A stretch of 64,000 nt of DNA. Origin: Bacillota bacterium. GTDB lineage: Bacteria; Bacillota_I; Bacilli_A; RF39; UBA660. Below the pieces are notes generated by a model. That model saw only the letters and a list, made by a program, of their open reading frames with translations, did not search any database and was not told the DNA's origin. Shown one piece after another: positions 1-64,000 of the stretch; positions within the stretch are counted from its first letter, which is position 1; each line of letters begins with the position of its first letter. The position numbers and the translations under genes are program-made. The stretch covers positions 14,894 through 78,893 of the forward strand of contig SVAU01000009.1 in NCBI GenBank assembly GCA_015059245.1, written 5' to 3'.

Positions 1-459
1 ATGTATGCTAAAGAGATAGCTAAATGGGATGGAGATAACGAAACTAAACCAAGACAGTTATTACAAGATTTGGGTACTGAATTAATAAGAAAACAAATAG
101 ATGAGTATTTCTTTATTAAGAGAATAATACAAGATATAGATATCTATTCTAGATATTTTGATATTATTACAATTAGTGATGGAAGATTACCAGAAGAGTT
201 TGCTGCTGTTAAGTTAGCTTATCCAGAAACTGTTACTGTACATGTTACTAGACCAGGTTATAGTTCTAAATTAAGTAAAGATCAAAAAGCACACGTTACT
301 GAAAGCTTAGTTGATGAAATAGAATATGACTTAGATTTAGTAAATGATGGTACATTAGAAGAATTCCAAACTAAGTGTATTGAATTAGTAAGAGAAATTG
401 AAAAGAATACTAAGTTTGAGAGACATGTAGTAAAAAGACCTGTTGTAAAAGAGGGATAA
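1..459 (+). CDS. Deoxynucleoside monophosphate kinase-like protein, probably 5'-truncated by the window edge
   Basis: The frame is open from the first base, so the ATG at 1 may be an internal methionine. Segments WDGDNETKPRQLLQDLGTE and FDIITISDGRLPEE resemble the LID and second half of phage and bacterial dNMP kinase-like P-loop proteins, where an Arg-rich LID follows a WDG element and an ISD(V/G)R motif ends a core strand. The Walker A loop, expected about 50-60 residues earlier, is not visible. The family makes dNDPs from dNMPs; that role here is inference. It ends one base before a Nudix gene, so the two are likely co-transcribed. An unrelated P-loop kinase remains possible. Confidence 0.5.
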   Translation: MYAKEIAKWDGDNETKPRQLLQDLGTELIRKQIDEYFFIKRIIQDIDIYSRYFDIITISDGRLPEEFAAVKLAYPETVTVHVTRPGYSSKLSKDQKAHVTESLVDEIEYDLDLVNDGTLEEFQTKCIELVREIEKNTKFERHVVKRPVVKEG

Positions 460-460
460 A

Positions 461-958
461 ATGGAATTATTAAATGTTTATGATAATGAAGGTAATGTAA
501 CTGAAAGAGTTGTTCCAAGAGGAGATAAATCAGTAGTACTTGGTGATAATGAACATATAGGTGTTGTTGTAGTTTTTATAGAAAATAGTAAAGGTGAATT
601 TCTAATGCAAAAGACTTCAGTAGAAAAGGGAAGTGAATACTCATCTACTGGTGGACATGTTGATGCAGGTGAAACACATTTAACTTCAATACTTAGAGAG
701 ATAAAAGAAGAATTAGGTGTAGAAGTAGATTCTAATGAATTAGAATACTTAGGATTTATGTTATATGATAAACCTATTAGATTTATGTATTACTTAAAGA
801 AAGATGTAGATATAAAAGATATAGTAGTCCAAGAGGAAGAAGTAGAATTTGTTAAGTATATGAGTATTCCTGAAATAAAAGAAATAATAAGTAGGGAAGA
901 AATTACTAAATCTCATGGAATATTATTTAATAAAATGTTGGAACTTAAGAACAAATAG
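461..958 (+). CDS. Nudix hydrolase, IDI/YfcD-like
   Basis: A 165-residue Nudix protein. The Nudix box is intact at about residues 65-87: G65, E71, R79-E80 and E83-E84 fit GX5EX7REUXEEXGU. The start MELLNVYDNEGNVTERVVPRG resembles the N-terminus of IDI-like Nudix enzymes, in which a short strand precedes the core. Family members hydrolyse nucleoside diphosphates linked to another group; the substrate cannot be read from the sequence. It starts one base after the preceding stop, with GAGGG as ribosome binding site inside the previous gene, so it is translated from the same message as the dNMP kinase-like gene. Confidence 0.85.
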   Translation: MELLNVYDNEGNVTERVVPRGDKSVVLGDNEHIGVVVVFIENSKGEFLMQKTSVEKGSEYSSTGGHVDAGETHLTSILREIKEELGVEVDSNELEYLGFMLYDKPIRFMYYLKKDVDIKDIVVQEEEVEFVKYMSIPEIKEIISREEITKSHGILFNKMLELKNK

Positions 959-966
959 ATTATAAT
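938..966 (+). promoter_or_regulatory. Promoter for mtnN
   Basis: TTGGAA (938-943), a 17-base spacer, then TATAAT (961-966). It overlaps the 3' end of the Nudix gene and lies 18 bases before the mtnN start. Confidence 0.5.
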
Positions 967-983
967 TTAGATGTGGTGATATT

Positions 984-1694
984 ATGGAAAAAGTTGGAAT
1001 TATATTTGCTATGGAAGAAGAACTTCTAGCATTAAAAGAATACTTAGTATTAGAAAAAGAATATGATATATTTAATCTTAAATTTTATGAAGGAAAGATT
1101 AATGGTATAGATTGTGTTTTAGTAGAGAGTGGTATAGGTAAAGTTAATGCTGCTAGAACTACACAAATATTAATAGATAATATTAAAGTAGATTATATAT
1201 TTAATATAGGAGTTGCTGGTGGTATAGATAAAACACTTAAAGTAGGAGATATAGTACTTGGTGAAAAATTAGTACAACATGACTTTGATATTACAGCATT
1301 TAATCATCCTAAAGGATTTATTCCCGGTGTAGGAGAAAGTATTGCTACTGATGAATACTTACTTTCAGTTTCTAGTAAAGTATTTGAAGAAGAGAATATT
1401 TCTCATTTAAAAGGTGTTATTGCATCTGGTGATATATTTTGTACAGAAACTTGGATGAGTGAAAAAATAAATAGTAAGTTTAATGCATTATGTGTAGAAA
1501 TGGAAGGAGCTAGTATAGCTCAAGTATGTTACTTATCTCATATACCATTCTTAATTATTAGAAGTATATCTGATGTACCTAATAATGATAATGTAGTTAC
1601 TTATGAAGAATTCTTAAGTAGTAGTTGTAAGGTAGTTGCAAGTGCTATGAGTAAGATACTTAAAGTATTAAGTGAAGATGAATTAAACGACTAA
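984..1694 (+). CDS. mtnN: 5'-methylthioadenosine/S-adenosylhomocysteine nucleosidase
   Basis: A 236-residue cytoplasmic MTA/SAH nucleosidase that cleaves adenine from methylthioadenosine and S-adenosylhomocysteine, recycling the by-products of SAM-dependent reactions. The catalytic residues fall at the same numbers as in E. coli MtnN: E12 in FAMEEE, E174 in VEMEGAS and D197 in SISDVPNN. The GVAGGI loop and the ESGIGKVNAA segment are typical of the family. It has its own TATAAT element and a GTGGTGAT ribosome binding site. A SAM-binding DUF3419-like protein two genes away fits a small SAM/nucleoside theme. Full length, no anomalies. Confidence 0.95.
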   Translation: MEKVGIIFAMEEELLALKEYLVLEKEYDIFNLKFYEGKINGIDCVLVESGIGKVNAARTTQILIDNIKVDYIFNIGVAGGIDKTLKVGDIVLGEKLVQHDFDITAFNHPKGFIPGVGESIATDEYLLSVSSKVFEEENISHLKGVIASGDIFCTETWMSEKINSKFNALCVEMEGASIAQVCYLSHIPFLIIRSISDVPNNDNVVTYEEFLSSSCKVVASAMSKILKVLSEDELND

Positions 1695-1707
1695 TAGTCG
1701 TTTTTTT
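1685..1707 (+). terminator. Intrinsic terminator after mtnN
   Basis: Stem AAACGACT / AGTCGTTT with an AAT loop, followed by T's. The stem includes the mtnN stop codon. Confidence 0.85.
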
Positions 1708-1786
1708 GTATAGTAAAGATAAAAATCTATTTTAAATGTAATTACTTATGATATAATTTATTTGTAATATAGCGGAGGCGAGTAGT

Positions 1787-2158
1787 ATGTTTGATAGATT
1801 ATTTGGAACAATAATGCATAATGCAGGTAATGCAATTGGTAATGCAATAGGTGAAAGTGTTGGAGATGTAATTGAGGGTGCAACTCAAGGTATAACAAAT
1901 GAAATGAATGCTAAAAATCAAGCAAGACAAAATGAGTTACAAGCACAAGTACAAGCTCAAAGAACACAACTTCAAATGCAAAACCAAGCACAAGCAGATG
2001 CTATGCAAAGAGAAATTGATCAAGCTAATGTTAATCATGAATTAGCAATAAAAGAGCAAAGAATGGTAAGTGAATTACCTTCACATTGTCCACATTGTAA
2101 CGCACCAACAGCTAAATCAATTAATTGTGAATTCTGTGGTTGTAAAATAGTAGAATAA
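1787..2158 (+). CDS. Small zinc-ribbon protein with Gln/Ala-rich helix
   Basis: A 123-residue protein of unknown function. Residues 1-40 are rich in Gly, Asn, Ala and Ile and could form an amphipathic or membrane-associating segment. Residues about 45-95 are Gln/Ala/Asn-rich and predicted helical. The C-terminus has two CxxC pairs (CPHC and CEFC), a zinc ribbon of the type found on regulatory or scaffold proteins. It is preceded by GGAGGCGAG, a strong ribosome binding site, and by TATAAT at about 1752, so it is a single-gene unit between two terminators. The architecture resembles SHOCT/zinc-ribbon membrane-associated proteins, but I cannot assign a family. Confidence 0.8.
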   Translation: MFDRLFGTIMHNAGNAIGNAIGESVGDVIEGATQGITNEMNAKNQARQNELQAQVQAQRTQLQMQNQAQADAMQREIDQANVNHELAIKEQRMVSELPSHCPHCNAPTAKSINCEFCGCKIVE

Positions 2159-2180
2159 GATTACTTTGGTAATCTTTTTT
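2158..2180 (+). terminator. Intrinsic terminator
   Basis: Stem AGATTAC / GTAATCT with a TTTG loop and a run of T's, directly at the stop codon of the zinc-ribbon gene. Confidence 0.85.
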
Positions 2181-2218
2181 TATTGTGTTATAATACATCC
2201 TTGTTAAGGGGGATTACT

Positions 2219-3043
2219 ATGAGTGATGTAGTTATTGCACAACAAGTAGTTAGTAGAGTTAAATATAACTTTGGTGATAAAGATCCGTTTCATAATACTT
2301 CTGCAATATATAAGATAAGTAATGAAAGAATACAAGATTATCATAAGTTTTTAACTAATAAAAAAAGAATGCTTAGTGTTATTGCTTCTGGAGATCAAAT
2401 ACTATGTGGAATACTTGAGGGTACTAAAGAAATAGATGCATTTGATATAAGTAGATTCCCTAAATACTTTTTATTTTTAAAGATAGCAGCTATACAAGCA
2501 TTAAGTAGAGAAGAATATATAGATTTCTTTTATGGGGCTTGTGGTAGAGACGAAGTATATGAAGATATGTATGATAGTATTAGAGTATACTTAGAAGATG
2601 AAGTATTAGATTTTTGGGATGGATTACTTAACTTCTTTGAATGGAAAGAAGTGTATAATTCAACATTATTTAGTAGTGAAACTTATATACCAGCAACTGC
2701 TATAAATCAAAATAAATACTTACAAAGTGATGACGAGTATAATAAATTAAGAAAAGTAATAGGTAGTGTTACTATTAGAACTCATGAAGGAGATATACTT
2801 GATATAGCAAGTACATTTAATGTACCTTATGACATAGTTTATTTATCTAATATAGTTTATTATGTTAATAAAGAAAGATATAAAAAAGCAGTAGAAGAAT
2901 TACCATTAAGTGAACAAGGTATGGTATTAACATACATGTATAAGATACAACAACAGGCGATAGATTTCTTCCATGAAGATGAGTATAGTTTTGAAAAATT
3001 TGAAAATTCCGACTCTGGAGTGATGATATATCGTAATAAATAG
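2219..3043 (+). CDS. DUF3419-like, SAM-dependent methyltransferase-fold protein
   Basis: 274 residues from the ATG at 2219, chosen because AAGGGGG lies just upstream and TATAAT is at 2190. An upstream in-frame TTG at 2183 precedes the -10 box. The segment ASGDQILCGILEG...EIDAFDISRF (about 57-80) followed by KIAAIQALSREEYIDFF looks like the DUF3419 family, where a nucleotide-binding SGDQ loop and a FD(I/V) acidic strand bind SAM. A later YDIVYLSNI (about 205-213) fits the LSN motif of that family. Members include the betaine-lipid 3-amino-3-carboxypropyl transferase BtaA. The substrate here is unknown. Confidence 0.55.
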   Translation: MSDVVIAQQVVSRVKYNFGDKDPFHNTSAIYKISNERIQDYHKFLTNKKRMLSVIASGDQILCGILEGTKEIDAFDISRFPKYFLFLKIAAIQALSREEYIDFFYGACGRDEVYEDMYDSIRVYLEDEVLDFWDGLLNFFEWKEVYNSTLFSSETYIPATAINQNKYLQSDDEYNKLRKVIGSVTIRTHEGDILDIASTFNVPYDIVYLSNIVYYVNKERYKKAVEELPLSEQGMVLTYMYKIQQQAIDFFHEDEYSFEKFENSDSGVMIYRNK

Positions 3044-3097
3044 TGTATAATGATAATATACACTTTTTATAATGGAAGAATGGAAGAGGGATGTCTT

Positions 3098-3973
3098 ATG
3101 AATTTATGGGAAGAACTAGATGCTTGTAAATTTGAAGATAATGAATACTTAGTTGATCACTTAATTGAAGTAGTTAAAGATGAAGAACTAAATACATTTG
3201 AAGAATTAGAAAAATATCAAGAAGATTATTTTAAAGAATCTGGTATGACAAAAGAAGATTGGATTAAATGGTATGAAAAATCATTTGATAAAATACCTGA
3301 TTTAGAAAATATCTATGGAGAAGTTGCTGCTAATAAGATTAATGCTTTAAGAAAAGAATTAACTAGTACTAAAGATGTTAATAAAAAGATAGAAAACATA
3401 ATTAAGATATGTGTAATACTTGAAAAAGAATGTTGTTTCTTAGTAGAAATATATAACTTAATTATGGGTGGTGAAGTAACAGAAGAAGTTACTACTGAAG
3501 AAGTTACTTCACAAGAAACAATAGTTAATCCAGTTGATGATATTATTAGAAATCAAATAACTGAAATAAGTGATGAAGAAGTAAAGATAGATCCTAATAA
3601 AAATGTTGTATTATGTGGAAGTATGAAATTTAAAAATGAAATAGTGAAGATAAGTGAAAGACTTAGAGGATTAGGTTATAATGTATTACTTCCTGAAGAA
3701 TGTATGAGAGGTGAAGATAAGTTAATTGCATCTCGTGCACATTTTAATAGAATAGTAGACCCTAATAATGGAATTATATTAGTAGTAAATGCTACTAAGA
3801 ATGGTATTCCTAATTATATAGGACCAAACACATTTGCTGAAATAGCATTTGGTTTCTTTCATAATAAGAAAGTATTCTTACTTAATGATATATATCATCC
3901 ATATGATGATGAATTACTTGGTTGGAAAGTAATATGTTTAAAAGGTAATTTAAATAAAATAAAAGAGGGGTAG
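3098..3973 (+). CDS. Nucleoside 2-deoxyribosyltransferase-like protein with unknown N-terminal helical region
   Basis: 291 residues from the ATG at 3098. GAAGAGGG at 3083 sets this start; the longer frame begins in the promoter region. The C-terminal half (about 165-291) has VVLCGSMKF, GYNVLLPEE, GIILVVNATKNGIPNYIG and FAEIAFGFFHNKKVFLLND. These match the Rossmann-like nucleoside 2-deoxyribosyltransferase / TIR-like fold (CGSM loop, N-G-x-x-x-Y-I-G, xxxEIxxA). The N-terminal 160 residues are acidic and helical and unrecognised. The enzyme family swaps or cleaves bases on deoxynucleosides or nucleotides. The next gene starts two bases after its stop, so the two form an operon. Confidence 0.6.
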   Translation: MNLWEELDACKFEDNEYLVDHLIEVVKDEELNTFEELEKYQEDYFKESGMTKEDWIKWYEKSFDKIPDLENIYGEVAANKINALRKELTSTKDVNKKIENIIKICVILEKECCFLVEIYNLIMGGEVTEEVTTEEVTSQETIVNPVDDIIRNQITEISDEEVKIDPNKNVVLCGSMKFKNEIVKISERLRGLGYNVLLPEECMRGEDKLIASRAHFNRIVDPNNGIILVVNATKNGIPNYIGPNTFAEIAFGFFHNKKVFLLNDIYHPYDDELLGWKVICLKGNLNKIKEG

Positions 3974-3974
3974 T

Positions 3975-4502
3975 ATGAGAGCTTATTCAGAACATTTAAA
4001 TAGAATTCAATATATTAAGAATAATATTGAGAATGAAATATTATGGGTGAGAAAAGTATTCTTTAAAGATGTACTATCTAATAAAAGACTTAATGAAGTA
4101 GTAGATGAATATAATGCTCCTTTAATAAGAATATGGTATAAAGAATTAGGAAAAGAATATGATGATGTATCTACTTTAAAAAAGAGTGATTTTGCTATTT
4201 GGGAATTAAATAGATTAAATAAAGAATCTAAAGAAGTAAATGAACAAAATATGGCTTATGTAAGTTTAAGAACTAAATGTCCTACTGAAGTTATAGAAGA
4301 AATAATGACAGTAATGGATTTAGTTTATATGTTTTGTGGAAGAAGAGAATTTGATTCTACTGATCCAGAATGTGTAAGACAATATTGTAATGTTTATATG
4401 GCTGATATTGTTTATAATTCTAACGAATTACTTAATAAATTCTTAATACCTATTAATGAAGTAGTAGAAGTTGCTAAAAAAGATAGAGAAACAAATAAAT
4501 AA
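3975..4502 (+). CDS. Hypothetical helical protein
   Basis: A 175-residue, mostly helical cytoplasmic protein with no signal peptide or membrane segment. I do not recognise the family. Charged heptad-like stretches are present at about 1-45, and a Cys/Arg-containing region (YMFCGRREFDSTDPECVRQYC) lies near residues 115-135. It starts two bases after the deoxyribosyltransferase-like gene, with AGAGGGG as ribosome binding site inside that gene. This tight coupling suggests a partner or regulator of the upstream protein. Confidence 0.7.
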   Translation: MRAYSEHLNRIQYIKNNIENEILWVRKVFFKDVLSNKRLNEVVDEYNAPLIRIWYKELGKEYDDVSTLKKSDFAIWELNRLNKESKEVNEQNMAYVSLRTKCPTEVIEEIMTVMDLVYMFCGRREFDSTDPECVRQYCNVYMADIVYNSNELLNKFLIPINEVVEVAKKDRETNK

Positions 4503-4503
4503 T

Positions 4504-4532
4504 TTGACAAACGTCATAATTAAGATTAAAAT
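4504..4532 (+). promoter_or_regulatory. Promoter of the aspS T-box transcription unit
   Basis: Perfect TTGACA (4504-4509), 17-base spacer, TAAAAT (4527-4532). Transcription is expected to begin near 4539, at the start of the T-box leader. Confidence 0.75.
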
Positions 4533-4538
4533 AGCGTT

Positions 4539-4770
4539 ATAAATGTTGATTGAGAAGAGTACTATGTATGAATTTCAAAGAGAGTTAGCGGTTGGTGTGA
4601 GCTAATATGAAGTATATAGGAAGACACTCAGGAGTTGATTAGAGAATACATATCTAGTCCGGTTAATAGCCGTTATATATAAAGAGATTATGTTTAACAT
4701 AATAATTTGGGTGGTACCGCGGATTTAACAGTTATTCGTCCCTTGTGGATGATTAACTGTTTTTTATTTA
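4539..4770 (+). promoter_or_regulatory. T-box riboswitch leader, probably tRNA-Asp responsive
   Basis: The T-box consensus GGGTGGTACCGCGG is present at 4709-4722. It is followed by an intrinsic terminator, stem AACAGTTA (4727-4734) with TAACTGTT (4754-4761), then T's. Upstream, a long stem I can be drawn from about 4550 to 4630. A GAC triplet at 4623-4625 sits on the 3' side, where the specifier codon belongs, and would read aspartate. T-box leaders let transcription continue when the matching tRNA is uncharged, which fits the aspartyl-tRNA synthetase genes just downstream. The T-box class is certain; the exact specifier is inference from position. Confidence 0.9.
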
Positions 4771-4794
4771 AAAAAAAAGAAAGGGAGAAGAAAT

Positions 4795-6555
4795 ATGTTA
4801 GAAAGTTTTAAACATTACAACATTAAAAATGTTGGAGAAGAAGTTACTTTAACTGGATGGGTTTCTAAAGTAAGAAATCTTGGAGGTTTAGTATTTATTG
4901 ATTTAAGAAATAGAACAGGAATTATGCAAGTAGTAGTAAGACCAGAAAGTGAATACTATAGTGTTGCTGAATCTTTAAAGAATGAATACGTAATTAAAGT
5001 AACAGGTAAGATTGTAGAAAGAGAAAGCAAAAATACGAAGATTGAAACAGGAGAAATAGAAGTAGAAGTTAGTAAATTAGAACTTATTAATAAATCAAAA
5101 GAAGTTCCATTTGCTATACAAGATGAAACTAATGCTTTAGAAGATACTAGATTAAAATATAGATATCTAGACTTAAGAAGAGAATCATTAAAAAATAATT
5201 TTGTTATTAGAAATGATGTAACATTTGCTACTAGAAAATTCTTAAATAGTTTAGATTTCTTAGAAGTAGAAACTCCTATATTATGTAAGAGTACTCCTGA
5301 AGGAGCTAGAGACTATTTAGTACCTAGTAGAGTTAATAAAGGTAAGTTCTATGCATTACCTCAATCACCTCAAATATTTAAGCAATTATTAATGGTATCT
5401 GGATTTGAAAGATATTTCCAAATAGCTAAATGTTTTAGAGATGAAGATTTAAGAGCAGATAGACAACCTGAGTTTACTCAAATAGACGTAGAAATGTCAT
5501 TTGTTGATGAAGATCAAGTAATGTGGTTAGGTGAAAACTTAGTAGCTAGTATTTTTAAAGATGTTAAAGGTATAGAAGTTGAACTTCCTTTAATGCGAAT
5601 GAAATATGATGATGCTATGGATAAGTATGGTTCTGATAAACCAGACTTAAGATTTGGTATGGAAATACAAAATATTACTGAAGTATTTAAAGATACTGAA
5701 TTTACTGTATTTAAGAATGTAATTAATGAAGGCGGAATAATTAATGCTATCGTTGTTAAAGATGTTGCAGATAAGTATTCTAGAAAAGATTTAGATAAAT
5801 TAACTGATTATGTTAAGACATATAGAGCTAGTGGATTAGCTTACTTAAAATATCAAGATGAAGTAAGTGGTTCAATCTTTAAAGTAATGAGTGAAGCTGA
5901 AGTTAATGGTGTTAGAGAAACTTTAGGTGTAGAAAATAACGACTTAGTATTAATAGTTAGTGGAGTTTATAAAACTGTTAAGGTTGCATTAGGTGCATTA
6001 AGATGTAAATTAGCTAGAGATTTAAATCTAATTAAAGCAGGAGACTATAAGTTATTATGGGTTACTGATTTCCCTTCATTTGAATATAGTGAAGAAGAGG
6101 GAAGATATATGGCTTGCCACCATCCATTTACTAGTCCAAAAGATGAAGATGTTGATAAGTTATTAACAGATAAAGCTAATTGTTATAGTAAAGCTTATGA
6201 TATTGTTATCAATGGTTATGAAGCTGGTGGTGGATCAATTCGTATCCATGATGAAAAAGTACAAGAAACTATGTTTAAAGCATTAGAATTAACAGATGAA
6301 GATATTCAAAATAAATTTGGTTTCTTTGTTGATGCTTTAAAATATGGTTGCCCTCCACATGGTGGATTTGCACTTGGTTTAGATAGATTAGTTATGTTAC
6401 TTGCTGAAACTGAAAACATTCGTGATGTTATTGCATTCCCTAAAACTGCAAGTGCTACTGATTTAATGTGTGAATGTCCAAGTAGTGTAGATGAAGCACA
6501 ATTAGTTGAACTAGGTTTAGCTTTAAGAGAAGAAAAGAAAAATGAAGAAAATTAA
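4795..6555 (+). CDS. aspS: Aspartyl-tRNA synthetase, bacterial type
   Basis: A 586-residue class II synthetase that charges tRNA-Asp in the cytoplasm. The N-terminal OB fold (about 1-105) reads [20 protein letters not shown]. Motif 2 is [16 protein letters not shown], and the signature [10 protein letters not shown] opens the GAD insertion (about 280-410) that marks the bacterial type. Motif 3 is [14 protein letters not shown] near 535. Length is normal for the family. The start follows AAGGGAG, 25 bases after the T-box terminator. The last 14 bases overlap a second AspRS gene, so both are under T-box control. Confidence 0.97.
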
Positions 6556-7855
6556 TTTTTCAGAACTAAATAAACACTATAATGAGACATTAGAATTACA
6601 TGGATTTGTTGATAAGGTAAGAGACTTACAATATGTACAGTTTCTTATCTTAAGAGATAAATCTGGTAGTGTACAAGTAACATTAGAAAAAGACGGTAGT
6701 TTAGAGGAATTAAATAAAATAGTTACGAATTTAAAAGTAGAAAGTACAGTTAAAGTAACAGGTAAAATACTTGAAAATGAAAAAGTTAAACTAGGGGGAT
6801 TAGAAGTAATACCTAGCAGTATAGAAGTAACAAGTGAACCAGTAGAAGAATTACCAATAAATTATAAAGATTTAAATGGTACTAACTTAGATACCAGAAT
6901 GGATTATAGATTCTTAGACTTAAGAAATAATAAAAATTCATTAATGTTTAAAGTACAAAGTTGTTTAGTGGAAGCTATGAGAGACTATCTTTATAAACAA
7001 GGATTCGATGAAATACATACACCTAAATTAATAGGTGCTGCATCTGAATCAGGAAGTGATGTATTTGAAGTTAAGTACTTTAAAGGTAAAGCATTCTTAG
7101 CACAAAGTCCACAGTTTTATAAACAAATGGCAATAGCCGCTGGTATGGAAAAAGTATTTGAAGTAGGTCCAGTGTTTAGAGCAGAGAATTCTAATACAAA
7201 TAGACATGCTACTGAATTTACTGGATTTGACCTAGAGTTTAGTTATATTGATTCGTATGAAGATGTAATGGAACTAGAAGAAGATATTTTAATAGCAGCT
7301 TTAACAAAAGTTAAAGAAAAGTATGGTAATCAAATAAAAAATGAGTATAATATGGAAGTAATCGTTCCTACAAAACCATTTCCTAGAATTAAGTTACAAG
7401 ATTTATATAAGGAATTAAATAGTAGATATGGTTATGAAATACCAACTACTGATGTAGGAGATATGAATAGCGAAGCTGAAAAGTTAGCAGCAAGATATGC
7501 TATGGAAGTTTATGGACATGAATTTATATTCATAACTGACTTTGCTAAAACTAAAAGAGCTTTCTATCATATGAGAGAAAATGAAGTACCACAAGGTTAT
7601 GATTTAATATGGAGAGGTACTGAGATTACAACAGGTGCACAAAGAGAACATAGATATGATGTATTATGTAGACAGGCAGAAGAAAAAGGATTAGGAGAAG
7701 ATGTTAAGTTCTACTTAGAATTCTTTAAGTATGGTTGTCCACCGCATGGAGGATTTGGTCTTGGAGTGGATAGATTAACTATGTTACTTTTAGGAACAAG
7801 TACTTTAAAAGAAACGATGTTCTTATTTAGAGGTCCAAATAGATTAACACCTTAG
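6542..7855 (+). CDS. Second aspartyl-tRNA synthetase, archaeal/eukaryal type (AspRS2), possibly non-discriminating
   Basis: 437 residues with no GAD insertion. The motif 2 region reads [17 protein letters not shown] followed by [13 protein letters not shown], and motif 3 reads [16 protein letters not shown] with a C-terminal FRGPNRLTP. This is the archaeal-type AspRS/AsnRS branch. In the OB fold, GFVDKV stands where discriminating archaeal enzymes have GWVWEV, so the Trp associated with tRNA-Asp specificity is absent. A possible role is making Asp-tRNA-Asn for GatCAB, or being an AsnRS; I cannot settle this by reading. The start overlaps aspS by 14 bases, with GAGAAGAAAAG upstream. Confidence 0.85.
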
Positions 7856-7868
7856 GGGAGATGTAGAA

Positions 7869-8567
7869 ATGCCTAGTGAGCGAGCTTACCAATATAGTGT
7901 AGTAGATATGAAATTAGTTATGAGTAATCCTGAAGAATTTATTATTCCTGAAAACTTGGAAGCTTGTAAATTACTATGGAGTAAAAATATCTTTACTAAG
8001 ATGACTAATAATTATGATAATGATTTTTCATGGATAACAATTAATCAGTTTTCACCTGAGAATCAAGCGTTGTTTGAATCATTATGTTTAGGAGATAAAA
8101 GATTTGGACTTACTTGGGGTGGTATTGGATTTAAAATACCTATAGTACCAGGTAAGGGAAATGATACATTTCAAGCATTTAAAGAATTAATAGACTTATT
8201 TCCATTACAAGATGTACAAAAAGATGGATGTATGTCTACTGAAGAATTTATGATGTATTATACTGATTGTTATAGAATGGAATATACACCTGAATATAAA
8301 GAAATGGTTGCACAAATGATGAGTCCTGATGGTGATGTACTTTTATATAATAGAGAATTTGAACAATATATGAATTATATGAATATTCGAAGAAGAGTAA
8401 GAGTGTTTGATCCTAGTAAGATGACCAAACCATTAGAAGAATATATTGTAGATAGTATGTTTGCTGATTATTATGATCCTGAAAATGGAATGATTTATTA
8501 TAATGATATGTATTATCAAGCGCATATGAGATATAAAGAACAACAAGAAAAAAAGAAAATAAAATAA
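7869..8567 (+). CDS. Hypothetical protein downstream of the AspRS pair
   Basis: 232 residues, cytoplasmic in appearance, rich in Met, Tyr and acidic residues. I do not recognise the family. The C-terminus is Lys-rich (QQEKKKIK). It begins 13 bases after the second AspRS, with GGGGAGATG as ribosome binding site and no terminator between, so it probably belongs to the T-box operon. A terminator follows. No catalytic motif is evident. Confidence 0.75.
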   Translation: MPSERAYQYSVVDMKLVMSNPEEFIIPENLEACKLLWSKNIFTKMTNNYDNDFSWITINQFSPENQALFESLCLGDKRFGLTWGGIGFKIPIVPGKGNDTFQAFKELIDLFPLQDVQKDGCMSTEEFMMYYTDCYRMEYTPEYKEMVAQMMSPDGDVLLYNREFEQYMNYMNIRRRVRVFDPSKMTKPLEEYIVDSMFADYYDPENGMIYYNDMYYQAHMRYKEQQEKKKIK

Positions 8568-8596
8568 AGTATATAAAGTTTTATATACTTTTTTTA
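8567..8596 (+). terminator. Intrinsic terminator ending the AspRS operon
   Basis: Stem AAGTATATAA / TTATATACTT followed by a T-run. Confidence 0.8.
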
Positions 8597-8642
8597 TTTT
8601 TAATAAAATGATATACTTGTATATGATAAGAGGTGTTGTAAA

Positions 8643-9491
8643 GTGGATACTGAAAAAGAAAATGTAGTTAAAGTTGAAGATAATCCAACTACTAATATAG
8701 ATAAAAAAGAAGAAAATAAAGAAGAGAATAAAGGATTATTTAATATTCCAGTATTAATTGGAGTTATTTTATATTTAGTTGTTGCAGTTGTTATAAGTTA
8801 TGTTGTTGGAATACAAATGTCACCTGAGAATGAAGGTAAACAAGCAACAGAACAAAAAGAACCTGTTAAAGATAATAAAGAAGATAAAGATGATAAGAAA
8901 GAACCTGTTAAACCTGTAGAAAAGGAAGAAATTAAATTAACAATAGATGAAACTAAAGGAGCAGAGTTCTTAGAAAACTTTAATTATGTATTACATAATG
9001 TATATGCTGATAGTACTGGTCATTTAATACCTGATGATAAAAGAAATTCTGATGATTTATTTAAAGATGAAATAACTAAATTTAAATTTATTTATTATCT
9101 ATTAGAAAGATATGGAGATAAAGAAAATAAAAAATATAATACTAATATAAATGGTTTATATGAAGTAGGAGCTTATTCTATAAAGTATAATTATTTTATT
9201 GATTATTATAAACAAATTACTGGTGTAGAATTAAATGATCAAGTAATATATAAAGTAGGTGCTCCATATAAGATAAATGGTGAATACTTATATGGTAGAG
9301 TAGTAAATGAATTAAATGAGAATTATAAATTAAGTAATGAATCATTTGTACAAATAGGTGATAAGTATTACTTTACTGTATTAATTGAAGAAATGGATGC
9401 AACTAAGAATGTTGTATTAAGTTATAGAGTAAAATTATGTATAAGTATTGTTAATGATGAATTTATGCTTAACTCAATAATTGTTTATTAA
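8643..9491 (+). CDS. Bitopic membrane protein with extracellular domain, unknown function
   Basis: 282 residues starting with GTG at 8643, placed by the AGAGGTG site eight bases upstream. A 35-residue Lys/Glu/Asn-rich cytoplasmic leader precedes one membrane segment at about 37-60 (VLIGVILYLVVAVVISYVVG). A charged Glu/Lys/Pro linker (about 65-100) and an extracellular domain of about 180 residues follow. No known motif was found. It lies between two look-alike terminators and is probably a single-gene unit. The layout matches several other membrane proteins in this window. Confidence 0.75.
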   Translation: MDTEKENVVKVEDNPTTNIDKKEENKEENKGLFNIPVLIGVILYLVVAVVISYVVGIQMSPENEGKQATEQKEPVKDNKEDKDDKKEPVKPVEKEEIKLTIDETKGAEFLENFNYVLHNVYADSTGHLIPDDKRNSDDLFKDEITKFKFIYYLLERYGDKENKKYNTNINGLYEVGAYSIKYNYFIDYYKQITGVELNDQVIYKVGAPYKINGEYLYGRVVNELNENYKLSNESFVQIGDKYYFTVLIEEMDATKNVVLSYRVKLCISIVNDEFMLNSIIVY

Positions 9492-9500
9492 TGATTTAAG

Positions 9501-9531
9501 AAAGTATATAGATATTTATATACTTTTTTTA
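9501..9531 (+). terminator. Intrinsic terminator
   Basis: Stem AAAGTATATA / TATATACTTT and T-run. It is nearly the same sequence as the terminator at 8567-8596. Confidence 0.8.
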
Positions 9532-9576
9532 TTGTCTTGTGATATAATTTAATAGAATAATAAAGAGGTGTTTGTA

Positions 9577-10788
9577 ATGACTCAAAAAGAAACAAATCTA
9601 AGAAGTGTATTATTTTTAGTAATTGGTATTTTACTTCTTTTATCTTTGATCATTTGTATATATATAGTAAGTGCTGAAAGTGACTTAATTAAGATATCTG
9701 CCGAAGTAGTAGAAGTAGATACAAAACGTACATCTACTGGTAAAGTTAAGTTAGTTGTTAATTATGATGTTAATGGTCAACCATATAAATATGATAATTA
9801 TATGTATAAGGGAGAAATACAAGTAGGAGATAAAGTATCACTTTATTATCATGAAAAACAACCTTCATCTGTACAACCATTTAAGACTAATAAGTTAATA
9901 TTTATTTTCCCTGTTATTGGATTAGCTTTATGTATTTTAGGTTTATTTGAGTTATTTAAGAAAAATGATGACGATGATGATGTTGAATTTGAAACTGCTG
10001 TTATTGGTGTAGTTGGTAATACTCAACAATTAAAGATTGTTACTGATGATACTGATGTAGCTAAATATGAACCAACTCCTGAAGAAGTTGTTGAAGCACC
10101 AGTTAAGACTGTTGTTAAAGAAGAAGTTGTAGAAGAACCAGCACCAATTGTTGAAGAACAACCTGTGGTTGAAACTGTATCTACTCCTGAACCTGAACCA
10201 GTACCTGAACCAGTAGCACCTAAAGTAGAACCAGCACCAGTTGCCGAAACAGCTGTTGCATCTTCAATAAAGAATCCGGATCCAGAACAAACTCCAGTTG
10301 CTGTAGTTGCAACTCCGACACCAGTGATTGAAAAATCACCAGCTGTATCAAAAATGGAAGAAGCTATAGTTCAAAAAGTTAAAAATGAAACTAATGGAGC
10401 TTCATTAAATGAAGATGAAATAAAAAAAGTAATTAAAGATGTATTAAAAGAAGTTATTGCAGAAGTTAAAGATGAAAAAGAACCTGCAAAACCAGTAGTT
10501 CAAAAGAGAGTAATACCTAATAATTATTATATTTCTGGAACATCATTAATATATGAAGAAGCTGGTAAAGATTCACAAGAAATAGAATTAAAAACTGTAA
10601 AGAGTATAGTTAGAACAGTTAATAGTGCAGGTAATGTAGTTAAACTTGTTGTATCTAATGAAGCAGTTAAATGTGTATTAACTAATATGAAAAATATAGA
10701 TTTAGAACAATTAGCAAGTTTATTAAATAATAAAATGCGTACAATAGATGATTCATTTACTGAAGAAATAGAATATAAGGAATATTAG
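9577..10788 (+). CDS. DUF3592-like membrane protein with Pro/Glu-rich linker and C-terminal PH-like domain
   Basis: 403 residues from the ATG at 9577. The AGAGGTG site sits six bases before it and overlaps the alternative GTG. Two membrane segments (about 13-35 and 108-128) flank an extracellular strand-rich region with VVNYDVNGQPYKYDN and GDKVSLYYHEKQPSSVQ, typical of DUF3592. An acidic patch DDDDD and a long PEPEPVPEP-type linker (about 150-255) lead to a C-terminal segment (about 310-390) that looks like a small beta-rich PH-like domain. Function is unknown. The linker suggests a flexible cytoplasmic or exported tail. Confidence 0.7.
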   Translation: MTQKETNLRSVLFLVIGILLLLSLIICIYIVSAESDLIKISAEVVEVDTKRTSTGKVKLVVNYDVNGQPYKYDNYMYKGEIQVGDKVSLYYHEKQPSSVQPFKTNKLIFIFPVIGLALCILGLFELFKKNDDDDDVEFETAVIGVVGNTQQLKIVTDDTDVAKYEPTPEEVVEAPVKTVVKEEVVEEPAPIVEEQPVVETVSTPEPEPVPEPVAPKVEPAPVAETAVASSIKNPDPEQTPVAVVATPTPVIEKSPAVSKMEEAIVQKVKNETNGASLNEDEIKKVIKDVLKEVIAEVKDEKEPAKPVVQKRVIPNNYYISGTSLIYEEAGKDSQEIELKTVKSIVRTVNSAGNVVKLVVSNEAVKCVLTNMKNIDLEQLASLLNNKMRTIDDSFTEEIEYKEY

Positions 10789-10826
10789 AAAATAATATTA
10801 CATTATGAATAGATAGGAAGTAATGT

Positions 10827-11294
10827 ATGAATAGAAAGAAAAGAAAGACAAGTATGTTAACTATGTTATTCTTTGCAATAGGCTTGGTAATGTATTTAAC
10901 AGGAATGATATTATTGTTTTGTTCTAGTTTAAAGAAAATACCACTACTAGAAGCTTTCTTTTCTAATGTTAATTTAAATAGTAACATTTTAAATAGTATG
11001 AAGCTGGTAGGTGGATTACTATTTTTAATTGGTTTTATCATATTTATTATTGCTGTTATATTGTTATATAAGAATAATGAAGTACAAGATAGTACAAGAA
11101 GTTTAATAATAGAGGGTAAAGCTGATGTAATTACATTGATAGTTATGACATATATTATGATATTTATGATAGTAGTATGTTTATTAACAGATCAAATAAT
11201 AGGAGCATTACTATTTGGTATTACAATAATATTACAAACTATAATTAATGCTATATTAATAAGATATTATAGTAATGATTATAAGAGAAAGTAA
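10827..11294 (+). CDS. Small integral membrane protein, four membrane segments
   Basis: 155 residues with predicted membrane helices at about 8-30, 50-75, 95-115 and 120-142. A short basic N-terminus (MNRKKRKTS) suggests it faces the cytoplasm. No family recognised. It lies 38 bases after the DUF3592 gene and 44 bases before another small membrane protein, all in the same direction without obvious terminators, so the three may form an operon. Confidence 0.75.
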   Translation: MNRKKRKTSMLTMLFFAIGLVMYLTGMILLFCSSLKKIPLLEAFFSNVNLNSNILNSMKLVGGLLFLIGFIIFIIAVILLYKNNEVQDSTRSLIIEGKADVITLIVMTYIMIFMIVVCLLTDQIIGALLFGITIILQTIINAILIRYYSNDYKRK

Positions 11295-11338
11295 TTTATT
11301 TAATAATGAATATATTGTATTATTAAAAGGGTGGTATT

Positions 11339-11686
11339 ATGAACGATGATAAGAAGAATATACTAGATAACTTTTTAGAAAAATATGAACAAATGAGTTC
11401 TAAGAAAAAAGTTAATGTAGAAACATATTATAGACCTAGTAAAGCTAAGTGTATTTTTGGTTTTATATTTTGTTTAATATTTCTTATTATTTTAATTAGA
11501 ATATTTACATTTAACATAGTATTCTTTGTTATATTCTTTGGAGATTTAATTTGTTTAACTTATTTTAGTTTGAATTTATTTACTAAGAAAGGCTTTGTAG
11601 TTAAACAAAAGTATTATGTTCCAGAAGAATATATAAAACAAACTGAAGAACAAGAAGCTGAAGAAGAAGTATCAGAAGAGGAATAA
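11339..11686 (+). CDS. Small membrane protein, two membrane segments
   Basis: 115 residues. Charged N-terminus (about 1-38), two membrane helices (about 40-60 and 63-83) and an acidic cytoplasmic tail ending in repeated Glu (EEQEAEEEVSEEE). The GGGTGG ribosome binding site lies just before ATG 11339. It is followed after 15 bases by the 5'-nucleotidase gene. Function unknown. Confidence 0.75.
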   Translation: MNDDKKNILDNFLEKYEQMSSKKKVNVETYYRPSKAKCIFGFIFCLIFLIILIRIFTFNIVFFVIFFGDLICLTYFSLNLFTKKGFVVKQKYYVPEEYIKQTEEQEAEEEVSEEE

Positions 11687-11701
11687 ATAGAGGGTGAAGT
11701 A

Positions 11702-12268
11702 ATGAGAATAGGAATAGATATTGATGACACAATAACTTATACATATGAAATGCTATTACCTATGGTTGCGGTTAGATATGGTGTTAGTTTAAGTAAGTTG
11801 TATGAAGAATTACCTACTTATAAAAAGTTAAATAAGGTATTTCCAGATTATGCTCATTTTGTATCTGAAAGTTTACCAGTATGTGCTAAGTTGACTCCTG
11901 TTAGAGATGGAGCTTTAGAAGTAATTAGTAAGCTAAAAGAAGAAGGTCATGAGATTATTTTTATTACTGCAAGAAATCCTCAAGAGTTTGTAGAACCTTA
12001 TAAAATAAGTTATGATTTTTTAAAAGTTAATAAGGTTCCTTATGATAAGTTACTCGTTAATATTCAGAGAAAAGACCAACAATGTTTAGTAGAAGGTATT
12101 GATGTATTTATTGATGATAATAATGATAATTGTAGAGCTGTTCATAAAGCAGGTATAGATACATTACAATTTGGTACTTTATTTACTAAGAAGTTGAAAA
12201 ATATTGATAGAGTAGAGAGTTGGCAAGAAGTATATAATTATATACAAAATAAAGTTAAAGAAAATTAA
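11702..12268 (+). CDS. HAD-family 5'(3')-nucleotidase, NT5C-like
   Basis: A 188-residue HAD phosphatase. GIDIDDTIT at the N-terminus supplies the nucleophile Asp and the general-acid Asp (DxD). IIFITARN is motif II, and GIDVFIDDNNDN is the acidic motif III/IV region. Length and layout match the bacterial YqfW / NT5C type deoxyribonucleotidase family, which removes phosphate from (deoxy)nucleoside monophosphates. The substrate here is inference. GAGGGTG precedes the start, and it is closely coupled to the preceding membrane gene. Confidence 0.8.
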   Translation: MRIGIDIDDTITYTYEMLLPMVAVRYGVSLSKLYEELPTYKKLNKVFPDYAHFVSESLPVCAKLTPVRDGALEVISKLKEEGHEIIFITARNPQEFVEPYKISYDFLKVNKVPYDKLLVNIQRKDQQCLVEGIDVFIDDNNDNCRAVHKAGIDTLQFGTLFTKKLKNIDRVESWQEVYNYIQNKVKEN

Positions 12269-12336
12269 TAATTAAATTTTTATAAATACTTGTGGTATAC
12301 TAGTATTATAGGAAGATATGGAAGTAGTGTGATATT

Positions 12337-13737
12337 ATGAGTGGAGGAAGATTTTTTAATAGTCTTGGTTATGGTCAAGGTACTCCTAATACTCAACCAA
12401 ATAATTTAAATAATAACAATAATAGTGGTAATTTTGGTAGTGGAACACCTGGTATGATGGGGAATAATCCTATGCAATCTGCTCAGCAAATCCCTGGTAA
12501 TCCAATGAATCCGGTTTCTTCTATGAATCCGATGAATCCGATGGCAAATGGAAATCCAATGAATAATGGAAACACTATGAACCAAGGAAATCCTATGAAT
12601 CAAGGAAATCCAATGAATCAAGGGAATCCAATGAATCAAGGGAATCCTATGAATCAAGGGAATCCTATGAATCCTATGAATCCAATGGGTGGACCACAAA
12701 ATCCAATGAATAACGGAACCCCAATGAATCAAGGTAACCCAATAAACAATGGTATGTTTATGAATAAAGATATGGCAGCAAATCAATATGCTGGTCCATT
12801 ACATCAAGATCCTGTTCCTCCAATGGGTGGACAAGGAAATCCAATGAATAATGGTATGACAGGTGCTAACCAAGGTTTCTTAGGTGCTCAACAAAATCCA
12901 ATGAATTCTATGAATCCGATGGGTAATCCAATGAATCAAGGGAATCCAATGAGTCAAGGTAACCCAATGAATCAAGGTAACCCAATGAATCCTATGAGTC
13001 AAAATAACCCAATGAATTCTATGAATCCAATGGGTGGACCACAAAATCCAATGAATAATGGAAATCCAATGAATCAAGGAAATCCAATGAATCCAATGGG
13101 GCAAAGTAATCCTATGGGAAATAATGGTCCGATGAATCCAATGGGACCTATGGGAAATAATCCTATGAATTCTATGAATAATGGAAATCCAATGGATAAT
13201 CAACAAACAATAATGATGAATAGTAATGATGGTCCAAGTTTTAATAATAGTTTAAATGGTGTTAATGCAATGGGAAATCCTATAGCTCAACCAATGCCAC
13301 AAACAGATTTATCTATGAAACCAAAATTAAAATTTGATGTTAAGAAACTATTTATTATAGGTGCTGCTGTTTTAATAGTAATTGCAGTTGTACTTTGCTT
13401 AGTATGTTCTAAGACTATTACTTGTACTAACTCTAAGGAAAGTGGAGGAGTTAAAGTAACTGCTACTCTTAAAGTTAACTATTGGTTTAATAAAATTAGT
13501 AAAATTACAACAATTACAGAGATAGATTTATCTAAATTAAATGAATCACAAAGAGAAAAATATTTTAATGATTATAAAAACAATGATATAGGTGCTGATG
13601 TAAAAATGGATGATGATTCAATTACAATAACATCAGTAAATAAACCTACTGATAAAGATAAAGAAAAAGGTGCTGATAAAGTATCACCAGAAGATTTTAC
13701 AAAAGATTATGAATCTATCGGCTTTACTTGTAAGTAA
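12337..13737 (+). CDS. Asn-Pro-Met-Asn repeat membrane protein
   Basis: 466 residues. Residues about 1-325 are low-complexity Asn, Pro, Met, Gly and Gln. They contain tandem QGNPMN hexapeptides (clearest near 83-110 and again near 198-225) mixed with NPMNPMGGPQ variants. A basic stretch KPKLKFDVKK precedes one membrane helix (about 338-358), so the repeat region should be cytoplasmic and the last 105 residues, with a Cys pair and a beta-rich domain, outside. Antisense frames within 12406-13206 stay open only because of the repeat. No family recognised. The repeat unit at DNA level is about 18 bases and could vary in copy number. Confidence 0.85.
   Translation: MSGGRFFNSLGYGQGTPNTQPNNLNNNNNSGNFGSGTPGMMGNNPMQSAQQIPGNPMNPVSSMNPMNPMANGNPMNNGNTMNQGNPMNQGNPMNQGNPMNQGNPMNQGNPMNPMNPMGGPQNPMNNGTPMNQGNPINNGMFMNKDMAANQYAGPLHQDPVPPMGGQGNPMNNGMTGANQGFLGAQQNPMNSMNPMGNPMNQGNPMSQGNPMNQGNPMNPMSQNNPMNSMNPMGGPQNPMNNGNPMNQGNPMNPMGQSNPMGNNGPMNPMGPMGNNPMNSMNNGNPMDNQQTIMMNSNDGPSFNNSLNGVNAMGNPIAQPMPQTDLSMKPKLKFDVKKLFIIGAAVLIVIAVVLCLVCSKTITCTNSKESGGVKVTATLKVNYWFNKISKITTITEIDLSKLNESQREKYFNDYKNNDIGADVKMDDDSITITSVNKPTDKDKEKGADKVSPEDFTKDYESIGFTCK
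12510..13200 (+). repeat. Imperfect 18-base coding tandem repeats (QGNPMN)
   Basis: Units close to AATCCAATGAATCAAGGG recur in two blocks, about 12582-12690 and 12925-13000, with related NPM units between them. Unit copies differ mainly at third codon positions, so this is a protein repeat under selection rather than a freshly amplified DNA repeat. Confidence 0.8.
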
Positions 13738-13739
13738 TA

Positions 13740-13765
13740 AAGTTCCAAATAATGGAACTTTTTTT
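13740..13765 (+). terminator. Intrinsic terminator
   Basis: Stem AAGTTCCA / TGGAACTT, AATAA loop, T-run. Confidence 0.85.
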
Positions 13766-13790
13766 GTTATAATAAATTAGAGGTGTTATT

Positions 13791-14762
13791 ATGATATTTC
13801 CTAAATATTTAGATGATAATGGTACTATAGGTATTACTGCTTGTAGTGCTGGTGTATTAAAAAAGATAGAAAAATATGAGAAAAGTATTAGTAATGTTAA
13901 GAAGCAAGGTTTCCATATAATAGAAACTCCTAATGTAAGAACAGATGGAGTAGTAAGTAGTGATAAAGTAACGAGAGCAAGAGAGTTAGAAAGTTTATTT
14001 CTAAATACTAATGCTGATATGGTAGCAATAGCTAGTGGTGGAGATTTTCTTTACGATATGTTAACTGAAGTTGACTTTAGTATACTTACTAATAACGTAA
14101 AATGGTTAGCAGGTAGTAGTGATCCTACTAGTTTACTATATATATTAACTACTAATTATGATATGGCTACTGTGTATAGTCCTTGTAATATGTCTGGATT
14201 TAATGAAGATGATTTACATGAATCTTATTTAAATTACTTTGAGATATTAAAAGGTAATTTAGTTAAACAAAATAGATATCCTTTTAGAGAAGGTGAATCA
14301 TTTAGTGATGAGATGAATACACCTAATGAGTGGATTAATATAAATGGTGACGTTGATGAAAAAGGTATCTTAATAGGTGGATGTATAGAAGTACTAAAAG
14401 ATATTATAGGTACTAAGTTTGATAAGACTAATGAGTTCTTAGAAAAATATAAAGACGATGGATTTATATGGTACTTTGATGTATTTAGTATGACTAGTGA
14501 AGGATTATACAATACCTTACTACAATTTAAGAATGCAGGATGGTTTAAGTATGCTAATGCAGTGATAATAGGTAAGGTATGTTTTCCAAATACATTTACG
14601 GATATGAAATATGAAGATGCTATTAAGAATTCTTTAGAAGATGTAAAGTGTATATTTAACTTTGACATTGGACATGTTAAACCATCATTTACTATGATTA
14701 ATGGTATGAAGGCTAGAGTAGTAAGTAATGTTGAAGAAGGATATTTAGAATTTCTAAAATAG
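13791..14762 (+). CDS. S66-family peptidase (LD-carboxypeptidase/MccF-like)
   Basis: 323 residues. The S66 layout is visible: N-terminal DNGTIGITACSAG, nucleophile Ser in GSSDPTSLLY (S110), the IGGCIEVLKD stretch with IIGT after it, and His in DIGHVKPSFTM (H295). The usual catalytic Glu region (E-D/N in the family) reads WYFDV, placing Asp230 where Glu is expected. S66 enzymes cleave the L,D bond of murein tetrapeptides or, in MccF, detoxify microcin C. There is no signal peptide, so it acts in the cytoplasm. The gene stands alone between terminators, directly upstream of a MarR/ABC exporter unit. Confidence 0.85.
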   Translation: MIFPKYLDDNGTIGITACSAGVLKKIEKYEKSISNVKKQGFHIIETPNVRTDGVVSSDKVTRARELESLFLNTNADMVAIASGGDFLYDMLTEVDFSILTNNVKWLAGSSDPTSLLYILTTNYDMATVYSPCNMSGFNEDDLHESYLNYFEILKGNLVKQNRYPFREGESFSDEMNTPNEWININGDVDEKGILIGGCIEVLKDIIGTKFDKTNEFLEKYKDDGFIWYFDVFSMTSEGLYNTLLQFKNAGWFKYANAVIIGKVCFPNTFTDMKYEDAIKNSLEDVKCIFNFDIGHVKPSFTMINGMKARVVSNVEEGYLEFLK

Positions 14763-14769
14763 AAATGTG

Positions 14770-14804
14770 AAGAGATTATGAAAAATTATTAATCTCTTTT
14801 TTTA
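14770..14804 (+). terminator. Intrinsic terminator
   Basis: Stem AAGAGATTA / TAATCTCTT with an AT-rich loop and T-run, after the S66 peptidase. Confidence 0.8.
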
Positions 14805-14808
14805 TTGG

Positions 14809-14837
14809 TTGAATATAATAAAAGATAGAGTTATAAT
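14809..14837 (+). promoter_or_regulatory. Promoter of the marR-ABC operon
   Basis: TTGAAT (14809-14814), 17-base spacer, TATAAT (14832-14837). The predicted transcription start falls within the palindrome at 14842-14859. Confidence 0.75.
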
Positions 14838-14841
14838 GTTA

Positions 14842-14859
14842 TAGTTCGATATCGAACTA
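14842..14859. promoter_or_regulatory. Perfect 18-bp palindrome, predicted MarR operator
   Basis: TAGTTCGATATCGAACTA reads the same on both strands. It lies four bases after the -10 box and 16 bases before the marR start codon, so a bound dimer would cover the transcription start. This is the standard position for MarR autorepression. Confidence 0.8.
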
Positions 14860-14874
14860 GTTGAGGTGAGTTAG

Positions 14875-15306
14875 ATGGAAAAGAAGTCATTAATTCATGA
14901 AATAAAGATAATAAATGGTGATATATTTAAAGCAATATCTAATAGATATAAAAGTATGAATATAGATATAACTCCTATGCATGCAAGAATAATTATGACT
15001 ATTTATAAGAGTAGTGAACCTTTATGTCAAAAAGATTTAGAAAGTAGTATGTCATGTAATAAGTCTACTATGTCTTCAATAATTAGCACTATGGAAAAGA
15101 ATGGTTTAGTAAGAAGACAAACTAGTGAACATGATTCTAGAATAAATTATTTAGTATTAACTGATAAAGGTTTAGAGATGGTTGATTTTCTAAAGAAAGA
15201 TAGAAAATATACTAGTGATATTGTTATGGATGGAATTAGTGATGAAGAATATCTAGTGTTTACTCAAGTAGTTGATAAGATAAGAAAGAATTTAGAAAGG
15301 ATTTAA
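14875..15306 (+). CDS. MarR-family transcriptional repressor
   Basis: 143 residues with winged helix-turn-helix architecture: LCQKDLESSMSCNKSTMSSI as the recognition region (about 56-75), followed by METNGLV-like MEKNGLVRRQ and the wing SEHDSRINYLVLTDKG. MarR proteins repress drug-export genes and are released by a ligand. The perfect palindrome and the two ABC half-transporters directly downstream (2-base gap) support control of an exporter. GAGGTGAG is the ribosome binding site. Confidence 0.92.
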   Translation: MEKKSLIHEIKIINGDIFKAISNRYKSMNIDITPMHARIIMTIYKSSEPLCQKDLESSMSCNKSTMSSIISTMEKNGLVRRQTSEHDSRINYLVLTDKGLEMVDFLKKDRKYTSDIVMDGISDEEYLVFTQVVDKIRKNLERI

Positions 15307-15308
15307 AT

Positions 15309-17069
15309 ATGATAAAGTTATTAAAGAATTTAAGAAAAAGAGAAATTATATATGCTTTAATTTGTATTACTTTAGTTGCTTCTCATGTATGGTTAGAACT
15401 TAGAATACCTGATTACATGAGTGGTATTACTAGACTTGTTCAAACTGAAGGTAGTAAGATGAGTGAAATCTTAGAACAAGGTGGAATGATGATACTATGT
15501 GCACTAATAAGTTTAGTATGTAATATAGTAACAGGATTCTTTGCTGCTAGAGTTGCTTCTGGTTTCTCTGCTAATATAAGAAAAAGAATATTTGAAAAAG
15601 TAGAAAATATGGGAATTCAAGAAGTTAAGAAGTTTTCTACTAGTAGTTTAATTACTAGAACTACTAATGACGTAATGCAAGTTGAAATGTTAGTCGGTAT
15701 GGGGCTACAAGCTATGGTAAAAGCTCCAATTATGGCTGTTAGTGCAATATTTAAGATATTAGATAAAGGATTTGAGTGGTCTATACTAGTTGCTTGTTGT
15801 GTATCTATATTATTAACAGTAGTAGTTATATTAATGATTATTGTATTACCTAGATTTGCTAAGGTACAAAAATTAATTGATAAGATAAATGGTGTTACTA
15901 GAGAAAATTTATCTGGTATTAGAGTAATTAGAGCATTTAATGCTGAAAAATATCAAACTAATAAGTTTAAAGATGTTAATGATGAATTAACTGAGATGCA
16001 ATTATTTAATCAAAGATGTTTTGCATTGATGAATCCTATAATGAATTTAATAAATCATGGACTAGTATTGGGTATTTATATTATAGGAGCTATACTAATT
16101 AGTAACGCTGGTATGTTAGATAAGATTAACTTATTTAGTAATATGGTAGTGTTCTCTAGTTACGGAATGCATGTTATTATGTCATTTTTAATGCTGTCTA
16201 TGATATTCATGATGGTACCAAGAGCACAGATTTCTGCCAAACGTATTAATGAGGTATTAGATGAAAAAATAAGTGTAGTAGAAGGTACATTTAATGGAAA
16301 GACAGAAGAAATTGGCACTGTCGAATTTAGAAATGTTTCATTCAAGTATCCTGATGCTGATGAATGTGTATTAAAAGATATTTCATTTAAGGTTAATAAA
16401 GGAGAAACTATTGCATTTATAGGATCTACAGGTAGTGGTAAGTCTACATTAATTAATTTAGTACCTAGATTTTATGATGTAACTGAAGGTGAAGTATTAG
16501 TAGATGGTATTAATGTTAAGGAATATACTACTGAAGCTTTAAATAATAAATTAGGTTATGTACCTCAAAAAGCAATCATGTTTACTGGAACAGTAGAAGA
16601 AAATGTTGGATATGGGGATAATGGTAAAGGAAAGATTAAATTAGATAAAGTTAAAGAGGCTATTAAAGTAGCTCAAGGTAAAGACTTTGTTGAAAAGATG
16701 GAAGATAATTATCAAGCTCATATAGCTAGAGGTGGTACTAATGTATCTGGTGGTCAAAAGCAAAGATTAGCTATTGCTAGAGCTATTGCTAGAGATCCAG
16801 AAATATATATATTTGATGATTCTTTCTCAGCATTAGATTATAAGACTGATGCTACATTAAGAAAAGAATTAAAGAAATATACTAAAGATGCTACTAGTAT
16901 GATAGTTGCTCAAAGAATAGGTACTATTATACATGCTGATAAAATAGTTGTACTTGATGAAGGCGAATGTGTCGGAATAGGAACTCATAAAGAGTTACTT
17001 AAGACATGTGATGTTTATAAAGAAATTGCTTTATCACAACTTTCAGAGGAGGAATTAAAAGATGCCTAG
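15309..17069 (+). CDS. ABC exporter half-transporter with degenerate nucleotide site
   Basis: 586 residues. Six membrane helices (about 1-310) are followed by an ATPase domain: Walker A GSTGSGKST (about 373), signature SGGQKQRLAIARA, Walker B YIFDDSFSALD. The residue after Walker B is Asp rather than the catalytic Glu, which is typical of the degenerate half of heterodimeric exporters such as BmrCD and LmrCD. The next gene has the canonical Glu and overlaps by 8 bases. The pair should export a drug or peptide through the membrane under MarR control. Confidence 0.92.
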   Translation: MIKLLKNLRKREIIYALICITLVASHVWLELRIPDYMSGITRLVQTEGSKMSEILEQGGMMILCALISLVCNIVTGFFAARVASGFSANIRKRIFEKVENMGIQEVKKFSTSSLITRTTNDVMQVEMLVGMGLQAMVKAPIMAVSAIFKILDKGFEWSILVACCVSILLTVVVILMIIVLPRFAKVQKLIDKINGVTRENLSGIRVIRAFNAEKYQTNKFKDVNDELTEMQLFNQRCFALMNPIMNLINHGLVLGIYIIGAILISNAGMLDKINLFSNMVVFSSYGMHVIMSFLMLSMIFMMVPRAQISAKRINEVLDEKISVVEGTFNGKTEEIGTVEFRNVSFKYPDADECVLKDISFKVNKGETIAFIGSTGSGKSTLINLVPRFYDVTEGEVLVDGINVKEYTTEALNNKLGYVPQKAIMFTGTVEENVGYGDNGKGKIKLDKVKEAIKVAQGKDFVEKMEDNYQAHIARGGTNVSGGQKQRLAIARAIARDPEIYIFDDSFSALDYKTDATLRKELKKYTKDATSMIVAQRIGTIIHADKIVVLDEGECVGIGTHKELLKTCDVYKEIALSQLSEEELKDA

Positions 17070-19161
17070 ACCTGGAGGAAGAGGACCTGGAAACTTTGAA
17101 AAGTCAAAAGATTTTAAAGGTTCTATGATAAGATTATTAAAAAATTTAAAACCATGGAAAGCTATTATGATTATGGCTTTAACTTTAGCTATGATAAGTG
17201 CAATACTTGCTTTAATAGCTCCAAATAGATTATCAAAGTTTGCTGATTTAATTGGTGAAGGATTAGTACCTGATACTAAGATGATGCAAACTATTGGAGA
17301 AGAAATAAATGCTAATATAGGTGAAGAAAACTTTGGATTGCCGGTAGCTTGTTTTGGTTATGCTTCAAGTATTGATGAAGAAGGAATGAAACAGGCTTGT
17401 ACAAGGTTAGAACAAGTTTTAGTAGATATAGAAATTGATGGAGTAATTATTCCTGTTAAGGATCAAATTGAAACATTGAGGTTAACTTCACAATTAAGTA
17501 CTGAAACTGATCAAAATAAAATGCTTGCTGTAATGGATAAGTTACCTGAATCTGTTTATAGTTTAGTTAAACCTAAAATGGATATGGAAGCTATTAAGAA
17601 TTTAGCTATATTTATGGGTGGATTATATCTTATTAGTGCATTATTTAGTTATATTCAAAGTTATTCATTAACTACAGTTTCAAATAGATTTGCTAATAAA
17701 CTAAGAGATAATATTAGTAGAAAAATTAATAAGTTGCCTTTAAAATACTTTGATAGTCATGAGACTGGAGATGTATTATCTAGAGTAACAAATGATGTTG
17801 ATACTGTAGCATTTAATTTAAATAATAGTTTGGCAACAATTATTACTAGTGTTACATTATTTATTGGTTCATTGACAATGATGTTTGTAACTAACTGGAT
17901 ATTGGCTATTACAGCTGTATTATCTTGTGTAGTTGGTTTAGCATTAATGTTCTTAATATTAAGTAAGTCACAAAAATATTTTATTGCAAAACAAGAAGTT
18001 TTAGGAGATATGAATGGTTATATTGAAGAAATGTATTCTGGTCATACTGTAGTTAAAGTTTATAATGGAGTTGAAGAATCTTTTAAAGAATTCCAAAAAT
18101 TAAATGATAGAATGTATGAAACAAACAGAAAAAGTCAGTTCTTATCTGGTATGATGCATCCTATTATGGGATTTGTTGGAAACTTGGGATATGTTGCTGT
18201 TTGTATTGTTGGTGCATTACTTACAATGAACAATGTAATATCATTTGGTGTTATAGTAGCGTTTATGATTTATGTTAGAATGTTTAGTAATCCATTAAAT
18301 CAAATTGCTCAAGCTATGAGTAGTTTACAATCTACTGCTGCTGCGTCAGAAAGAGTATTTGAATTCTTAGATGAAAAAGAAATGACAGATCAAAAAGATA
18401 TTAGTAGACATTTGGATAAATCAAAAGTTAAAGGTGAAATTGAATTTAAGAATGTTAAATTTGGTTATGATCCTGGTAAAACTATAATAAAAGACTTTAG
18501 TGTTAATGTTAAACCTGGTCAAAAGATTGCTATAGTAGGTCCTACTGGAGCAGGAAAGACTACAATGGTTAACTTACTTATGAAGTTCTATGAAATAAAT
18601 AATGGTCAAATTATTATAGATGGTGTTCCAACTAGTGAATTAACTAGAGAAAACATACATGATTTATTTATAATGGTATTACAAGATACATGGTTATTTG
18701 AAGGTACTATTAGAGATAATATTAAGTTTAATAAAGAAGATGTATCTGATAGAGAAATATGGGATGCATTAAAGACTGTTGGTGTTCATCACTTTGTTAA
18801 GACATTACCTGGTGGACTTGATTATGTAATTGGTGATAATGATACTATTAGTCAAGGTCAAAAACAATTACTAACAATAGCTCGTGGTATGATTGAAGAT
18901 GCTCCATTCTTAATACTAGATGAAGCTACTAGTAATGTAGATACTAGAACTGAAGAATTAGTTCAAAAAGCTATGGATAAATTAACTGAAGGAAGAACTT
19001 CTTTCATAATAGCACATAGATTATCTACAATAAAAAATGCTGATTTAATACTGGTAATGAATGAAGGTAATATTATTGAACAAGGTAACCATGAAGAATT
19101 AATGAAACAACATGGTTTCTATGAAAGTTTATATAATAGTCAATTTGAAAAGACAATATAA
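17062..19161 (+). CDS. ABC exporter half-transporter with extracellular insertion
   Basis: 699 residues, partner of the preceding gene. After the first membrane helix (about 33-53), an extra segment of about 130 residues lies before the second helix (about 183-203), probably an extracellular domain of the kind described for the longer subunit of BmrCD-type exporters. The ATPase domain has Walker A GPTGAGKTT, signature SQGQKQLLTIARG and Walker B LILDEATSNVD with the catalytic Glu. The signature SQGQ deviates from SGGQ, as is common in these pairs. The GGAGG ribosome binding site lies inside the upstream gene. Confidence 0.92.
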   Translation: MPRPGGRGPGNFEKSKDFKGSMIRLLKNLKPWKAIMIMALTLAMISAILALIAPNRLSKFADLIGEGLVPDTKMMQTIGEEINANIGEENFGLPVACFGYASSIDEEGMKQACTRLEQVLVDIEIDGVIIPVKDQIETLRLTSQLSTETDQNKMLAVMDKLPESVYSLVKPKMDMEAIKNLAIFMGGLYLISALFSYIQSYSLTTVSNRFANKLRDNISRKINKLPLKYFDSHETGDVLSRVTNDVDTVAFNLNNSLATIITSVTLFIGSLTMMFVTNWILAITAVLSCVVGLALMFLILSKSQKYFIAKQEVLGDMNGYIEEMYSGHTVVKVYNGVEESFKEFQKLNDRMYETNRKSQFLSGMMHPIMGFVGNLGYVAVCIVGALLTMNNVISFGVIVAFMIYVRMFSNPLNQIAQAMSSLQSTAAASERVFEFLDEKEMTDQKDISRHLDKSKVKGEIEFKNVKFGYDPGKTIIKDFSVNVKPGQKIAIVGPTGAGKTTMVNLLMKFYEINNGQIIIDGVPTSELTRENIHDLFIMVLQDTWLFEGTIRDNIKFNKEDVSDREIWDALKTVGVHHFVKTLPGGLDYVIGDNDTISQGQKQLLTIARGMIEDAPFLILDEATSNVDTRTEELVQKAMDKLTEGRTSFIIAHRLSTIKNADLILVMNEGNIIEQGNHEELMKQHGFYESLYNSQFEKTI

Positions 19162-19175
19162 TTATTGTCTTTTTA
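19148..19175 (+). terminator. Intrinsic terminator of the marR-ABC operon
   Basis: Stem AAAAGACAATA / TATTGTCTTTT, overlapping the stop codon of the second ABC gene. Confidence 0.8.
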
Positions 19176-19191
19176 ATTATTTATAAATCTC

Positions 19192-19220
19192 TTAACTACT
19201 TGTAAAATATGTGTTATAAT
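19192..19220 (+). promoter_or_regulatory. Promoter
   Basis: TTAACT (19192-19197), 17-base spacer, TATAAT (19215-19220), before the gene at 19249. The TATAAT contains the first bases of a longer open frame, ruling out that start. Confidence 0.65.
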
Positions 19221-19248
19221 GATTTTGAATAAAATAGGTGGTGTGGCT

Positions 19249-20043
19249 ATGAGTAGAAGTAACAATACTAAATTTGTTGTTGGCGACGAAGTTACTATAA
19301 TTAGTAATGGTAGCCACGGAACAATAAAAAATATAGTTTCTTATTTTGGAGAAGGACAAAACTTATATACTGTAGATGTTATGGGGATTGAAAAGTTATG
19401 TATTGAATCTAATTTAGAAATGTATAGAAAAAAGAATGTAGCTATTAATTTAAACTTAAGTGAAGTAGAAGTAAGTTTATTAATAGAAGATCGTATAAAT
19501 GAAATAATAAGTAAATTAGGATTAAAGAAGTCTAAAGAAGATAAAGATCAATTAGTTAATGCAGCTAAATTACAAACGTATTTAACTACTACTGAAGATT
19601 ATAATGAAGATGTAGTTAGTATTGGTAATAACTTGCTTAAACATAATTTATATCAAGGTTTAGTAAATGGATCAGATGATCCAATAATTAATTCTTGTGT
19701 ATTTAGTCATATACTTAGAAAAGTAGGAATGGATGTATTAAATGTAGTATTAAAATTACATGATTCAACCTTCTATGTTGCTAATTTAGTTTTAATTGGT
19801 AAAGATTATTATTTCTTTGATTTAACTTTAGAAAGAGAAATATTTAAAGATAATGGATATAATAGAAATAATTTTATTGTATGTTGTGCTGCATTAGGTA
19901 AGAATAGTTATACTCAATTTTTTAAACCTTTATGTTTAATAGATTATCATGATAGATTAGCTCCTAATGAATTACCAAAGAATATTTCTATGGATGATAT
20001 AGACATTGATTTAATTAATAAATTGATGAATATGGAGTCTTAA
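19249..20043 (+). CDS. Protein with possible degenerate transglutaminase-like domain
   Basis: 264 residues from ATG 19249, preceded by AGGTGGTG. The N-terminus (about 5-60, VGDEVTIISNGSHGTI) looks like a small SH3/KOW-type barrel. The C-terminal half has NSCVFSHILRKVGMDV and then YVANLVLIGKDYYFFDLTLE, which resembles the Cys helix and the HAWN...YYFD.T strand pair of bacterial transglutaminase-like proteins. If so, the catalytic His position appears to be Tyr. Function is unknown and the family assignment is tentative. A small gene follows after one base. Confidence 0.55.
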   Translation: MSRSNNTKFVVGDEVTIISNGSHGTIKNIVSYFGEGQNLYTVDVMGIEKLCIESNLEMYRKKNVAINLNLSEVEVSLLIEDRINEIISKLGLKKSKEDKDQLVNAAKLQTYLTTTEDYNEDVVSIGNNLLKHNLYQGLVNGSDDPIINSCVFSHILRKVGMDVLNVVLKLHDSTFYVANLVLIGKDYYFFDLTLEREIFKDNGYNRNNFIVCCAALGKNSYTQFFKPLCLIDYHDRLAPNELPKNISMDDIDIDLINKLMNMES

Positions 20044-20044
20044 T

Positions 20045-20521
20045 ATGAATAAAGTTATAGATAGTTTATTTAATAAAAATGTATTTAAATATATGAATGA
20101 AATGTTAGATGATTTTATATTATCTGATAGTAGTGAAGAAGAAATATATAAAGAGTTAAGGTATATAAATGAATCTGTTAGAACAGGTTTGTACTTATTA
20201 TCTATTGAAAAAGGATTTATATATTTATCACAAAGAATAAGTAATGTTAATGAAAGAATTAACTTAGAGATAATAGAGGAATTTAAAGAAGCTGTTGATA
20301 ATGGTGAAGAAGAAAAATTCTTAGCTACTTTAGGTAAGACAGATAAAATATCATTACTTAATCATTTAGGTATTAATGTTCCTGTAGAAAAGAAAATAGG
20401 ATTAACAAAGATACAATTAAAATATTATAAAGTTATAACTGATTCTATTAAAGATAGTCAAGTAGATGACAAAAGAGATGGAATAGATTCATTCTTAACA
20501 TATAAGAAAGATAAAGCTTAA
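20045..20521 (+). CDS. Hypothetical helical protein
   Basis: 158 residues, acidic and helical, with no membrane segment. I do not recognise it. It starts one base after the preceding stop, with TATGGAG inside the previous gene serving as ribosome binding site, so the two proteins are translationally coupled and may interact. The terminator stem overlaps its stop codon. Confidence 0.7.
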   Translation: MNKVIDSLFNKNVFKYMNEMLDDFILSDSSEEEIYKELRYINESVRTGLYLLSIEKGFIYLSQRISNVNERINLEIIEEFKEAVDNGEEEKFLATLGKTDKISLLNHLGINVPVEKKIGLTKIQLKYYKVITDSIKDSQVDDKRDGIDSFLTYKKDKA

Positions 20522-20540
20522 GTGATTAAGCTTTTTTTTA
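20513..20540 (+). terminator. Intrinsic terminator
   Basis: Stem AAAGCTTAA / TTAAGCTTT with a GTGA loop and T-run. It overlaps the end of the preceding gene. Confidence 0.85.
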
Positions 20541-20564
20541 TGATATAATTTCTATGGTGATATC

Positions 20565-20903
20565 ATGGGGAGACTAAAGGAAAGATTTATTAGTTTATTT
20601 TTTGAAAATGAAGATGAAGTTATAGAAGAAAAGATGGAATCTCCTAAAGTAATTAAGAGAAGAGAGATTATTGCTTTTTCAGTTATTATTAATTTTATTT
20701 TAAATATATTATATGTTTCTTTTATTTGTTATAGTGGTTATACTAGAAATATAGGTATAATAGTATGTATAGTATCATTTATATGGACAATATTATCTTT
20801 AACTAGTTCATATAAGTTATATGGTAAATTTAGTAGATTATTATTTTATTTAAATTTATTGTTAATATTATTTTTATCTAAATTATGGTTTGTATACTTT
20901 TAG
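20565..20903 (+). CDS. Small membrane protein
   Basis: 112 residues. A charged N-terminus (about 1-35) is followed by three hydrophobic segments (about 37-58, 63-83 and 90-110). TATAAT at about 20543 and GGTGATATC precede the ATG. No family recognised. It is followed by the queuosine-salvage-like gene after 12 bases, so they probably share a transcript. Confidence 0.7.
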   Translation: MGRLKERFISLFFENEDEVIEEKMESPKVIKRREIIAFSVIINFILNILYVSFICYSGYTRNIGIIVCIVSFIWTILSLTSSYKLYGKFSRLLFYLNLLLILFLSKLWFVYF

Positions 20904-20915
20904 GAAGTGATTGTT

Positions 20916-21848
20916 ATGAGTAATTTATTAAACAGAATTAAAGAAAGTTCTAAGTATGTTAGTGATAATTCTAAATATGTAAAAATTAATTATGAAAAGA
21001 TTGATGAGATTATTGAAGGTGGAGAATTTAATGCAATTAGATATTGGTTAGATACTAATCCATTTAATATTCTAGATATGAATTATAGAGATATAGTTAA
21101 CTTTTTACTTTTATATCATACTATTGGTGACTATTGTTTTTGGGGAGATCCTAAATGGGAGATAGATACTGAAGTAGGTAAACTAGATGGTTCATATGCA
21201 ATTATGTATATACTTATTAATAGATTTAGAAATAATAATGATATGAATATGAGTTATGAAGAATTTGCTGATATGTTAAAAGGTAATGTAGAGATACCTT
21301 TACTTAAAGAAAGATATAATTGTTTAGTAGAAATGAATAAATATTTAGATAGTATTGGTAAGGATTTCTATGATGAAATAAAAGATTTAAAAGTAGATAT
21401 AGATTTACTTGATTATGTAGTTAGTACATTTAGTTATTTTAAAGATGAAACTGATTATAATGGCGTAAACGTATATTTTTATAAAAGAGCACAGTTATTA
21501 GTATCTGATATCTTACATGTAAGAAAGATGTTAGAAAATATAGAAGTTGATTATAGTAATTTAATGGGATGTGCTGATTATAAGATACCCCAAGTAATGA
21601 ATGCATTAGGCATGTTAGAATATGAATATGATTTAGAGTATAAGTTAGCTAGAAAAGAAGAATTACAAGAAGATAGTATTGAAGAAATAGAAATTAGAGC
21701 TAATGACTTAGTAGTTATTGATTATATATATGAAAAGTTAAATCGTGAAGTGTGTAGAATGGATATTAATGATTATATATGGTTGTTAGGTCAAGATAAG
21801 AGTAAGATTAATAAGAATTATCATAGAACTAGAACTATTCGTTATTAA
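20916..21848 (+). CDS. Queuosine salvage protein, DUF2419/QNG1-type N-glycosylase
   Basis: 310 residues from ATG 20916 (AGGAAGTGA upstream; the in-frame GTG nine bases earlier lies inside that site). The DUF2419 hallmarks are clear: GDYCFWGDPKWEI, DGSYAIMYILINRF, VNVYFYKRAQLLVSDI, DYKIPQVMNALGMLEY and DSIEEIEIRA. The family releases queuine from queuosine 5'-monophosphate (QNG1 in eukaryotes), allowing reuse of the base in tRNA. Small membrane proteins flank it; whether they transport a Q precursor is unknown. No tgt or queuosine-biosynthesis gene is visible in this window. Confidence 0.8.
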   Translation: MSNLLNRIKESSKYVSDNSKYVKINYEKIDEIIEGGEFNAIRYWLDTNPFNILDMNYRDIVNFLLLYHTIGDYCFWGDPKWEIDTEVGKLDGSYAIMYILINRFRNNNDMNMSYEEFADMLKGNVEIPLLKERYNCLVEMNKYLDSIGKDFYDEIKDLKVDIDLLDYVVSTFSYFKDETDYNGVNVYFYKRAQLLVSDILHVRKMLENIEVDYSNLMGCADYKIPQVMNALGMLEYEYDLEYKLARKEELQEDSIEEIEIRANDLVVIDYIYEKLNREVCRMDINDYIWLLGQDKSKINKNYHRTRTIRY

Positions 21849-21857
21849 GGAGTATTT

Positions 21858-22193
21858 ATGAAGGAAGAAAAAGTTGTTGATAAAGAATGGATAAAAGATA
21901 GAATATCTGTTATTTATCTTCCGTTGTTGTTACAATTAGTTTTGCTTGTATTCTTTTTTATGGGGATAAATTACTTACTTTCAAATAAAGAAACGGTTTT
22001 TTTGTTGTGTATTGTATTGTTTTTAATACCTATAATTGTTTTAGTGCATTGTTATTATGCGTTTAAAAGTTTTGGTCAGTTATCTAAGAAAAATTATGTA
22101 TCTTTCTTTTCTATGTTGGGATTGTTAATAAATGTTCTTTTAGTTATTCTTAATGTATATATTATTTATCTTTTGGTTTTAAATTTGTTATAA
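21858..22193 (+). CDS. Small membrane protein, three membrane segments
   Basis: 111 residues with helices at about 18-40, 46-68 and 78-108. It starts nine bases after the queuosine-salvage-like gene, with AAGGAG upstream. Codon choice differs from most neighbours: many TTG and GTT codons and few AGT or ACT. This may simply reflect its hydrophobic composition. No family recognised. Confidence 0.7.
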   Translation: MKEEKVVDKEWIKDRISVIYLPLLLQLVLLVFFFMGINYLLSNKETVFLLCIVLFLIPIIVLVHCYYAFKSFGQLSKKNYVSFFSMLGLLINVLLVILNVYIIYLLVLNLL

Positions 22194-22208
22194 ATGTGGT
22201 GATTGGTT

Positions 22209-22610
22209 ATGAATAGTGATAATTTAGAAGATATTAGTGTTAGTGAAAAAAACGATAATGAATTAGTTGGTATAAATTCAACTCCATTAAAAAAGGAAGA
22301 TGAAATACAAACATTAAAAAATAATTGTTTAGGTTCATTATATGCAGTACTTATTATAATGGCTGGTTTTTTTATTAAGTTTATTGTTACAATTTCAAAT
22401 TTAAAGTATGAATCTAATATAATTTTTGATGGATTTATTGTTATATCTCCTTTTGTTTTATTGATATATATTATTAGTTCGATGAATAGTACTATAAAAT
22501 TATTATCTCGTGGAAAAGTTTTTTTGTTTCTATGTTATTTGTTTATGAACTTTTTTATAGGAGCATTTTGTTTGTTGCTATTTGATATGGCTTTTAATAT
22601 ATTATTTTAA
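22209..22610 (+). CDS. Small membrane protein
   Basis: 133 residues from ATG 22209 (GGTGA upstream, overlapping an alternative in-frame TTG). A polar N-terminus (about 1-40) precedes three hydrophobic segments (about 45-65, 77-97 and 105-130). It resembles the preceding gene in topology and composition and may be a paralogue or partner. No known motif. Confidence 0.7.
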   Translation: MNSDNLEDISVSEKNDNELVGINSTPLKKEDEIQTLKNNCLGSLYAVLIIMAGFFIKFIVTISNLKYESNIIFDGFIVISPFVLLIYIISSMNSTIKLLSRGKVFLFLCYLFMNFFIGAFCLLLFDMAFNILF

Positions 22611-22630
22611 TATTAGTAATAGGTGATTAT

Positions 22631-23146
22631 ATGTTTATAAAGTTTAATAGAGAAGTAGTAGATGAAAAGGATTTAGAAGTATATTTAAAGAGTACTGGAT
22701 TAAAGTTGCCTGAATATAGATGTGCTGTTATTGGATTGATTCTTGATAAAGATGGTAGGGTTCTTTTACAAAGGAGAGGACCTAAGTCTAGAGATGAAGT
22801 AGGTAAGTTAGAAGATATAGGTGGAGCAGTTGAAGAAAGTGATTTAACTTTTAGAGATGCTATGAAAAGGGAGATAGTAGAAGAAGCAGGTAGTGATATT
22901 AATTTTAGTATTGATGAATTAGTTGGTGCTTCTTTAATTACTAAGTATGATTCTAGAACAGATAAAGATGTTAATTGGTTTTTCTTATTATATAAATGTA
23001 CTTATATAGATGGAGAACTTAAAATAAATGAACCTGGTAAGTGTTTGGGATATGAGTTTTATTTACAAGAAGATTTTCCTCATAATGAAGTAGCTAATAC
23101 TACTTTGAAGTTTTGGGAATTTTATACAATAGAAAAAGATGTATAG
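22631..23146 (+). CDS. Nudix hydrolase
   Basis: 171 residues. GRVLLQRRGPKSRDEVGKLE leads into the Nudix region GGAVEESDLTFRDAMKREIVEEAG. The REIVEEAG part is canonical. Between GG and RE the spacing is one residue longer than the classical GX5EX7RE and the first Glu is shifted, a variant seen in some family members. The substrate is unknown. The Arg before Glu in the box (R80) and two upstream Arg residues are encoded by AGG, which shows AGG still means arginine here. AGGTGAT precedes the start. Confidence 0.85.
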   Translation: MFIKFNREVVDEKDLEVYLKSTGLKLPEYRCAVIGLILDKDGRVLLQRRGPKSRDEVGKLEDIGGAVEESDLTFRDAMKREIVEEAGSDINFSIDELVGASLITKYDSRTDKDVNWFFLLYKCTYIDGELKINEPGKCLGYEFYLQEDFPHNEVANTTLKFWEFYTIEKDV

Positions 23147-23160
23147 GAATACATCTTTTT
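23134..23160. terminator. Bidirectional intrinsic terminator
   Basis: Stem AAAAGATGTAT / ATACATCTTTT between two convergent genes. It serves the Nudix gene and the minus-strand gene ending at 23159. Confidence 0.85.
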
Positions 23161-23941
23161 AATTTGCATCTATTATTTCAAATGTAATTACAGTAGGTAT
23201 TTTTCTACCTGTTTCTTCTTTATATACTGGTGTTAATGAAGTTTTATGGAAGACTGTTTGAGTAGAAGAACCACCATCTAAGTTATAAGCTATTTTTACG
23301 TTCATCTTATATAATAATTCTCTTAATTCTTCAAAGGTCATACCAGGTTGTAATACTGTTAATACAAAATAATCATGATTATCATATTGACCTATTACTT
23401 GTCTTGGATGTTTATCATAACTACCATACGGACATATTTCATCAACTTGAGTTGCTTTTTTATGATTAATAATTAATGGAACAAATCCCATTACGGCATC
23501 AACACAGTCATCATCAATCATATCTTGACCAGTACAATTTGGTTCATATATTTTTAAATTACCACGTTCATTGATACCTAATATATATAATTCTTCACGT
23601 TTATCTCCGCCATCAATTGGATTAGTGTGTTCATAAGTTTCTGATTGATCTACTAATACTTTTTTATTTCTAATTAAAACGCACTCTGGTTTTTTAGTCT
23701 TAGTGTTAAATATACCAGCATTGATTGCAAATAATATTTCATCTTTTTTCATGAAATCTTTTAATGAAGTAGAAGAAGCGTAGTCAGTACCTGTTGTACG
23801 TACTCTAGGGAATATTCTCTTGTTGTCATCAGTATATTTAGTTATTCTTGTTATTATGTATTTACACTGACTATTTTCATCATATTCTTCTTTGTATGAA
23901 ACATATTTTTTGTATTTATCAAAATTTAATTTTACATACAT
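23159..23941 (-). CDS. NAGPA-like phosphodiester glycosidase family protein
   Basis: 260 residues. FAINAGIFNTKTKKPECVLI, DAVMGFVPLIIN, HPRQVIGQYDNHDYFVLTV and IAYNLDGGSSTQTVF match the phosphodiester glycosidase (NAGPA/DUF2233) domain; the NLDGGSS loop is the strongest mark. The human relative uncovers mannose-6-phosphate; bacterial relatives act on sugar phosphodiesters or wall polymers. Unlike most bacterial members, no signal peptide or membrane segment is seen at the N-terminus (MYVKLNFDKYKKYVSYKEE), so it appears cytoplasmic. The ribosome binding site is AGGGGGA. Confidence 0.82.
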   Translation of the reverse strand: MYVKLNFDKYKKYVSYKEEYDENSQCKYIITRITKYTDDNKRIFPRVRTTGTDYASSTSLKDFMKKDEILFAINAGIFNTKTKKPECVLIRNKKVLVDQSETYEHTNPIDGGDKREELYILGINERGNLKIYEPNCTGQDMIDDDCVDAVMGFVPLIINHKKATQVDEICPYGSYDKHPRQVIGQYDNHDYFVLTVLQPGMTFEELRELLYKMNVKIAYNLDGGSSTQTVFHKTSLTPVYKEETGRKIPTVITFEIIDAN

Positions 23942-24022
23942 AAAGCATGTCCCCCTTAAATTTATGCGTCTATTATATAAAAAGAAAAAATTATAAACAA
24001 TATCAGTAATTGAAAAATAGTG

Positions 24023-24056
24023 TACTTTACATTAATTTTTATATATGTGTAAAGTA
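24023..24056. repeat. Inverted repeat in a divergent intergenic region
   Basis: TACTTTACA (24023-24031) and TGTAAAGTA (24048-24056), perfect over nine bases with a 16-base AT-rich spacer. It lies 80 bases upstream of the minus-strand NAGPA-like gene and 40 bases before the plus-strand gene at 24095, so it may be an operator for either. Confidence 0.5.
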
Positions 24057-24094
24057 TATTACTTATTATATGTTATAATAATGGTGGTGATAAT

Positions 24095-24313
24095 ATGATA
24101 AATCCTTTTGAAATAATATTATTGGCTGCGTTATTAGCAGTAGATATAGTTTTTATATTTAAAAGAACTAGGAATAATGAAAAAAAACATGATGATGATA
24201 TAAATACTCCTGGTATTATAGAGAATAGATATGGTAATTATTGTGAAGAATGCGGTAATACTATAGAAGCTAAACATACTTATTGTGATAATTGTGGTAA
24301 GAAAGTAAGATAG
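24095..24313 (+). CDS. Small membrane-anchored zinc-ribbon protein
   Basis: 72 residues: one N-terminal membrane helix (about 4-25) and a C-terminal zinc ribbon with two CxxC pairs (CEECG and CDNCG). This is a common architecture for small zinc-ribbon membrane proteins of unknown role in Bacilli. TATAAT at 24074-24079 and GGTGGTGAT precede the start. Terminator follows. Confidence 0.75.
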   Translation: MINPFEIILLAALLAVDIVFIFKRTRNNEKKHDDDINTPGIIENRYGNYCEECGNTIEAKHTYCDNCGKKVR

Positions 24314-24340
24314 AAAAGACTAGTTTTATAGTCTTTTTTT
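24314..24340 (+). terminator. Intrinsic terminator
   Basis: Stem AAAAGACTA / TAGTCTTTT and T-run. Confidence 0.85.
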
Positions 24341-24392
24341 GACTAAATAAATATTATTTGTTAAAATACTTTTCGCACAGAGGGGTGTTACT

Positions 24393-25079
24393 ATGGAAAA
24401 AGTTAAAGTATCATTTGAAAACATATTAGCTGGTTTATTATTAAGATTTGGGAAAGCTAATGTAACAGATATAAAAGTTATACAAGATGATTTATTTAAT
24501 AGATTTGGAATATTAATGAGTCCATTTGCATTAGATTATCATGGAATAAGTAATTCTATTATGAAAATGGGAGATAATTATTATCCACTAGAAAATTCTA
24601 AAAAAGTATTAGAAGAAAAACAAGGTGATTTCATGAGAGATTATCTTGCTAATATAAATGTAGAAGACTTAGTTTTATTAAAAATTAATGAATTAGGTGC
24701 TGTTTCTGAATATCAGACAAGTACTGTATTTTGTGATGAACAAGAAAGAGTTATTGATAAATTAGTTGATGATCTAAAAGTAGTATATGTATGGAATAAT
24801 GATGTTCCTCATGATGATTATCAAGAAGTACAATTAACTTTTTTAGGTAATACTAGAGTATTTGAATTACAAAATGGTAGTGAATTAGAAGAATTTAGAC
24901 AATTACTTACTAGTGAAGGTTATGATGCTTCATTAATATCTGATTTTTTAAGAGTACAAGATTTTACTAAAGGAGTTTATGAAATATTAAACTTAGATAA
25001 TTTCTTATTATATTGTAATACTCATGATAGAGCTGCTAGAGTAGGAAGTCCAGCAGGACAACAAAAGAAAAAGAATTAA
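24393..25079 (+). CDS. Hypothetical protein
   Basis: 228 residues, soluble, with a basic Gln/Lys tail (QQKKKN). The N-terminal 60 residues, with FGKANVTDIKVIQDDLFNRFG, could be a small helical or winged-helix domain; this is a guess from pattern only. GAGGGGTG is the ribosome binding site. It is convergent with the next, minus-strand gene and shares a terminator with it. Confidence 0.7.
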   Translation: MEKVKVSFENILAGLLLRFGKANVTDIKVIQDDLFNRFGILMSPFALDYHGISNSIMKMGDNYYPLENSKKVLEEKQGDFMRDYLANINVEDLVLLKINELGAVSEYQTSTVFCDEQERVIDKLVDDLKVVYVWNNDVPHDDYQEVQLTFLGNTRVFELQNGSELEEFRQLLTSEGYDASLISDFLRVQDFTKGVYEILNLDNFLLYCNTHDRAARVGSPAGQQKKKN

Positions 25080-25096
25080 GCAATTAATTCTTTTTT
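25068..25096. terminator. Bidirectional intrinsic terminator
   Basis: Stem AAAGAATTAA / TTAATTCTTT between convergent genes, overlapping both stop codons. Confidence 0.8.
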
Positions 25097-25680
25097 TGTG
25101 GATTAAATAGTTTTGCTAATTTAGATTGTTTTTTTTGTGGTTGAATAGGAATAGTTGGTGATTCTAGAGTTTTATTTAATTCATGTTCTAATATCCAAAT
25201 GCGACGGAAAAATTCAGTAAATTCTTGATAGAATGTTTCATATTCAGAACCACTTGTTCTAATTCTAATAGCATTAGTAATATGATTACTAACTGTTTTG
25301 TCTTTAGTTATAGTAATTGTTATTTTATAATCTTCATATTGTAAAGTTAATACATTATCTGTACCTGAATCAGAGTGCCATATAATTGTTTTACTTGCTA
25401 AGTTAATAAAGTCTTTAGGCAATCTATTAAATGTATCATCTTGATATCCTTCTAAAATATATTTACCTATAATAGATTTCATTAATGATTCAAATACTTG
25501 ATATGTTTGCCATTCATGATAATTTCTAGAAGATAATCTTAGAGTAATAGAGGTTTCTTCTTTATTTGTACTAAACCATATATCATCATCTAAAGCTTTA
25601 TTTATAGATATTGCTTCATTATCTTTTGATAGTATTAATGAGTTATTCGATCTTTTTATATTAAATTCTTGTGATTCCAT
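25084..25680 (-). CDS. Hypothetical protein
   Basis: 198 residues from the ATG at 25680. The upstream in-frame ATG lies within the GGAGGA ribosome binding site, so the second ATG is preferred. The strand-rich sequence alternates polar and hydrophobic residues (SITLRLSSRNYHEW, NVLTLQYEDYKITITITK), suggesting a beta-sandwich, and the C-terminus is basic (QKKQSKLAKLF). There is no signal peptide. Family not recognised. Confidence 0.7.
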   Translation of the reverse strand: MESQEFNIKRSNNSLILSKDNEAISINKALDDDIWFSTNKEETSITLRLSSRNYHEWQTYQVFESLMKSIIGKYILEGYQDDTFNRLPKDFINLASKTIIWHSDSGTDNVLTLQYEDYKITITITKDKTVSNHITNAIRIRTSGSEYETFYQEFTEFFRRIWILEHELNKTLESPTIPIQPQKKQSKLAKLFNPQKKN

Positions 25681-25740
25681 ATATTCCTCCATAAGTAAGT
25701 ATTATTCTAGCAAATATAGTTTGTTGTTACTAGTTTAAAT

Positions 25741-25768
25741 TTTACAAAATATGAAATATGAGTATAAT
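25741..25768 (+). promoter_or_regulatory. Promoter
   Basis: TTTACA (25741-25746), 16-base spacer, TATAAT (25763-25768). The downstream ribosome binding site is GAAAGGGGG. Confidence 0.65.
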
Positions 25769-25795
25769 AAGTGTACTTAAGAAAGGGGGATAATT

Positions 25796-27607
25796 ATGAA
25801 TCTATATACTTTAGATTTTAGTGAGAATAAAAATGATATCTTAGATGCTTTAATAGAAGTATATGGAGATGATTATTCTAAACTTATAACTGAAAGATTT
25901 AATTTAATTTATTTTACACCATATGTTAATTATGAAGGCATTAACTCTTATTATAGATTTTTAATTGGATGTAAATCTAGAGAATTATCTTTAAAGATGT
26001 TAAATGTAGTAGGAGTTAATGTTGATAAATATAATGTTAGTAACTATGCTGATGAATTTAATGAAGATTTAAAAAATATTTGTGAAAAGTTAATTGGTGG
26101 GTCTTATTCTTTTGAACCTTTATTTAGTGATACACCTTATGGATTTAGATCTTTTATAAGTAAGTATAATACTGGATATTCAGATGATTATATAATAGAA
26201 CAAAAGATACTTTTTATAAATGAATTAAAGAATGATGATTTTGGAATTATTACATGTGATAATTATGAAGAATTTACTAAGACTGATGAATATAAAAGAA
26301 TAGAAGCAATAGCTATTTATTATAGTGGAGTTTATGATTCTTTATTAGATACAATGAATAAATATATTGAAACAATAAAAGAATATAATGATTTTTATAA
26401 GAAAGAATTAGAAAGAAAAAGAGCATTATTTGAAAAGAAAAGAATAGAATTATTTAGAACTTTAAAACGTGGTTTAAGAGGAAGAATAAAGGATTATATT
26501 AATTCATTAGATAGTGAAGAAGAACAAGCTAAAGCGTTATTATCTAGTAATGTAGAATATACTAGTGATATAGAATATTTTTCTGATGAATATGAAAGTA
26601 AACTTAATGATCCTAATGTAGAGGAACATAATAAAAAATGGATATATTCTTGTAGAATGAAATTCTTTAAGAGTATGGGATTAGATATAGATCCATGGGG
26701 TGATAACTATAATGAAGTTATCCAAAGAGAAGATGTAAAGAGTTTAATTGTTTATTCAGTATTTGCTAATGAGATTACTAGATTAAGAAAGTTATATTTA
26801 GAAGAAGCACAAAAAGAATTTATTTTAACTAGTAAAGAATATAAGGATGCTTGTGGATATTTTGCTGATAATGAAGGTAATAGAAATGCTATTTATAATA
26901 TAATGTCTAAGTTACAAGTATGTGTTAATGGTGGTCATAATCAAGATTTAAAATTTATACCTTTAGTTTACTATACTATTAGAGGATGGCAATGTGGATG
27001 TATGGATTATGTTTTATTACATGAAATAGTACATGCAATAGAATGTGTATCTTTAAAGAATATGGAACACGGTTGTGGGTTTGAACCTAATATAGATAAT
27101 CCTGAATATAGTACTAAAGATCATCATGATAAAAAAAGAAAATATGAAAGATTAAATGAAGTAATGACAGACTTTTTAGCTATAGAAGTATGTGAAGTGT
27201 TACATAAAAAAGATATATATTTATTAGATGATAAATTATTAACTTTAACTGATATAGATAGTTTTAATACTAGTAAAATATTAAAAGATTTATTAAGAAG
27301 ATTTTATAGAAAATATAGAAAATATATACTAGAAGCGAGATTAAAAGGAGATTTAACTTGTCTTACTGACTATATAGGTGAAGATAATTTTGAAGAACTA
27401 AATGATATTATAGATACTATTGATGTATTAATAGAAAAAGGATTATCAGATAAATTGAGAGATAATAAGGAAGATGATCCATTAGTTATTGAATATAATA
27501 ATCTTTGTAATAGATTAAAAGAAGTATATAGACGTATGGATGATACTTTTGAAGATAGAATGAATTCTTATTCTGGTTATTGGTATAAGAAAAGAAGATT
27601 TAAATAA
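25796..27607 (+). CDS. Predicted zinc metallopeptidase-like protein (HExxH...E)
   Basis: 603 residues with no signal peptide or membrane segment. The core is LLHEIVHAIECVS, giving H409, E410 and H413. It is followed 42 residues later by ERLNEVMTDFLA, where E455 fits the third zinc ligand of gluzincin-type metallopeptidases (NExxT[DE] pattern). The N-terminal 400 residues are charged and partly coiled (KKELERKRALFEKKR near 200), possibly a substrate or targeting module. No family name comes to mind. The start follows GAAAGGGGG with a clear promoter. A terminator follows, so it is monocistronic. Confidence 0.65.
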   Translation: MNLYTLDFSENKNDILDALIEVYGDDYSKLITERFNLIYFTPYVNYEGINSYYRFLIGCKSRELSLKMLNVVGVNVDKYNVSNYADEFNEDLKNICEKLIGGSYSFEPLFSDTPYGFRSFISKYNTGYSDDYIIEQKILFINELKNDDFGIITCDNYEEFTKTDEYKRIEAIAIYYSGVYDSLLDTMNKYIETIKEYNDFYKKELERKRALFEKKRIELFRTLKRGLRGRIKDYINSLDSEEEQAKALLSSNVEYTSDIEYFSDEYESKLNDPNVEEHNKKWIYSCRMKFFKSMGLDIDPWGDNYNEVIQREDVKSLIVYSVFANEITRLRKLYLEEAQKEFILTSKEYKDACGYFADNEGNRNAIYNIMSKLQVCVNGGHNQDLKFIPLVYYTIRGWQCGCMDYVLLHEIVHAIECVSLKNMEHGCGFEPNIDNPEYSTKDHHDKKRKYERLNEVMTDFLAIEVCEVLHKKDIYLLDDKLLTLTDIDSFNTSKILKDLLRRFYRKYRKYILEARLKGDLTCLTDYIGEDNFEELNDIIDTIDVLIEKGLSDKLRDNKEDDPLVIEYNNLCNRLKEVYRRMDDTFEDRMNSYSGYWYKKRRFK

Positions 27608-27633
27608 AAACTATGTATAGCATAGTTTTTTTT
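27606..27633 (+). terminator. Intrinsic terminator
   Basis: Stem AAAAACTATG / CATAGTTTTT with a TATAG loop. Confidence 0.85.
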
Positions 27634-27694
27634 ATTACATTGATAAATATTATAATTTTTGGTATTATTATAGATGATAATAGGAGATGTATGT

Positions 27695-27949
27695 ATGAAC
27701 GAAGAAAGAGAATTTGTAGAAATAGTTAATGCTGATGGTAGTATTGATACTGTAGAATTTATTGGTACTATAAATTCTAAAAGAGATGATAAAGTATATG
27801 CGTTATTAACTGATGATGATGTAATAGGTGATGAAGTTAATGTTACTTTTGGACGTATATATAAAGAAGATGGAAAAGAATATATAGATTATTTAACTGA
27901 TGATGAAGAAATAGATTATGTTAATTCTTTATTAGATGAATTAGAGTAG
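27695..27949 (+). CDS. DUF1292-like small acidic protein
   Basis: 84 residues from ATG 27695; TAGGAG at 27681 makes the longer frame from 27674 unlikely. The sequence FVEIVNADGSIDTVEFIGTI, then VYALLTDDD, then GRIYKEDGKEYIDYLTDDEE, fits the DUF1292 pattern (short strands ending in an acidic helix), a common small Bacillota protein of unknown role. It is followed after eight bases by a large coiled-coil protein gene. Confidence 0.65.
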   Translation: MNEEREFVEIVNADGSIDTVEFIGTINSKRDDKVYALLTDDDVIGDEVNVTFGRIYKEDGKEYIDYLTDDEEIDYVNSLLDELE

Positions 27950-27957
27950 GTGAAGTT

Positions 27958-29829
27958 ATGGCTCGTTATAGAAATGATAAAAATGAAACATTATCTGCTA
28001 CACAAATAGTTGATAGATTTGGTATAGGATATTACGAATTACAAATAGGTTGGTTACAATCAAGAATTAGCAATATTAGATCTGGTAATGGAGATTGTGC
28101 TGATGGAGTAGTTTATGAAAGTAAAGATAGTTTAAAAACATCTCGAGATAGAGAAAGAGCAATTGATAAATTAAGAAAGAAAATTGAAGATCATAAGAAA
28201 ATTATTGCTGAGATTAATGAAGCAATTAGAACAGTAAATCATGGGATGATAGTACTTCGTAAAGCTGAAGAAACACATGCTTTAATAGGTGCATTAAGTG
28301 ATGATTTAAGATATTGTTTCCGTAAATTTACTACGAATGAAAAAACAGGTGAACGTTATCCAATACCTTCTGATACATACGATGCAATTTTTGTAAATAA
28401 AATGTTTGAAAATGCGAAAAGCAAATATAGAAGACTGTGGTCTAAAGAATATAAGAAAACTAATGCACAAACTAGAAAAGTAAAAAAAGATATCTACAAG
28501 AAGTTAAAGAAAGTCAGTGGTCGCCGAATGGTTGATATGGGTGATGACTATGGCTATGGACATTCTAGAGATATATATGATTATTCTGGATTAAATTTCA
28601 CTTTAAAAGAAAACAATAAATCATTAAAAGGATTTGGTGATTCATTAGCTGCTGATATGCGTAGTGAACTAGACTATTGGGATCGTGAAAACTTAAGTAC
28701 TCTTGGAGTAGAAGTAGATAAAATAAAAAGAGCACATGATATATCTGATGGAGAAGAAAGATTATTTGATGAATTTGGTCCTATTCTTAAATCAATGGAA
28801 TACTTAGCTAGTGAATATAGTATTCAAAAAAGATTTAAAACATTTTATTTCTTAAGAGAAGATATTAAAGAAGTAGATAAACTATCTAGAGAAGTAGAAT
28901 GTTTAGATTTAATAATTGATGCTTATGATAATAGTGCAATTAAAGATACTGATTTATTTAAGGAATTAGTAGAAATATATCGTAAACAAAATAAGAAATT
29001 AAATAATCTAACTAGAAAAGTTAGAGAAGTATACCAAAGATCTGGTATGAAAGAGTATATTGAAATAGAACAAAAATTACGAGATTTACATCATAAAGCC
29101 GGTGGATTAAGATATCAATTATCTATTAGTGAAGAAAGGTTAGGATATAGCGATCCTGAAACTAGAAAATTAAATGATATGTATTTTGGTGCTAGATCAG
29201 AAATGTTAAGTATTGTACTTAAATATCCTGAATTAAATAGACCTGAATATGGAATTGATTTAACTAAATATGATAAAAAAGGTAGATATATTGGGGAAGA
29301 ACCTGAGCATAAACAAATACCTGAAAATAGTGGTAAACCAGTTAAAGTAGAGGAAGAAGAACCATTTGTTCCTACTGTAGTAGTTACTGAAGAAGAATTA
29401 AGACGTGATTTAGGTATTGAAGATGAAACTCCAAAACAAAATCCAAGAAAAGCTTGGGAAGTAGCTGACGAATCTCCAGTAGATGAAAATAATTTTGAAA
29501 TACCAGAAAATCTAACTTCAATGAGAACTGCTTATTATAGTAGATATATGGTAGAAAAAGTTAAAGGTTCTGAATTAGGTAAAATGAAATTCTCTGAATA
29601 TCTAGAAAATGTTGCTCCTGAATTAGAAGAACTAATTGAGATAGAAAAAAGAAGAGAAAATAGAGCTAAGAACGTATTTAAATTATATGTACAATATTTA
29701 GCTTCTTTAGAAGATAAGAGTCAAGCAATGAGATTTAGTGAATTTGCTAGATTAAGACATGGATTAAATGAAGATGATTTACCATATGAATATACTGATG
29801 AAGAAGTTAAGAAGAGATTAAGCCTATGA
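27958..29829 (+). CDS. Large charged coiled-coil protein, unknown function
   Basis: 623 residues, highly charged and mostly helical, without membrane segments. Coiled-coil stretches are evident near 60-100 and 290-400. The C-terminus (about 515-605) seems to hold two related helical units: YYSRYMVEKV...MKFSEYL and VFKLYVQYL...MRFSEFA, i.e. an internal duplication ending in the motif (K/R)FSE(Y/F). More CGT codons occur here than in neighbours. It ends in TGA, one of only two TGA stops in the window, overlapped by the ATG of the next gene (ATGA). Confidence 0.7.
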   Translation: MARYRNDKNETLSATQIVDRFGIGYYELQIGWLQSRISNIRSGNGDCADGVVYESKDSLKTSRDRERAIDKLRKKIEDHKKIIAEINEAIRTVNHGMIVLRKAEETHALIGALSDDLRYCFRKFTTNEKTGERYPIPSDTYDAIFVNKMFENAKSKYRRLWSKEYKKTNAQTRKVKKDIYKKLKKVSGRRMVDMGDDYGYGHSRDIYDYSGLNFTLKENNKSLKGFGDSLAADMRSELDYWDRENLSTLGVEVDKIKRAHDISDGEERLFDEFGPILKSMEYLASEYSIQKRFKTFYFLREDIKEVDKLSREVECLDLIIDAYDNSAIKDTDLFKELVEIYRKQNKKLNNLTRKVREVYQRSGMKEYIEIEQKLRDLHHKAGGLRYQLSISEERLGYSDPETRKLNDMYFGARSEMLSIVLKYPELNRPEYGIDLTKYDKKGRYIGEEPEHKQIPENSGKPVKVEEEEPFVPTVVVTEEELRRDLGIEDETPKQNPRKAWEVADESPVDENNFEIPENLTSMRTAYYSRYMVEKVKGSELGKMKFSEYLENVAPELEELIEIEKRRENRAKNVFKLYVQYLASLEDKSQAMRFSEFARLRHGLNEDDLPYEYTDEEVKKRLSL

Positions 29830-30017
29830 TAGAAGAAACTAGAAATAAGATTAATCTTGAATTAAGAAAAGCTTTATACTTAATAGATATTATTGATGGA
29901 GATAAACATGAATATCCTGATTATGATAAAGAATTAACTGAAGAAGAATTTTTAGAACAACAATTGTTATTAGCTACTGAGATAAGAGATAGATTACAAA
30001 GAATTTTTCAAAATTAA
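29826..30017 (+). CDS. Small hypothetical protein coupled to the coiled-coil gene
   Basis: 63 residues, helical and acidic. Its ATG overlaps the TGA of the preceding gene, which implies translational coupling and a possible complex with the large coiled-coil protein. No known family. Confidence 0.65.
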   Translation: MIEETRNKINLELRKALYLIDIIDGDKHEYPDYDKELTEEEFLEQQLLLATEIRDRLQRIFQN

Positions 30018-30044
30018 AAAGAGTTTATTAAAACTCTTTTTTTA
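30016..30044. terminator. Bidirectional intrinsic terminator
   Basis: Stem AAAGAGTTT / AAACTCTTT between convergent genes. Confidence 0.85.
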
Positions 30045-30935
30045 GTTATTTAAATTATAAAGTATATTGTTTATATCATTTAATGTAAGATTTATATCTT
30101 CATTTATTAAACCTACTATAGGATGAATACTATCAAAGTTATGAAAGTCAGAACCAATAGTAGTAATTATGTTTAATTGTTTAGCATAGTTATTCCATTT
30201 ATCTATATCATTTATTTTATTGTTATTTCTATCAATATAAATATAATTTGATTCAATACCATCGGCTTTCATATCTTTTATTATATCTATTATTTCTTCA
30301 TCAGTTAGATTATCTTCATATGTATATGCTACTGGATGAGCTAGTATTACTTTACCTTTAGCTTCTCTAATAAGAGTAGCTGCTTCAGTAGGTGTTATTG
30401 ATTCTTTCTTAACATATGCAGGACAGTTTTCATTCATTATTGTTTCTATGAATTCTCCTTTAGAAGGAATATGTCCAAAGTTGGATAGTAATACTTTTTC
30501 ATTTTCTTTATTAGATATAACATCTAGAGAGATATGTGCTTTTGTTACTGCTTCTATCTTGTCTAGTTCACTAGTATTAACTATGTATCCTAATTCATTT
30601 AGTTTTTTTGCTACATTGAATAGATAGTCATGTCTAGCATTTCTTAATTTAGATAATTGTTCAATTAACTTTTTATTTTTTATATCAAAATTGTAACCTA
30701 AAACATGGATACCTGCTTTATTTATTTTAGTAGATATTTCTACTGCAGGAATTATATTTATATTATTCTTTTTTGCATAGTTAAATAAATCTTTTGTATA
30801 GGCATCTATAGTATCATGATCTGCAATAGCTATTGTATGTACATTATTTTTTATTGCTTCGTCAATTATTTCTTTAGGAGTGAGTGCTCCATCAGATATA
30901 TTGGTATGTATATGTAAATCTATTATTTTTTCCAT
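30042..30935 (-). CDS. PHP-domain phosphoesterase (nucleoside bisphosphate phosphatase-like)
   Basis: 297 residues from the ATG at 30935, with AAAGGA seven bases upstream; the longer frame to 30959 starts inside the upstream gene. PHP metal-binding motifs are intact: DLHIHTNISDG, ADHDT, IPAVEIS, VILAHP and GSDFH. This is the TrpH/YciV (RNase AM) branch, which removes phosphate from 3',5'-nucleoside bisphosphates or trims short RNAs. The substrate here is inference. The start overlaps the last 13 bases of the upstream gene, so the two are coupled. Confidence 0.88.
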   Translation of the reverse strand: MEKIIDLHIHTNISDGALTPKEIIDEAIKNNVHTIAIADHDTIDAYTKDLFNYAKKNNINIIPAVEISTKINKAGIHVLGYNFDIKNKKLIEQLSKLRNARHDYLFNVAKKLNELGYIVNTSELDKIEAVTKAHISLDVISNKENEKVLLSNFGHIPSKGEFIETIMNENCPAYVKKESITPTEAATLIREAKGKVILAHPVAYTYEDNLTDEEIIDIIKDMKADGIESNYIYIDRNNNKINDIDKWNNYAKQLNIITTIGSDFHNFDSIHPIVGLINEDINLTLNDINNILYNLNN

Positions 30936-31882
30936 GATTGTATCCTTTCTTTGAAACATAGTTGTAACTGTTTTGTTTCTTGTCTACGAACTACTGAATC
31001 AGGTCCACTAGATAACATTATTTCATATAGTTCATCTATTGTATAGGTTTTTGCTAATATTTTTCTTGTTTCTTCTAAAGCAGCTTTTAATGTTGGTTCG
31101 AAATTAAAGTCAGTTAGGCTTAGAAGAAAATCTTGAACAAAATTGTACGGTTCGTCATCTTGTTGCCATTTTTTTCTTAAGGAGAAAGGGTGAATAGGTA
31201 GATAAGGTACTTTACCAGTTTTTTTAGCTTCTAGAAGTACTTGGGGAAGTTGTTCTATCAGTTTAATAAATGTTTCATAATCTATGATGTGTGTATCTAA
31301 TGGCAACCATTTATTTGGCATTATACCTCTTTTTATATCTTCTACTATTTCACCAACTTCTTCGATAGTATGAACAGGATCGATATCAGAAGGAATCATA
31401 TTGTGCTCTTGAAATAGTTGTGTTAATAATCTTTTTGTTTCTTCTACTTGGTCTTTGTTGCAAACAATCCATAAGTCGATATCTGGTAACCTGTTAATTA
31501 GTTTTCTTGGTTTTAGGGAATCATCCATTTTGCGACAAGTTTTACAAATGGTTTTTAAGTCAGGCATTTTAGTTCCATTTTCACTTAAGCAATGTGCACA
31601 TGTCCAATTAGAATATTTACAACCTGCAGCAGCACTAATAAGTTCATTATTATATCTTAATTGTTCATCAATTATAGGAAGGTCTCCTTTTAAGTGAGGA
31701 CCTAATGCATAGAAAGGATAACCAGTACCAAATGTACCTTTTTTACCAATTATATGCGCAGTTATTTCATGATATTTTTTGATGTTTTTTATTAAATATT
31801 CTTTCTTAAGTTGTGTGTTTGTTTTTTCGAATTCAGATGATATGTCGGCTGTTAATGCGCAAAAATTGATTGATCTTTCCAT
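30923..31882 (-). CDS. Hypothetical zinc-binding protein
   Basis: 319 residues. A Cys cluster CAHC...CKTC (about 95-120) predicts a zinc site. After it, LINRLPDIDLWIVC carries a D-x-D on a strand, loosely like the nucleotidyltransferase fold, but the usual G-S loop is missing. There is no membrane segment. The AAAGGGGG ribosome binding site precedes the ATG. It overlaps the PHP phosphoesterase gene downstream, so the two are co-expressed and a shared role in RNA or nucleotide processing is conceivable. I cannot name the family. Confidence 0.65.
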   Translation of the reverse strand: MERSINFCALTADISSEFEKTNTQLKKEYLIKNIKKYHEITAHIIGKKGTFGTGYPFYALGPHLKGDLPIIDEQLRYNNELISAAAGCKYSNWTCAHCLSENGTKMPDLKTICKTCRKMDDSLKPRKLINRLPDIDLWIVCNKDQVEETKRLLTQLFQEHNMIPSDIDPVHTIEEVGEIVEDIKRGIMPNKWLPLDTHIIDYETFIKLIEQLPQVLLEAKKTGKVPYLPIHPFSLRKKWQQDDEPYNFVQDFLLSLTDFNFEPTLKAALEETRKILAKTYTIDELYEIMLSSGPDSVVRRQETKQLQLCFKERIQSWKK

Positions 31883-32023
31883 ATTAAATCCCCCTTTATA
31901 AGTAGTATGTTAACACCTATATAACTGGGGATAGATATATTATAATTTTATGTATAATTAAGTTATATTTTTATTAAAAATATATAATTAAATTTTATTG
32001 TTTCTATAAATAATATTTATTAT

Positions 32024-32050
32024 TCAACTTGTAGTTGAGAAGATTCAACT
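32024..32050. promoter_or_regulatory. Possible regulator-binding half-sites upstream of the lipoprotein operon
   Basis: TCAACT (32024-32029) and AGTTGA (32033-32038) form an inverted repeat. A third TCAACT lies at 32045-32050, exactly 21 bases (two helical turns) from the first. TATAAT of the downstream promoter is at 32083-32088, so the sites sit where an activator would bind. Confidence 0.4.
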
Positions 32051-32111
32051 TTAATTTTATTTTATTGTTTAAAATTTTTATGTATAATTAAGATATGAAG
32101 GAGATGAAAAT

Positions 32112-32777
32112 ATGAAAGTTAAGAAATTATTATTAGTTATTTTATTATCTTTAGTATTATGTGGCTGTGATTTTAATAAAGATAAAGAATTAGAATTACC
32201 TAAACCACAAGTAAGTGAAGGTGTAAGAGGGGACTTAGGTATTGATGCTAATGTTAATGAAGCTTCATTAGATAAATACTTAGGAAGAAAAGATGCAGTT
32301 TATAGAGATATGAGAATGTTAATAGATCCTGCCACTTATGAAAATATAGGTGGAGATGCTTATCTATCAGGATTTGTTAAAGGATTCGAAGTAGTTCCAC
32401 TACCATATTTAGTAAATGTAACTGGATTACCTGAAGCAGTAGGTACTACTTATAAAGGAAAAACATTATTTACTGAAAAAGATGGTAAATACACTGCTAA
32501 TTATGAAGAAAGTATGGAAGTTTTAGAATACTTATTCCCAAAAGATAAAACTATATTCCTAATGTGTGGTGGCGGTGGATACGCTGGTATGACAAAAGGT
32601 ATGTTAGTTGCTTTAGGTTGGGATGCAGATAAAATTTATAATACTGGTGGATATTGGTATTATGAAGGTGCTAATAAAGTAATAGTAAAAAATGACAAAC
32701 ATAAAAAAGTAACTTATGATTTCTGGAAAGTTCCATATCATGATATTGATTTTACTCAATTACATGAGGTTAAATAA
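32112..32777 (+). CDS. Rhodanese-domain lipoprotein
   Basis: 221 residues with a lipoprotein signal (VILLSLVLCGC; Cys19 likely lipidated). After a short linker, YRDMRMLIDPATYENIGGDAYLSGF matches the rhodanese substrate-entry region. IFLMCGGGGYAGMTKGMLVALGW supplies the active-site Cys loop, and YNTGGYWYYEG completes the fold. It would face outward on the membrane and transfer sulfane sulfur or act on thiols. A thioredoxin-like lipoprotein gene overlaps its stop codon by one base, giving a two-gene extracytoplasmic redox operon. Confidence 0.85.
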   Translation: MKVKKLLLVILLSLVLCGCDFNKDKELELPKPQVSEGVRGDLGIDANVNEASLDKYLGRKDAVYRDMRMLIDPATYENIGGDAYLSGFVKGFEVVPLPYLVNVTGLPEAVGTTYKGKTLFTEKDGKYTANYEESMEVLEYLFPKDKTIFLMCGGGGYAGMTKGMLVALGWDADKIYNTGGYWYYEGANKVIVKNDKHKKVTYDFWKVPYHDIDFTQLHEVK

Positions 32778-33220
32778 TGAAGAAAAAAATATTAGTACTT
32801 GTTGTAATGGTATTAATGTTAATTGGGTGTGGAAATAAAAAATTTTATTTAGAGGATAAGTACTATGAAAAAGGAGTTATTACTGAAATAACTTTAGATG
32901 AACTTAATAAATTAGAAAAAGAAGAAAAAAGTTTTATGGTATTTGTTTACTTACCTGGATGTACATCATGTGCTCAGTTTAGAAGTGTTTTAGATAAATT
33001 TATAGAAACTCATAAATTAGAATTCTATACAATATCTATTGGTGATATATCTGGTACTGAAATAAGAGAACATGTAGAGTTTGCACCATCATTAGTACTA
33101 TTCAATAAAGGTAAAATAGTTGATGCACTAGATGCTACTAGTGATAAAGATAAACCAGCTTTAACTACTGAAAGTGGTTTAATTGAATGGTTAGAAGATT
33201 ATATTTATTTAACAAAATAA
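32777..33220 (+). CDS. Thioredoxin-like lipoprotein with CTSC motif
   Basis: 147 residues. The lipobox LMLIGC ends the signal (Cys18). The thioredoxin-like core has FMVFVYLPGCTSCAQFRSVL with the CxxC pair, and FAPSLVLFNKGK where the cis-Pro loop lies. The CxxC sequence CTSC is unusual compared with CGPC. It is translated together with the rhodanese lipoprotein. A likely role is reducing or passing sulfur from the partner on the outer face of the membrane; this is inference. Confidence 0.85.
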   Translation: MKKKILVLVVMVLMLIGCGNKKFYLEDKYYEKGVITEITLDELNKLEKEEKSFMVFVYLPGCTSCAQFRSVLDKFIETHKLEFYTISIGDISGTEIREHVEFAPSLVLFNKGKIVDALDATSDKDKPALTTESGLIEWLEDYIYLTK

Positions 33221-33248
33221 AAAGATTACGATTGTAATCTTTTTTTTA
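33221..33248. terminator. Bidirectional intrinsic terminator
   Basis: Stem AAAGATTAC / GTAATCTTT, T's on the plus side and A's on the other, between convergent genes. Confidence 0.85.
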
Positions 33249-33899
33249 TCCTTTATATTCAGTATTATATCCAGGATTTTCTTTTGGACGATATGCATTT
33301 GGGAATTCAATATCAGTTTGAATATCCATTACTATTTTTTGAATTCTTGGATAAATATCCATCGGATTTTCAATATCTAGTATAGCTGCATTAATATTCA
33401 TACCATTTTTATTTGAATGTATGTTGTATCCCATATCGAATCTAATATCTCCAACACCTAACATTTTATCAATAAGACCTACATGTAAGTTAACATTTTT
33501 AATATCTTTATAATAAATAGATTGGAAGTTAGCAGCAAATAGACCATTTTGAATAATGATTCTTCTATCAGTTACATAATATTTAGTATTTTGCCATTTT
33601 TTATTAGCAGTAAGAACTTGATATAACCAAATCCATACTGGCATTAAGTGTAGCGCAAAGAATGGAATTAAGAATAGTAACATTCCAGCCATTTCTCCTT
33701 CTTCTTTCATACCACTTGTGAATCCCATAATGAAACCGCTATCTATTAATAACCAAATAATTGCTATTGGTGCCATACCTATAATTTGATTTATGATGAA
33801 TGCTTTCTTTTTAGGTTTACCGCTCCATAATTCTTTTTCCCCTGACACCAACGGATTAGTTTCAATTGGTGCATAATCTACTTTATCGTATTTAGACAT
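33246..33899 (-). CDS. Membrane protein with bacterial PH (bPH2/DUF304-like) domain
   Basis: 217 residues. GEKELWSGKPKKKAFIINQI precedes two membrane helices (about 35-57 and 72-95). The following YYVTDRRIIIQNGLF...IYYKDIKNVNLHVGLIDKMLGVGDI is the typical DUF304 bacterial PH domain. Function is unknown; related proteins (YdbS/YdbT) act in membrane stress. The ribosome binding site is AAGGAGG. The C-terminal tail is Pro/Asn-rich. Confidence 0.8.
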   Translation of the reverse strand: MSKYDKVDYAPIETNPLVSGEKELWSGKPKKKAFIINQIIGMAPIAIIWLLIDSGFIMGFTSGMKEEGEMAGMLLFLIPFFALHLMPVWIWLYQVLTANKKWQNTKYYVTDRRIIIQNGLFAANFQSIYYKDIKNVNLHVGLIDKMLGVGDIRFDMGYNIHSNKNGMNINAAILDIENPMDIYPRIQKIVMDIQTDIEFPNAYRPKENPGYNTEYKG

Positions 33900-34001
33900 T
33901 TTTATTCCTCCTTATATTAAAATTATACTTTTATTATTTTATGTAGTCAATTAAGAATGGCGGTGTTATAATAATGGCGTAAAGATTGGGGATAATTTGG
34001 A

Positions 34002-34976
34002 ATGAAGAAGATTCATGAAAGTAAAAATAGTAAAAAATTTAATGCAACAATCGATAAAGTACATGCAGAAATGGATAGTGCTAAAAGAACAGCAAATAAC
34101 TGGAGAGTAAGATGGAAAGAAACATATTCTGATGTATATTGTTATGATTTACAATTCTTATTAGAAGATGATATTGAATTTTTACAAAGTAGATATGATG
34201 GTACGTATGATTTAAGTAGATATCATGATGATTCAAAGAGAAATGGTCAAGCTATTGAAAGAGTTACATTAGAAGATGATAATGGAGAAGAATATGTTTG
34301 TGAATTTAGAAAACTAGATTGGTTATTATCTAATAGTAAAATAGCTAGAGGATTTAGTTTTGTTAATACTGGCGGTATTACTTATTCACAAATAAAAAGA
34401 AAACGTAATAGTGAAGATCAAAGTTATGATTATTATGCTGCTTATGATGTTAATAATAATGATTTATCTTTAAGATTTGTAAATAGTGAAGAAGATATAT
34501 GTTTTATTAATAGTGATTTAAGACAATATAGTTTTGGTAATAAAACTATTGCTGAAGATGAAGAATGTATTACATTAATAGAGAATAAAGATGAACAATC
34601 TAGATTAGAAATAGAAGTTGATAGAGCAGGTAATGTAATAAGAAAACATTTAATGCAAGGTGACTATAATTATGTTATGGAAGGCAATGATATAGTATCT
34701 GCATTTATGGGAGATATTCAATTAGATATAGATGCTGAATTATGGGTTATGGTTACTTATGCTATGGATCAATTTGAAATTGGACATATTGAAGATGATA
34801 AAGTATTTGATTATATTAATGGTATAAAATGTAAAGTAATTAATGCTATTAAGGGTATAAAAGGAGATGTACCTATGGATGGATTATTAAGAAGACTTGA
34901 TATAGCATTATCTATGATTAGTACTAAGAAAATAATACATCCTGAAGATATAAAGGGATTAAGAAAAAGAAAATAG
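34002..34976 (+). CDS. Hypothetical protein
   Basis: 324 residues, soluble and acidic with a basic tail (RKRK). Strand-rich central part (about 85-210) and helical C-terminus (about 235-320). Despite the basic N-terminus (MKKIHESKNSKKF), no signal peptide follows. I do not recognise the family. TTGGGGATAA lies upstream, and the gene is alone between terminators. Confidence 0.7.
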   Translation: MKKIHESKNSKKFNATIDKVHAEMDSAKRTANNWRVRWKETYSDVYCYDLQFLLEDDIEFLQSRYDGTYDLSRYHDDSKRNGQAIERVTLEDDNGEEYVCEFRKLDWLLSNSKIARGFSFVNTGGITYSQIKRKRNSEDQSYDYYAAYDVNNNDLSLRFVNSEEDICFINSDLRQYSFGNKTIAEDEECITLIENKDEQSRLEIEVDRAGNVIRKHLMQGDYNYVMEGNDIVSAFMGDIQLDIDAELWVMVTYAMDQFEIGHIEDDKVFDYINGIKCKVINAIKGIKGDVPMDGLLRRLDIALSMISTKKIIHPEDIKGLRKRK

Positions 34977-34998
34977 TTACATTTATGTAACTTTTTTT
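34975..34998 (+). terminator. Intrinsic terminator
   Basis: Stem AGTTACAT / ATGTAACT and T-run at the stop codon. Confidence 0.85.
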
Positions 34999-35067
34999 AT
35001 TTGGAAGATAGACCTAATTTAGACATAAATATAAATGAATGATATAATGTAATTACGAGGTGTAAAT

Positions 35068-35535
35068 ATGGCGAAAGTTGAAAAGAAAGAGAATGTTAGA
35101 TTACAAGCATTAGCTCCTAATGAACAAGGAGTAGTATTAGAAATGATTCGTAAAGACCAAACTTTACAAGAAACATTCTCAGGTAGTAGAAATACAATAA
35201 CTAGAATTGCTAATTCTGCTTATACTGCATTAATAAAGAAAGATAGTACTACTGTTGGATTTATAATGTTAGTAGAAAATGGTAGAACTGGTAAGTTTGA
35301 AATAGATATGGGTATTTTAGGAAAATATAGAGGTAAAGGATATGGTTCACAAGCTTTAGCTCAATTAAAACAAATAATACTTAATAATTCAGAAAAATTA
35401 GATATAGAAATAGAAACTAAAATAGTTAATGAAGCTGCTATTAGAAGTGTAATGAAAAATGGTTTTGAATTATATAGACAAAGTGAAGAATGTTTATATT
35501 TTAGACTACCAGAAGAAACTAAGAAACATAAATAG
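35068..35535 (+). CDS. GNAT-family N-acetyltransferase
   Basis: 155 residues. The acetyl-CoA loop GKYRGKGYGSQAL (about 90-102) is the standard Q/RxxGxG/A motif. VGFIMLVEN and IETKIVNEAAIRSVMKNGFE are the flanking strands and the N-acetyltransferase Asn/Ala region. It transfers acetyl from acetyl-CoA to an unknown amine. GAGGTG lies upstream; monocistronic. Confidence 0.88.
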   Translation: MAKVEKKENVRLQALAPNEQGVVLEMIRKDQTLQETFSGSRNTITRIANSAYTALIKKDSTTVGFIMLVENGRTGKFEIDMGILGKYRGKGYGSQALAQLKQIILNNSEKLDIEIETKIVNEAAIRSVMKNGFELYRQSEECLYFRLPEETKKHK

Positions 35536-35547
35536 TTTCTTTTTTTT
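35513..35547 (+). terminator. Intrinsic terminator
   Basis: Stem AAGAAACTA / TAGTTTCTT overlapping the GNAT stop codon, then T's. Confidence 0.75.
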
Positions 35548-35581
35548 ATTTGTTGTATAATATTTATGGTAGGTGTTTAAA

Positions 35582-36733
35582 ATGAATAAAAAGTTAAAGA
35601 TGTTTAATTATTTAAAATGGGTAGTAGATATTCTATTTTTAGTAGTTTTATATTTTCCAATTTTTATGTTTATAGAATCTATTGGTGGAGCAGTATTTGA
35701 AACTTCTAATGGAGACTTTGTTACATATATGTTGATAGTAGTATTAGTCGGTTTAGCTATTTATTACTTATTGAATTTATTTTCTATTATATGGCATGAA
35801 TTAGGACATTTAGTATTTGGTTTAAAAGCTAAATTTGAATTTATAGCATTTAATGTTTTATCTTTTAACTTTACTGTTAAAGATGGTAAGTTATCTGTGA
35901 AAAAAGAAGGTAAGTTACCTGGTAATGTTTTAGGCTATTGTAATATGACTCTTAGTGATGATAAAAAGGTAGATAAGAAATCTATAATTATGTATTTTAT
36001 GGGTGGTATTACATTTAATATAATAGCAGCATTAGTATCCTTTATTTTATTCTTAGTAATAAAGAATGAAGTTATAGATAGTATTATATTATTAAATTTA
36101 GTACTTAATATTTATTATGCATTACATAATTCAATACCTTTAGTTTTAAAATCTGGTAATCCAACTGATGCATTACATTGTTTATATAGTTTAGAAGATG
36201 ATACTTATTTTTCATCTGTTAGTAAAATTCAGTTAGTTAATAAAATGATAGCTAATGGAGTTGCACTTGAAGATATAGATGATGATTTATTTGTTAAACC
36301 TAAGAATATAGATTCTAAAAGTAATGTTATGGCTGCACAATTATACATGGACTATTTAGTAGCACATGATAAATATAAAGAGTGTGCATCATTTATTGAA
36401 GAAGTATTAGAAAAAGGTAGTGAATTATTAACTAAACAAGATGCATCTTTAATTAAATTTCAATTATTAAATTGTTATTTTGAATTAAATAGAGTAGAAG
36501 ATATAAAAGAATATTGGAATGAAGATGATACTAAGTTCTTAGAATTTATTAGTAAACTAGTTCCAACATTTATAGTATTTGGTTATATGTATTTTGAATT
36601 AGTAGAAAAAGATAAAGATAATTCTAAAAAATACTTAGATATGTTTAATAAGATTGATAAAAAGAAAATTGATGAAAAAACATATAATGAATTAGAAGAA
36701 ATAATGGATAAAATAAATAAGAGCATTTCATAA
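35582..36733 (+). CDS. M50-like (site-2 protease type) membrane metallopeptidase homologue
   Basis: 383 residues from ATG 35582; GGTAGGTG overlaps the alternative GTG. Helices lie near 10-32 and 45-70, the second running into IWHELGHLVFGLKAKF with the HExxH zinc motif. More helices follow near 140-185. LHNSIPLVLKSGNPTDALHCL resembles the second S2P motif (N-x-x-P...D) that gives the third ligand. The last 170 residues are helical and TPR-like, an unusual cytoplasmic extension. It probably cleaves a membrane protein; partners are unknown. Confidence 0.75.
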   Translation: MNKKLKMFNYLKWVVDILFLVVLYFPIFMFIESIGGAVFETSNGDFVTYMLIVVLVGLAIYYLLNLFSIIWHELGHLVFGLKAKFEFIAFNVLSFNFTVKDGKLSVKKEGKLPGNVLGYCNMTLSDDKKVDKKSIIMYFMGGITFNIIAALVSFILFLVIKNEVIDSIILLNLVLNIYYALHNSIPLVLKSGNPTDALHCLYSLEDDTYFSSVSKIQLVNKMIANGVALEDIDDDLFVKPKNIDSKSNVMAAQLYMDYLVAHDKYKECASFIEEVLEKGSELLTKQDASLIKFQLLNCYFELNRVEDIKEYWNEDDTKFLEFISKLVPTFIVFGYMYFELVEKDKDNSKKYLDMFNKIDKKKIDEKTYNELEEIMDKINKSIS

Positions 36734-36748
36734 TGAAATGCTTTTTTG
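36722..36748 (+). terminator. Intrinsic terminator
   Basis: Stem AGCATTTCAT / ATGAAATGCT and T-run, containing the stop codon of the M50-like gene. It also covers the first codons of a longer version of the next frame, which argues against that upstream start. Confidence 0.85.
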
Positions 36749-36786
36749 TTTGGTGTATAATTAAATTAATAATAGGAGTGATACTA

Positions 36787-38064
36787 GTGTGGGTAGTTAG
36801 TGCTGGATTGTTTATAATTGCTTTTATAATACAAGTTTATATTTTGTATAAAGCATTTAAAACTAAAGATAATATGTGTTGGATTGCTTTATTTAGTTTT
36901 ATAGTTAGTTCAATATTAAGTTGTTTCATTATAGGTTTTTATGAAATTGTTGATATAGATAGAACTGATACAGAAGGTTTAGTTATAGTTATTTTATGTA
37001 TATTAGCTGGCTTAGTATATGCAGGTGTTTTTATACTTTCATTAGTTTTAAAATTTGTTGAAAAAGCATTAGTAAATAAAAGTGGCAAAGTTAGAGAAAC
37101 TTTAAGTAAAGAAACGAAACAAACTGCTATAGCAATTCCTTTATTATGTACTGTGTTTGTTGCTTGTACTTTTTGTTCTCTTGATTTTGGGAGATATGAA
37201 ATTAGAGATTATATAGAAGAAAAAAGATATGAAGAAGTAAAGAAAAAGAAACTTGTTGAAATGGTTAATTATCTTAATAATAAATATGACACTGATTTTA
37301 CTGTAAGTGATAATATTTATTATAGAGAAGAAAACTATGAAGATGATGGTGGATGGTTTTATTCTGAATATTATAATATTCCTTATATAGGTATATTTGA
37401 TAATGGTAAAGAAAAGATAACTGTTGCTGATAGAAAAGGTATTCTATCTGATAATGCACAAATAGATGAAATAAATTATTTAGTAGCAGATTACTATAGT
37501 GATATAACTGGAGTAGATATAGAATATGTTTATATTAAAGATAGATGTAGTGATTTAGAAGATAATCATATTAATATGGTTTTACAAAATGGATTTAATG
37601 AAATTATAACTAAAGATAATGTTGATCTATTTATGAAAGATGTATTTAAAGGAGAATGTGTAGAGTTATTATTCTATGTAAAAGATAGTGAAGATAGGGA
37701 AGAACAATTAAACTTATTAACAAGCAATTTAAGTTTCTTAGAAAGAGAAAACATTGATAATATAGCTATATATTTTTATAAAAATGATGAAGATTTAATT
37801 ATAGAAGAAAAGAAATTAGATTTATATGGTGATCATAAATATGATGAAATAGATACTGAATATGATGATAGTTATGATGATTGTAAGTTTGGTTATTATT
37901 ATGTACCTAATAGTCATGAAACATATGGTAATGTTGAAAGAGAAAATACATTTACTTTAATAGCTTATTCATTAAAGAGAAATAGTTATGGATATAAGTA
38001 TAATGATAAAGATACTAGATTATTAAATGAATGGATTGTATATGAGTTTAAAAAAAAAATATGA
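36787..38064 (+). CDS. Multi-pass membrane protein with extracellular domain, unknown function
   Basis: 425 residues from GTG 36787, chosen because AGGAGTG lies six bases upstream and TATAAT is at 36756-36761; an in-frame ATG at 36733 lies inside the preceding terminator. Membrane helices at about 3-22, 30-50, 65-88 and 115-135 precede an acidic extracellular domain of about 280 residues rich in Tyr and Asp. It ends with TGA, rare in this window. The following gene is in the same frame directly after that TGA. Family unknown. Confidence 0.7.
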   Translation: MWVVSAGLFIIAFIIQVYILYKAFKTKDNMCWIALFSFIVSSILSCFIIGFYEIVDIDRTDTEGLVIVILCILAGLVYAGVFILSLVLKFVEKALVNKSGKVRETLSKETKQTAIAIPLLCTVFVACTFCSLDFGRYEIRDYIEEKRYEEVKKKKLVEMVNYLNNKYDTDFTVSDNIYYREENYEDDGGWFYSEYYNIPYIGIFDNGKEKITVADRKGILSDNAQIDEINYLVADYYSDITGVDIEYVYIKDRCSDLEDNHINMVLQNGFNEIITKDNVDLFMKDVFKGECVELLFYVKDSEDREEQLNLLTSNLSFLERENIDNIAIYFYKNDEDLIIEEKKLDLYGDHKYDEIDTEYDDSYDDCKFGYYYVPNSHETYGNVERENTFTLIAYSLKRNSYGYKYNDKDTRLLNEWIVYEFKKKI

Positions 38065-38088
38065 TTGATAGAGGGGTGGTTAAAGATT

Positions 38089-38922
38089 ATGTTAAAAACT
38101 GTAATGTATTTTAATGTGTTTTTCTTGGGGATAATGTCTTTTTATTATTTATTGGTTATAAAGAATAATTTATATGATTTAAAAAAGTGTAGGATTCTAA
38201 TAATTATGTATATTATATACTCAATTATTAATATTTTTCTATGTGGTTCTGATATGGTACAAATTGATTATGGAATGCTTTTTTTAGTTCCAATATTTGC
38301 TGTTTCTATGTTTTTCTATATTATAGATTTGTATTGGGTATGTTTGAAAATTAAAGAAAAACGTGATGCTGTTATTGAAAAAACTAATGTATTAAAGTTG
38401 TGGGGATTAGGAATATTTCCGATGATGGCATTTTTAATTCCGTATGCACGTGATTTGATTTTATTAAATAATTGTACTTATTTATTGAGTGAAGATATTC
38501 AATATGGAATTGTTTCTTCTAAGGAATCTTATTACGTGATTGTAGGTAATAGAATAAAGGAGATAACATTAAAGAAAAATATATTTTCTAGAGAAGGAGT
38601 ACAAACTGATTTTCTTAAATTTAAAGTGACATTTTATGATGGTGATGTTTCTGTTGTAGCTAATGAATATAATAATGAAGATATTGATTATGATATAGAT
38701 ATTATAAAAAGTGTTGCATTGGATGTAAAAGAAAGATGTCCTAATGTTGAATTAGCCGAAATATATTATTTGTCTGAAGGTAAATACTCCTTTGTAGAGT
38801 TATTAGATGATGAATTTACTGGTGTTATATTGGAAAATTATTTATACAAAGATGAAACTTATATAGATGATGATATTGTTTTGCCTTGTTCTCCAGACTC
38901 AATAACTTATTATGAAAAATAA
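38089..38922 (+). CDS. Membrane protein related in layout to its upstream neighbour
   Basis: 277 residues from ATG 38089 with GAGGGGTGG upstream. Helices at about 5-25, 35-55, 65-88 and 105-122, then an extracellular domain with many acidic residues. The C-terminal segment with NIDYDIDIIKSVALDV mirrors the neighbour's domain style, so the two may be diverged paralogues or partners. Codon use has more TTG and CGT than the window average. Without the TGA at 38062-38064 the two frames would be joined. Confidence 0.7.
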   Translation: MLKTVMYFNVFFLGIMSFYYLLVIKNNLYDLKKCRILIIMYIIYSIINIFLCGSDMVQIDYGMLFLVPIFAVSMFFYIIDLYWVCLKIKEKRDAVIEKTNVLKLWGLGIFPMMAFLIPYARDLILLNNCTYLLSEDIQYGIVSSKESYYVIVGNRIKEITLKKNIFSREGVQTDFLKFKVTFYDGDVSVVANEYNNEDIDYDIDIIKSVALDVKERCPNVELAEIYYLSEGKYSFVELLDDEFTGVILENYLYKDETYIDDDIVLPCSPDSITYYEK

Positions 38923-38948
38923 AAAAACTCAGATTACTCTGAGTTTTT
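38923..38948. terminator. Bidirectional intrinsic terminator
   Basis: Stem AAAAACTCAGA / TCTGAGTTTTT between the membrane gene and the minus-strand tRNA-Gly. Confidence 0.85.
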
Positions 38949-38957
38949 AAGTTCTTA

Positions 38958-39032
38958 TGGAGCAAGTGATGGGAATCGAACCCACATCTCAACCTTGGCA
39001 AGGTCGCATACTAACCATTGTACTACACCTGC
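38958..39032 (-). tRNA. tRNA-Gly (GCC)
   Basis: Read on the minus strand this 75-base gene forms a full cloverleaf: acceptor GCAGGTG / CACTTGC, anticodon loop CTTGCCAA with anticodon GCC (plus-strand 38997-38999), T-arm GGGTTCGATTCCC, and encoded CCA. It reads GGC and GGU glycine codons. It is followed on its own strand by the bidirectional terminator at 38923-38948. Confidence 0.96.
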
Positions 39033-39149
39033 ATGTAAGAAGATAATAACACTTAAAAAGATAAAATGCAAGTGTAAATTATAAAAAGTTAGAATATTGT
39101 AACAATATTGTTATATATGGTATAATTGAGAATGTAAGAAGGGATTACT

Positions 39150-41243
39150 TTGAAGAAGAGAGTAGTAGCATTTTTAAAGAAAACTAGAAAAAAAATATCC
39201 AAATATCTATCTACAAATAGATTATTTTTGACGTACCTTATTTTAACTTTAATAGAAACTGTTTTAATAAGACATTTTACATTAGGTAATACATGGGATT
39301 TTGAACCATTTGTATGTGATTTAGCATTCCTTATCATAATAGGTGCTTTTGGATATTTTATGAAACCTAAGAAACAATTTAATTACTATTTTATATGGAT
39401 AATAATTGTTACTACTATGTGTGTGGTAAACTCGATTTATTATGTATTCTATACTTCTTTTGCTTCATTCAGTTTATTAGCTGAATTAGGTCTGGTTGGA
39501 GAAGTAGGAGATTCAGTTACTGAAAAATTAAGAATAATAGATTTTATGTATATATTAGCTCCAATATTTTACATAATGATGCATACAAAATTAAAAAAAG
39601 GAAGTTATTATCATTTTGTTGCTAAAGTAGAAAATGGAGCAAAAATGTTTGGGGCTACAATACTTGTTGGTGTAGCAGTATTATCACTTACATTAGTTAA
39701 TCTTACTGGTAGTGATATTAGTACATTAGTTAAACAATGGAATAGACAATATATTGTACAAAGATATGGTGTAGTACTATATCAAGGTAATGACTTAGTA
39801 CAAAGTTTAATACCTAAGATTAATTCAATGTTTGGGTATGATGAAGCTGCTAAGAACTTTAAAGATTATTATAGCGAGAAATTCTCTAAACCAGTTAATT
39901 CAAATAAATATACAGGTGTTTTAGAAGGTATGAATGTAATATTTATACATATGGAAAGTATTCATAATTACCTTGTTGATATGGAAGTAAATGGACAAGA
40001 AATTACTCCTACATTAAATAAACTTGCTAGTGAAGGTATGTACTTTAGTAATTTCTATCCACAAATTAGTATAGGTACTAGTAGTGATACAGAGTTTACT
40101 TTAAATACTTCATTAATGCCAGCTAATATAGGGACTGCTTTCGTACAATATTCTGATATTACATATGAAAGTATTCCTAAGATATTAAGTAATAAAGGTT
40201 ATTATACATTTAGTGCTCATGCTAATGGGGCTAGTATGTGGAATAGAAAAGTTATGCATCCTAATTTAGGATATCAAGAATTAATATTTAAAGAACAATT
40301 TGTTTATAATGAAGAAACTGATAAATTAGGATTAGGATTACATGATGAAGCATTCTTCTATCAATTACAAAGTAAACTAGAAAAGATAGAAAATGAACAT
40401 GCTAATTATATGGGAACTTTAATTCAATTATCTAACCATTCTCCATATGCTGCTACTAGTGATCATCCTGAAATATATGATTCATTTGGTAAACTAGACT
40501 TAACTAATACTTATACAATAGTAAATGAAGATGGAGAAAAAGAAACTGTTACTGATAAATACTTAGAAGATACTAAATTAGGTAACTACTTAATAAGTGC
40601 TCACTATGGTGATATGGCATTAGGTACATTTATAGATTATGTAGAAAAATCTGAATACTATAATAATACTGTATTTGTATTATATGGTGATCATGATGCT
40701 AGATTATCAAAGAGTGAATATCAATATTACTATAATTACAATACTAAGACTGGTGAAGTTTATGAAGAAGGAGATCCAGAGTATGTAGATTATAATAATT
40801 TTACTCATGAAGTAAATAAGAGAACTCCTTTAGTTATTTGGACAAAGAATAAAAGAATAGCTAGAAAAATTAAAACAGTTAATAATAATGTAATGGGTAT
40901 GTACGATGTATTACCTACATTAGGAAATATGATGAATTTTGAATATAAATATTCTTTAGGTAATGATATATATGATGTTAAGGGAAATAATGTGGTAATA
41001 TTCCCTAATGGTAACTTTGTTACTAATAAAGTTTATTATAATAATACTAAAGGTAATTATATGATATTAGGTAATGATAAAAATGATATTGGTGTAATTA
41101 TTGATGAAGATTATATTAGTGATTTAAAAGAATATGCTGAGAGAATACTTGGTGTATCTAATGACATATTAGTACATGATTTAATACTTAAAGAGGGGGA
41201 GAATATTCCTGTATGGGGAGAAAGTGAGGCAAAGAATGGCTAG
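39150..41243 (+). CDS. LtaS-type sulfatase (lipoteichoic-acid synthase family)
   Basis: 697 residues starting with TTG 39150, placed by GAAGGG upstream and TATAAT at 39119. Five membrane helices (about 20-195) precede an extracellular sulfatase domain: VIFIHMESIHN, the nucleophile Thr310 in GTSSDTEF, and YGDHDAR (D514-H515) as metal ligands. LtaS enzymes polymerise glycerol phosphate from phosphatidylglycerol onto a glycolipid outside the cell. Length and motifs fit, but a related phosphoglycerol transferase role is possible. The next gene overlaps its end by 8 bases. Confidence 0.88.
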   Translation: MKKRVVAFLKKTRKKISKYLSTNRLFLTYLILTLIETVLIRHFTLGNTWDFEPFVCDLAFLIIIGAFGYFMKPKKQFNYYFIWIIIVTTMCVVNSIYYVFYTSFASFSLLAELGLVGEVGDSVTEKLRIIDFMYILAPIFYIMMHTKLKKGSYYHFVAKVENGAKMFGATILVGVAVLSLTLVNLTGSDISTLVKQWNRQYIVQRYGVVLYQGNDLVQSLIPKINSMFGYDEAAKNFKDYYSEKFSKPVNSNKYTGVLEGMNVIFIHMESIHNYLVDMEVNGQEITPTLNKLASEGMYFSNFYPQISIGTSSDTEFTLNTSLMPANIGTAFVQYSDITYESIPKILSNKGYYTFSAHANGASMWNRKVMHPNLGYQELIFKEQFVYNEETDKLGLGLHDEAFFYQLQSKLEKIENEHANYMGTLIQLSNHSPYAATSDHPEIYDSFGKLDLTNTYTIVNEDGEKETVTDKYLEDTKLGNYLISAHYGDMALGTFIDYVEKSEYYNNTVFVLYGDHDARLSKSEYQYYYNYNTKTGEVYEEGDPEYVDYNNFTHEVNKRTPLVIWTKNKRIARKIKTVNNNVMGMYDVLPTLGNMMNFEYKYSLGNDIYDVKGNNVVIFPNGNFVTNKVYYNNTKGNYMILGNDKNDIGVIIDEDYISDLKEYAERILGVSNDILVHDLILKEGENIPVWGESEAKNG

Positions 41244-41910
41244 AGTAATAGAAACAGAACAAAAGAAGAAAAAAAGTAAGATAAAAGCTATAATAATTAC
41301 TATTCTTATAATAGCATTATTAGCAGGTGGAGGATTTGCTCTTTATAAATTTGTATTTGATAAAGAAGAAAAGAAACCTGTTGTAGAAGTAAAAGAATTA
41401 GATAACTTAAAAGATTATGGATATGTATTAACTGATAGAGATGGTGAATACTTTAAGAAAGAATTTGAAACATTAAAGGGTATTGTTAACAAAGATGAAG
41501 TTAATATGGAAGAATATACTTCTCAAGTAGCTAAGATGTTTGTTATAGATTTATATACTTTAAATAATAAAGTAAATAAATATGATATTGGTGGTAATGA
41601 ATATTTCCATGTTAATAAGAAGACTATGTTTGAACAAAAAGTAATAGATACTTTATATAGTAGTTTACTTGATAATACTTATGGTGATAGAAAACAAGTA
41701 TTACCTGAAGTAAGTAATGTAGAAGTATTAAGTAATACTGAAGGTACTTATAAACTTGGGGATAAAGAAGTAAAAGCATATGTTATAACTATGAATATTA
41801 GTTATGTAACTGATATGGGATATGATAAGGAAGCTACAGTTATATTATGTCAAGAAGATGATAGTATAAGATGGAGTGTAGTTGATTATCAACCAAAAAT
41901 AAAAAAGTAA
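41236..41910 (+). CDS. Bitopic membrane protein coupled to the LtaS-like gene
   Basis: 224 residues from ATG 41236. Basic N-terminus (KKKKSKIK), one membrane helix (about 18-38), then an extracellular domain of 180 residues of unknown family. The last strands (KAYVITMNISYVTDMGYD, EATVILCQEDDSIRWSVVD) look like an NTF2-like or small beta fold. Its start overlaps the stop of the LtaS-like gene, suggesting an accessory role in that pathway. Confidence 0.7.
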   Translation: MARVIETEQKKKKSKIKAIIITILIIALLAGGGFALYKFVFDKEEKKPVVEVKELDNLKDYGYVLTDRDGEYFKKEFETLKGIVNKDEVNMEEYTSQVAKMFVIDLYTLNNKVNKYDIGGNEYFHVNKKTMFEQKVIDTLYSSLLDNTYGDRKQVLPEVSNVEVLSNTEGTYKLGDKEVKAYVITMNISYVTDMGYDKEATVILCQEDDSIRWSVVDYQPKIKK

Positions 41911-41930
41911 GTTAAATACTTACTTTTTAT
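41902..41930. terminator. Bidirectional intrinsic terminator
   Basis: Stem AAAAAGTAAG / CTTACTTTTT between convergent genes. Confidence 0.85.
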
Positions 41931-42765
41931 TTTGTTTAATTGTAATAAATTGTACTTTCTTTTGAAATATGAAATCAAAGTAATTAAAGAATTTAGTTGA
42001 ATGACTTAATTTCATTATACCTTGATATACATATCCATCTCTTTCATATATTCTTCCTTGAGCATATTTAGGGAATATTTTTCTAGTAGGAGAGATTAGT
42101 CCTCTTGAAGATTTAAATAGTTTATTTATTATATATGATAGAGTAAATGGTAGACATCCATTATGCATGTGTCCTGATAGTATTAGATCACTATTATTTA
42201 AGTTATGATTTTTATTATTTTTTATGTATGTATAGATATTAATTGGACTATGGAATAGTGTTATATTATAGTCTTTTTTGTTTATGTTACATTTTATGTT
42301 TTTTAGTTCTGATACGAATGATTCGTATGATTCGTGTTTTACTTCGTAGTAATCATATGATAGATGGAATCCATAAAATGTAATATTGTCTTTTGTATAT
42401 GTTTTATCGTTTAGGAAGTATAGATTATCTATACTATTTAGTATCTTTAATAGTTTTTCGTTTTTTTCTGATATCCAGTTATGCATTTCTCCGGCTTTTT
42501 CGTCGTGATTACCGAGTACAACTAATGTGGTTGATATTTTGCTTAATGTTTCTAGAAAGTCTCTTAAATCGTCTAAATTTGTTGTATTTGATGTATCTAG
42601 TATATCTCCGATTATTGTTATGTAATCAGGTTTATTTTTATTAATTTGATTTATTATTTTAGTAAATATTTTTCTATTGTATTTATCATTGAAGTGGATA
42701 TCACTTATTACTGCAAGTTTAGTATCTTTTATGTTTTTATTTGTATAGAATGTCTCGTTATGCAT
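41920..42765 (-). CDS. Calcineurin-like metallophosphoesterase
   Basis: 281 residues. The five metallophosphatase motifs are present: VISDIHF, IIGDILD, VLGNHDE, LFHSP and LSGHMHNG. There is no clear signal peptide. YkuE/YaeI-like enzymes of this shape hydrolyse lipid-linked or nucleotide phosphates; the substrate here is unknown. It lies downstream of the LCP gene on the same strand (42-base gap with a terminator). Confidence 0.88.
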   Translation of the reverse strand: MHNETFYTNKNIKDTKLAVISDIHFNDKYNRKIFTKIINQINKNKPDYITIIGDILDTSNTTNLDDLRDFLETLSKISTTLVVLGNHDEKAGEMHNWISEKNEKLLKILNSIDNLYFLNDKTYTKDNITFYGFHLSYDYYEVKHESYESFVSELKNIKCNINKKDYNITLFHSPINIYTYIKNNKNHNLNNSDLILSGHMHNGCLPFTLSYIINKLFKSSRGLISPTRKIFPKYAQGRIYERDGYVYQGIMKLSHSTKFFNYFDFIFQKKVQFITIKQNKK

Positions 42766-42783
42766 GATATTCTCCTTTATAGA

Positions 42784-42809
42784 AAAAAGTACCTTTTGTG
42801 GTACTTTTA
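42784..42809 (-). terminator. Intrinsic terminator of the LCP gene
   Basis: Read on the minus strand: AAAAGTACC, loop, GGTACTTTT followed by T's, at the LCP stop codon. Confidence 0.8.
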
Positions 42810-44834
42810 TTCTGTTATTGTTTGTTCACCTTCAGGTGTAGTAGGTTCTGTACCTGTATTTGTATTTTCATCAGTAGTAGGTGGAGTTTCACTTCCTGTA
42901 TTTGAATCACCAACTCCTTCTTCTGGGATTGTAGGATCTTCTGGTGTAGGTGTTTCTGGTACAGGTGGAGTTCCTAATCCATCACTTACATAGAATGTAA
43001 TACTTGATATTGTTTTTAGTAATTCACCTTTATGTACTGATTGTTCTACTATTAAACCTGGTGTTTGATAGTTAGTTGTTGTTTCGAAGTTACATGTCAT
43101 TCCAACTGATTGGCACCAAGTTGTTGCTTCATATTGAGATGCTCCAACAAAGTCTTTAGCTAATTGAAGTTTTTCTCCTGTAGCTATACCTCTACCAACT
43201 ATTGGAGTAGTGTAGTCTTCATTATAACTTATATCAAATGTTTTAATTGGTTTAGGTGTTTCTAATCCTAGGTTTTCTTTCATTAGTTTTTTGATTGCTT
43301 CTAATGAACCTGGCCAGTAACCTAATGCGCTAGTATATCTTTTTGGTCCTTTTAACCATACGTTTAAGTTATAGTATGTTAGATATGTTTTCTTAATAGA
43401 TAGTGTAGAACTATTTGAGTTCATTAACATATCTTTACCAACACTATAGAATGAAATTATTTGTTCTAAACTCATGTTTGTTTCTATGTTTCTAGAAACA
43501 GTTTCTAGTATGTTTTCAAATTCAGTAATACTATTTATGTTTTTGGCTTGCTTAGCAGCAGCTTCGATAACTTGTTGTTGATGTTGATTTCTTGCGATAT
43601 CACTTATTGCATATTGATGTCTATTTCTAGCGTATGCTAATGCTTGTTCACCATTTAAGTGTTGTATTCCAGTAGGAACATAAACCATTGCTTTTCCTTT
43701 TTGACGTTTACTATTTTGTTCACATACCATACCTTTACAATCATATTTACCATTGAATTTAAAGTCTGGTTCTTCAACATCTACTGTTACACCACCGATT
43801 GCATCGATTAATTGAACAACACCAGTGAAGTTAATTTTTACATAATAATCTATTTTAATATCTGTTAATTGTTGAATTGTTTTAATAACACAACTTGAAC
43901 CATATGCAGCAGATGAATTGATCTTAGCATATCTATTATGGTTACAAGCTATAGGTACGTATAAGTCTCTTGGTAAACTGAACATTGTAGCTGTTAATGT
44001 ATTTGGATTGAATGTAGCAAGTATTAATGTATCTCCATTAAATGCTTGGTTTGCTTTTAACCCATCTTTAGCTGAGTCAACACCCATAATTAATACTGTG
44101 AATGGTTCAGTTAATGTTTTTGTTTTACTATCTACTAATTCTATAACATCTTGATTTTCTCTTTTTTCGCTATAATCAAATAGTACTTTAACTCTATCTG
44201 CTAGAGGAGTTTCTTTTTCTTCTGAATCTTCATCTAATTCAAAAGATTCACCTTCAAAGATAATGCTATAGTTACTTGATACGAAGCAACCAATTATTTT
44301 ACCTTTGTATAAATCAGATATCATTGAATTATAATCTTCATAGTAATATATTTCATTTTTTAATTTTTCTGTTTCAATTAATTTTTGCGCTAGTACATTA
44401 CCTTCAATATCGTTTGTTGATTCAATCATACCGATAGGTTTATCTTCACTAAATTTAGATTCTTTTAGTGCTATTAAGTTTGTTGTATACATTATTTCAT
44501 TAGCGTTCATATTACTGAATTGTGCTTTCTTTTGATGTAAGTAATATGCTCCAAATCCAAATGCTGAACTTAATAATAGGGTAAGTATTGTTAATGTAAT
44601 AAATCCAAATTTCTTTTTAGATAACATTGTTATTAAACCACAGAATATATATATTAGTCCCCATATAATAAATAATGCTAGGATTATTGCTAATATTACT
44701 GGTTCTGTACTTTTAAATATCATTGCTTCACATGTAATAAATACAAGTGATGCTATATATGCAATAACACTTAGGAAGTAGAAGAACTTCTTTAAGAAGT
44801 GTGTTTTCTTAATTTTTTTCATTAATACTTTCAT
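42807..44834 (-). CDS. LytR-CpsA-Psr family ligase with C-terminal PASTA-like domain
   Basis: 675 residues from ATG 44834 (GGTGATTT upstream). Three N-terminal membrane helices (about 12-32, 37-60 and 68-92) are followed by an extracellular LCP domain: FTVLIMGVDSAK, LPRDLYVPI, YYVKINFTGVVQLIDAIGGV and HLNGEQALAYARNRHQ, the polyprenyl-phosphate-binding signature. LCP enzymes attach wall polymers to peptidoglycan. After it, DFVGASQYEATTWCQSVG and IVEQSVHKGELL resemble one PASTA repeat, then a Pro/Thr/Glu-rich tail. The PASTA-like addition is unusual for LCP proteins. Confidence 0.9.
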   Translation of the reverse strand: MKVLMKKIKKTHFLKKFFYFLSVIAYIASLVFITCEAMIFKSTEPVILAIILALFIIWGLIYIFCGLITMLSKKKFGFITLTILTLLLSSAFGFGAYYLHQKKAQFSNMNANEIMYTTNLIALKESKFSEDKPIGMIESTNDIEGNVLAQKLIETEKLKNEIYYYEDYNSMISDLYKGKIIGCFVSSNYSIIFEGESFELDEDSEEKETPLADRVKVLFDYSEKRENQDVIELVDSKTKTLTEPFTVLIMGVDSAKDGLKANQAFNGDTLILATFNPNTLTATMFSLPRDLYVPIACNHNRYAKINSSAAYGSSCVIKTIQQLTDIKIDYYVKINFTGVVQLIDAIGGVTVDVEEPDFKFNGKYDCKGMVCEQNSKRQKGKAMVYVPTGIQHLNGEQALAYARNRHQYAISDIARNQHQQQVIEAAAKQAKNINSITEFENILETVSRNIETNMSLEQIISFYSVGKDMLMNSNSSTLSIKKTYLTYYNLNVWLKGPKRYTSALGYWPGSLEAIKKLMKENLGLETPKPIKTFDISYNEDYTTPIVGRGIATGEKLQLAKDFVGASQYEATTWCQSVGMTCNFETTTNYQTPGLIVEQSVHKGELLKTISSITFYVSDGLGTPPVPETPTPEDPTIPEEGVGDSNTGSETPPTTDENTNTGTEPTTPEGEQTITE

Positions 44835-45002
44835 GTAAATCACCCACTAATTTTCTATTTTTTATTATACCATAAAATGGGTGCTTAAACAAATGAGATT
44901 TTGTGTTGATGTAATCTTTACATTCCTAGACAATACCGAGGTTTTATAGATGTAAATATTATGTTATAATTATACTGATAAACTATGGTAAGGAGTGATG
45001 GT

Positions 45003-47078
45003 ATGAAACGATTATTAAATTATTTTATGTTAGTTTTATGTATTGTTGGTACTTTTCTACTTACTATAAGTAGTGTAACTATGGTTAATGCTGCTGAGGT
45101 GTATCCTTATAAGGGAGCAATATTAGCTCCTACTTTAGTAGTTCATAATAAAGCTAATACTTCATCTAGTTCTGCTGTAACTGAAATAGCTTATGGTACT
45201 GTTGTAGATGTTTTGGAGAGCGCTGCTAATAATACAGTTAAGATTAAGTATGATGGAGATAAAGAAGGATATGTTTCTAAGTCATATGTTGTTAATTTAG
45301 AAACTAATACCTTAACTGAAAGTGTTTCTGGTATAGAAACATATGGAGATTATTGTAATAGTTTAGTTGCTAAAGGATTTAATAAGAGTTATTGTCCTCA
45401 TTTATATTATTTACATTCTAAACATCCTAAGTGGATATTTACTCCTGATGTAATAAATGAAACTCTAGAGAGTGCTGCTGCTACACAAGAAGGTAAAAAT
45501 GGATTACAAACAGATAATCAAAACTATTGGTTAAGTTCTATTCAATATGAAAGTGGTTACTATAAAGTTAAAGCTAGTTTAATTCTTTCAGTTATGGATC
45601 CAAGAAATAGTTTGTATGATGCAACTATATTTCAATTTTTAGATTTAGAAGATTCAAGTGATATATATAATGATCAAGTATTAGCGAAAGTGGCTGCAGG
45701 TGGTAATTTGACTAATTTTTATACTGAGTTTAAAGAAGCCGCTACTAAGAATAAAGTTAATGTAGTTCATTTAATGGCTAGAAGTAAACAAGAGGGGGCC
45801 AATAAAGTAGGATATAGTCCTACTAAAGGTAGTTATTCTACTGATCATAATTTATTTTCTCATCAAGGTTACAGTTTAGATGGATATTATAATTTCTTTA
45901 ATATAGGTGCTTATAAGGAAGAAGAATTGGGATATACTGATACAATTCAAAGAGGTTTAGCTCATGCTGCTGGTTATTTTGCTAATAATACTTGTTTTAT
46001 AGTTGATGAGACTGATCCTAAGAAAGCTACTTACGATCCTACTAAGTACAAAACGGATGGTAAAACTTTATGTGGAGAATTGTCTTATCAAAGACCATGG
46101 AATACTCCATCTAAAGCAGTTTCTGGTGGAGCTGAATTTATTGCTGGTGATTATATAAGACAAGGTCAAGATACAATGTATTATCAAAAATTTAATGTTG
46201 CTTCATATGCAAAGATAAAAAGACATACACATCAATATATGACTAATTTAGGTGCTCCTTGGAGTGAAGCAGATATGTTATATAAAGCATATAAAGCTGG
46301 TAACTTAGTTGATGAAGCATTCAACTTTGTAATACCAGTATATAAGAATATGCCTGATACTGTTTATCAACCTATTAATAAAAGTAGTAATAATAGATTA
46401 AGTAATATAACTATAAATGATAAGAATTTTGAAGTATTTGATGCAGATGTAGTTGAATATAATTACAACTTAGTTACTAGTGAAGATACATTTAAAATAG
46501 GAGCTAAAACTGAAGATAGTTTAGCAACATTAACTGGTACTGGAGATTATACTTTTGTAGAAGGAAAAGCTGAAGTTAAGATAACAGTACAAGCTGAAGA
46601 TGGTTCAACTAATATATATGTTTTAAATATTAAGAAAGTTATTCCTGAAGAAGTTGTTACAGTTAATGATGTAGTATCTAAGATGGGAATTAAAGTAGAT
46701 GAAAATATAATGTATGGAATTAGTCCTGATACTGCAATAACTACTATAGTTAATACTGTTACTAAGAATAAAGGTGAAGCTAAGGTAACTGATTCTGCTG
46801 GTAAAGTAAAATCAAGTGGTTCATTTGTTACAGGAGATAAGATTACAATAGTAGGTACAAGTGAAGAGAAAACATTTAGTATTGCTGTTAGAGGTGATGT
46901 TAATGGGGATGGCGTTGTTGATTTAAAAGACTTTGTTTTAATCCAAAGTCATATATTAGAAAAGAGTAAATTAACTGGTGTAAAAAATTATGCTGGTGAT
47001 GTTAATTATGATGGAAAAATAATACTTGCTGACTTTGTATTAGTTCAAAGTCATATATTAAAGAAACAAAGTTTATAG
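45003..47078 (+). CDS. Secreted glucosaminidase with SH3b, cadherin-like and dockerin domains
   Basis: 691 residues from ATG 45003 (AGGAGTGATG upstream, overlapping a longer frame). Signal peptide about 1-32, SH3b about 35-105, then a GH73-type glucosaminidase domain (YLHSKHPKWIFTP, with E264 in ARSKQEGA as likely catalytic acid) to about 440. A cadherin-like beta-sandwich (LSNITINDKNFEVFDADV) follows at about 465-545. A type I dockerin ends the protein (about 630-691) with two calcium loops, GDVNGDGVVDLKDFVLIQSH and GDVNYDGKIILADFVLVQSH. Dockerins bind cohesins; a cohesin-like protein is encoded nine bases downstream. Confidence 0.9.
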   Translation: MKRLLNYFMLVLCIVGTFLLTISSVTMVNAAEVYPYKGAILAPTLVVHNKANTSSSSAVTEIAYGTVVDVLESAANNTVKIKYDGDKEGYVSKSYVVNLETNTLTESVSGIETYGDYCNSLVAKGFNKSYCPHLYYLHSKHPKWIFTPDVINETLESAAATQEGKNGLQTDNQNYWLSSIQYESGYYKVKASLILSVMDPRNSLYDATIFQFLDLEDSSDIYNDQVLAKVAAGGNLTNFYTEFKEAATKNKVNVVHLMARSKQEGANKVGYSPTKGSYSTDHNLFSHQGYSLDGYYNFFNIGAYKEEELGYTDTIQRGLAHAAGYFANNTCFIVDETDPKKATYDPTKYKTDGKTLCGELSYQRPWNTPSKAVSGGAEFIAGDYIRQGQDTMYYQKFNVASYAKIKRHTHQYMTNLGAPWSEADMLYKAYKAGNLVDEAFNFVIPVYKNMPDTVYQPINKSSNNRLSNITINDKNFEVFDADVVEYNYNLVTSEDTFKIGAKTEDSLATLTGTGDYTFVEGKAEVKITVQAEDGSTNIYVLNIKKVIPEEVVTVNDVVSKMGIKVDENIMYGISPDTAITTIVNTVTKNKGEAKVTDSAGKVKSSGSFVTGDKITIVGTSEEKTFSIAVRGDVNGDGVVDLKDFVLIQSHILEKSKLTGVKNYAGDVNYDGKIILADFVLVQSHILKKQSL

Positions 47079-47087
47079 GAGGATATT

Positions 47088-48593
47088 ATGAAAAGAATAA
47101 AATATTTTATATTCATGATAGGTGTGTGCTTACTAGGTTTAGGTACTGTTAATGCTGCTAAGTTTAATGTTACTACTAATAAAACTACAGTTGTTGTAGG
47201 TAGTACAGTTAAAATTACAGTAGGTGTTAGTGGTAGTGATGCTGCTGGTTGGGAATATTGTTTAAATTATGATAGTTCAATGTTTTCTTTAACTAGTCAT
47301 AGTAGTACTTGTGTACTTGGTGGTACTTTAGCAGGTAATAAAAGTGTTACATTTACATTTAAAGCTAAGAAGAGTGGCTCATATACATTTTCTTTAAGAG
47401 ATGCTTCAATCTTAAATGATTCTGCTAAAGAGGTATTATCTAGTTCTGGAAAAGTAACAGTAAAAGCTAAAACACAAGCTGAGATAGAAGCTAGTTATAG
47501 TACTAATGCTAATTTAAGTGCATTAAGAGTTGTTGATCATGTTATTAGTCCTGACTTTGATAAAGATAAATTAGAATATACTTTAGAAGTAGAAAATGAT
47601 GTAGAAAAGATAGAAATAAAAGCTACTAGAGCAGATAGTTCTGCTAGTGTAAGTGGAACTGGTGTTAAGAACTTGAGTGAAGGATTAAATAAATTTAATA
47701 TAGTAGTTACTGCTGAAAAAGGTAATAAGAAAACTTATGTAATTAATGTAACTAGAAAAGAATTAAATCCTATACATGTAGATGTTGATGGATTTAATTA
47801 TACAGTAGTAAGAAAAGCTGATGTATTAGAAGCTCCTACATACTATTCAAGTACTGAAATAGAAATAGATGGAGAAATGGTTCCTGCATTTAATAGTGAT
47901 ATAACTGGATATACATTAGTTGGTCTTAAAGATGAAGAAGGAAATATAGATTTATATAGATATACTGATACTGGTTATGTTTTATATAAACAAATTGGTA
48001 CTGAAGGATTAGTATTTATACCTGGTACTAATGAAAAACTAATTACTGGTTATGAACAAAGTAAAAATATTACTATTAATAATGTTAATGTAAAAGTATA
48101 TGTAGATAATAGTAATAGTGATTATGTATTAGTTTATGGTATGAATGCTTCTAATGGTAAGAGTAATTGGTATATATATGATACTTTAGAAGGTACTTTC
48201 CAAAGATATGAAGAAAAGATAATTACTGAAGAAAAGAAAGATAAAGATATATATTTTATACTTACTTTAGTATTTGGGGGAGTAGCTGGTTTAACGTTAT
48301 TACTTGTTATAATATTACTATCTAAGAATAGTAAGATAAGACAAAAGAATGAAAAACTAATAAGTATGTTACAAGCTTTAAGAGAAGCTAAAAAAGATAA
48401 AGATACTTTTGTAGATAAATCTTCTGAAGAAGCTAAGGAGTCAGAAAAAAAGAGAGAGTTACAAGAAGAACTTAGAAAGAAACAAGAAGAATTTATGGAT
48501 ACTGGTGAAAATGAATTAGTAAGTGATGATGTTGAACTTGAAGAAAGTACACCAGTTAAGAAAAGTAAAAGAGGTAGAAAAAAGAAAGAGTAA
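47088..48593 (+). CDS. Membrane-anchored cohesin-like protein
   Basis: 501 residues. Signal peptide (about 1-23), then a beta-rich domain (about 24-128) with VGSTVKITVGVSG, WEYCLNYDSSMFSLTS and VTFTFKAKKSGSYTFSL, the pattern of cohesin-type modules (shorter than the usual 140 residues). A cadherin-like sandwich (about 145-222), a region of about 150 unassigned residues, one membrane helix (about 387-408) and a Lys/Glu-rich cytoplasmic coiled coil follow. A GGAGG site is present. Co-transcribed with the dockerin glucosaminidase, so it probably anchors it. The cohesin assignment rests on pattern only. Confidence 0.65.
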   Translation: MKRIKYFIFMIGVCLLGLGTVNAAKFNVTTNKTTVVVGSTVKITVGVSGSDAAGWEYCLNYDSSMFSLTSHSSTCVLGGTLAGNKSVTFTFKAKKSGSYTFSLRDASILNDSAKEVLSSSGKVTVKAKTQAEIEASYSTNANLSALRVVDHVISPDFDKDKLEYTLEVENDVEKIEIKATRADSSASVSGTGVKNLSEGLNKFNIVVTAEKGNKKTYVINVTRKELNPIHVDVDGFNYTVVRKADVLEAPTYYSSTEIEIDGEMVPAFNSDITGYTLVGLKDEEGNIDLYRYTDTGYVLYKQIGTEGLVFIPGTNEKLITGYEQSKNITINNVNVKVYVDNSNSDYVLVYGMNASNGKSNWYIYDTLEGTFQRYEEKIITEEKKDKDIYFILTLVFGGVAGLTLLLVIILLSKNSKIRQKNEKLISMLQALREAKKDKDTFVDKSSEEAKESEKKRELQEELRKKQEEFMDTGENELVSDDVELEESTPVKKSKRGRKKKE

Positions 48594-48606
48594 TCTTTCT
48601 TTTTTT
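48581..48606 (+). terminator. Intrinsic terminator
   Basis: Stem AAAGAAAGA / TCTTTCTTT with a GTAA loop, containing the end of the cohesin-like gene. Confidence 0.8.
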
Positions 48607-48674
48607 ATGTGTAAATATGTAAATAATATTTTGTAAATACTTAAATAAGTCGTATAATATGTGTAGGTGGTTAA

Positions 48675-49751
48675 ATGAATTTATTAGTCAATGGACACAA
48701 TGTGTTTTTAATAGTATTTGTTACTTTCTTAACTAGTGTATTATTAGTACCATTAGTTATGAAAGCAGCAAAACATGTTAATGCAATGGATATACCTAAT
48801 CAAAGAAGTGCACATAGTAAACCAATGCCAAGAATGGGTGGTTTAGCAATATTTGGTGCTTTCTTGTTAGGATATATGCTATTTGCTAGAACATCATTAC
48901 AAATGTTATCTATATTAATAGGTGGTTTTATAATAGTGCTTACTGGAGTATTTGATGATATTAAACCAGTACCAGCTAAGATAAAATTCTTATTACAGAT
49001 AATTGCTGCTTGTATAGTAGTATTCTATGGAGATATTGTACTTAATGATATTAGTATGCTTGGATTAAATATGAGTTTTCCAGAACCAATTAATTATATA
49101 GTTACAATACTATTTATAGTAAGTATTACTAATGCAATTAATTTAATTGATGGTTTAGATGGACTTGCTAGTGGAGTTTCTTGTATATACTTTGTAACTA
49201 TAGCTATAATTGCATTTATATTAAATAAGAAACAAGGATTAGATACTATATTATCTTTAATAATGTTTGGATCTACATTAGGATTCTTAGTACATAACTT
49301 TAATCCGGCTAAAATATTTATGGGAGATACTGGAAGTTTATTCTTAGGATTTACTATAAGTGTTATAGCATTATTAGGATTTAAAGCTACTACATTAACA
49401 TCATTAGTAATACCAATATGTATACTTGCTATACCTATATTTGATACTGCTTTAGCAATACTTAGAAGATTACTTAAAGGAGAAGGTATAATGTCTCCTG
49501 ATAAAGAACACTTTCATCATCAATTATTAAAGATGAAATTTGGTGTTAAACAAACAGTATTAATTATTTATGGTATAAATATATTATTTGCTGCTGTATC
49601 TATATTCTTTGTATTAGGAGATAAAAAGATAGCAATGGCAATATATATAGTATTAATGTTAATGTTATTATTCTTAGTACTTAAAACAGATATACTATTT
49701 AATCATCATAAAGATGATAAGAAAGAAGTTAAGAATAAAAAGAAAGCTTAG
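48675..49751 (+). CDS. tagO: Undecaprenyl-phosphate GlcNAc-1-phosphate transferase, TagO/WecA type
   Basis: 358 residues, about ten membrane helices. Catalytic loops are intact: MPRMGGLAIFGA, FDDIKPVPAKIKFLLQ, NAINLIDGLDGLASG, FNPAKIFMGDTGSLFLG and the HFHHQLL loop typical of the WecA/TagO branch rather than MraY. It transfers a sugar-1-phosphate to undecaprenyl phosphate, the first step in wall polymer synthesis. It fits with the LCP ligase and LtaS genes nearby. GTAGGTGG lies upstream. Confidence 0.92.
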   Translation: MNLLVNGHNVFLIVFVTFLTSVLLVPLVMKAAKHVNAMDIPNQRSAHSKPMPRMGGLAIFGAFLLGYMLFARTSLQMLSILIGGFIIVLTGVFDDIKPVPAKIKFLLQIIAACIVVFYGDIVLNDISMLGLNMSFPEPINYIVTILFIVSITNAINLIDGLDGLASGVSCIYFVTIAIIAFILNKKQGLDTILSLIMFGSTLGFLVHNFNPAKIFMGDTGSLFLGFTISVIALLGFKATTLTSLVIPICILAIPIFDTALAILRRLLKGEGIMSPDKEHFHHQLLKMKFGVKQTVLIIYGINILFAAVSIFFVLGDKKIAMAIYIVLMLMLLFLVLKTDILFNHHKDDKKEVKNKKKA

Positions 49752-49763
49752 ACTTTCTTTTTA
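49738..49763 (+). terminator. Intrinsic terminator
   Basis: AAAGAAAG / CTTTCTTT stem spanning the tagO stop codon; T-run is short. Confidence 0.6.
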
Positions 49764-49778
49764 TAGTAGGAGTTATTT

Positions 49779-50801
49779 ATGAAATTAGATTTATATGATT
49801 TTGATGGAACAATATATGATGGTGATTCTGGAGTAGATTTAATATTATTTTCTATTAAGAAAAGACCTAGTTTAATATTCTATTATATAGGTTCATTATG
49901 GGTAGTTATTAAGTTTATGTTAAAACTTATTAAGAAAGAAGAAATGAAAAATAGAATATTTGGTTTCTTAAAGTATTTTCCTGATACTGATAAATTTGTA
50001 AAAGAGTTTTGGGAATGTCATGAACATAAAATGAAAGAATTTTGGACTAGTAAAAAGAGTCATAAGAACGATATTATTATTTCGGCTTCTGGTAGATTTT
50101 GGTTAGAACCAATAGCAGAAAAATATAAAGTAAAAGAATTATTTGCTACTGATATTGATCCTAAGACAGGTAAAGTAAGTGGTAATAATTGTCATGGTAA
50201 AGAAAAAGTTAAATTATTTAGAAAACATTATCCTGATGCAAGAATTATGAAAATGTATACTGATTCAATAAATGATTTACCTTTAATAGAAGCTGCTGAA
50301 GAAGGTATCTTAGTTAAGAAAAATAAACTATATAATTATTATGAATATAAACCAAACTTTATTGTAAGATTTTGGAGATGGGGTTGGGGAATATATCATA
50401 AGAATGAAGAATTATGGAACTATTTAATTGTAGGTGGATTAGTTACTATAGTTAATATGGGTACATACTTTATATGTACTAATACATTCTGTGATCCTAA
50501 TGTACCAATTGAATTACAAATAGCTAATATTACTTCTTGGGTAATAGCAGTGTTATTTGCTTATATAACTAATAGATTATTTGTATTTAAAAGTAAAAGT
50601 AAGGGTAAAGAGCAATTAAGAGAGTTTACATCATTTGTTGGAATGAGAGTACTTAGTTTAGGTATGGATATGGCTGGTATGGCTTTAATGGTATCATTAT
50701 TACATTGGAATGATGCTTTAAGTAAAGTATTAATTCAAGTAATAGTAGTATTATCTAACTATGTGTTTAGTAAATTATTTGTATTTAAGAAAAAGGATTA
50801 A
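49779..50801 (+). CDS. HAD phosphatase-GtrA fusion protein
   Basis: 340 residues. The N-terminal half (about 1-200) is a HAD-IB phosphatase: LYDFDGTIYDGDS nucleophile motif, ISASGRFWL and MYTDSINDLPLIEAA (SerB/YfhB style). The C-terminal half (about 212-340) is a GtrA-like four-helix membrane domain: WNYLIVGGLVTIVNMGTYF, YITNRLFVFKSKSK and VLSNYVFSKLFVFKKK. GtrA proteins assist transfer of lipid-linked sugars across the membrane. The fusion suggests dephosphorylation of a lipid carrier or its product linked to flipping. AGGAG lies upstream. Confidence 0.88.
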   Translation: MKLDLYDFDGTIYDGDSGVDLILFSIKKRPSLIFYYIGSLWVVIKFMLKLIKKEEMKNRIFGFLKYFPDTDKFVKEFWECHEHKMKEFWTSKKSHKNDIIISASGRFWLEPIAEKYKVKELFATDIDPKTGKVSGNNCHGKEKVKLFRKHYPDARIMKMYTDSINDLPLIEAAEEGILVKKNKLYNYYEYKPNFIVRFWRWGWGIYHKNEELWNYLIVGGLVTIVNMGTYFICTNTFCDPNVPIELQIANITSWVIAVLFAYITNRLFVFKSKSKGKEQLREFTSFVGMRVLSLGMDMAGMALMVSLLHWNDALSKVLIQVIVVLSNYVFSKLFVFKKKD

Positions 50802-50812
50802 TTCCTTTTTTT
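50789..50812 (+). terminator. Intrinsic terminator
   Basis: AAAAGGATTAATTCCTTTTTTT at the stop codon of the HAD-GtrA gene. Confidence 0.65.
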
Positions 50813-50842
50813 ATTGTGTTATAATTATAATGGTGATGCAGT

Positions 50843-52039
50843 ATGGATGAAACTAGAAAAGAACGTTTAAAAAGAATTAATCCTAATAATATTAATCCTA
50901 ATGGGAGATATATACGTAGGGATAGAGAAGGTACTGTAGTAGATATGACTACATTAAGTGTAGAAGATATTAGATTCTTAAGATGGTATCATAATAATCC
51001 TAATATAGCATTTAATGTACAAGTTCCTACTACTAATAGAAGACCTAGTGCTAATGTAGAAACTAATAAACCTGTTAATAGACAAGTTAGAGTTTCTAGA
51101 GATCAAAAGTATAATAAACCTAAATATAGATTAAAAGAACCTATTAGAGTAGTAGGGAAATATGTAATTATATTTGGTTTAGTAGTATGTATAGGTGTTG
51201 CTTCTTTATCTGCTATATTAAGTCCTAATAAAGGTGGAGATACTAGCCCTGGTGGTGCTTATGTTACTATGACTGATAATCCTGGATATACTAGTGGTAG
51301 TGATTATATGGATAGTCCTACTGCACCAAGTACACCTGAGGTAGAAGATGAAGAATATGTACATCAGGTAGAGAGAGCTGAATTTATTAAGATACTATGT
51401 AATGTATTCCAAGTAGATTATCAAACTACATATAGTAAATTAGTAGAAATGACTGATGATTTTAGTGATCCTGAATACTTAGCTGGTAGACATCCTTTAG
51501 TTAGTTGTAAAGGTATGAGTATTGATGCTGATAGTGAAGAAGAATTCTTAGTATATGCTGTTAGAGTTATTGCTCAAGATCCTGGTAGAGTAGATTTATC
51601 TTCAAGTGAAGTATGTATAGATAATGGATATGATAGTGGTACTAACTATGTAGAGATGATAGCTAAATGGGCTAAAGTATTAGATGTAGATCCTGCTTTA
51701 GTTTATGGAATAATGAGAGCGGAAACTGGTTTTAGTAGTGAATTATTTATGGAAAGCCATAATCCTGGTGGACTAAAAGATGGTACAGGTAATGGATTTT
51801 GGATATTTCCTAATAAAGAAGCTGGTATTATAGAACTTATGATGGAAATAGTTAAATACCAATATAAGGGAGCTAATACAATAGAAGAAATGGCTAAGAT
51901 ACATTGTCCAGTAAATGATCCTGAAGATAAAAATGGATTAAATAAAAACTGGGTAAGAAATGTAACTAATGGTTATGAAGAAGGTAGAGAAATATTTGAA
52001 CAGATGGGATATTACGAAAGTAATGGACTTTCTTATTAA
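50843..52039 (+). CDS. Membrane-anchored glucosaminidase-like wall hydrolase
   Basis: 398 residues. A basic cytoplasmic N-terminus (about 1-100), one membrane helix (about 106-128), a Ser/Pro/Asp linker, then an extracellular domain. The C-terminal part has WAKVLDVDPALVYGIMRAETGFSS (Glu294 likely catalytic), HNPGGLKD and KNWVRNVTNGYEEG, the pattern of glucosaminidase/lysozyme-like domains. It probably cuts peptidoglycan near the membrane. Short 5' region with TATAAT and GGTGATG. Second such enzyme in this envelope region. Confidence 0.8.
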   Translation: MDETRKERLKRINPNNINPNGRYIRRDREGTVVDMTTLSVEDIRFLRWYHNNPNIAFNVQVPTTNRRPSANVETNKPVNRQVRVSRDQKYNKPKYRLKEPIRVVGKYVIIFGLVVCIGVASLSAILSPNKGGDTSPGGAYVTMTDNPGYTSGSDYMDSPTAPSTPEVEDEEYVHQVERAEFIKILCNVFQVDYQTTYSKLVEMTDDFSDPEYLAGRHPLVSCKGMSIDADSEEEFLVYAVRVIAQDPGRVDLSSSEVCIDNGYDSGTNYVEMIAKWAKVLDVDPALVYGIMRAETGFSSELFMESHNPGGLKDGTGNGFWIFPNKEAGIIELMMEIVKYQYKGANTIEEMAKIHCPVNDPEDKNGLNKNWVRNVTNGYEEGREIFEQMGYYESNGLSY

Positions 52040-52080
52040 AATAGTTATATAATAAAAAAACAATTTAGGGAGGAATAAAA

Positions 52081-55000
52081 ATGTATAAAATAATAGATGG
52101 TAATAAAGCATGTGCTGATGTAGCTTATTTATTTAGTGAAATAGCTAGTATTTATCCTATTACACCAAGTAGTCCTATGGCTGCTGAAGTAGATGTTTTA
52201 AGTCATACAGATAAAAAGAATATCTTTAATGATGATGTTAAAGTAATAGAAATGCAAAGTGAAGCAGGTGCTGCTGGAACAATGCATGGAGCATTACTTG
52301 CTGGTAGTTTAGCTACTACATTTACTGCTTCACAAGGATTATTATTAATGATTCCAAATATGTATAAAATGGCTGGTGAATGTTTACCTGCAGTAATACA
52401 TGTTGCTGCTAGAACATTAGCTACTCATGCATTATCAATATTTGGAGATCATTCAGATGTATATGCTACACGTGGTACAGGTTTCTGTATGCTTGCTTCT
52501 ACAAATGTAGAACAAGCTAACCATATGGCTGCTGTTGCACACTTAAGTGCTATAAAAGGAAGTTTACCTTTTGTACATTTCTTTGATGGATTTAGAACTA
52601 GTCATGAAGTAAATAAAGTGAAAGAATTACAAGATGAAGATCTAATTAAATTAGTAGACTTTGATAAAGTAAATGAATTTAAAAAGAAAATGTTAAATGT
52701 TGATTCTGGTATACAAAAAGGTATGGCAGAAAATGAAGATATTTACTTTCAATCAGTTGAAGCAAGAAATGAACTATATAATGTAATGCCTGATATAGTT
52801 AACGAATATATGGGTGAGATTAATAAATTAACTGGTAAAGACTATAAACCATTTAACTACTATGGTAGTGATAAAGCTACAAATGTAATAGTTGCTATGG
52901 GTAGTGTTTGTGATACTGCAAAATTAGTAGTAGAAGACTTAGTTAATAAAGGAGAAAAGATTGGTTTAGTAGAAGTACATCTATATAGACCATTTAGTCC
53001 TTATTACTTAAAGAATGTATTACCTAATACAGTAGAAAGAATTGCTGTACTAGATAGAACTAAAGAAGCAGGTAGTATAGGAGAACCATTATACTTAGAT
53101 GTTGTTAGTTCATTAAATGATACTAATATAAAAGTAGTAGGTGGAAGATATGGATTATCTAGTAAGAATACTACACCTGATCAAATATATGCAGTATATG
53201 AAATGTTAAAAGAAGAATTAAAGAATAACTTTACTATAGGTATTGTTGATGATGTGACTAATTTAAGTTTACCTAAATATGACTATACTATTGATTTAGG
53301 AGCTAAAGAAATTAAAATATTTGGATTTGGTTCTGATGGTATGGTTAGTACAAGTAAAGACATTATGAAAATAATGGGTAATGGTACTAATGAATATGTA
53401 CAAAGTTATAATCAATATGATTCTAAGAAGAGTGGTGGAGTTACTATATGTAACTTAAGAATAAGTGATAAACCTATTAATGCACCATTCTATGTAACTA
53501 ATCCTGGTATAGTAGTATGTACTAAAGATGAATATCTATTTAAATTTGATATGATAAATGATATTAAACAAGATGGTATATTTGTACTTAATACTACTAA
53601 GACTAAAGATGAATTAGATGGTTTCTTACCTAATAAAGTTAAGAATGTTATTAATGATAGAAATGTTAAATTATATATTATAGATGCTGATAAGATAGCA
53701 TTAGATGCTGGTATTAAAGGTAAGATAAGTAAGATAATGCAAATGGTTATTATGTCTTTACTAGAATATCCAGATGCATTAAATGTAATTGGTAAATCTA
53801 TAGAAAAACAATTTGCTACTAAAGGTGATGACGTAATTAATGCTAATAAGAAAGCTATTACATTAGCATTAGATAACTTAGTACTAGTAGATAATAAATT
53901 AACTATAGTAGAAGAAAATGTTAAGATAGATAAAAACATCTTTGATGAGATTAATGCTCGTAGAGGGGATGACTTAACAGTTAGTGATTTAGTACCATTT
54001 AGAGAAGGTACATTCCCTTGTGGATTATCTAAAAATGAAAAGAGAAAAACTTCTACATTGGTACCTAAATGGAATAGTGAACAATGTATTCAATGTGGTC
54101 AATGTGCATTAGTTTGTCCACATGCTGTAATAAGACCTATAGTACATGAAGATAAGAGTGCTGGAATTCCGTTCTTAGGTAAACCTGAATACACATATGA
54201 AATAGTAGTTAGTGAAGCTGATTGTACTAGTTGTGGATTATGTATAGCTAACTGTCCTGGTAAAGCTGGTAATAAAGCGTTAGAATTTGGTACTTATGAT
54301 GAAAAAGTACAAGAAAGAGCTACTGAACTATTTGAAAATCATAAAAATCCAGAAAACTTATTCCCTAAATTTACTGTTAAAGGAAGTCAATTTATTGAAC
54401 CTAAATTTGAATTTAGTGGATCATGTGCTGGATGTGGTGAAACTCCATATATAAAATTATTAACACAATTATTTGGAGATAAATTAGTAATAGCTAATGC
54501 TACTGGATGTTCATCTATTTATGGTGGTAGTGCTCCAAGTACTCCATATAGTATTCCTTGGGCTAACTCATTATTTGAAGATAATGCTGAATTTGGATTT
54601 GGTATGTTACTAAGTTATAACAAATCTAGAGATAGAATAGAAAAGATAATGAATAGTAGTAAAGCAAAAGGAGAAGTTAAAGAACTATATACTAAATGGT
54701 TAGAAAATAGAGAAGACTTCGATATTACTAAAGAAATTAAAGATAAATTAATTGAAATAGGTGTACCTGAAGAATTAAAAGATTTAATAGATTATGTTCC
54801 TGCTAGAAGTGTTTGGACACTAGGTGGAGATGGATGGGCTTATGACATTGGTTTTGGTGGAATAGACCATGTATTATCTAGTGGAGAAAATGTAAATATA
54901 TTAGTACTTGATACTGAAGTATATTCAAATACTGGTGGACAAGCTAGTAAGTCTTCTAGAATAGGTCAAGTAGCACAATTTGCTGATAATGGCAAAAAGA

Positions 55001-55449
55001 CTGCTAAAAAAGATCTATTCAAGATAGCTATGGGATATCCTAATTGTTATGTAGCTAATATATCTTTAGGAAGTAATTTCATGCAAACTATTAAAGCATT
55101 TAAAGAAGCTGAAGAACATAATGGACCATCTATTATAATTGCTTATTGTCCTTGTATAGAACAAGGTATTAAAGGTGGTATGTGTAATGCTACTTCAGAA
55201 CAAAAACTAGTAGTTGAATGTGGTTATACTACATTAATGAGATATAATCCTGTAGATGAAAAATTAACGATAGATAGTAAAGAACCTGACTTTGATAAAT
55301 TTGATACATTATTAAATAATGAAGTTAGATATAATAGTCTTGTTAAGAAAAATCCTGAACTTGCTAAAGAAGTATTAGAATTAAATAAACAAGATGCTAT
55401 CAAACGTTATAATTACTATAAAAAATTAAGTGAAGAAAAGAGTGAGTAA
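52081..55449 (+). CDS. nifJ: Pyruvate:ferredoxin (flavodoxin) oxidoreductase
   Basis: A 1122-residue single-chain PFOR that makes acetyl-CoA, CO2 and reduced ferredoxin from pyruvate, a hallmark of anaerobes. Domains in order: pyruvate/TPP domain I (IYPITPSSPMAAEVDVL), domain II (about 260-400), gamma domain, two 4Fe-4S clusters (CIQCGQCALVCP and CTSCGLCIANCP, about 670-730), and the C-terminal TPP domain (GSCAGCGETPYIKLL, GDGWAYDIGFGG, TEVYSNTGGQASKS). Length is slightly shorter than the usual 1170. GGGAGG ribosome binding site. Monocistronic. Confidence 0.96.
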   Translation: MYKIIDGNKACADVAYLFSEIASIYPITPSSPMAAEVDVLSHTDKKNIFNDDVKVIEMQSEAGAAGTMHGALLAGSLATTFTASQGLLLMIPNMYKMAGECLPAVIHVAARTLATHALSIFGDHSDVYATRGTGFCMLASTNVEQANHMAAVAHLSAIKGSLPFVHFFDGFRTSHEVNKVKELQDEDLIKLVDFDKVNEFKKKMLNVDSGIQKGMAENEDIYFQSVEARNELYNVMPDIVNEYMGEINKLTGKDYKPFNYYGSDKATNVIVAMGSVCDTAKLVVEDLVNKGEKIGLVEVHLYRPFSPYYLKNVLPNTVERIAVLDRTKEAGSIGEPLYLDVVSSLNDTNIKVVGGRYGLSSKNTTPDQIYAVYEMLKEELKNNFTIGIVDDVTNLSLPKYDYTIDLGAKEIKIFGFGSDGMVSTSKDIMKIMGNGTNEYVQSYNQYDSKKSGGVTICNLRISDKPINAPFYVTNPGIVVCTKDEYLFKFDMINDIKQDGIFVLNTTKTKDELDGFLPNKVKNVINDRNVKLYIIDADKIALDAGIKGKISKIMQMVIMSLLEYPDALNVIGKSIEKQFATKGDDVINANKKAITLALDNLVLVDNKLTIVEENVKIDKNIFDEINARRGDDLTVSDLVPFREGTFPCGLSKNEKRKTSTLVPKWNSEQCIQCGQCALVCPHAVIRPIVHEDKSAGIPFLGKPEYTYEIVVSEADCTSCGLCIANCPGKAGNKALEFGTYDEKVQERATELFENHKNPENLFPKFTVKGSQFIEPKFEFSGSCAGCGETPYIKLLTQLFGDKLVIANATGCSSIYGGSAPSTPYSIPWANSLFEDNAEFGFGMLLSYNKSRDRIEKIMNSSKAKGEVKELYTKWLENREDFDITKEIKDKLIEIGVPEELKDLIDYVPARSVWTLGGDGWAYDIGFGGIDHVLSSGENVNILVLDTEVYSNTGGQASKSSRIGQVAQFADNGKKTAKKDLFKIAMGYPNCYVANISLGSNFMQTIKAFKEAEEHNGPSIIIAYCPCIEQGIKGGMCNATSEQKLVVECGYTTLMRYNPVDEKLTIDSKEPDFDKFDTLLNNEVRYNSLVKKNPELAKEVLELNKQDAIKRYNYYKKLSEEKSE

Positions 55450-55462
55450 TCACTCTTTTTTT
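55436..55462 (+). terminator. Intrinsic terminator of nifJ
   Basis: Stem AAAAGAGTGA / TCACTCTTTT including the stop codon, GTAA loop, T-run. Confidence 0.85.
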
Positions 55463-55519
55463 GTGAATAAAAAAGGAAATAGAAAAGTTATCTATAATAA
55501 TATAAGTAGGGGGAGTGTT

Positions 55520-56401
55520 ATGAACTACTATAGTGAGATAAAAAATAGATTAATAGAAAATGAAAACTATGCAAGAATTAAAGATTATTCTAAAGAAAGA
55601 TATAAAGTACAAACTTATTATGAAGTGGGGAAGATGCTTAGTGAAGCAGGGAAATGTTATGGAGAAGGAATAATTAAAAAATATTCTGAATTGTTAAGTA
55701 AAGAGTTAAATAAAAAATATAGTTATAGAAGTTTAATTTATATGTTAAGGTTTTATGAGTTACAAAAAGTGCAGTCAATGACTGCAAATTTGTCTTGGGG
55801 ACATTGGATAGAACTTTTATCTATTAAGGATATAGAAAAAATAAAATATTATGTTTACCAAACAGAATATAACTGTTTAACTACCAGAGAATTAAGACAA
55901 AGAATCAAAAACAAAGAATATGAAAGATTAGATGATAGTACTAAACAAAAGTTGATTAATAAAGAAGAATTTACTATACAAGATAATATTAAAAATCCTA
56001 TTATTATATATAATAAAAATAATAGAAGTTTAGTAACTGAAAAAGATTTACAAAACATAATAATTGAAAATATAGCTTCTTTTTTGAAAGAATTAGGTAA
56101 TAAATTTTGTTTCATAGATAATGAATATAAGATTAAAATAGGAGATAGTTATAATTATATAGATTTATTATTATATAATTCAGAGTATCATTGTTATGTT
56201 GTAGTTGAACTTAAAATAACTGAGTTAAAGAAAGAATATATAGGTCAAATAGAAACTTATATGAATTATGTAGATAAGAATATAAAAGATATAATAGATA
56301 ATAAAACTATTGGGATAATTATTTGTAAGAAAGATAATAAGTTTATTATGGAATATTGTAGTGATTCTAGAATATTAAGTAGATTTTATGAGATCAAATA
56401 A
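55520..56401 (+). CDS. YhcG-type PD-(D/E)XK nuclease (DUF1016)
   Basis: 293 residues from ATG 55520, with TAGGGGGAG upstream; an open frame from 55430 lies in the nifJ end and terminator. The N-terminal domain (about 1-140) has YYEVGKMLSE, LSWGHWIELLSI and TTRELRQRI, the DUF1016 N region. The C-terminal domain has IDLLLYN and CYVVVELKI, the D...ExK metal site, then GQIETYMNYVD. YhcG proteins are thought to act on branched DNA or in defence; a role here is not fixed. It stands alone, not beside a restriction system. Confidence 0.9.
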   Translation: MNYYSEIKNRLIENENYARIKDYSKERYKVQTYYEVGKMLSEAGKCYGEGIIKKYSELLSKELNKKYSYRSLIYMLRFYELQKVQSMTANLSWGHWIELLSIKDIEKIKYYVYQTEYNCLTTRELRQRIKNKEYERLDDSTKQKLINKEEFTIQDNIKNPIIIYNKNNRSLVTEKDLQNIIIENIASFLKELGNKFCFIDNEYKIKIGDSYNYIDLLLYNSEYHCYVVVELKITELKKEYIGQIETYMNYVDKNIKDIIDNKTIGIIICKKDNKFIMEYCSDSRILSRFYEIK

Positions 56402-56402
56402 A

Positions 56403-56427
56403 AAGGAAGAAGTTTATCTTCTTCCTT
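56403..56427 (-). terminator. Intrinsic terminator, mainly for the minus-strand gene
   Basis: Stem AAGGAAGAAG / CTTCTTCCTT; on the minus strand it is followed by T's. The minus-gene stop lies in the loop region, and the plus-strand nuclease gene ends beside it. Confidence 0.75.
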
Positions 56428-58447
56428 GGTTTTGTTGTTCTTCTTGGTTTCTACCAAATATTCTTTGTCTTCTTTTTTTGAAGTTGAGTTTTTTAACTTG
56501 TTTTTGTGTTTTAAGACGATATTTTTCCATTGTTTCGTTTTTCTTCATTAGTTTGTTATATTTTCTTGTAAGGTTTGCTCTTAATGAAGTTACTTGTGAT
56601 ACGTATCTTGGATCATGGGCTAGTTCTGGATATCTAGATAGTGCTTGTTGTTCTAGATAATCTAGTTCTACTATGTTTTTGTATGTTATGTCTAAAGCAC
56701 CATTTAAGGCGTCTTGGCCTTTTTTTATTGATTCTAGGTCTGCAGGTTCATATGCATTGATTCTACGTCTAAAAAAGGCGTTAATGAAGTTAAAATGGTT
56801 ATCTACTATCATACCTACAGTAAATGCAAAGAAGTATTTATTTCTTACGAATGGTAATGCTAATATAGAAGTCATTTCTAATGCTAGATTAGCTTTTCTA
56901 AATCTACTTAGTAATATTTTTTTATCCATGTTGGCTACTTGTTCTTGAGTCATACCTTCTAATGTAGCCATTCTTCTTAAGAATTCTGGAGATACTTCAC
57001 GTTCATTTTCTTCATGAATTTTCTTTAATTCATTTTGTAGACCTTCTTTTTCTGCATTAAGAATTTCATTATTAAGATCTCTACGTTCTATAGCAATATC
57101 ATTATCTTTTTGTTTATATAAGTTTTCTTTAGCTTCTCTTAGTTTTTCTTCTTCTTTTTGTAGTTTTTCTTTTTGTTTAGGAGAAAGCGTATCTCCATAT
57201 TTTAATAAAGTATTAGTAATATCTTCTAACATTTTATCTATTTGACGTTCTATTTTATCATAGTCACGTTCTTCGAAGTCTTCTTTAGATAGTTCATCTT
57301 TATTATCTTCTAGAAGAGCAGTAGTTGCCATAGATACATCTATTATTTCAGAATCTATTTTTAATTCTTTAACTTTATCTTCTTTTTTAGATTCTTTTTC
57401 TTTTGCTTCTTCCTTTTTTTGTTCTTGTTTTATTTCTTCTATTTTTTGTTCTACTTTTTCTTTTAAGTCTTCTAATTCTTCAATAGTTTTTTCATCATCT
57501 TTAGTAACTTCTTTTTGAAGTTCTTCTATTTCTTCAGCTTGTTTAATTTCTTCTTTTGTAGGTGTTTTATCTTCTTTAGTTGGAGTTCCTTCAGTTTTAG
57601 TTGGTTCATCTAATTCTGGTTCTTCTTCATCTTTTGTAGGTTTTTCTGGTTCATTAGGAGTGAGTAAATCTACAGTTGCTTTAGCAGCAAGTGTTGCTCC
57701 AACTAAAGTAACATTCTTTATTTCATCTCTAATAGATACAGTAGGTGTTATTTCTTCAAGTTCTATTTCATCATCTAGTATTGCTACTTTTTCTTCTTCA
57801 TCTACTTTAGAACTATGTTTAACTGTTGCTTTATGTTCTTCAATAGCTTTTTTAGGATGATTAGGGAATAGAGGATTTTTTAATTGATCTTCTATTAATG
57901 ATTCTTGTAATGCTTCTCTAATCATATCAGAATTTCTTAATGTATCTTTTTCGGCTCTATCTATTATAGGAGGATAGATACGTTCTTTTATTTTATCTAC
58001 TTTAATAAGTTCACTAGTAGTAGCAGTTTTTAATTTAAACTTTTCTGCTTTATACATTGATTCTAGTTCTTCTTTAAGTAGTAAGTCTAGTAGTTTTTCT
58101 AAAGTAAGATATTTTAGTTCATTATCTTTATCATATACTTTATATAATCTTTGAGGCTTTTGAAGTTTTAAATCATCTTCATCAAGTATTTTATTATCAT
58201 GGGGATTTGATTTTATATTATCTTCATCTGGAAGAGTAGTATTAGTATCAGTTATATCTTCTTTTTTCTTTTTATTCTTTTTGTTTGGTTTATCTTGTTT
58301 AGTAGTATCTTGTTTATTATTTATTTTTACTTCTTTTTGTTCTATACCAAAAATACTAGTTACTGCAGAAGCAACTAGAGTAACTATTATTTTAAAGAAG
58401 TTTTTAATACTATTTATTATTACTTTAAATATAGAATCTCCGTACAT
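56414..58447 (-). CDS. Large coiled-coil membrane-associated protein
   Basis: 677 residues from ATG 58447 (GGTGAT upstream). A hydrophobic helix near the N-terminus (about 8-38) suggests membrane anchoring. A long Lys/Glu/Asp/Thr-rich low-complexity region (about 45-130 and 230-370) is followed by coiled coils (about 390-490). Then a hydrophobic segment near 530-555 (LALPFVRNKYFFAFTVGMIV) and a basic helical tail ending in QNQGRR. No family is recognised. Possibly a cell-shape or scaffold protein; this is a guess from composition. A structured RNA lies directly upstream. Confidence 0.7.
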   Translation of the reverse strand: MYGDSIFKVIINSIKNFFKIIVTLVASAVTSIFGIEQKEVKINNKQDTTKQDKPNKKNKKKKEDITDTNTTLPDEDNIKSNPHDNKILDEDDLKLQKPQRLYKVYDKDNELKYLTLEKLLDLLLKEELESMYKAEKFKLKTATTSELIKVDKIKERIYPPIIDRAEKDTLRNSDMIREALQESLIEDQLKNPLFPNHPKKAIEEHKATVKHSSKVDEEEKVAILDDEIELEEITPTVSIRDEIKNVTLVGATLAAKATVDLLTPNEPEKPTKDEEEPELDEPTKTEGTPTKEDKTPTKEEIKQAEEIEELQKEVTKDDEKTIEELEDLKEKVEQKIEEIKQEQKKEEAKEKESKKEDKVKELKIDSEIIDVSMATTALLEDNKDELSKEDFEERDYDKIERQIDKMLEDITNTLLKYGDTLSPKQKEKLQKEEEKLREAKENLYKQKDNDIAIERRDLNNEILNAEKEGLQNELKKIHEENEREVSPEFLRRMATLEGMTQEQVANMDKKILLSRFRKANLALEMTSILALPFVRNKYFFAFTVGMIVDNHFNFINAFFRRRINAYEPADLESIKKGQDALNGALDITYKNIVELDYLEQQALSRYPELAHDPRYVSQVTSLRANLTRKYNKLMKKNETMEKYRLKTQKQVKKLNFKKRRQRIFGRNQEEQQNQGRR

Positions 58448-58484
58448 GAAAATCACCTATATAATTTTATCATAAATTTATTGC

Positions 58485-58585
58485 AAAAAAAATAGGAGTT
58501 GTCCCCCTGAGAACAACTCCAAAAAGAATAAAAAGGGGTTGGCTAGTGTGATACTAGCACCAATTCGCCTCAAAGTGAATTGGTA
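58485..58585 (-). ncRNA. Predicted small RNA A (or attenuating leader)
   Basis: Read on the minus strand, a strong promoter is followed by three hairpins: ACCAATTC...GAATTGGT at the 5' end (58559-58584), GCTAGT...ACTAGC (58542-58558), and a terminator GGAGTTGT-TCTCAGGGGG-ACAACTCC with a T-rich tail (58485-58520). Between hairpins two and three lies a single-stranded pyrimidine tract containing ACCCCTTTTT (58530-58540). The transcript is about 100 bases. The terminator ends 38 bases before the gene at 58447, so it might be an attenuator for that gene instead of a free RNA. I do not recognise an Rfam family. Confidence 0.65.
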
Positions 58586-58591
58586 CTTCAT

Positions 58592-58620
58592 ATATTAAGG
58601 GTTAAAGGGGTTTTTGTCAA
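58592..58620 (-). promoter_or_regulatory. Promoter of small RNA A
   Basis: On the minus strand: TTGACA (58620-58615), 17-base spacer, TAATAT (58597-58592). Near-consensus for sigma-A; the start is expected at about 58585. Confidence 0.75.
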
Positions 58621-58789
58621 CTTAATTTAACAAAAAAATCACTTTTTTTGAAAGTTTTTTCAAACGTTATAAAGCCCACTTTTAAAGCGTTTTTTGAGGT
58701 ATAAATAAATTTTATAGCAAAGGTTAAAAATGGTATAAATAGACTATTAATAGAAACAAATGTATGCTATACTTGTAATGGTGATAGAT

Positions 58790-60790
58790 ATGGATATTAA
58801 CTTAATAAAGGGTGTAGGAGATAAATCAATAGAATTATTATCTAAGATGAATTTACTTACTGTAAATGATTTAATTATGTATTATCCATATAGATATAAT
58901 GTTATTAGAGTAGTATCTTTAGATGATGCTATGGATGGAGAAACATGTACTATAAAAGGTATTATAGATACAGAACCTAGAGTTAGTTATATTAATAAAG
59001 GGTTTAATAGAATGACTTTTAAGGTAAGAAGTGATAATTACTTAATTAATGTAACTATATTTAATAGAGCTTTTTATAAGCAACATTTAAAATTAGGTAG
59101 AATGATTAACTTAATAGGTAAATATGATAAAGAGAAGAATAGTTTTACTGCTAGTGATATTAAGTTTGAATTAATTAGGGGAGTTAAGATAGAACCTGTA
59201 TATCATTTAGTAAAGGGAGTTAAATCAAATGGCTTAGCTAAGCTTATTCAAGAATGTTTTAATATGAATATAGATATAGATGATTATATACCTGATTATT
59301 TAAGTGATAAGTATAAGTTTATAAGTAAGATAGAAGCAGCTAAATGTATTCATATGCCATTAAGTACTGACTTATTAAAACAAGCTAGATTAAGAGAAAT
59401 ATATGAAGAATTCTTTATATTTATGTTTAAAATGAATTATTTAAAATATAAATATGATTTAAATAATGAAGGATTAGGTAGAGTAGTAGATAGAACTAAA
59501 ATAGATGAATTTATTGATGCATTACCATTTAAGTTAACTGAAGATCAAGTTAGTGCCGTTAATGATATATATGATGATTTATTAGAACCTAAGAGAATGA
59601 ATAGATTAGTACTAGGTGATGTAGGTAGTGGTAAGACTTGTGTAGCAGAGATAGGTATGTATATAAATTATTTATCTGGTTATCAATCAAGTATGATGGC
59701 ACCTACTGAGATATTAGCAAGACAACATTATGAAGGTATGACTAAGTTATTTAGTAATACAGATGTAAGAGTTGGATTACTTGTTGGTAGTATGAAAAAG
59801 AGTGAGAAAAATAAAGTATGTAAGGAATTAGAAAATGGTGAGATAGACATACTAGTTGGTACACATGCTTTAATAAGTGATAATGTTAAATTCCATAACT
59901 TAGGTTTAGTAGTAACAGATGAACAACATAGATTTGGAGTTAATCAAAGAAGTAATTTACAAAATAAAGGTATTATGTGTGATGTACTTTATTTAAGTGC
60001 TACACCAATACCTAGAACATATGCATTAACTATATATGGAGATATGGATACTTCGGTAATAAAGACTAAACCTAATGGCAGAAAAGATATAATAACTAAA
60101 GCTTTAAAAGAAAAAGATTTAAAGAATGTATTATTTCATATGTTAGAAGAAATAAAGAATGGACATCAAGTTTATGTAGTAGCACCTTTAATAGAAGATG
60201 AAGAAGGTGAATCTAATATGAATGATGTTGTTAAATTAAAAGAAAAGTTTGATATGGCATTTAATCATAATGTTAATGTAGAGATATTACATGGTAAGAT
60301 GAAAAATCAAGAAAAAGATGAAGTAATGGAAAGATTTAAATCTGGGGAGACACAAGTATTAATTAGTACTACTGTTATAGAAGTAGGTGTAGATGTTAAG
60401 AATTCTACTATGATGGTAATATTTAATGCTGAAAGATTTGGTTTAGCAACACTTCATCAGTTAAGAGGACGTGTAGGTAGAAATAGTTTACAATCTTATT
60501 GTTATTTAATAAGTGATATGGATACTCCTAGACTTAAAGTAATGGAAGAAAGTAATGATGGTTTCTATATTAGTGAGAAAGACTTTGAATTACGTGGTGA
60601 AGGAGATCTATTTGGTACAAGACAAAGTGGAGATATGGTATTTAAGTTAGCTGATATAAGAAGAGACTTTAAAATACTTACACAATGTAAGGTGGATGCA
60701 AGTAAGTTTATTAATGAAAATATTGTTGATAACTTTAAGTGTTATCCACAGTTTAGAAATATAATAAAAGAATTAGAATTTATAGATTAG
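58790..60790 (+). CDS. recG: ATP-dependent DNA helicase RecG
   Basis: 666 residues from ATG 58790, chosen because GGTGAT is seven bases upstream; the open frame from 58760 covers the promoter area. The wedge OB domain (about 55-150) is followed by the helicase core: LVLGDVGSGKTC Walker A (about 277), VTDEQHRFGVNQR (the DEQH variant typical of RecG), LSATPIPRTYALT and QLRGRVGRN. RecG remodels stalled forks and Holliday junctions. Length is slightly short of the usual 680-690, without internal loss. Monocistronic with a terminator. Confidence 0.95.
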   Translation: MDINLIKGVGDKSIELLSKMNLLTVNDLIMYYPYRYNVIRVVSLDDAMDGETCTIKGIIDTEPRVSYINKGFNRMTFKVRSDNYLINVTIFNRAFYKQHLKLGRMINLIGKYDKEKNSFTASDIKFELIRGVKIEPVYHLVKGVKSNGLAKLIQECFNMNIDIDDYIPDYLSDKYKFISKIEAAKCIHMPLSTDLLKQARLREIYEEFFIFMFKMNYLKYKYDLNNEGLGRVVDRTKIDEFIDALPFKLTEDQVSAVNDIYDDLLEPKRMNRLVLGDVGSGKTCVAEIGMYINYLSGYQSSMMAPTEILARQHYEGMTKLFSNTDVRVGLLVGSMKKSEKNKVCKELENGEIDILVGTHALISDNVKFHNLGLVVTDEQHRFGVNQRSNLQNKGIMCDVLYLSATPIPRTYALTIYGDMDTSVIKTKPNGRKDIITKALKEKDLKNVLFHMLEEIKNGHQVYVVAPLIEDEEGESNMNDVVKLKEKFDMAFNHNVNVEILHGKMKNQEKDEVMERFKSGETQVLISTTVIEVGVDVKNSTMMVIFNAERFGLATLHQLRGRVGRNSLQSYCYLISDMDTPRLKVMEESNDGFYISEKDFELRGEGDLFGTRQSGDMVFKLADIRRDFKILTQCKVDASKFINENIVDNFKCYPQFRNIIKELEFID

Positions 60791-60818
60791 AGATAAAATT
60801 GATTTTTATCTCTTTTTT
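60789..60818 (+). terminator. Intrinsic terminator of recG
   Basis: Stem AGAGATAAAA / TTTTATCTCT and T-run, starting at the stop codon. Confidence 0.85.
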
Positions 60819-60857
60819 ATTTATAATATAAAACCATTAGAGGGATGGTTTTGAAAA

Positions 60858-61709
60858 ATGACAAGTATTTTAAATAATGAAAAAGGTAAAGGATTACTTA
60901 AAAAAGCAGGTTGCTTAGTAGTATGTGGTGCTATGGTATTTAGTTTAACAGGATGTTTAAGTAGAGAAGTGTCTACTAATGCTAATACTAATTACGATAT
61001 TATAGATACTACTAGTACTGATGCATTAGAAAATGGTATTACTCAATTAATAGAAGTACCAGGTCAATCTTTTAAATTAGTAGTTAACTATCAATGTGAA
61101 TTACAAGATGACGAAAGATGGACTGTTACATCAGATAAACAAATGAATATGGAAATTAGAACTGATGGATTACCAGCAGGAATGCAAGTATATATAGATA
61201 ATGTTCATACTGATACTACAATTTGTTCTTATTATCCACAAGTAGATGGTATTACACAAGATACTATGGATGATAGAATACATAATTCACAAATGCTAGG
61301 ATTTCCTATAAGTGATAGTAATGCTTATTATGGTATTAATCAAATAGAAGGACAAAATGAAACATTTATATCAGGTACTGTTCATGGATTTAATGGATAT
61401 AGTAGTGGTAGTGTAAGTGAAAAGAGATTCTTAGAATCTGATTACTTAGAAAAAGCAGTATTTGCTAATAAGATTACTAGTGTTATAGATTTAATTATTG
61501 TTAATGGAGAAGAAATGACATGTGTAAGTGTTCCATCTGAAGTACAAGTATCTGTATGGCCATTTATTAAGATGCAAAAAGATGATGGTACAGTTTATTA
61601 TAAGTACTATTTCTTAAAAGAAAGTACTGGATCTATGACTTATGATGAACTAAGTGAAGATGAATACTTAGTTAAAACTCAAGTTGAAGGATTAAAAAAA
61701 GATAAATAA
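60858..61709 (+). CDS. Lipoprotein of unknown function
   Basis: 283 residues. An unusually long N-region (MTSILNNEKGKGLLKKAG) precedes the hydrophobic stretch and lipobox SLTGC (Cys33 likely lipidated). The mature part is beta-rich with an acidic composition and Tyr/Ser-rich loops; FKLVVNYQCEL and WTVTSDKQMNMEI are strand-like. I do not recognise the family. GAGGGATGG lies upstream. It is convergent with the next gene and shares a terminator. Confidence 0.75.
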   Translation: MTSILNNEKGKGLLKKAGCLVVCGAMVFSLTGCLSREVSTNANTNYDIIDTTSTDALENGITQLIEVPGQSFKLVVNYQCELQDDERWTVTSDKQMNMEIRTDGLPAGMQVYIDNVHTDTTICSYYPQVDGITQDTMDDRIHNSQMLGFPISDSNAYYGINQIEGQNETFISGTVHGFNGYSSGSVSEKRFLESDYLEKAVFANKITSVIDLIIVNGEEMTCVSVPSEVQVSVWPFIKMQKDDGTVYYKYYFLKESTGSMTYDELSEDEYLVKTQVEGLKKDK

Positions 61710-61711
61710 AA

Positions 61712-61740
61712 AAAAGTTCCAAATGGAACTTTTATTTTTT
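61712..61740. terminator. Bidirectional intrinsic terminator
   Basis: Stem AAAAGTTCCA / TGGAACTTTT between convergent genes. The core AAGTTCCA resembles the terminator at 13740. Confidence 0.85.
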
Positions 61741-62853
61741 TGCTTTAGTTTTATCTTTATAGAATTTTTTATAATATTCAGTTGCAAACATAGATTCTGG
61801 AGAAGTAGGCCATGTAGTATATGTTCTTGTTTCATCAAGTCTTTCATAACTATTGTATCCAACTTCATGTTCGTTCATAGTTGCTTTTACTCTTGCTAAG
61901 ATTGCTTCTATTTCTTCCATAGTGAACTCACCAGTTTCAGCTGCTTTTTCTAGCATTCTTTGGTGAACGTTTCTTTGTTCTTTTGACTTATTACCATAGT
62001 AGTCTTGACGGATGGAAATTGATGCGTTAATAGCAATGCCTAATTCATCACCAACCACTATACAGTTAGCTACTTGATCCATATAAGCAATGATTGCTTT
62101 CTTTTGTTCTTCAGTAAGAGCAGCAAATGCTGCGCTTTGTTTTTCTAAAGTAGTTCTTTCATTTATCTTAGTTTTAATTTCTTTTTCAACTTTTAACATA
62201 TCTGTTAGAAGTGATTGTTTCTTTGATTTATTAAATGGACTGTATTTGATACTTTTCTTTTGTTTAGCTATTTTAGTTTGGATTTCAGTTAGTTGTGCAT
62301 CTAGATTAGGATTTTCTTTATTGAATGCTTCTAAATCAATTTGGAATTGATTAGTATTAGTTTCTATCATTTCTCTAGTAAGTGGCATTCCATTAAATCC
62401 CATTAGGTATCTTGCGTGATTATAACTATATGAACCATAACCACCGAAGCCTCGTCCATTTTCTACTTTAACTGAGCAATATGATTTTTCAGTTACAGCA
62501 GTGTTATCTAAAGTTATACCAGCAGCTTCTAAAGATTCGATTGTTGTATCAAGAACTTTATCTTGTTCATCATACTCTGCACATATTCTTTGAACTTCTT
62601 CTAGAGACTTTTGATCGTCTTCATCATCTATTTGTTTTTGACAATCTTTAAGAAGTAAGAATAGTTTAGTAGCTTCTGGATCAGTTTTTAATAAATCTTC
62701 TAAGAATATTTCAGTACTAACTGAAGAATCGTGATATGAATAAGTATCATCCTTTTTTGTTTCAGTTTTTTTAGAACTAGAACGTCTAGCACCAGTTCTT
62801 TTTTGTTGTTCTTCTACAGCTTTAGCTAGTAGAGCTAAGTGAATTAATGACAT
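61732..62853 (-). CDS. Hypothetical helical protein
   Basis: 373 residues from ATG 62853, preceded by GAGGTG; the longer frame to 62880 lies upstream of that site. A hydrophobic N-terminus (MSLIHLALLAKAVEE) is too short and charged for a clear signal or membrane helix. Helical coiled-coil regions fill about 70-110 and 190-250. A glycine/tyrosine-rich patch (GRGFGGYGSYSYNHARYL) lies near 155-172. Basic tail. Family unknown. Confidence 0.7.
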   Translation of the reverse strand: MSLIHLALLAKAVEEQQKRTGARRSSSKKTETKKDDTYSYHDSSVSTEIFLEDLLKTDPEATKLFLLLKDCQKQIDDEDDQKSLEEVQRICAEYDEQDKVLDTTIESLEAAGITLDNTAVTEKSYCSVKVENGRGFGGYGSYSYNHARYLMGFNGMPLTREMIETNTNQFQIDLEAFNKENPNLDAQLTEIQTKIAKQKKSIKYSPFNKSKKQSLLTDMLKVEKEIKTKINERTTLEKQSAAFAALTEEQKKAIIAYMDQVANCIVVGDELGIAINASISIRQDYYGNKSKEQRNVHQRMLEKAAETGEFTMEEIEAILARVKATMNEHEVGYNSYERLDETRTYTTWPTSPESMFATEYYKKFYKDKTKAKK

Positions 62854-62897
62854 TTTATACACCTCATTTATTATATACATATATTATAACATATTAT

Positions 62898-62925
62898 TTG
62901 ACAAATATTTTTAAAGAGGTATAAT
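62898..62925 (+). promoter_or_regulatory. Promoter
   Basis: TTGACA (62898-62903), 16-base spacer, TATAAT (62920-62925). The start of transcription near 62932 coincides with the GTG at 62931, so translation probably begins at ATG 62970, or is leaderless. Confidence 0.7.
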
Positions 62926-62969
62926 TCTTTGTGAATATCAAAAAGAAAGAGAGAGAATTTTTAATTTTT

Positions 62970-63383
62970 ATGGAAAATATTCAACAAAATGAAGAAAACC
63001 CGTCGCTGACGAAATTATATGATGAGTTAGTGTTTGGGAACCCAGAGTTATTAGAAGCTAATGCTCATAGAATGGGAAACCCACAGTTAATAGAATTTTA
63101 TGAATACTGTGTAGAAAAGTCAGAGGATGCAGAACTAGAAGGTTGTGAACTATATTGGTATGCAACTGTAGTACTAGAAGAGATACCTGCTGTGAAAATG
63201 TATAAGAATGGTCAACTTTACGTTCAGACGACACTAGATAATGAAGAGGTACCTTATATGAAAAATGTAGAGGTGACTGAAGAAGATCTAGTAGAGATAA
63301 ATCGCATAGTTGAGCTATTAGAACAAAGAAAAAAAGATAAAAAGAATCCTATAAAAAGATTAGTAAGATTTTTTAAAGGTTAA
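62970..63383 (+). CDS. Hypothetical acidic protein
   Basis: 137 residues from ATG 62970. A GTG at 62931 in the same frame would add 13 residues, but it sits at the expected transcription start; only a weak GAGAGAG site precedes the ATG, so the start is uncertain. The sequence is acidic with a basic C-terminus (KKDKKNPIKRLVRFF). No family recognised. Its terminator is at 63392, just before small RNA B. Confidence 0.6.
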   Translation: MENIQQNEENPSLTKLYDELVFGNPELLEANAHRMGNPQLIEFYEYCVEKSEDAELEGCELYWYATVVLEEIPAVKMYKNGQLYVQTTLDNEEVPYMKNVEVTEEDLVEINRIVELLEQRKKDKKNPIKRLVRFFKG

Positions 63384-63391
63384 TATATATG

Positions 63392-63423
63392 AACATTTCA
63401 ATTTTGGTTGAAATGTTTTTTTT
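63392..63423 (+). terminator. Intrinsic terminator
   Basis: Stem AACATTTCA / TGAAATGTT followed by a long T-run. Confidence 0.85.
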
Positions 63424-63445
63424 AAATTATTTTTTTAAAAGCTCA

Positions 63446-63474
63446 TTGACAAAGATTTTAAAATAATATATCAT
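63446..63474 (+). promoter_or_regulatory. Promoter of small RNA B
   Basis: TTGACA (63446-63451), 17-base spacer, TATCAT (63469-63474). Transcription start expected near 63481. Confidence 0.7.
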
Positions 63475-63480
63475 TGAATT

Positions 63481-63575
63481 AGCATGATAGATGTCATGCT
63501 AGATTAGTCTTTACGTTTAGTGTAAGGACGAATCAACCAAAACCCCCTGAAGAGGCCGAAAGGCCTCATTTTTTG
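63481..63575 (+). ncRNA. Predicted small RNA B
   Basis: About 95 bases. Hairpin 1 TAGCATGA / TCATGCTA (63480-63501), hairpin 2 GTCTTTAC / GTAAGGAC (63507-63529, one G-U pair), a single-stranded stretch with AACCAAAACCCCCTGA (63535-63550), then a GC-rich terminator GAGGCC-GAAA-GGCCTC (63552-63567) and T's. The next gene is about 350 bases away, so this looks like a free RNA. The layout (two hairpins, C-rich linker, terminator) matches RNA A at 58485. I do not recognise a known family. Confidence 0.7.
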
Positions 63576-63923
63576 TGGTTTAATTTGAGCATTGATTGTT
63601 TGATTTAAAAGAAAAAATGCCATATTTTCACCACTAATTATCATTTTATGATATTTTCTAGTGAAAATCTTGGAATACTTATAGTTGAATGTATAATAAA
63701 GTTCAGCACCTTCATGTGGGCGATATAAAGTTAATATGATTAATCTTTAGGCATCACAACACAATCGAAATATCTAAGTTATTAAACAATAATTATATGA
63801 ATATATATAAAAGTGGTCGATAACTTGGATTTTCAAATATAGTATTTAAAATAAAAATATTATTAAAATCGACAAAAATATATTTAAAAATATGTTAAAA
63901 TATATATGCGGAGGTGAAGTATA
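63576..63923 (+). other. Non-coding stretch of about 350 bases
   Basis: No open frame of useful size on either strand. Two long imperfect inverted repeats can be drawn: ATTTTCACCACTA (about 63623) with TAGTGAAAAT (about 63660), and TCTAAGTTAT (about 63773) with ATAACTTGGA (about 63821). The last 90 bases are almost only A and T, up to the GCGGAGGTG ribosome binding site of the next gene. It may hold a regulatory region or gene remnant. Confidence 0.4.
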
Positions 63924-64000
63924 ATGAATATATCACGAATTAATCCTAAAATTACTATTGAATATATAACAAGTTCTCCTGAAACATTATATTTCGATAG
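63924..64000 (+). CDS. Start of a gene cut by the window edge, possibly AlbA_2-type
   Basis: Only 25 codons are visible from ATG 63924, after a strong GCGGAGGTG site. The sequence ITIEYITSSPETLYFD recalls the start of Schlafen-like AlbA_2 DNA-binding proteins (E-x-E/Y-F-[DE]-x-K), but this is too short to trust. An early CGA Arg codon is uncommon in this window. Confidence 0.4.
   Translation, partial: MNISRINPKITIEYITSSPETLYFD

Follow-up and report, generated by a model that had tools for sequence, protein, structure and literature searches.

A candidate cohesin-dockerin tether for a glucosaminidase at the membrane of small-genome gut Bacilli

Most work on cohesins and dockerins has concerned their role in holding together complexes that degrade plant fibre. 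The locus described here raises the question of what such modules do when the dockerin ends a secreted glucosaminidase and the cohesin-like module begins the membrane protein encoded by the very next gene. To address this question, the two genes were analysed within a 64,000-nucleotide stretch of DNA from a Bacillota bacterium (contig SVAU01000009.1), hereafter called the window, and were compared with their counterparts in other genomes.

The two genes and their modules

The glucosaminidase gene is assigned the ATG at 45003, just 5' of which AAGGAG is read directly. The open reading frame listing includes an in-frame ATG further upstream at 44985, and it is from this codon that enzyme residue numbers (697-amino-acid numbering) are counted. 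Because the stop codon of this gene occupies 47076-47078 and the receptor gene begins with the ATG at 47088, the two are separated by nine bases. Direct reading thereby confirms both the gene coordinates and the spacing given in an initial annotation of this DNA (Table 1).

Table 1. Features of the glucosaminidase-receptor locus (window positions).
Feature	Position	Strand	Basis
Ribosome-binding site AAGGAG of glucosaminidase	44990..44995	+	read directly
Entire glucosaminidase gene (secreted enzyme, dockerin at C-terminus)	45003..47078	+	sequence, domain matches, ribosome-binding site
Signal peptide of glucosaminidase	45003..45095	+	by eye
SH3_3 domain, residues 53-102 (697-aa numbering)	45141..45290	+	PF08239 29.4 bits, cut-off 27
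Glucosaminidase catalytic region, about residues 120-460	45342..46364	+	PDB match, SagB similarity
Glu270, presumed catalytic	45792..45794	+	invariant 34/34; aligned to 6fxo Glu
Weak cadherin-like domain of enzyme, residues 472-550	46398..46634	+	PF12733 15.2 bits, below cut-off 24.2
Type I dockerin (residues 637-692) with two calcium-loop repeats spaced by 34 residues	46893..47060	+	PF00404, repeat symmetry
TAG stop overlapped by AGGAGG of receptor gene, 9-base spacer	47076..47087	+	read directly
Membrane receptor (cohesin, cadherin-like domain, membrane-proximal domain, transmembrane helix, tail), whole gene	47088..48593	+	
Signal peptide of receptor, residues 1-23	47088..47156	+	by eye; helix 2-17 in model
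Cohesin module, residues 24-128	47157..47471	+	
Cadherin-like beta sandwich, residues 143-224	47514..47759	+	PF12733 48.6 bits
Membrane-proximal beta domain, residues 230-375	47775..48212	+	model; kept in more distant genomes too
Transmembrane helix, about residues 386-411	48243..48320	+	model helix 384-433; hydrophobic stretch by eye
Lys/Glu-rich cytoplasmic tail ending KRGRKKKE	48321..48590	+	sequence

The cargo enzyme looks like a peptidoglycan hydrolase. Its catalytic region matches Bifunctional autolysin (6fxo) in the PDB with an E value of 5.8e-10, and scores 54.4 bits against the NCBIfam SagB model, below the cut-off of 425. Glu270, which we take to be the catalytic acid, aligns with the glutamate of LLETGNG in 6fxo and is the same residue in all 34 aligned sequences, the window included. 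A Pfam scan of the window enzyme gave no match to PF01832, the profile for GH73 glucosaminidases, which scores above its cut-off in 9 of 12 partner enzymes from more distant genomes. The enzyme has 1998 relatives at E<=0.001. An SH3_3 domain near its N-terminus was absent from the initial annotation.

A two-loop type I dockerin had been claimed at the enzyme C-terminus, and PF00404 matches this segment with 38.7 bits against a curated cut-off of 22.9. The loop aspartates at positions 638, 642, 649, 672, 676 and 683 are kept in 106, 103, 107, 103, 102 and 106 of 107 dockerins, respectively. Moreover, the six strongest couplings within the dockerin (647-681, 652-686, 648-682, 651-685, 660-694 and 655-689) all join residues exactly 34 apart, and the seventh does not. 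The two calcium loops are near-symmetric, so the dockerin can probably bind in either of two orientations.

The receptor, which has 837 relatives at E<=0.001, carries the signal peptide, cadherin-like sandwich and membrane helix (in the model, from residue 384) expected from the initial annotation, which had further proposed that its N-terminal module is a cohesin. This identity is borne out when residues 22-130 are scanned alone, yielding a PF00963 match of 27.2 bits against a cut-off of 24.1, and 37 of 46 homologous N-terminal modules also match this family. In a PDB profile search, 21 of the best 23 rows are cohesin modules (assigned from the name of the molecule, the title of the entry or what is otherwise known of it), and a structural search places cohesins at the top of the fold matches, the module having the cohesin jelly-roll fold. 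Only this one cohesin is present in the receptor, whose full-length Pfam scan reported no PF00963 cohesin and no carbohydrate-binding, SLH, sortase-signal or CAAX-protease match.

For the N-terminal module, the full-length scan returned only sub-threshold Ig-like matches, such as BatD and chagasin-like, as might be expected if the genes were merely syntenic, with an Ig-like module that binds wall polymers and a dockerin that is a relic. We regard this arrangement as most improbable given the cohesin score of the isolated module, its cohesin-led fold matches, the retention of the calcium-loop aspartates, and a co-divergence specific to dockerin and cohesin (see below).

Two further parts of the receptor were absent from the initial annotation. 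One is a domain of ~145 residues that separates the cadherin-like domain from the membrane; the other is a charged tail of ~90 residues at the C-terminus.

Conservation of the gene pair

Receptor matches at E<=0.001 occur in 340 of 385 genomes of one order, some of them weak and probably made via the cadherin-like domain. Strong matches (E<=1e-30) were counted by eye in about 284 of the 385, and a PF00404 match is present in 316. The pair is adjacent in 8/8 loci of a first set, and in 75 of the 77 genomes common to the receptor and PF00404 matches listed, a count made from the best 150 receptor rows, the best 150 PF00404 rows and 41 rows picked by eye as likely receptors. The initial annotation had named gene order in relatives as a check. 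The genes lie side by side on the same strand in 107/107 loci with both genes readable (109 minus two cut by contig ends), with 74-115 bases between the dockerin end and the start of the cohesin module, and are adjacent in 6/6 further loci. For this survey, 100 loci were drawn from the best 150 receptor rows, in rank order to G256, with G001, G025, G041, G243 and G389 left out. The pair occurs far more often than chance would give and has been retained in a large, little-studied bacterial group.

In more distant genomes, probably from outside the order, a dockerin-type wall hydrolase precedes each of the 12 receptors that have an N-terminal module but neither of the two that lack it; the G600 receptor, located at a contig start, was left out of this count. 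Eight of the 12 N-terminal modules were scanned and none had a Pfam cohesin match, and 2 of the 12 dockerins score under the PF00404 cut-off. It is conceivable, though we hold this only tentatively and lean slightly against it, that much of the Bacilli has long relied on paired cohesins and dockerins as a core means of building the wall. Each peptidoglycan hydrolase of this type would have a private membrane receptor whose socket changes along with its plug, and the receptors of more distant lineages would carry dockerin-binding modules that have diverged beyond recognition as cohesins. If true, cellulosomes would be one specialised use of a pair that otherwise serves the cell's own wall.

The partner of one of these distant receptors is a GH25 lysozyme. 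This observation, together with the unfixed target of a secreted glucosaminidase carrying an SH3 domain, would suit a tethered enzyme that is displayed outward to attack neighbouring cells, break down foreign peptidoglycan or degrade host glycans, rather than to remodel the cell's own wall. We consider outward display unlikely, however, because a single transmembrane anchor and a short ectodomain keep the enzyme close to the membrane, and because the strong receptor matches are as frequent as housekeeping would predict. The envelope-type neighbours of the pair (LCP, GT4 and a sulfatase-fold protein) also argue against it; genes for LCP, a metallophosphoesterase and GT4 are kept near the pair in 8/8 loci.

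Divergence of dockerins and cohesins

If the two modules bind each other, changes in one might be followed by the other. Across the 107 loci, dockerin divergence correlates with that of the cohesin module when the catalytic domain and the rest of the receptor are held (partial r 0.52, P 0.0005), but not with the rest of the receptor when the catalytic domain is held (partial r 0.05, P 0.18), where P values come from Mantel permutations, which model phylogeny only in part. Together with the conserved adjacency, this tracking supports the enzyme-receptor pairing suggested by the initial annotation. Divergence of a linked block was considered as the cause of the signal and rejected. In the 79 of 107 loci with all segments usable (28 lacked one), the dockerin shows values of -0.006 with the preceding enzyme segment, 0.03 with the signal peptide lying between dockerin and cohesin, 0.08 with the cadherin-like domain after the cohesin, and 0.04 with the membrane-proximal domain, whereas its correlation with the cohesin is still 0.43 with all flanking segments held.

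The same values bear on the possibility that the receptor is chiefly a regulator that inhibits, activates or stabilises the hydrolase, with tethering secondary. SpdC is said to orient the SagB active site (PMC10581084), and the membrane-proximal domain is conserved without an assigned function. Nevertheless, the dockerin co-diverges with the cohesin module and not with this domain, and a primarily regulatory role seems to us fairly unlikely.

Joint change is seen among close relatives. Proteins P0124 and P0033, which were paired by a heuristic, the equal length of their contigs, are 86% and 87% identical to those of the window outside the two modules and 57% identical in both modules. In two of the 12 best close comparisons of 538 (L156/L159 and L093/L160), the dockerins have changed and the cohesins are nearly unchanged. 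Covariation at the level of sites is weak, with 12 of 7,326 dockerin-cohesin site pairs scoring above the maximum among 16,170 control pairs.

The dockerin might instead bind mainly another cohesin in the genome as part of a larger surface complex, leaving the neighbouring cohesin to serve otherwise. Second cohesin-bearing proteins, including one of ~2,450 amino acids, indeed occur in many genomes, and G001 encodes a second cohesin-like transmembrane protein, beside which no dockerin gene was seen. Among the 316 order-sample genomes with a PF00404 match, 179 have exactly one and 137 have more; among eight related genomes, five have a single match and one has seven. In 14 genomes, picked because both cohesin proteins were listed, the dockerin follows the adjacent cohesin (r 0.74, P 0.0002) and not that of the ~2,450-residue protein (r -0.25, P 0.98), a comparison that covers this protein and leaves out other candidates, such as one in L163. 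With the conserved adjacency of the pair also against it, we judge preferential binding to another cohesin very unlikely.

A proposed tether and its relation to known systems

We consider it highly likely, based on these sequence comparisons, that the two genes specify a one-to-one cohesin-dockerin tether that holds a glycan-strand cutter at the membrane. The glucosaminidase would be secreted, and its dockerin would plug, presumably in a calcium-dependent manner, into the one cohesin that tips a stalk anchored in the membrane and composed of cohesin, cadherin-like domain, membrane-proximal domain and transmembrane helix. The enzyme would thus be held at the outer membrane face, where new glycan strands emerge, and would most likely cut or release nascent strands of the cell's own wall at the membrane rather than act as a free autolysin. 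Such a tether would explain simply how these cells keep a potentially lethal autolysin in check. In this order of small-genome gut Bacilli, cohesin and dockerin are widely conserved as what appears to be a private pair, providing a natural series of plugs and sockets whose specificity may be readable from sequence.

The plug and socket modules are of the same kinds as in cellulosomes, and the position of the dockerin at the C-terminus of an enzyme is likewise shared. The locus differs in having one cohesin in the receptor and one adjacent, peptidoglycan-hydrolase-like cargo. A cellulosomal scaffoldin has several cohesins plus a carbohydrate-binding module, whereas the receptor has a single cohesin and no carbohydrate-binding module among its Pfam matches. 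Dockerin-bearing cell-wall hydrolases have been reported in the context of cellulosomes, with lysozyme activity described for that of Ruminococcus champellensis (PMC6403190). In the non-cellulosomal cohesins of Clostridium perfringens (2jh2, 2vo8 and 2w1n), the cohesin is carried by glycoside hydrolases, according to entry titles, whereas the present locus places it on a membrane receptor, with a wall hydrolase bearing the dockerin.

A functional parallel may be SagB-SpdC, a complex for peptidoglycan release in Staphylococcus aureus, in which a membrane protein, described as a CAAX-protease homologue, scaffolds a strand-cutting glucosaminidase (PMC10581084). Scaffolding of a glucosaminidase by a membrane protein is what we propose here, and the catalytic region of the window enzyme is weakly SagB-like. 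In contrast, the account of SagB-SpdC drawn on here mentions no cohesin or dockerin (PMC10581084), the window enzyme falls below the SagB cut-off, and the receptor has no CAAX-protease match in Pfam. The tether most likely works as SagB-SpdC does, but is built from other, unrelated parts.

The glucosaminidase and receptor genes

The enzyme gene encodes a secreted protein in which an SH3_3 domain and a glucosaminidase-like catalytic region are followed by a type I dockerin at the C-terminus (residues numbered from the ATG at 44985), and its matches in the PDB include glucosaminidases (e.g. Bifunctional autolysin and Autolysin E) and dockerins. The dockerin reported in the initial annotation was borne out by a Pfam match to PF00404 (38.7 bits; cut-off 22.9), and the coordinates of the two genes agree with the nine-base gap it had described. 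For the adjoining receptor, the signal peptide (assigned by eye), N-terminal beta module (the cohesin module), Cadherin-like domain (PF12733, 48.6 bits) and membrane helix that it had described also held, and two further parts were recognised, a membrane-proximal beta domain and a charged C-terminal tail. The AGGAGG of the receptor gene overlaps the TAG stop of the enzyme gene, which speaks for a single operon. Each of two cysteines in the cohesin module is conserved in at least 90% of 43 aligned sequences and absent in some relatives; perhaps they form a disulfide.

Coordinates of the gene pair and of other features observed in the window and in further loci
Feature	Location	Strand	Observation
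Enzyme	window 45003-47078		glucosaminidase with dockerin
Receptor	window 47088-48593		starts 9 bases after enzyme gene
Receptor cysteines	window 47259-47312		residues 58 and 75, cohesin module
Muramidase- or transglycosylase-looking protein (by eye)	window 50843-52039		DPALVYGIMRAETGF; within same envelope-type gene run; no Pfam match at E<=1
Repeat protein	window 12337-13737		long low-complexity NPMNQG-type repeat, then hydrophobic stretch and C-terminal domain (by eye); no Pfam match
YhcG/DUF1016 family nuclease	window 55430-56401		PF06250, 129.3 bits; directly after pyruvate:ferredoxin oxidoreductase-like gene (latter named by eye)
Second cohesin-like protein of genome G001	L163:1378-3246	-	cadherin-like-looking repeats and TM helix (by eye)
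2,482-aa open frame	L164:4342-11787	+	cohesin near start
Two adjoining frames and following genes	L165:130-6997	+	each frame ends in diverged dockerin-like repeat (GDLNRNNSIELEDV...); then sortase-looking gene (by eye) and cohesin-bearing frame cut by contig end

In a sample of 385 genomes from one order, the receptor was matched at E<=0.001 in 340 and at E<=1e-30 in about 284 (table counted by eye), and PF00404 was matched in 316, exactly once in 179 of these. Among the matches listed, 77 genomes have both, and in 75 the dockerin lies just upstream of the receptor on the same strand; reading the loci of the other two (G290 and G319) reveals the same arrangement. The survey of gene order in related genomes proposed in the initial annotation was carried out by reading 109 loci (100 drawn from the best-scoring genomes, 8 from public MAGs, and the window). 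A dockerin is present in 108 and shares a frame with the catalytic region in 107, both shortfalls being contig ends. In all 107 readable loci, the dockerin precedes the cohesin module on the same strand by 74-115 bases (median 86), and by 82-91 bases in six of six further loci. All eight MAG loci carry the pair, flanked at one end by metallophosphoesterase and LCP genes and at the opposite end by a GT4 transferase gene; a sulfatase-fold gene lies farther out in six, the remaining two being too short to tell.

Co-divergence of the dockerin and cohesin modules

The proposal that the dockerin of the enzyme binds the cohesin of the adjacent receptor was assessed by partial Mantel correlation of distances across 107 enzyme/receptor pairs, with P values not fully adjusted for phylogeny. 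Dockerin and cohesin distances are correlated when the catalytic domain and the rest of the receptor are held constant (r 0.52, P 0.0005). The corresponding values are r 0.05 (P 0.18) for the dockerin against the rest of the receptor with the catalytic domain held, and r 0.15 (P 0.002) for the catalytic domain against the cohesin module with the rest of the receptor and the dockerin held.

Such a correlation might originate from a linked block of sequence, a possibility evaluated with 79 pairs. The dockerin is not significantly correlated with the enzyme segment just before it (r -0.006), the signal peptide between the modules (r 0.03), the cadherin-like domain (r 0.08, P 0.08) or the membrane-proximal part (r 0.04), and with all four held, the dockerin-cohesin correlation is still r 0.43 (P 0.001). 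These findings argue against a linked-block origin. Weak but significant correlations occur between the cohesin and its own signal peptide (0.13) or cadherin-like domain (0.15), and between the enzyme segment and the cadherin-like domain (0.17). In 14 genomes that also encode a cohesin on an open frame of 2,406-2,532 aa, dockerin divergence tracks that of the adjacent cohesin (r 0.74, P 0.0002) but not that of the cohesin on the long frame (r -0.25, P 0.98), with the catalytic domain held.

Close relatives provide natural experiments, in which enzymes and receptors with P numbers are presumed partners, matched heuristically because their contigs are of the same length. Relative to the window, P0124/P0033 is 86% identical in the catalytic region and 87% in the receptor C-part, with dockerin and cohesin each at 57%. 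The respective values are 80% and 87% for P0126/P0030, with both modules at 93%, and 56% and 83% for P0136/P0035, with the two modules at 78% and 76%. The same pattern of joint change, among loci with proven linkage, separates L134 from L108, L114, L124, L131 and L135, differences that may reflect a single event. Among 538 close pairs, the correlation of dockerin distance is 0.68 with cohesin module distance and 0.36 with that of the receptor C-part. Counter-examples are L156/L159 and L093/L160, where the dockerins differ and the cohesins hardly do.

Of the couplings within the dockerin, the six strongest join sites exactly one repeat (34 residues) apart, indicating that the two repeats vary together, as they would if each were able to bind. 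The same dockerin positions recur in the strongest dockerin-cohesin couplings (dockerin 682, 652, 694, 686 and 651 with cohesin residues 109, 113, 75, 73 and 53), a modest signal, with 12 of 7,326 pairs stronger than the top-scoring of 16,170 controls. Such positions are presumably the recognition sites of cellulosomal dockerins.

More distant receptors and other cohesin-like proteins

With a receptor profile lacking the cohesin, 51 of 296 genomes of the class gave a match at E<=1e-15. Fourteen full-length receptors were read with their neighbours, all from genomes not among the 385, which cover part of the order; these genomes probably lie outside it. Twelve receptors have an N-terminal Ig-like module, and each of the twelve directly follows a frame ending in a dockerin, with -19 to 20 bases between the open frames. 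The other two (L207 and L208) start at the cadherin-like domain, with no N-terminal module and no dockerin gene upstream. Ten of the twelve dockerins exceed the PF00404 cut-off; those of L167 and L169 score less (19.5 and 20.0 vs 22.9) and were assigned by a custom profile. Nine of the twelve partner hydrolases match PF01832 over its cut-off, that of L169 is just under (28.7 vs 30.2), that of L209 was recognised by a custom catalytic profile only, and that of L167 is a GH25 lysozyme. One genome (G461) carries two pairs, with a separate receptor behind a PF01832 glucosaminidase (L166) and behind the GH25 lysozyme (L167). None of eight distant N-terminal modules scanned has a Pfam cohesin match, and a custom cohesin profile weakly matches those of L205 and L209.

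Other cohesin-bearing or cohesin-like proteins were also encountered. The L163 protein scores 22.0 bits against PF00963, under the cut-off, and no dockerin gene was seen beside its gene. Many genomes of the order have an open frame of ~2,400-2,500 aa that matches PF00963.

A putative membrane tether and its relation to known systems

The most economical reading of the sequences is a tether, in which the dockerin would plug the enzyme into the receptor and the receptor stalk would keep it near the membrane. Among 120 receptor relatives listed, those named are two 'cadherin-like beta sandwich domain-containing protein' entries and one 'hypothetical protein'. A limited literature search by title and abstract start found no earlier description of such a pair. 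The modules are known; what appears to be new in this putative pair is its architecture, its partner and its probable role.

By analogy, the job of the receptor could resemble that of SpdC, which, as described in PMC10581084, scaffolds the glucosaminidase SagB such that strands are cut to physiological length; we infer that an SpdC-like role fits the receptor. Dockerin-bearing cell-wall hydrolases are noted in a cellulosome context in PMC6403190. According to PMC5817068, cellulosomes are generally anchored via SLH-domain proteins, whereas the enzyme in the window would be held by a private transmembrane receptor.
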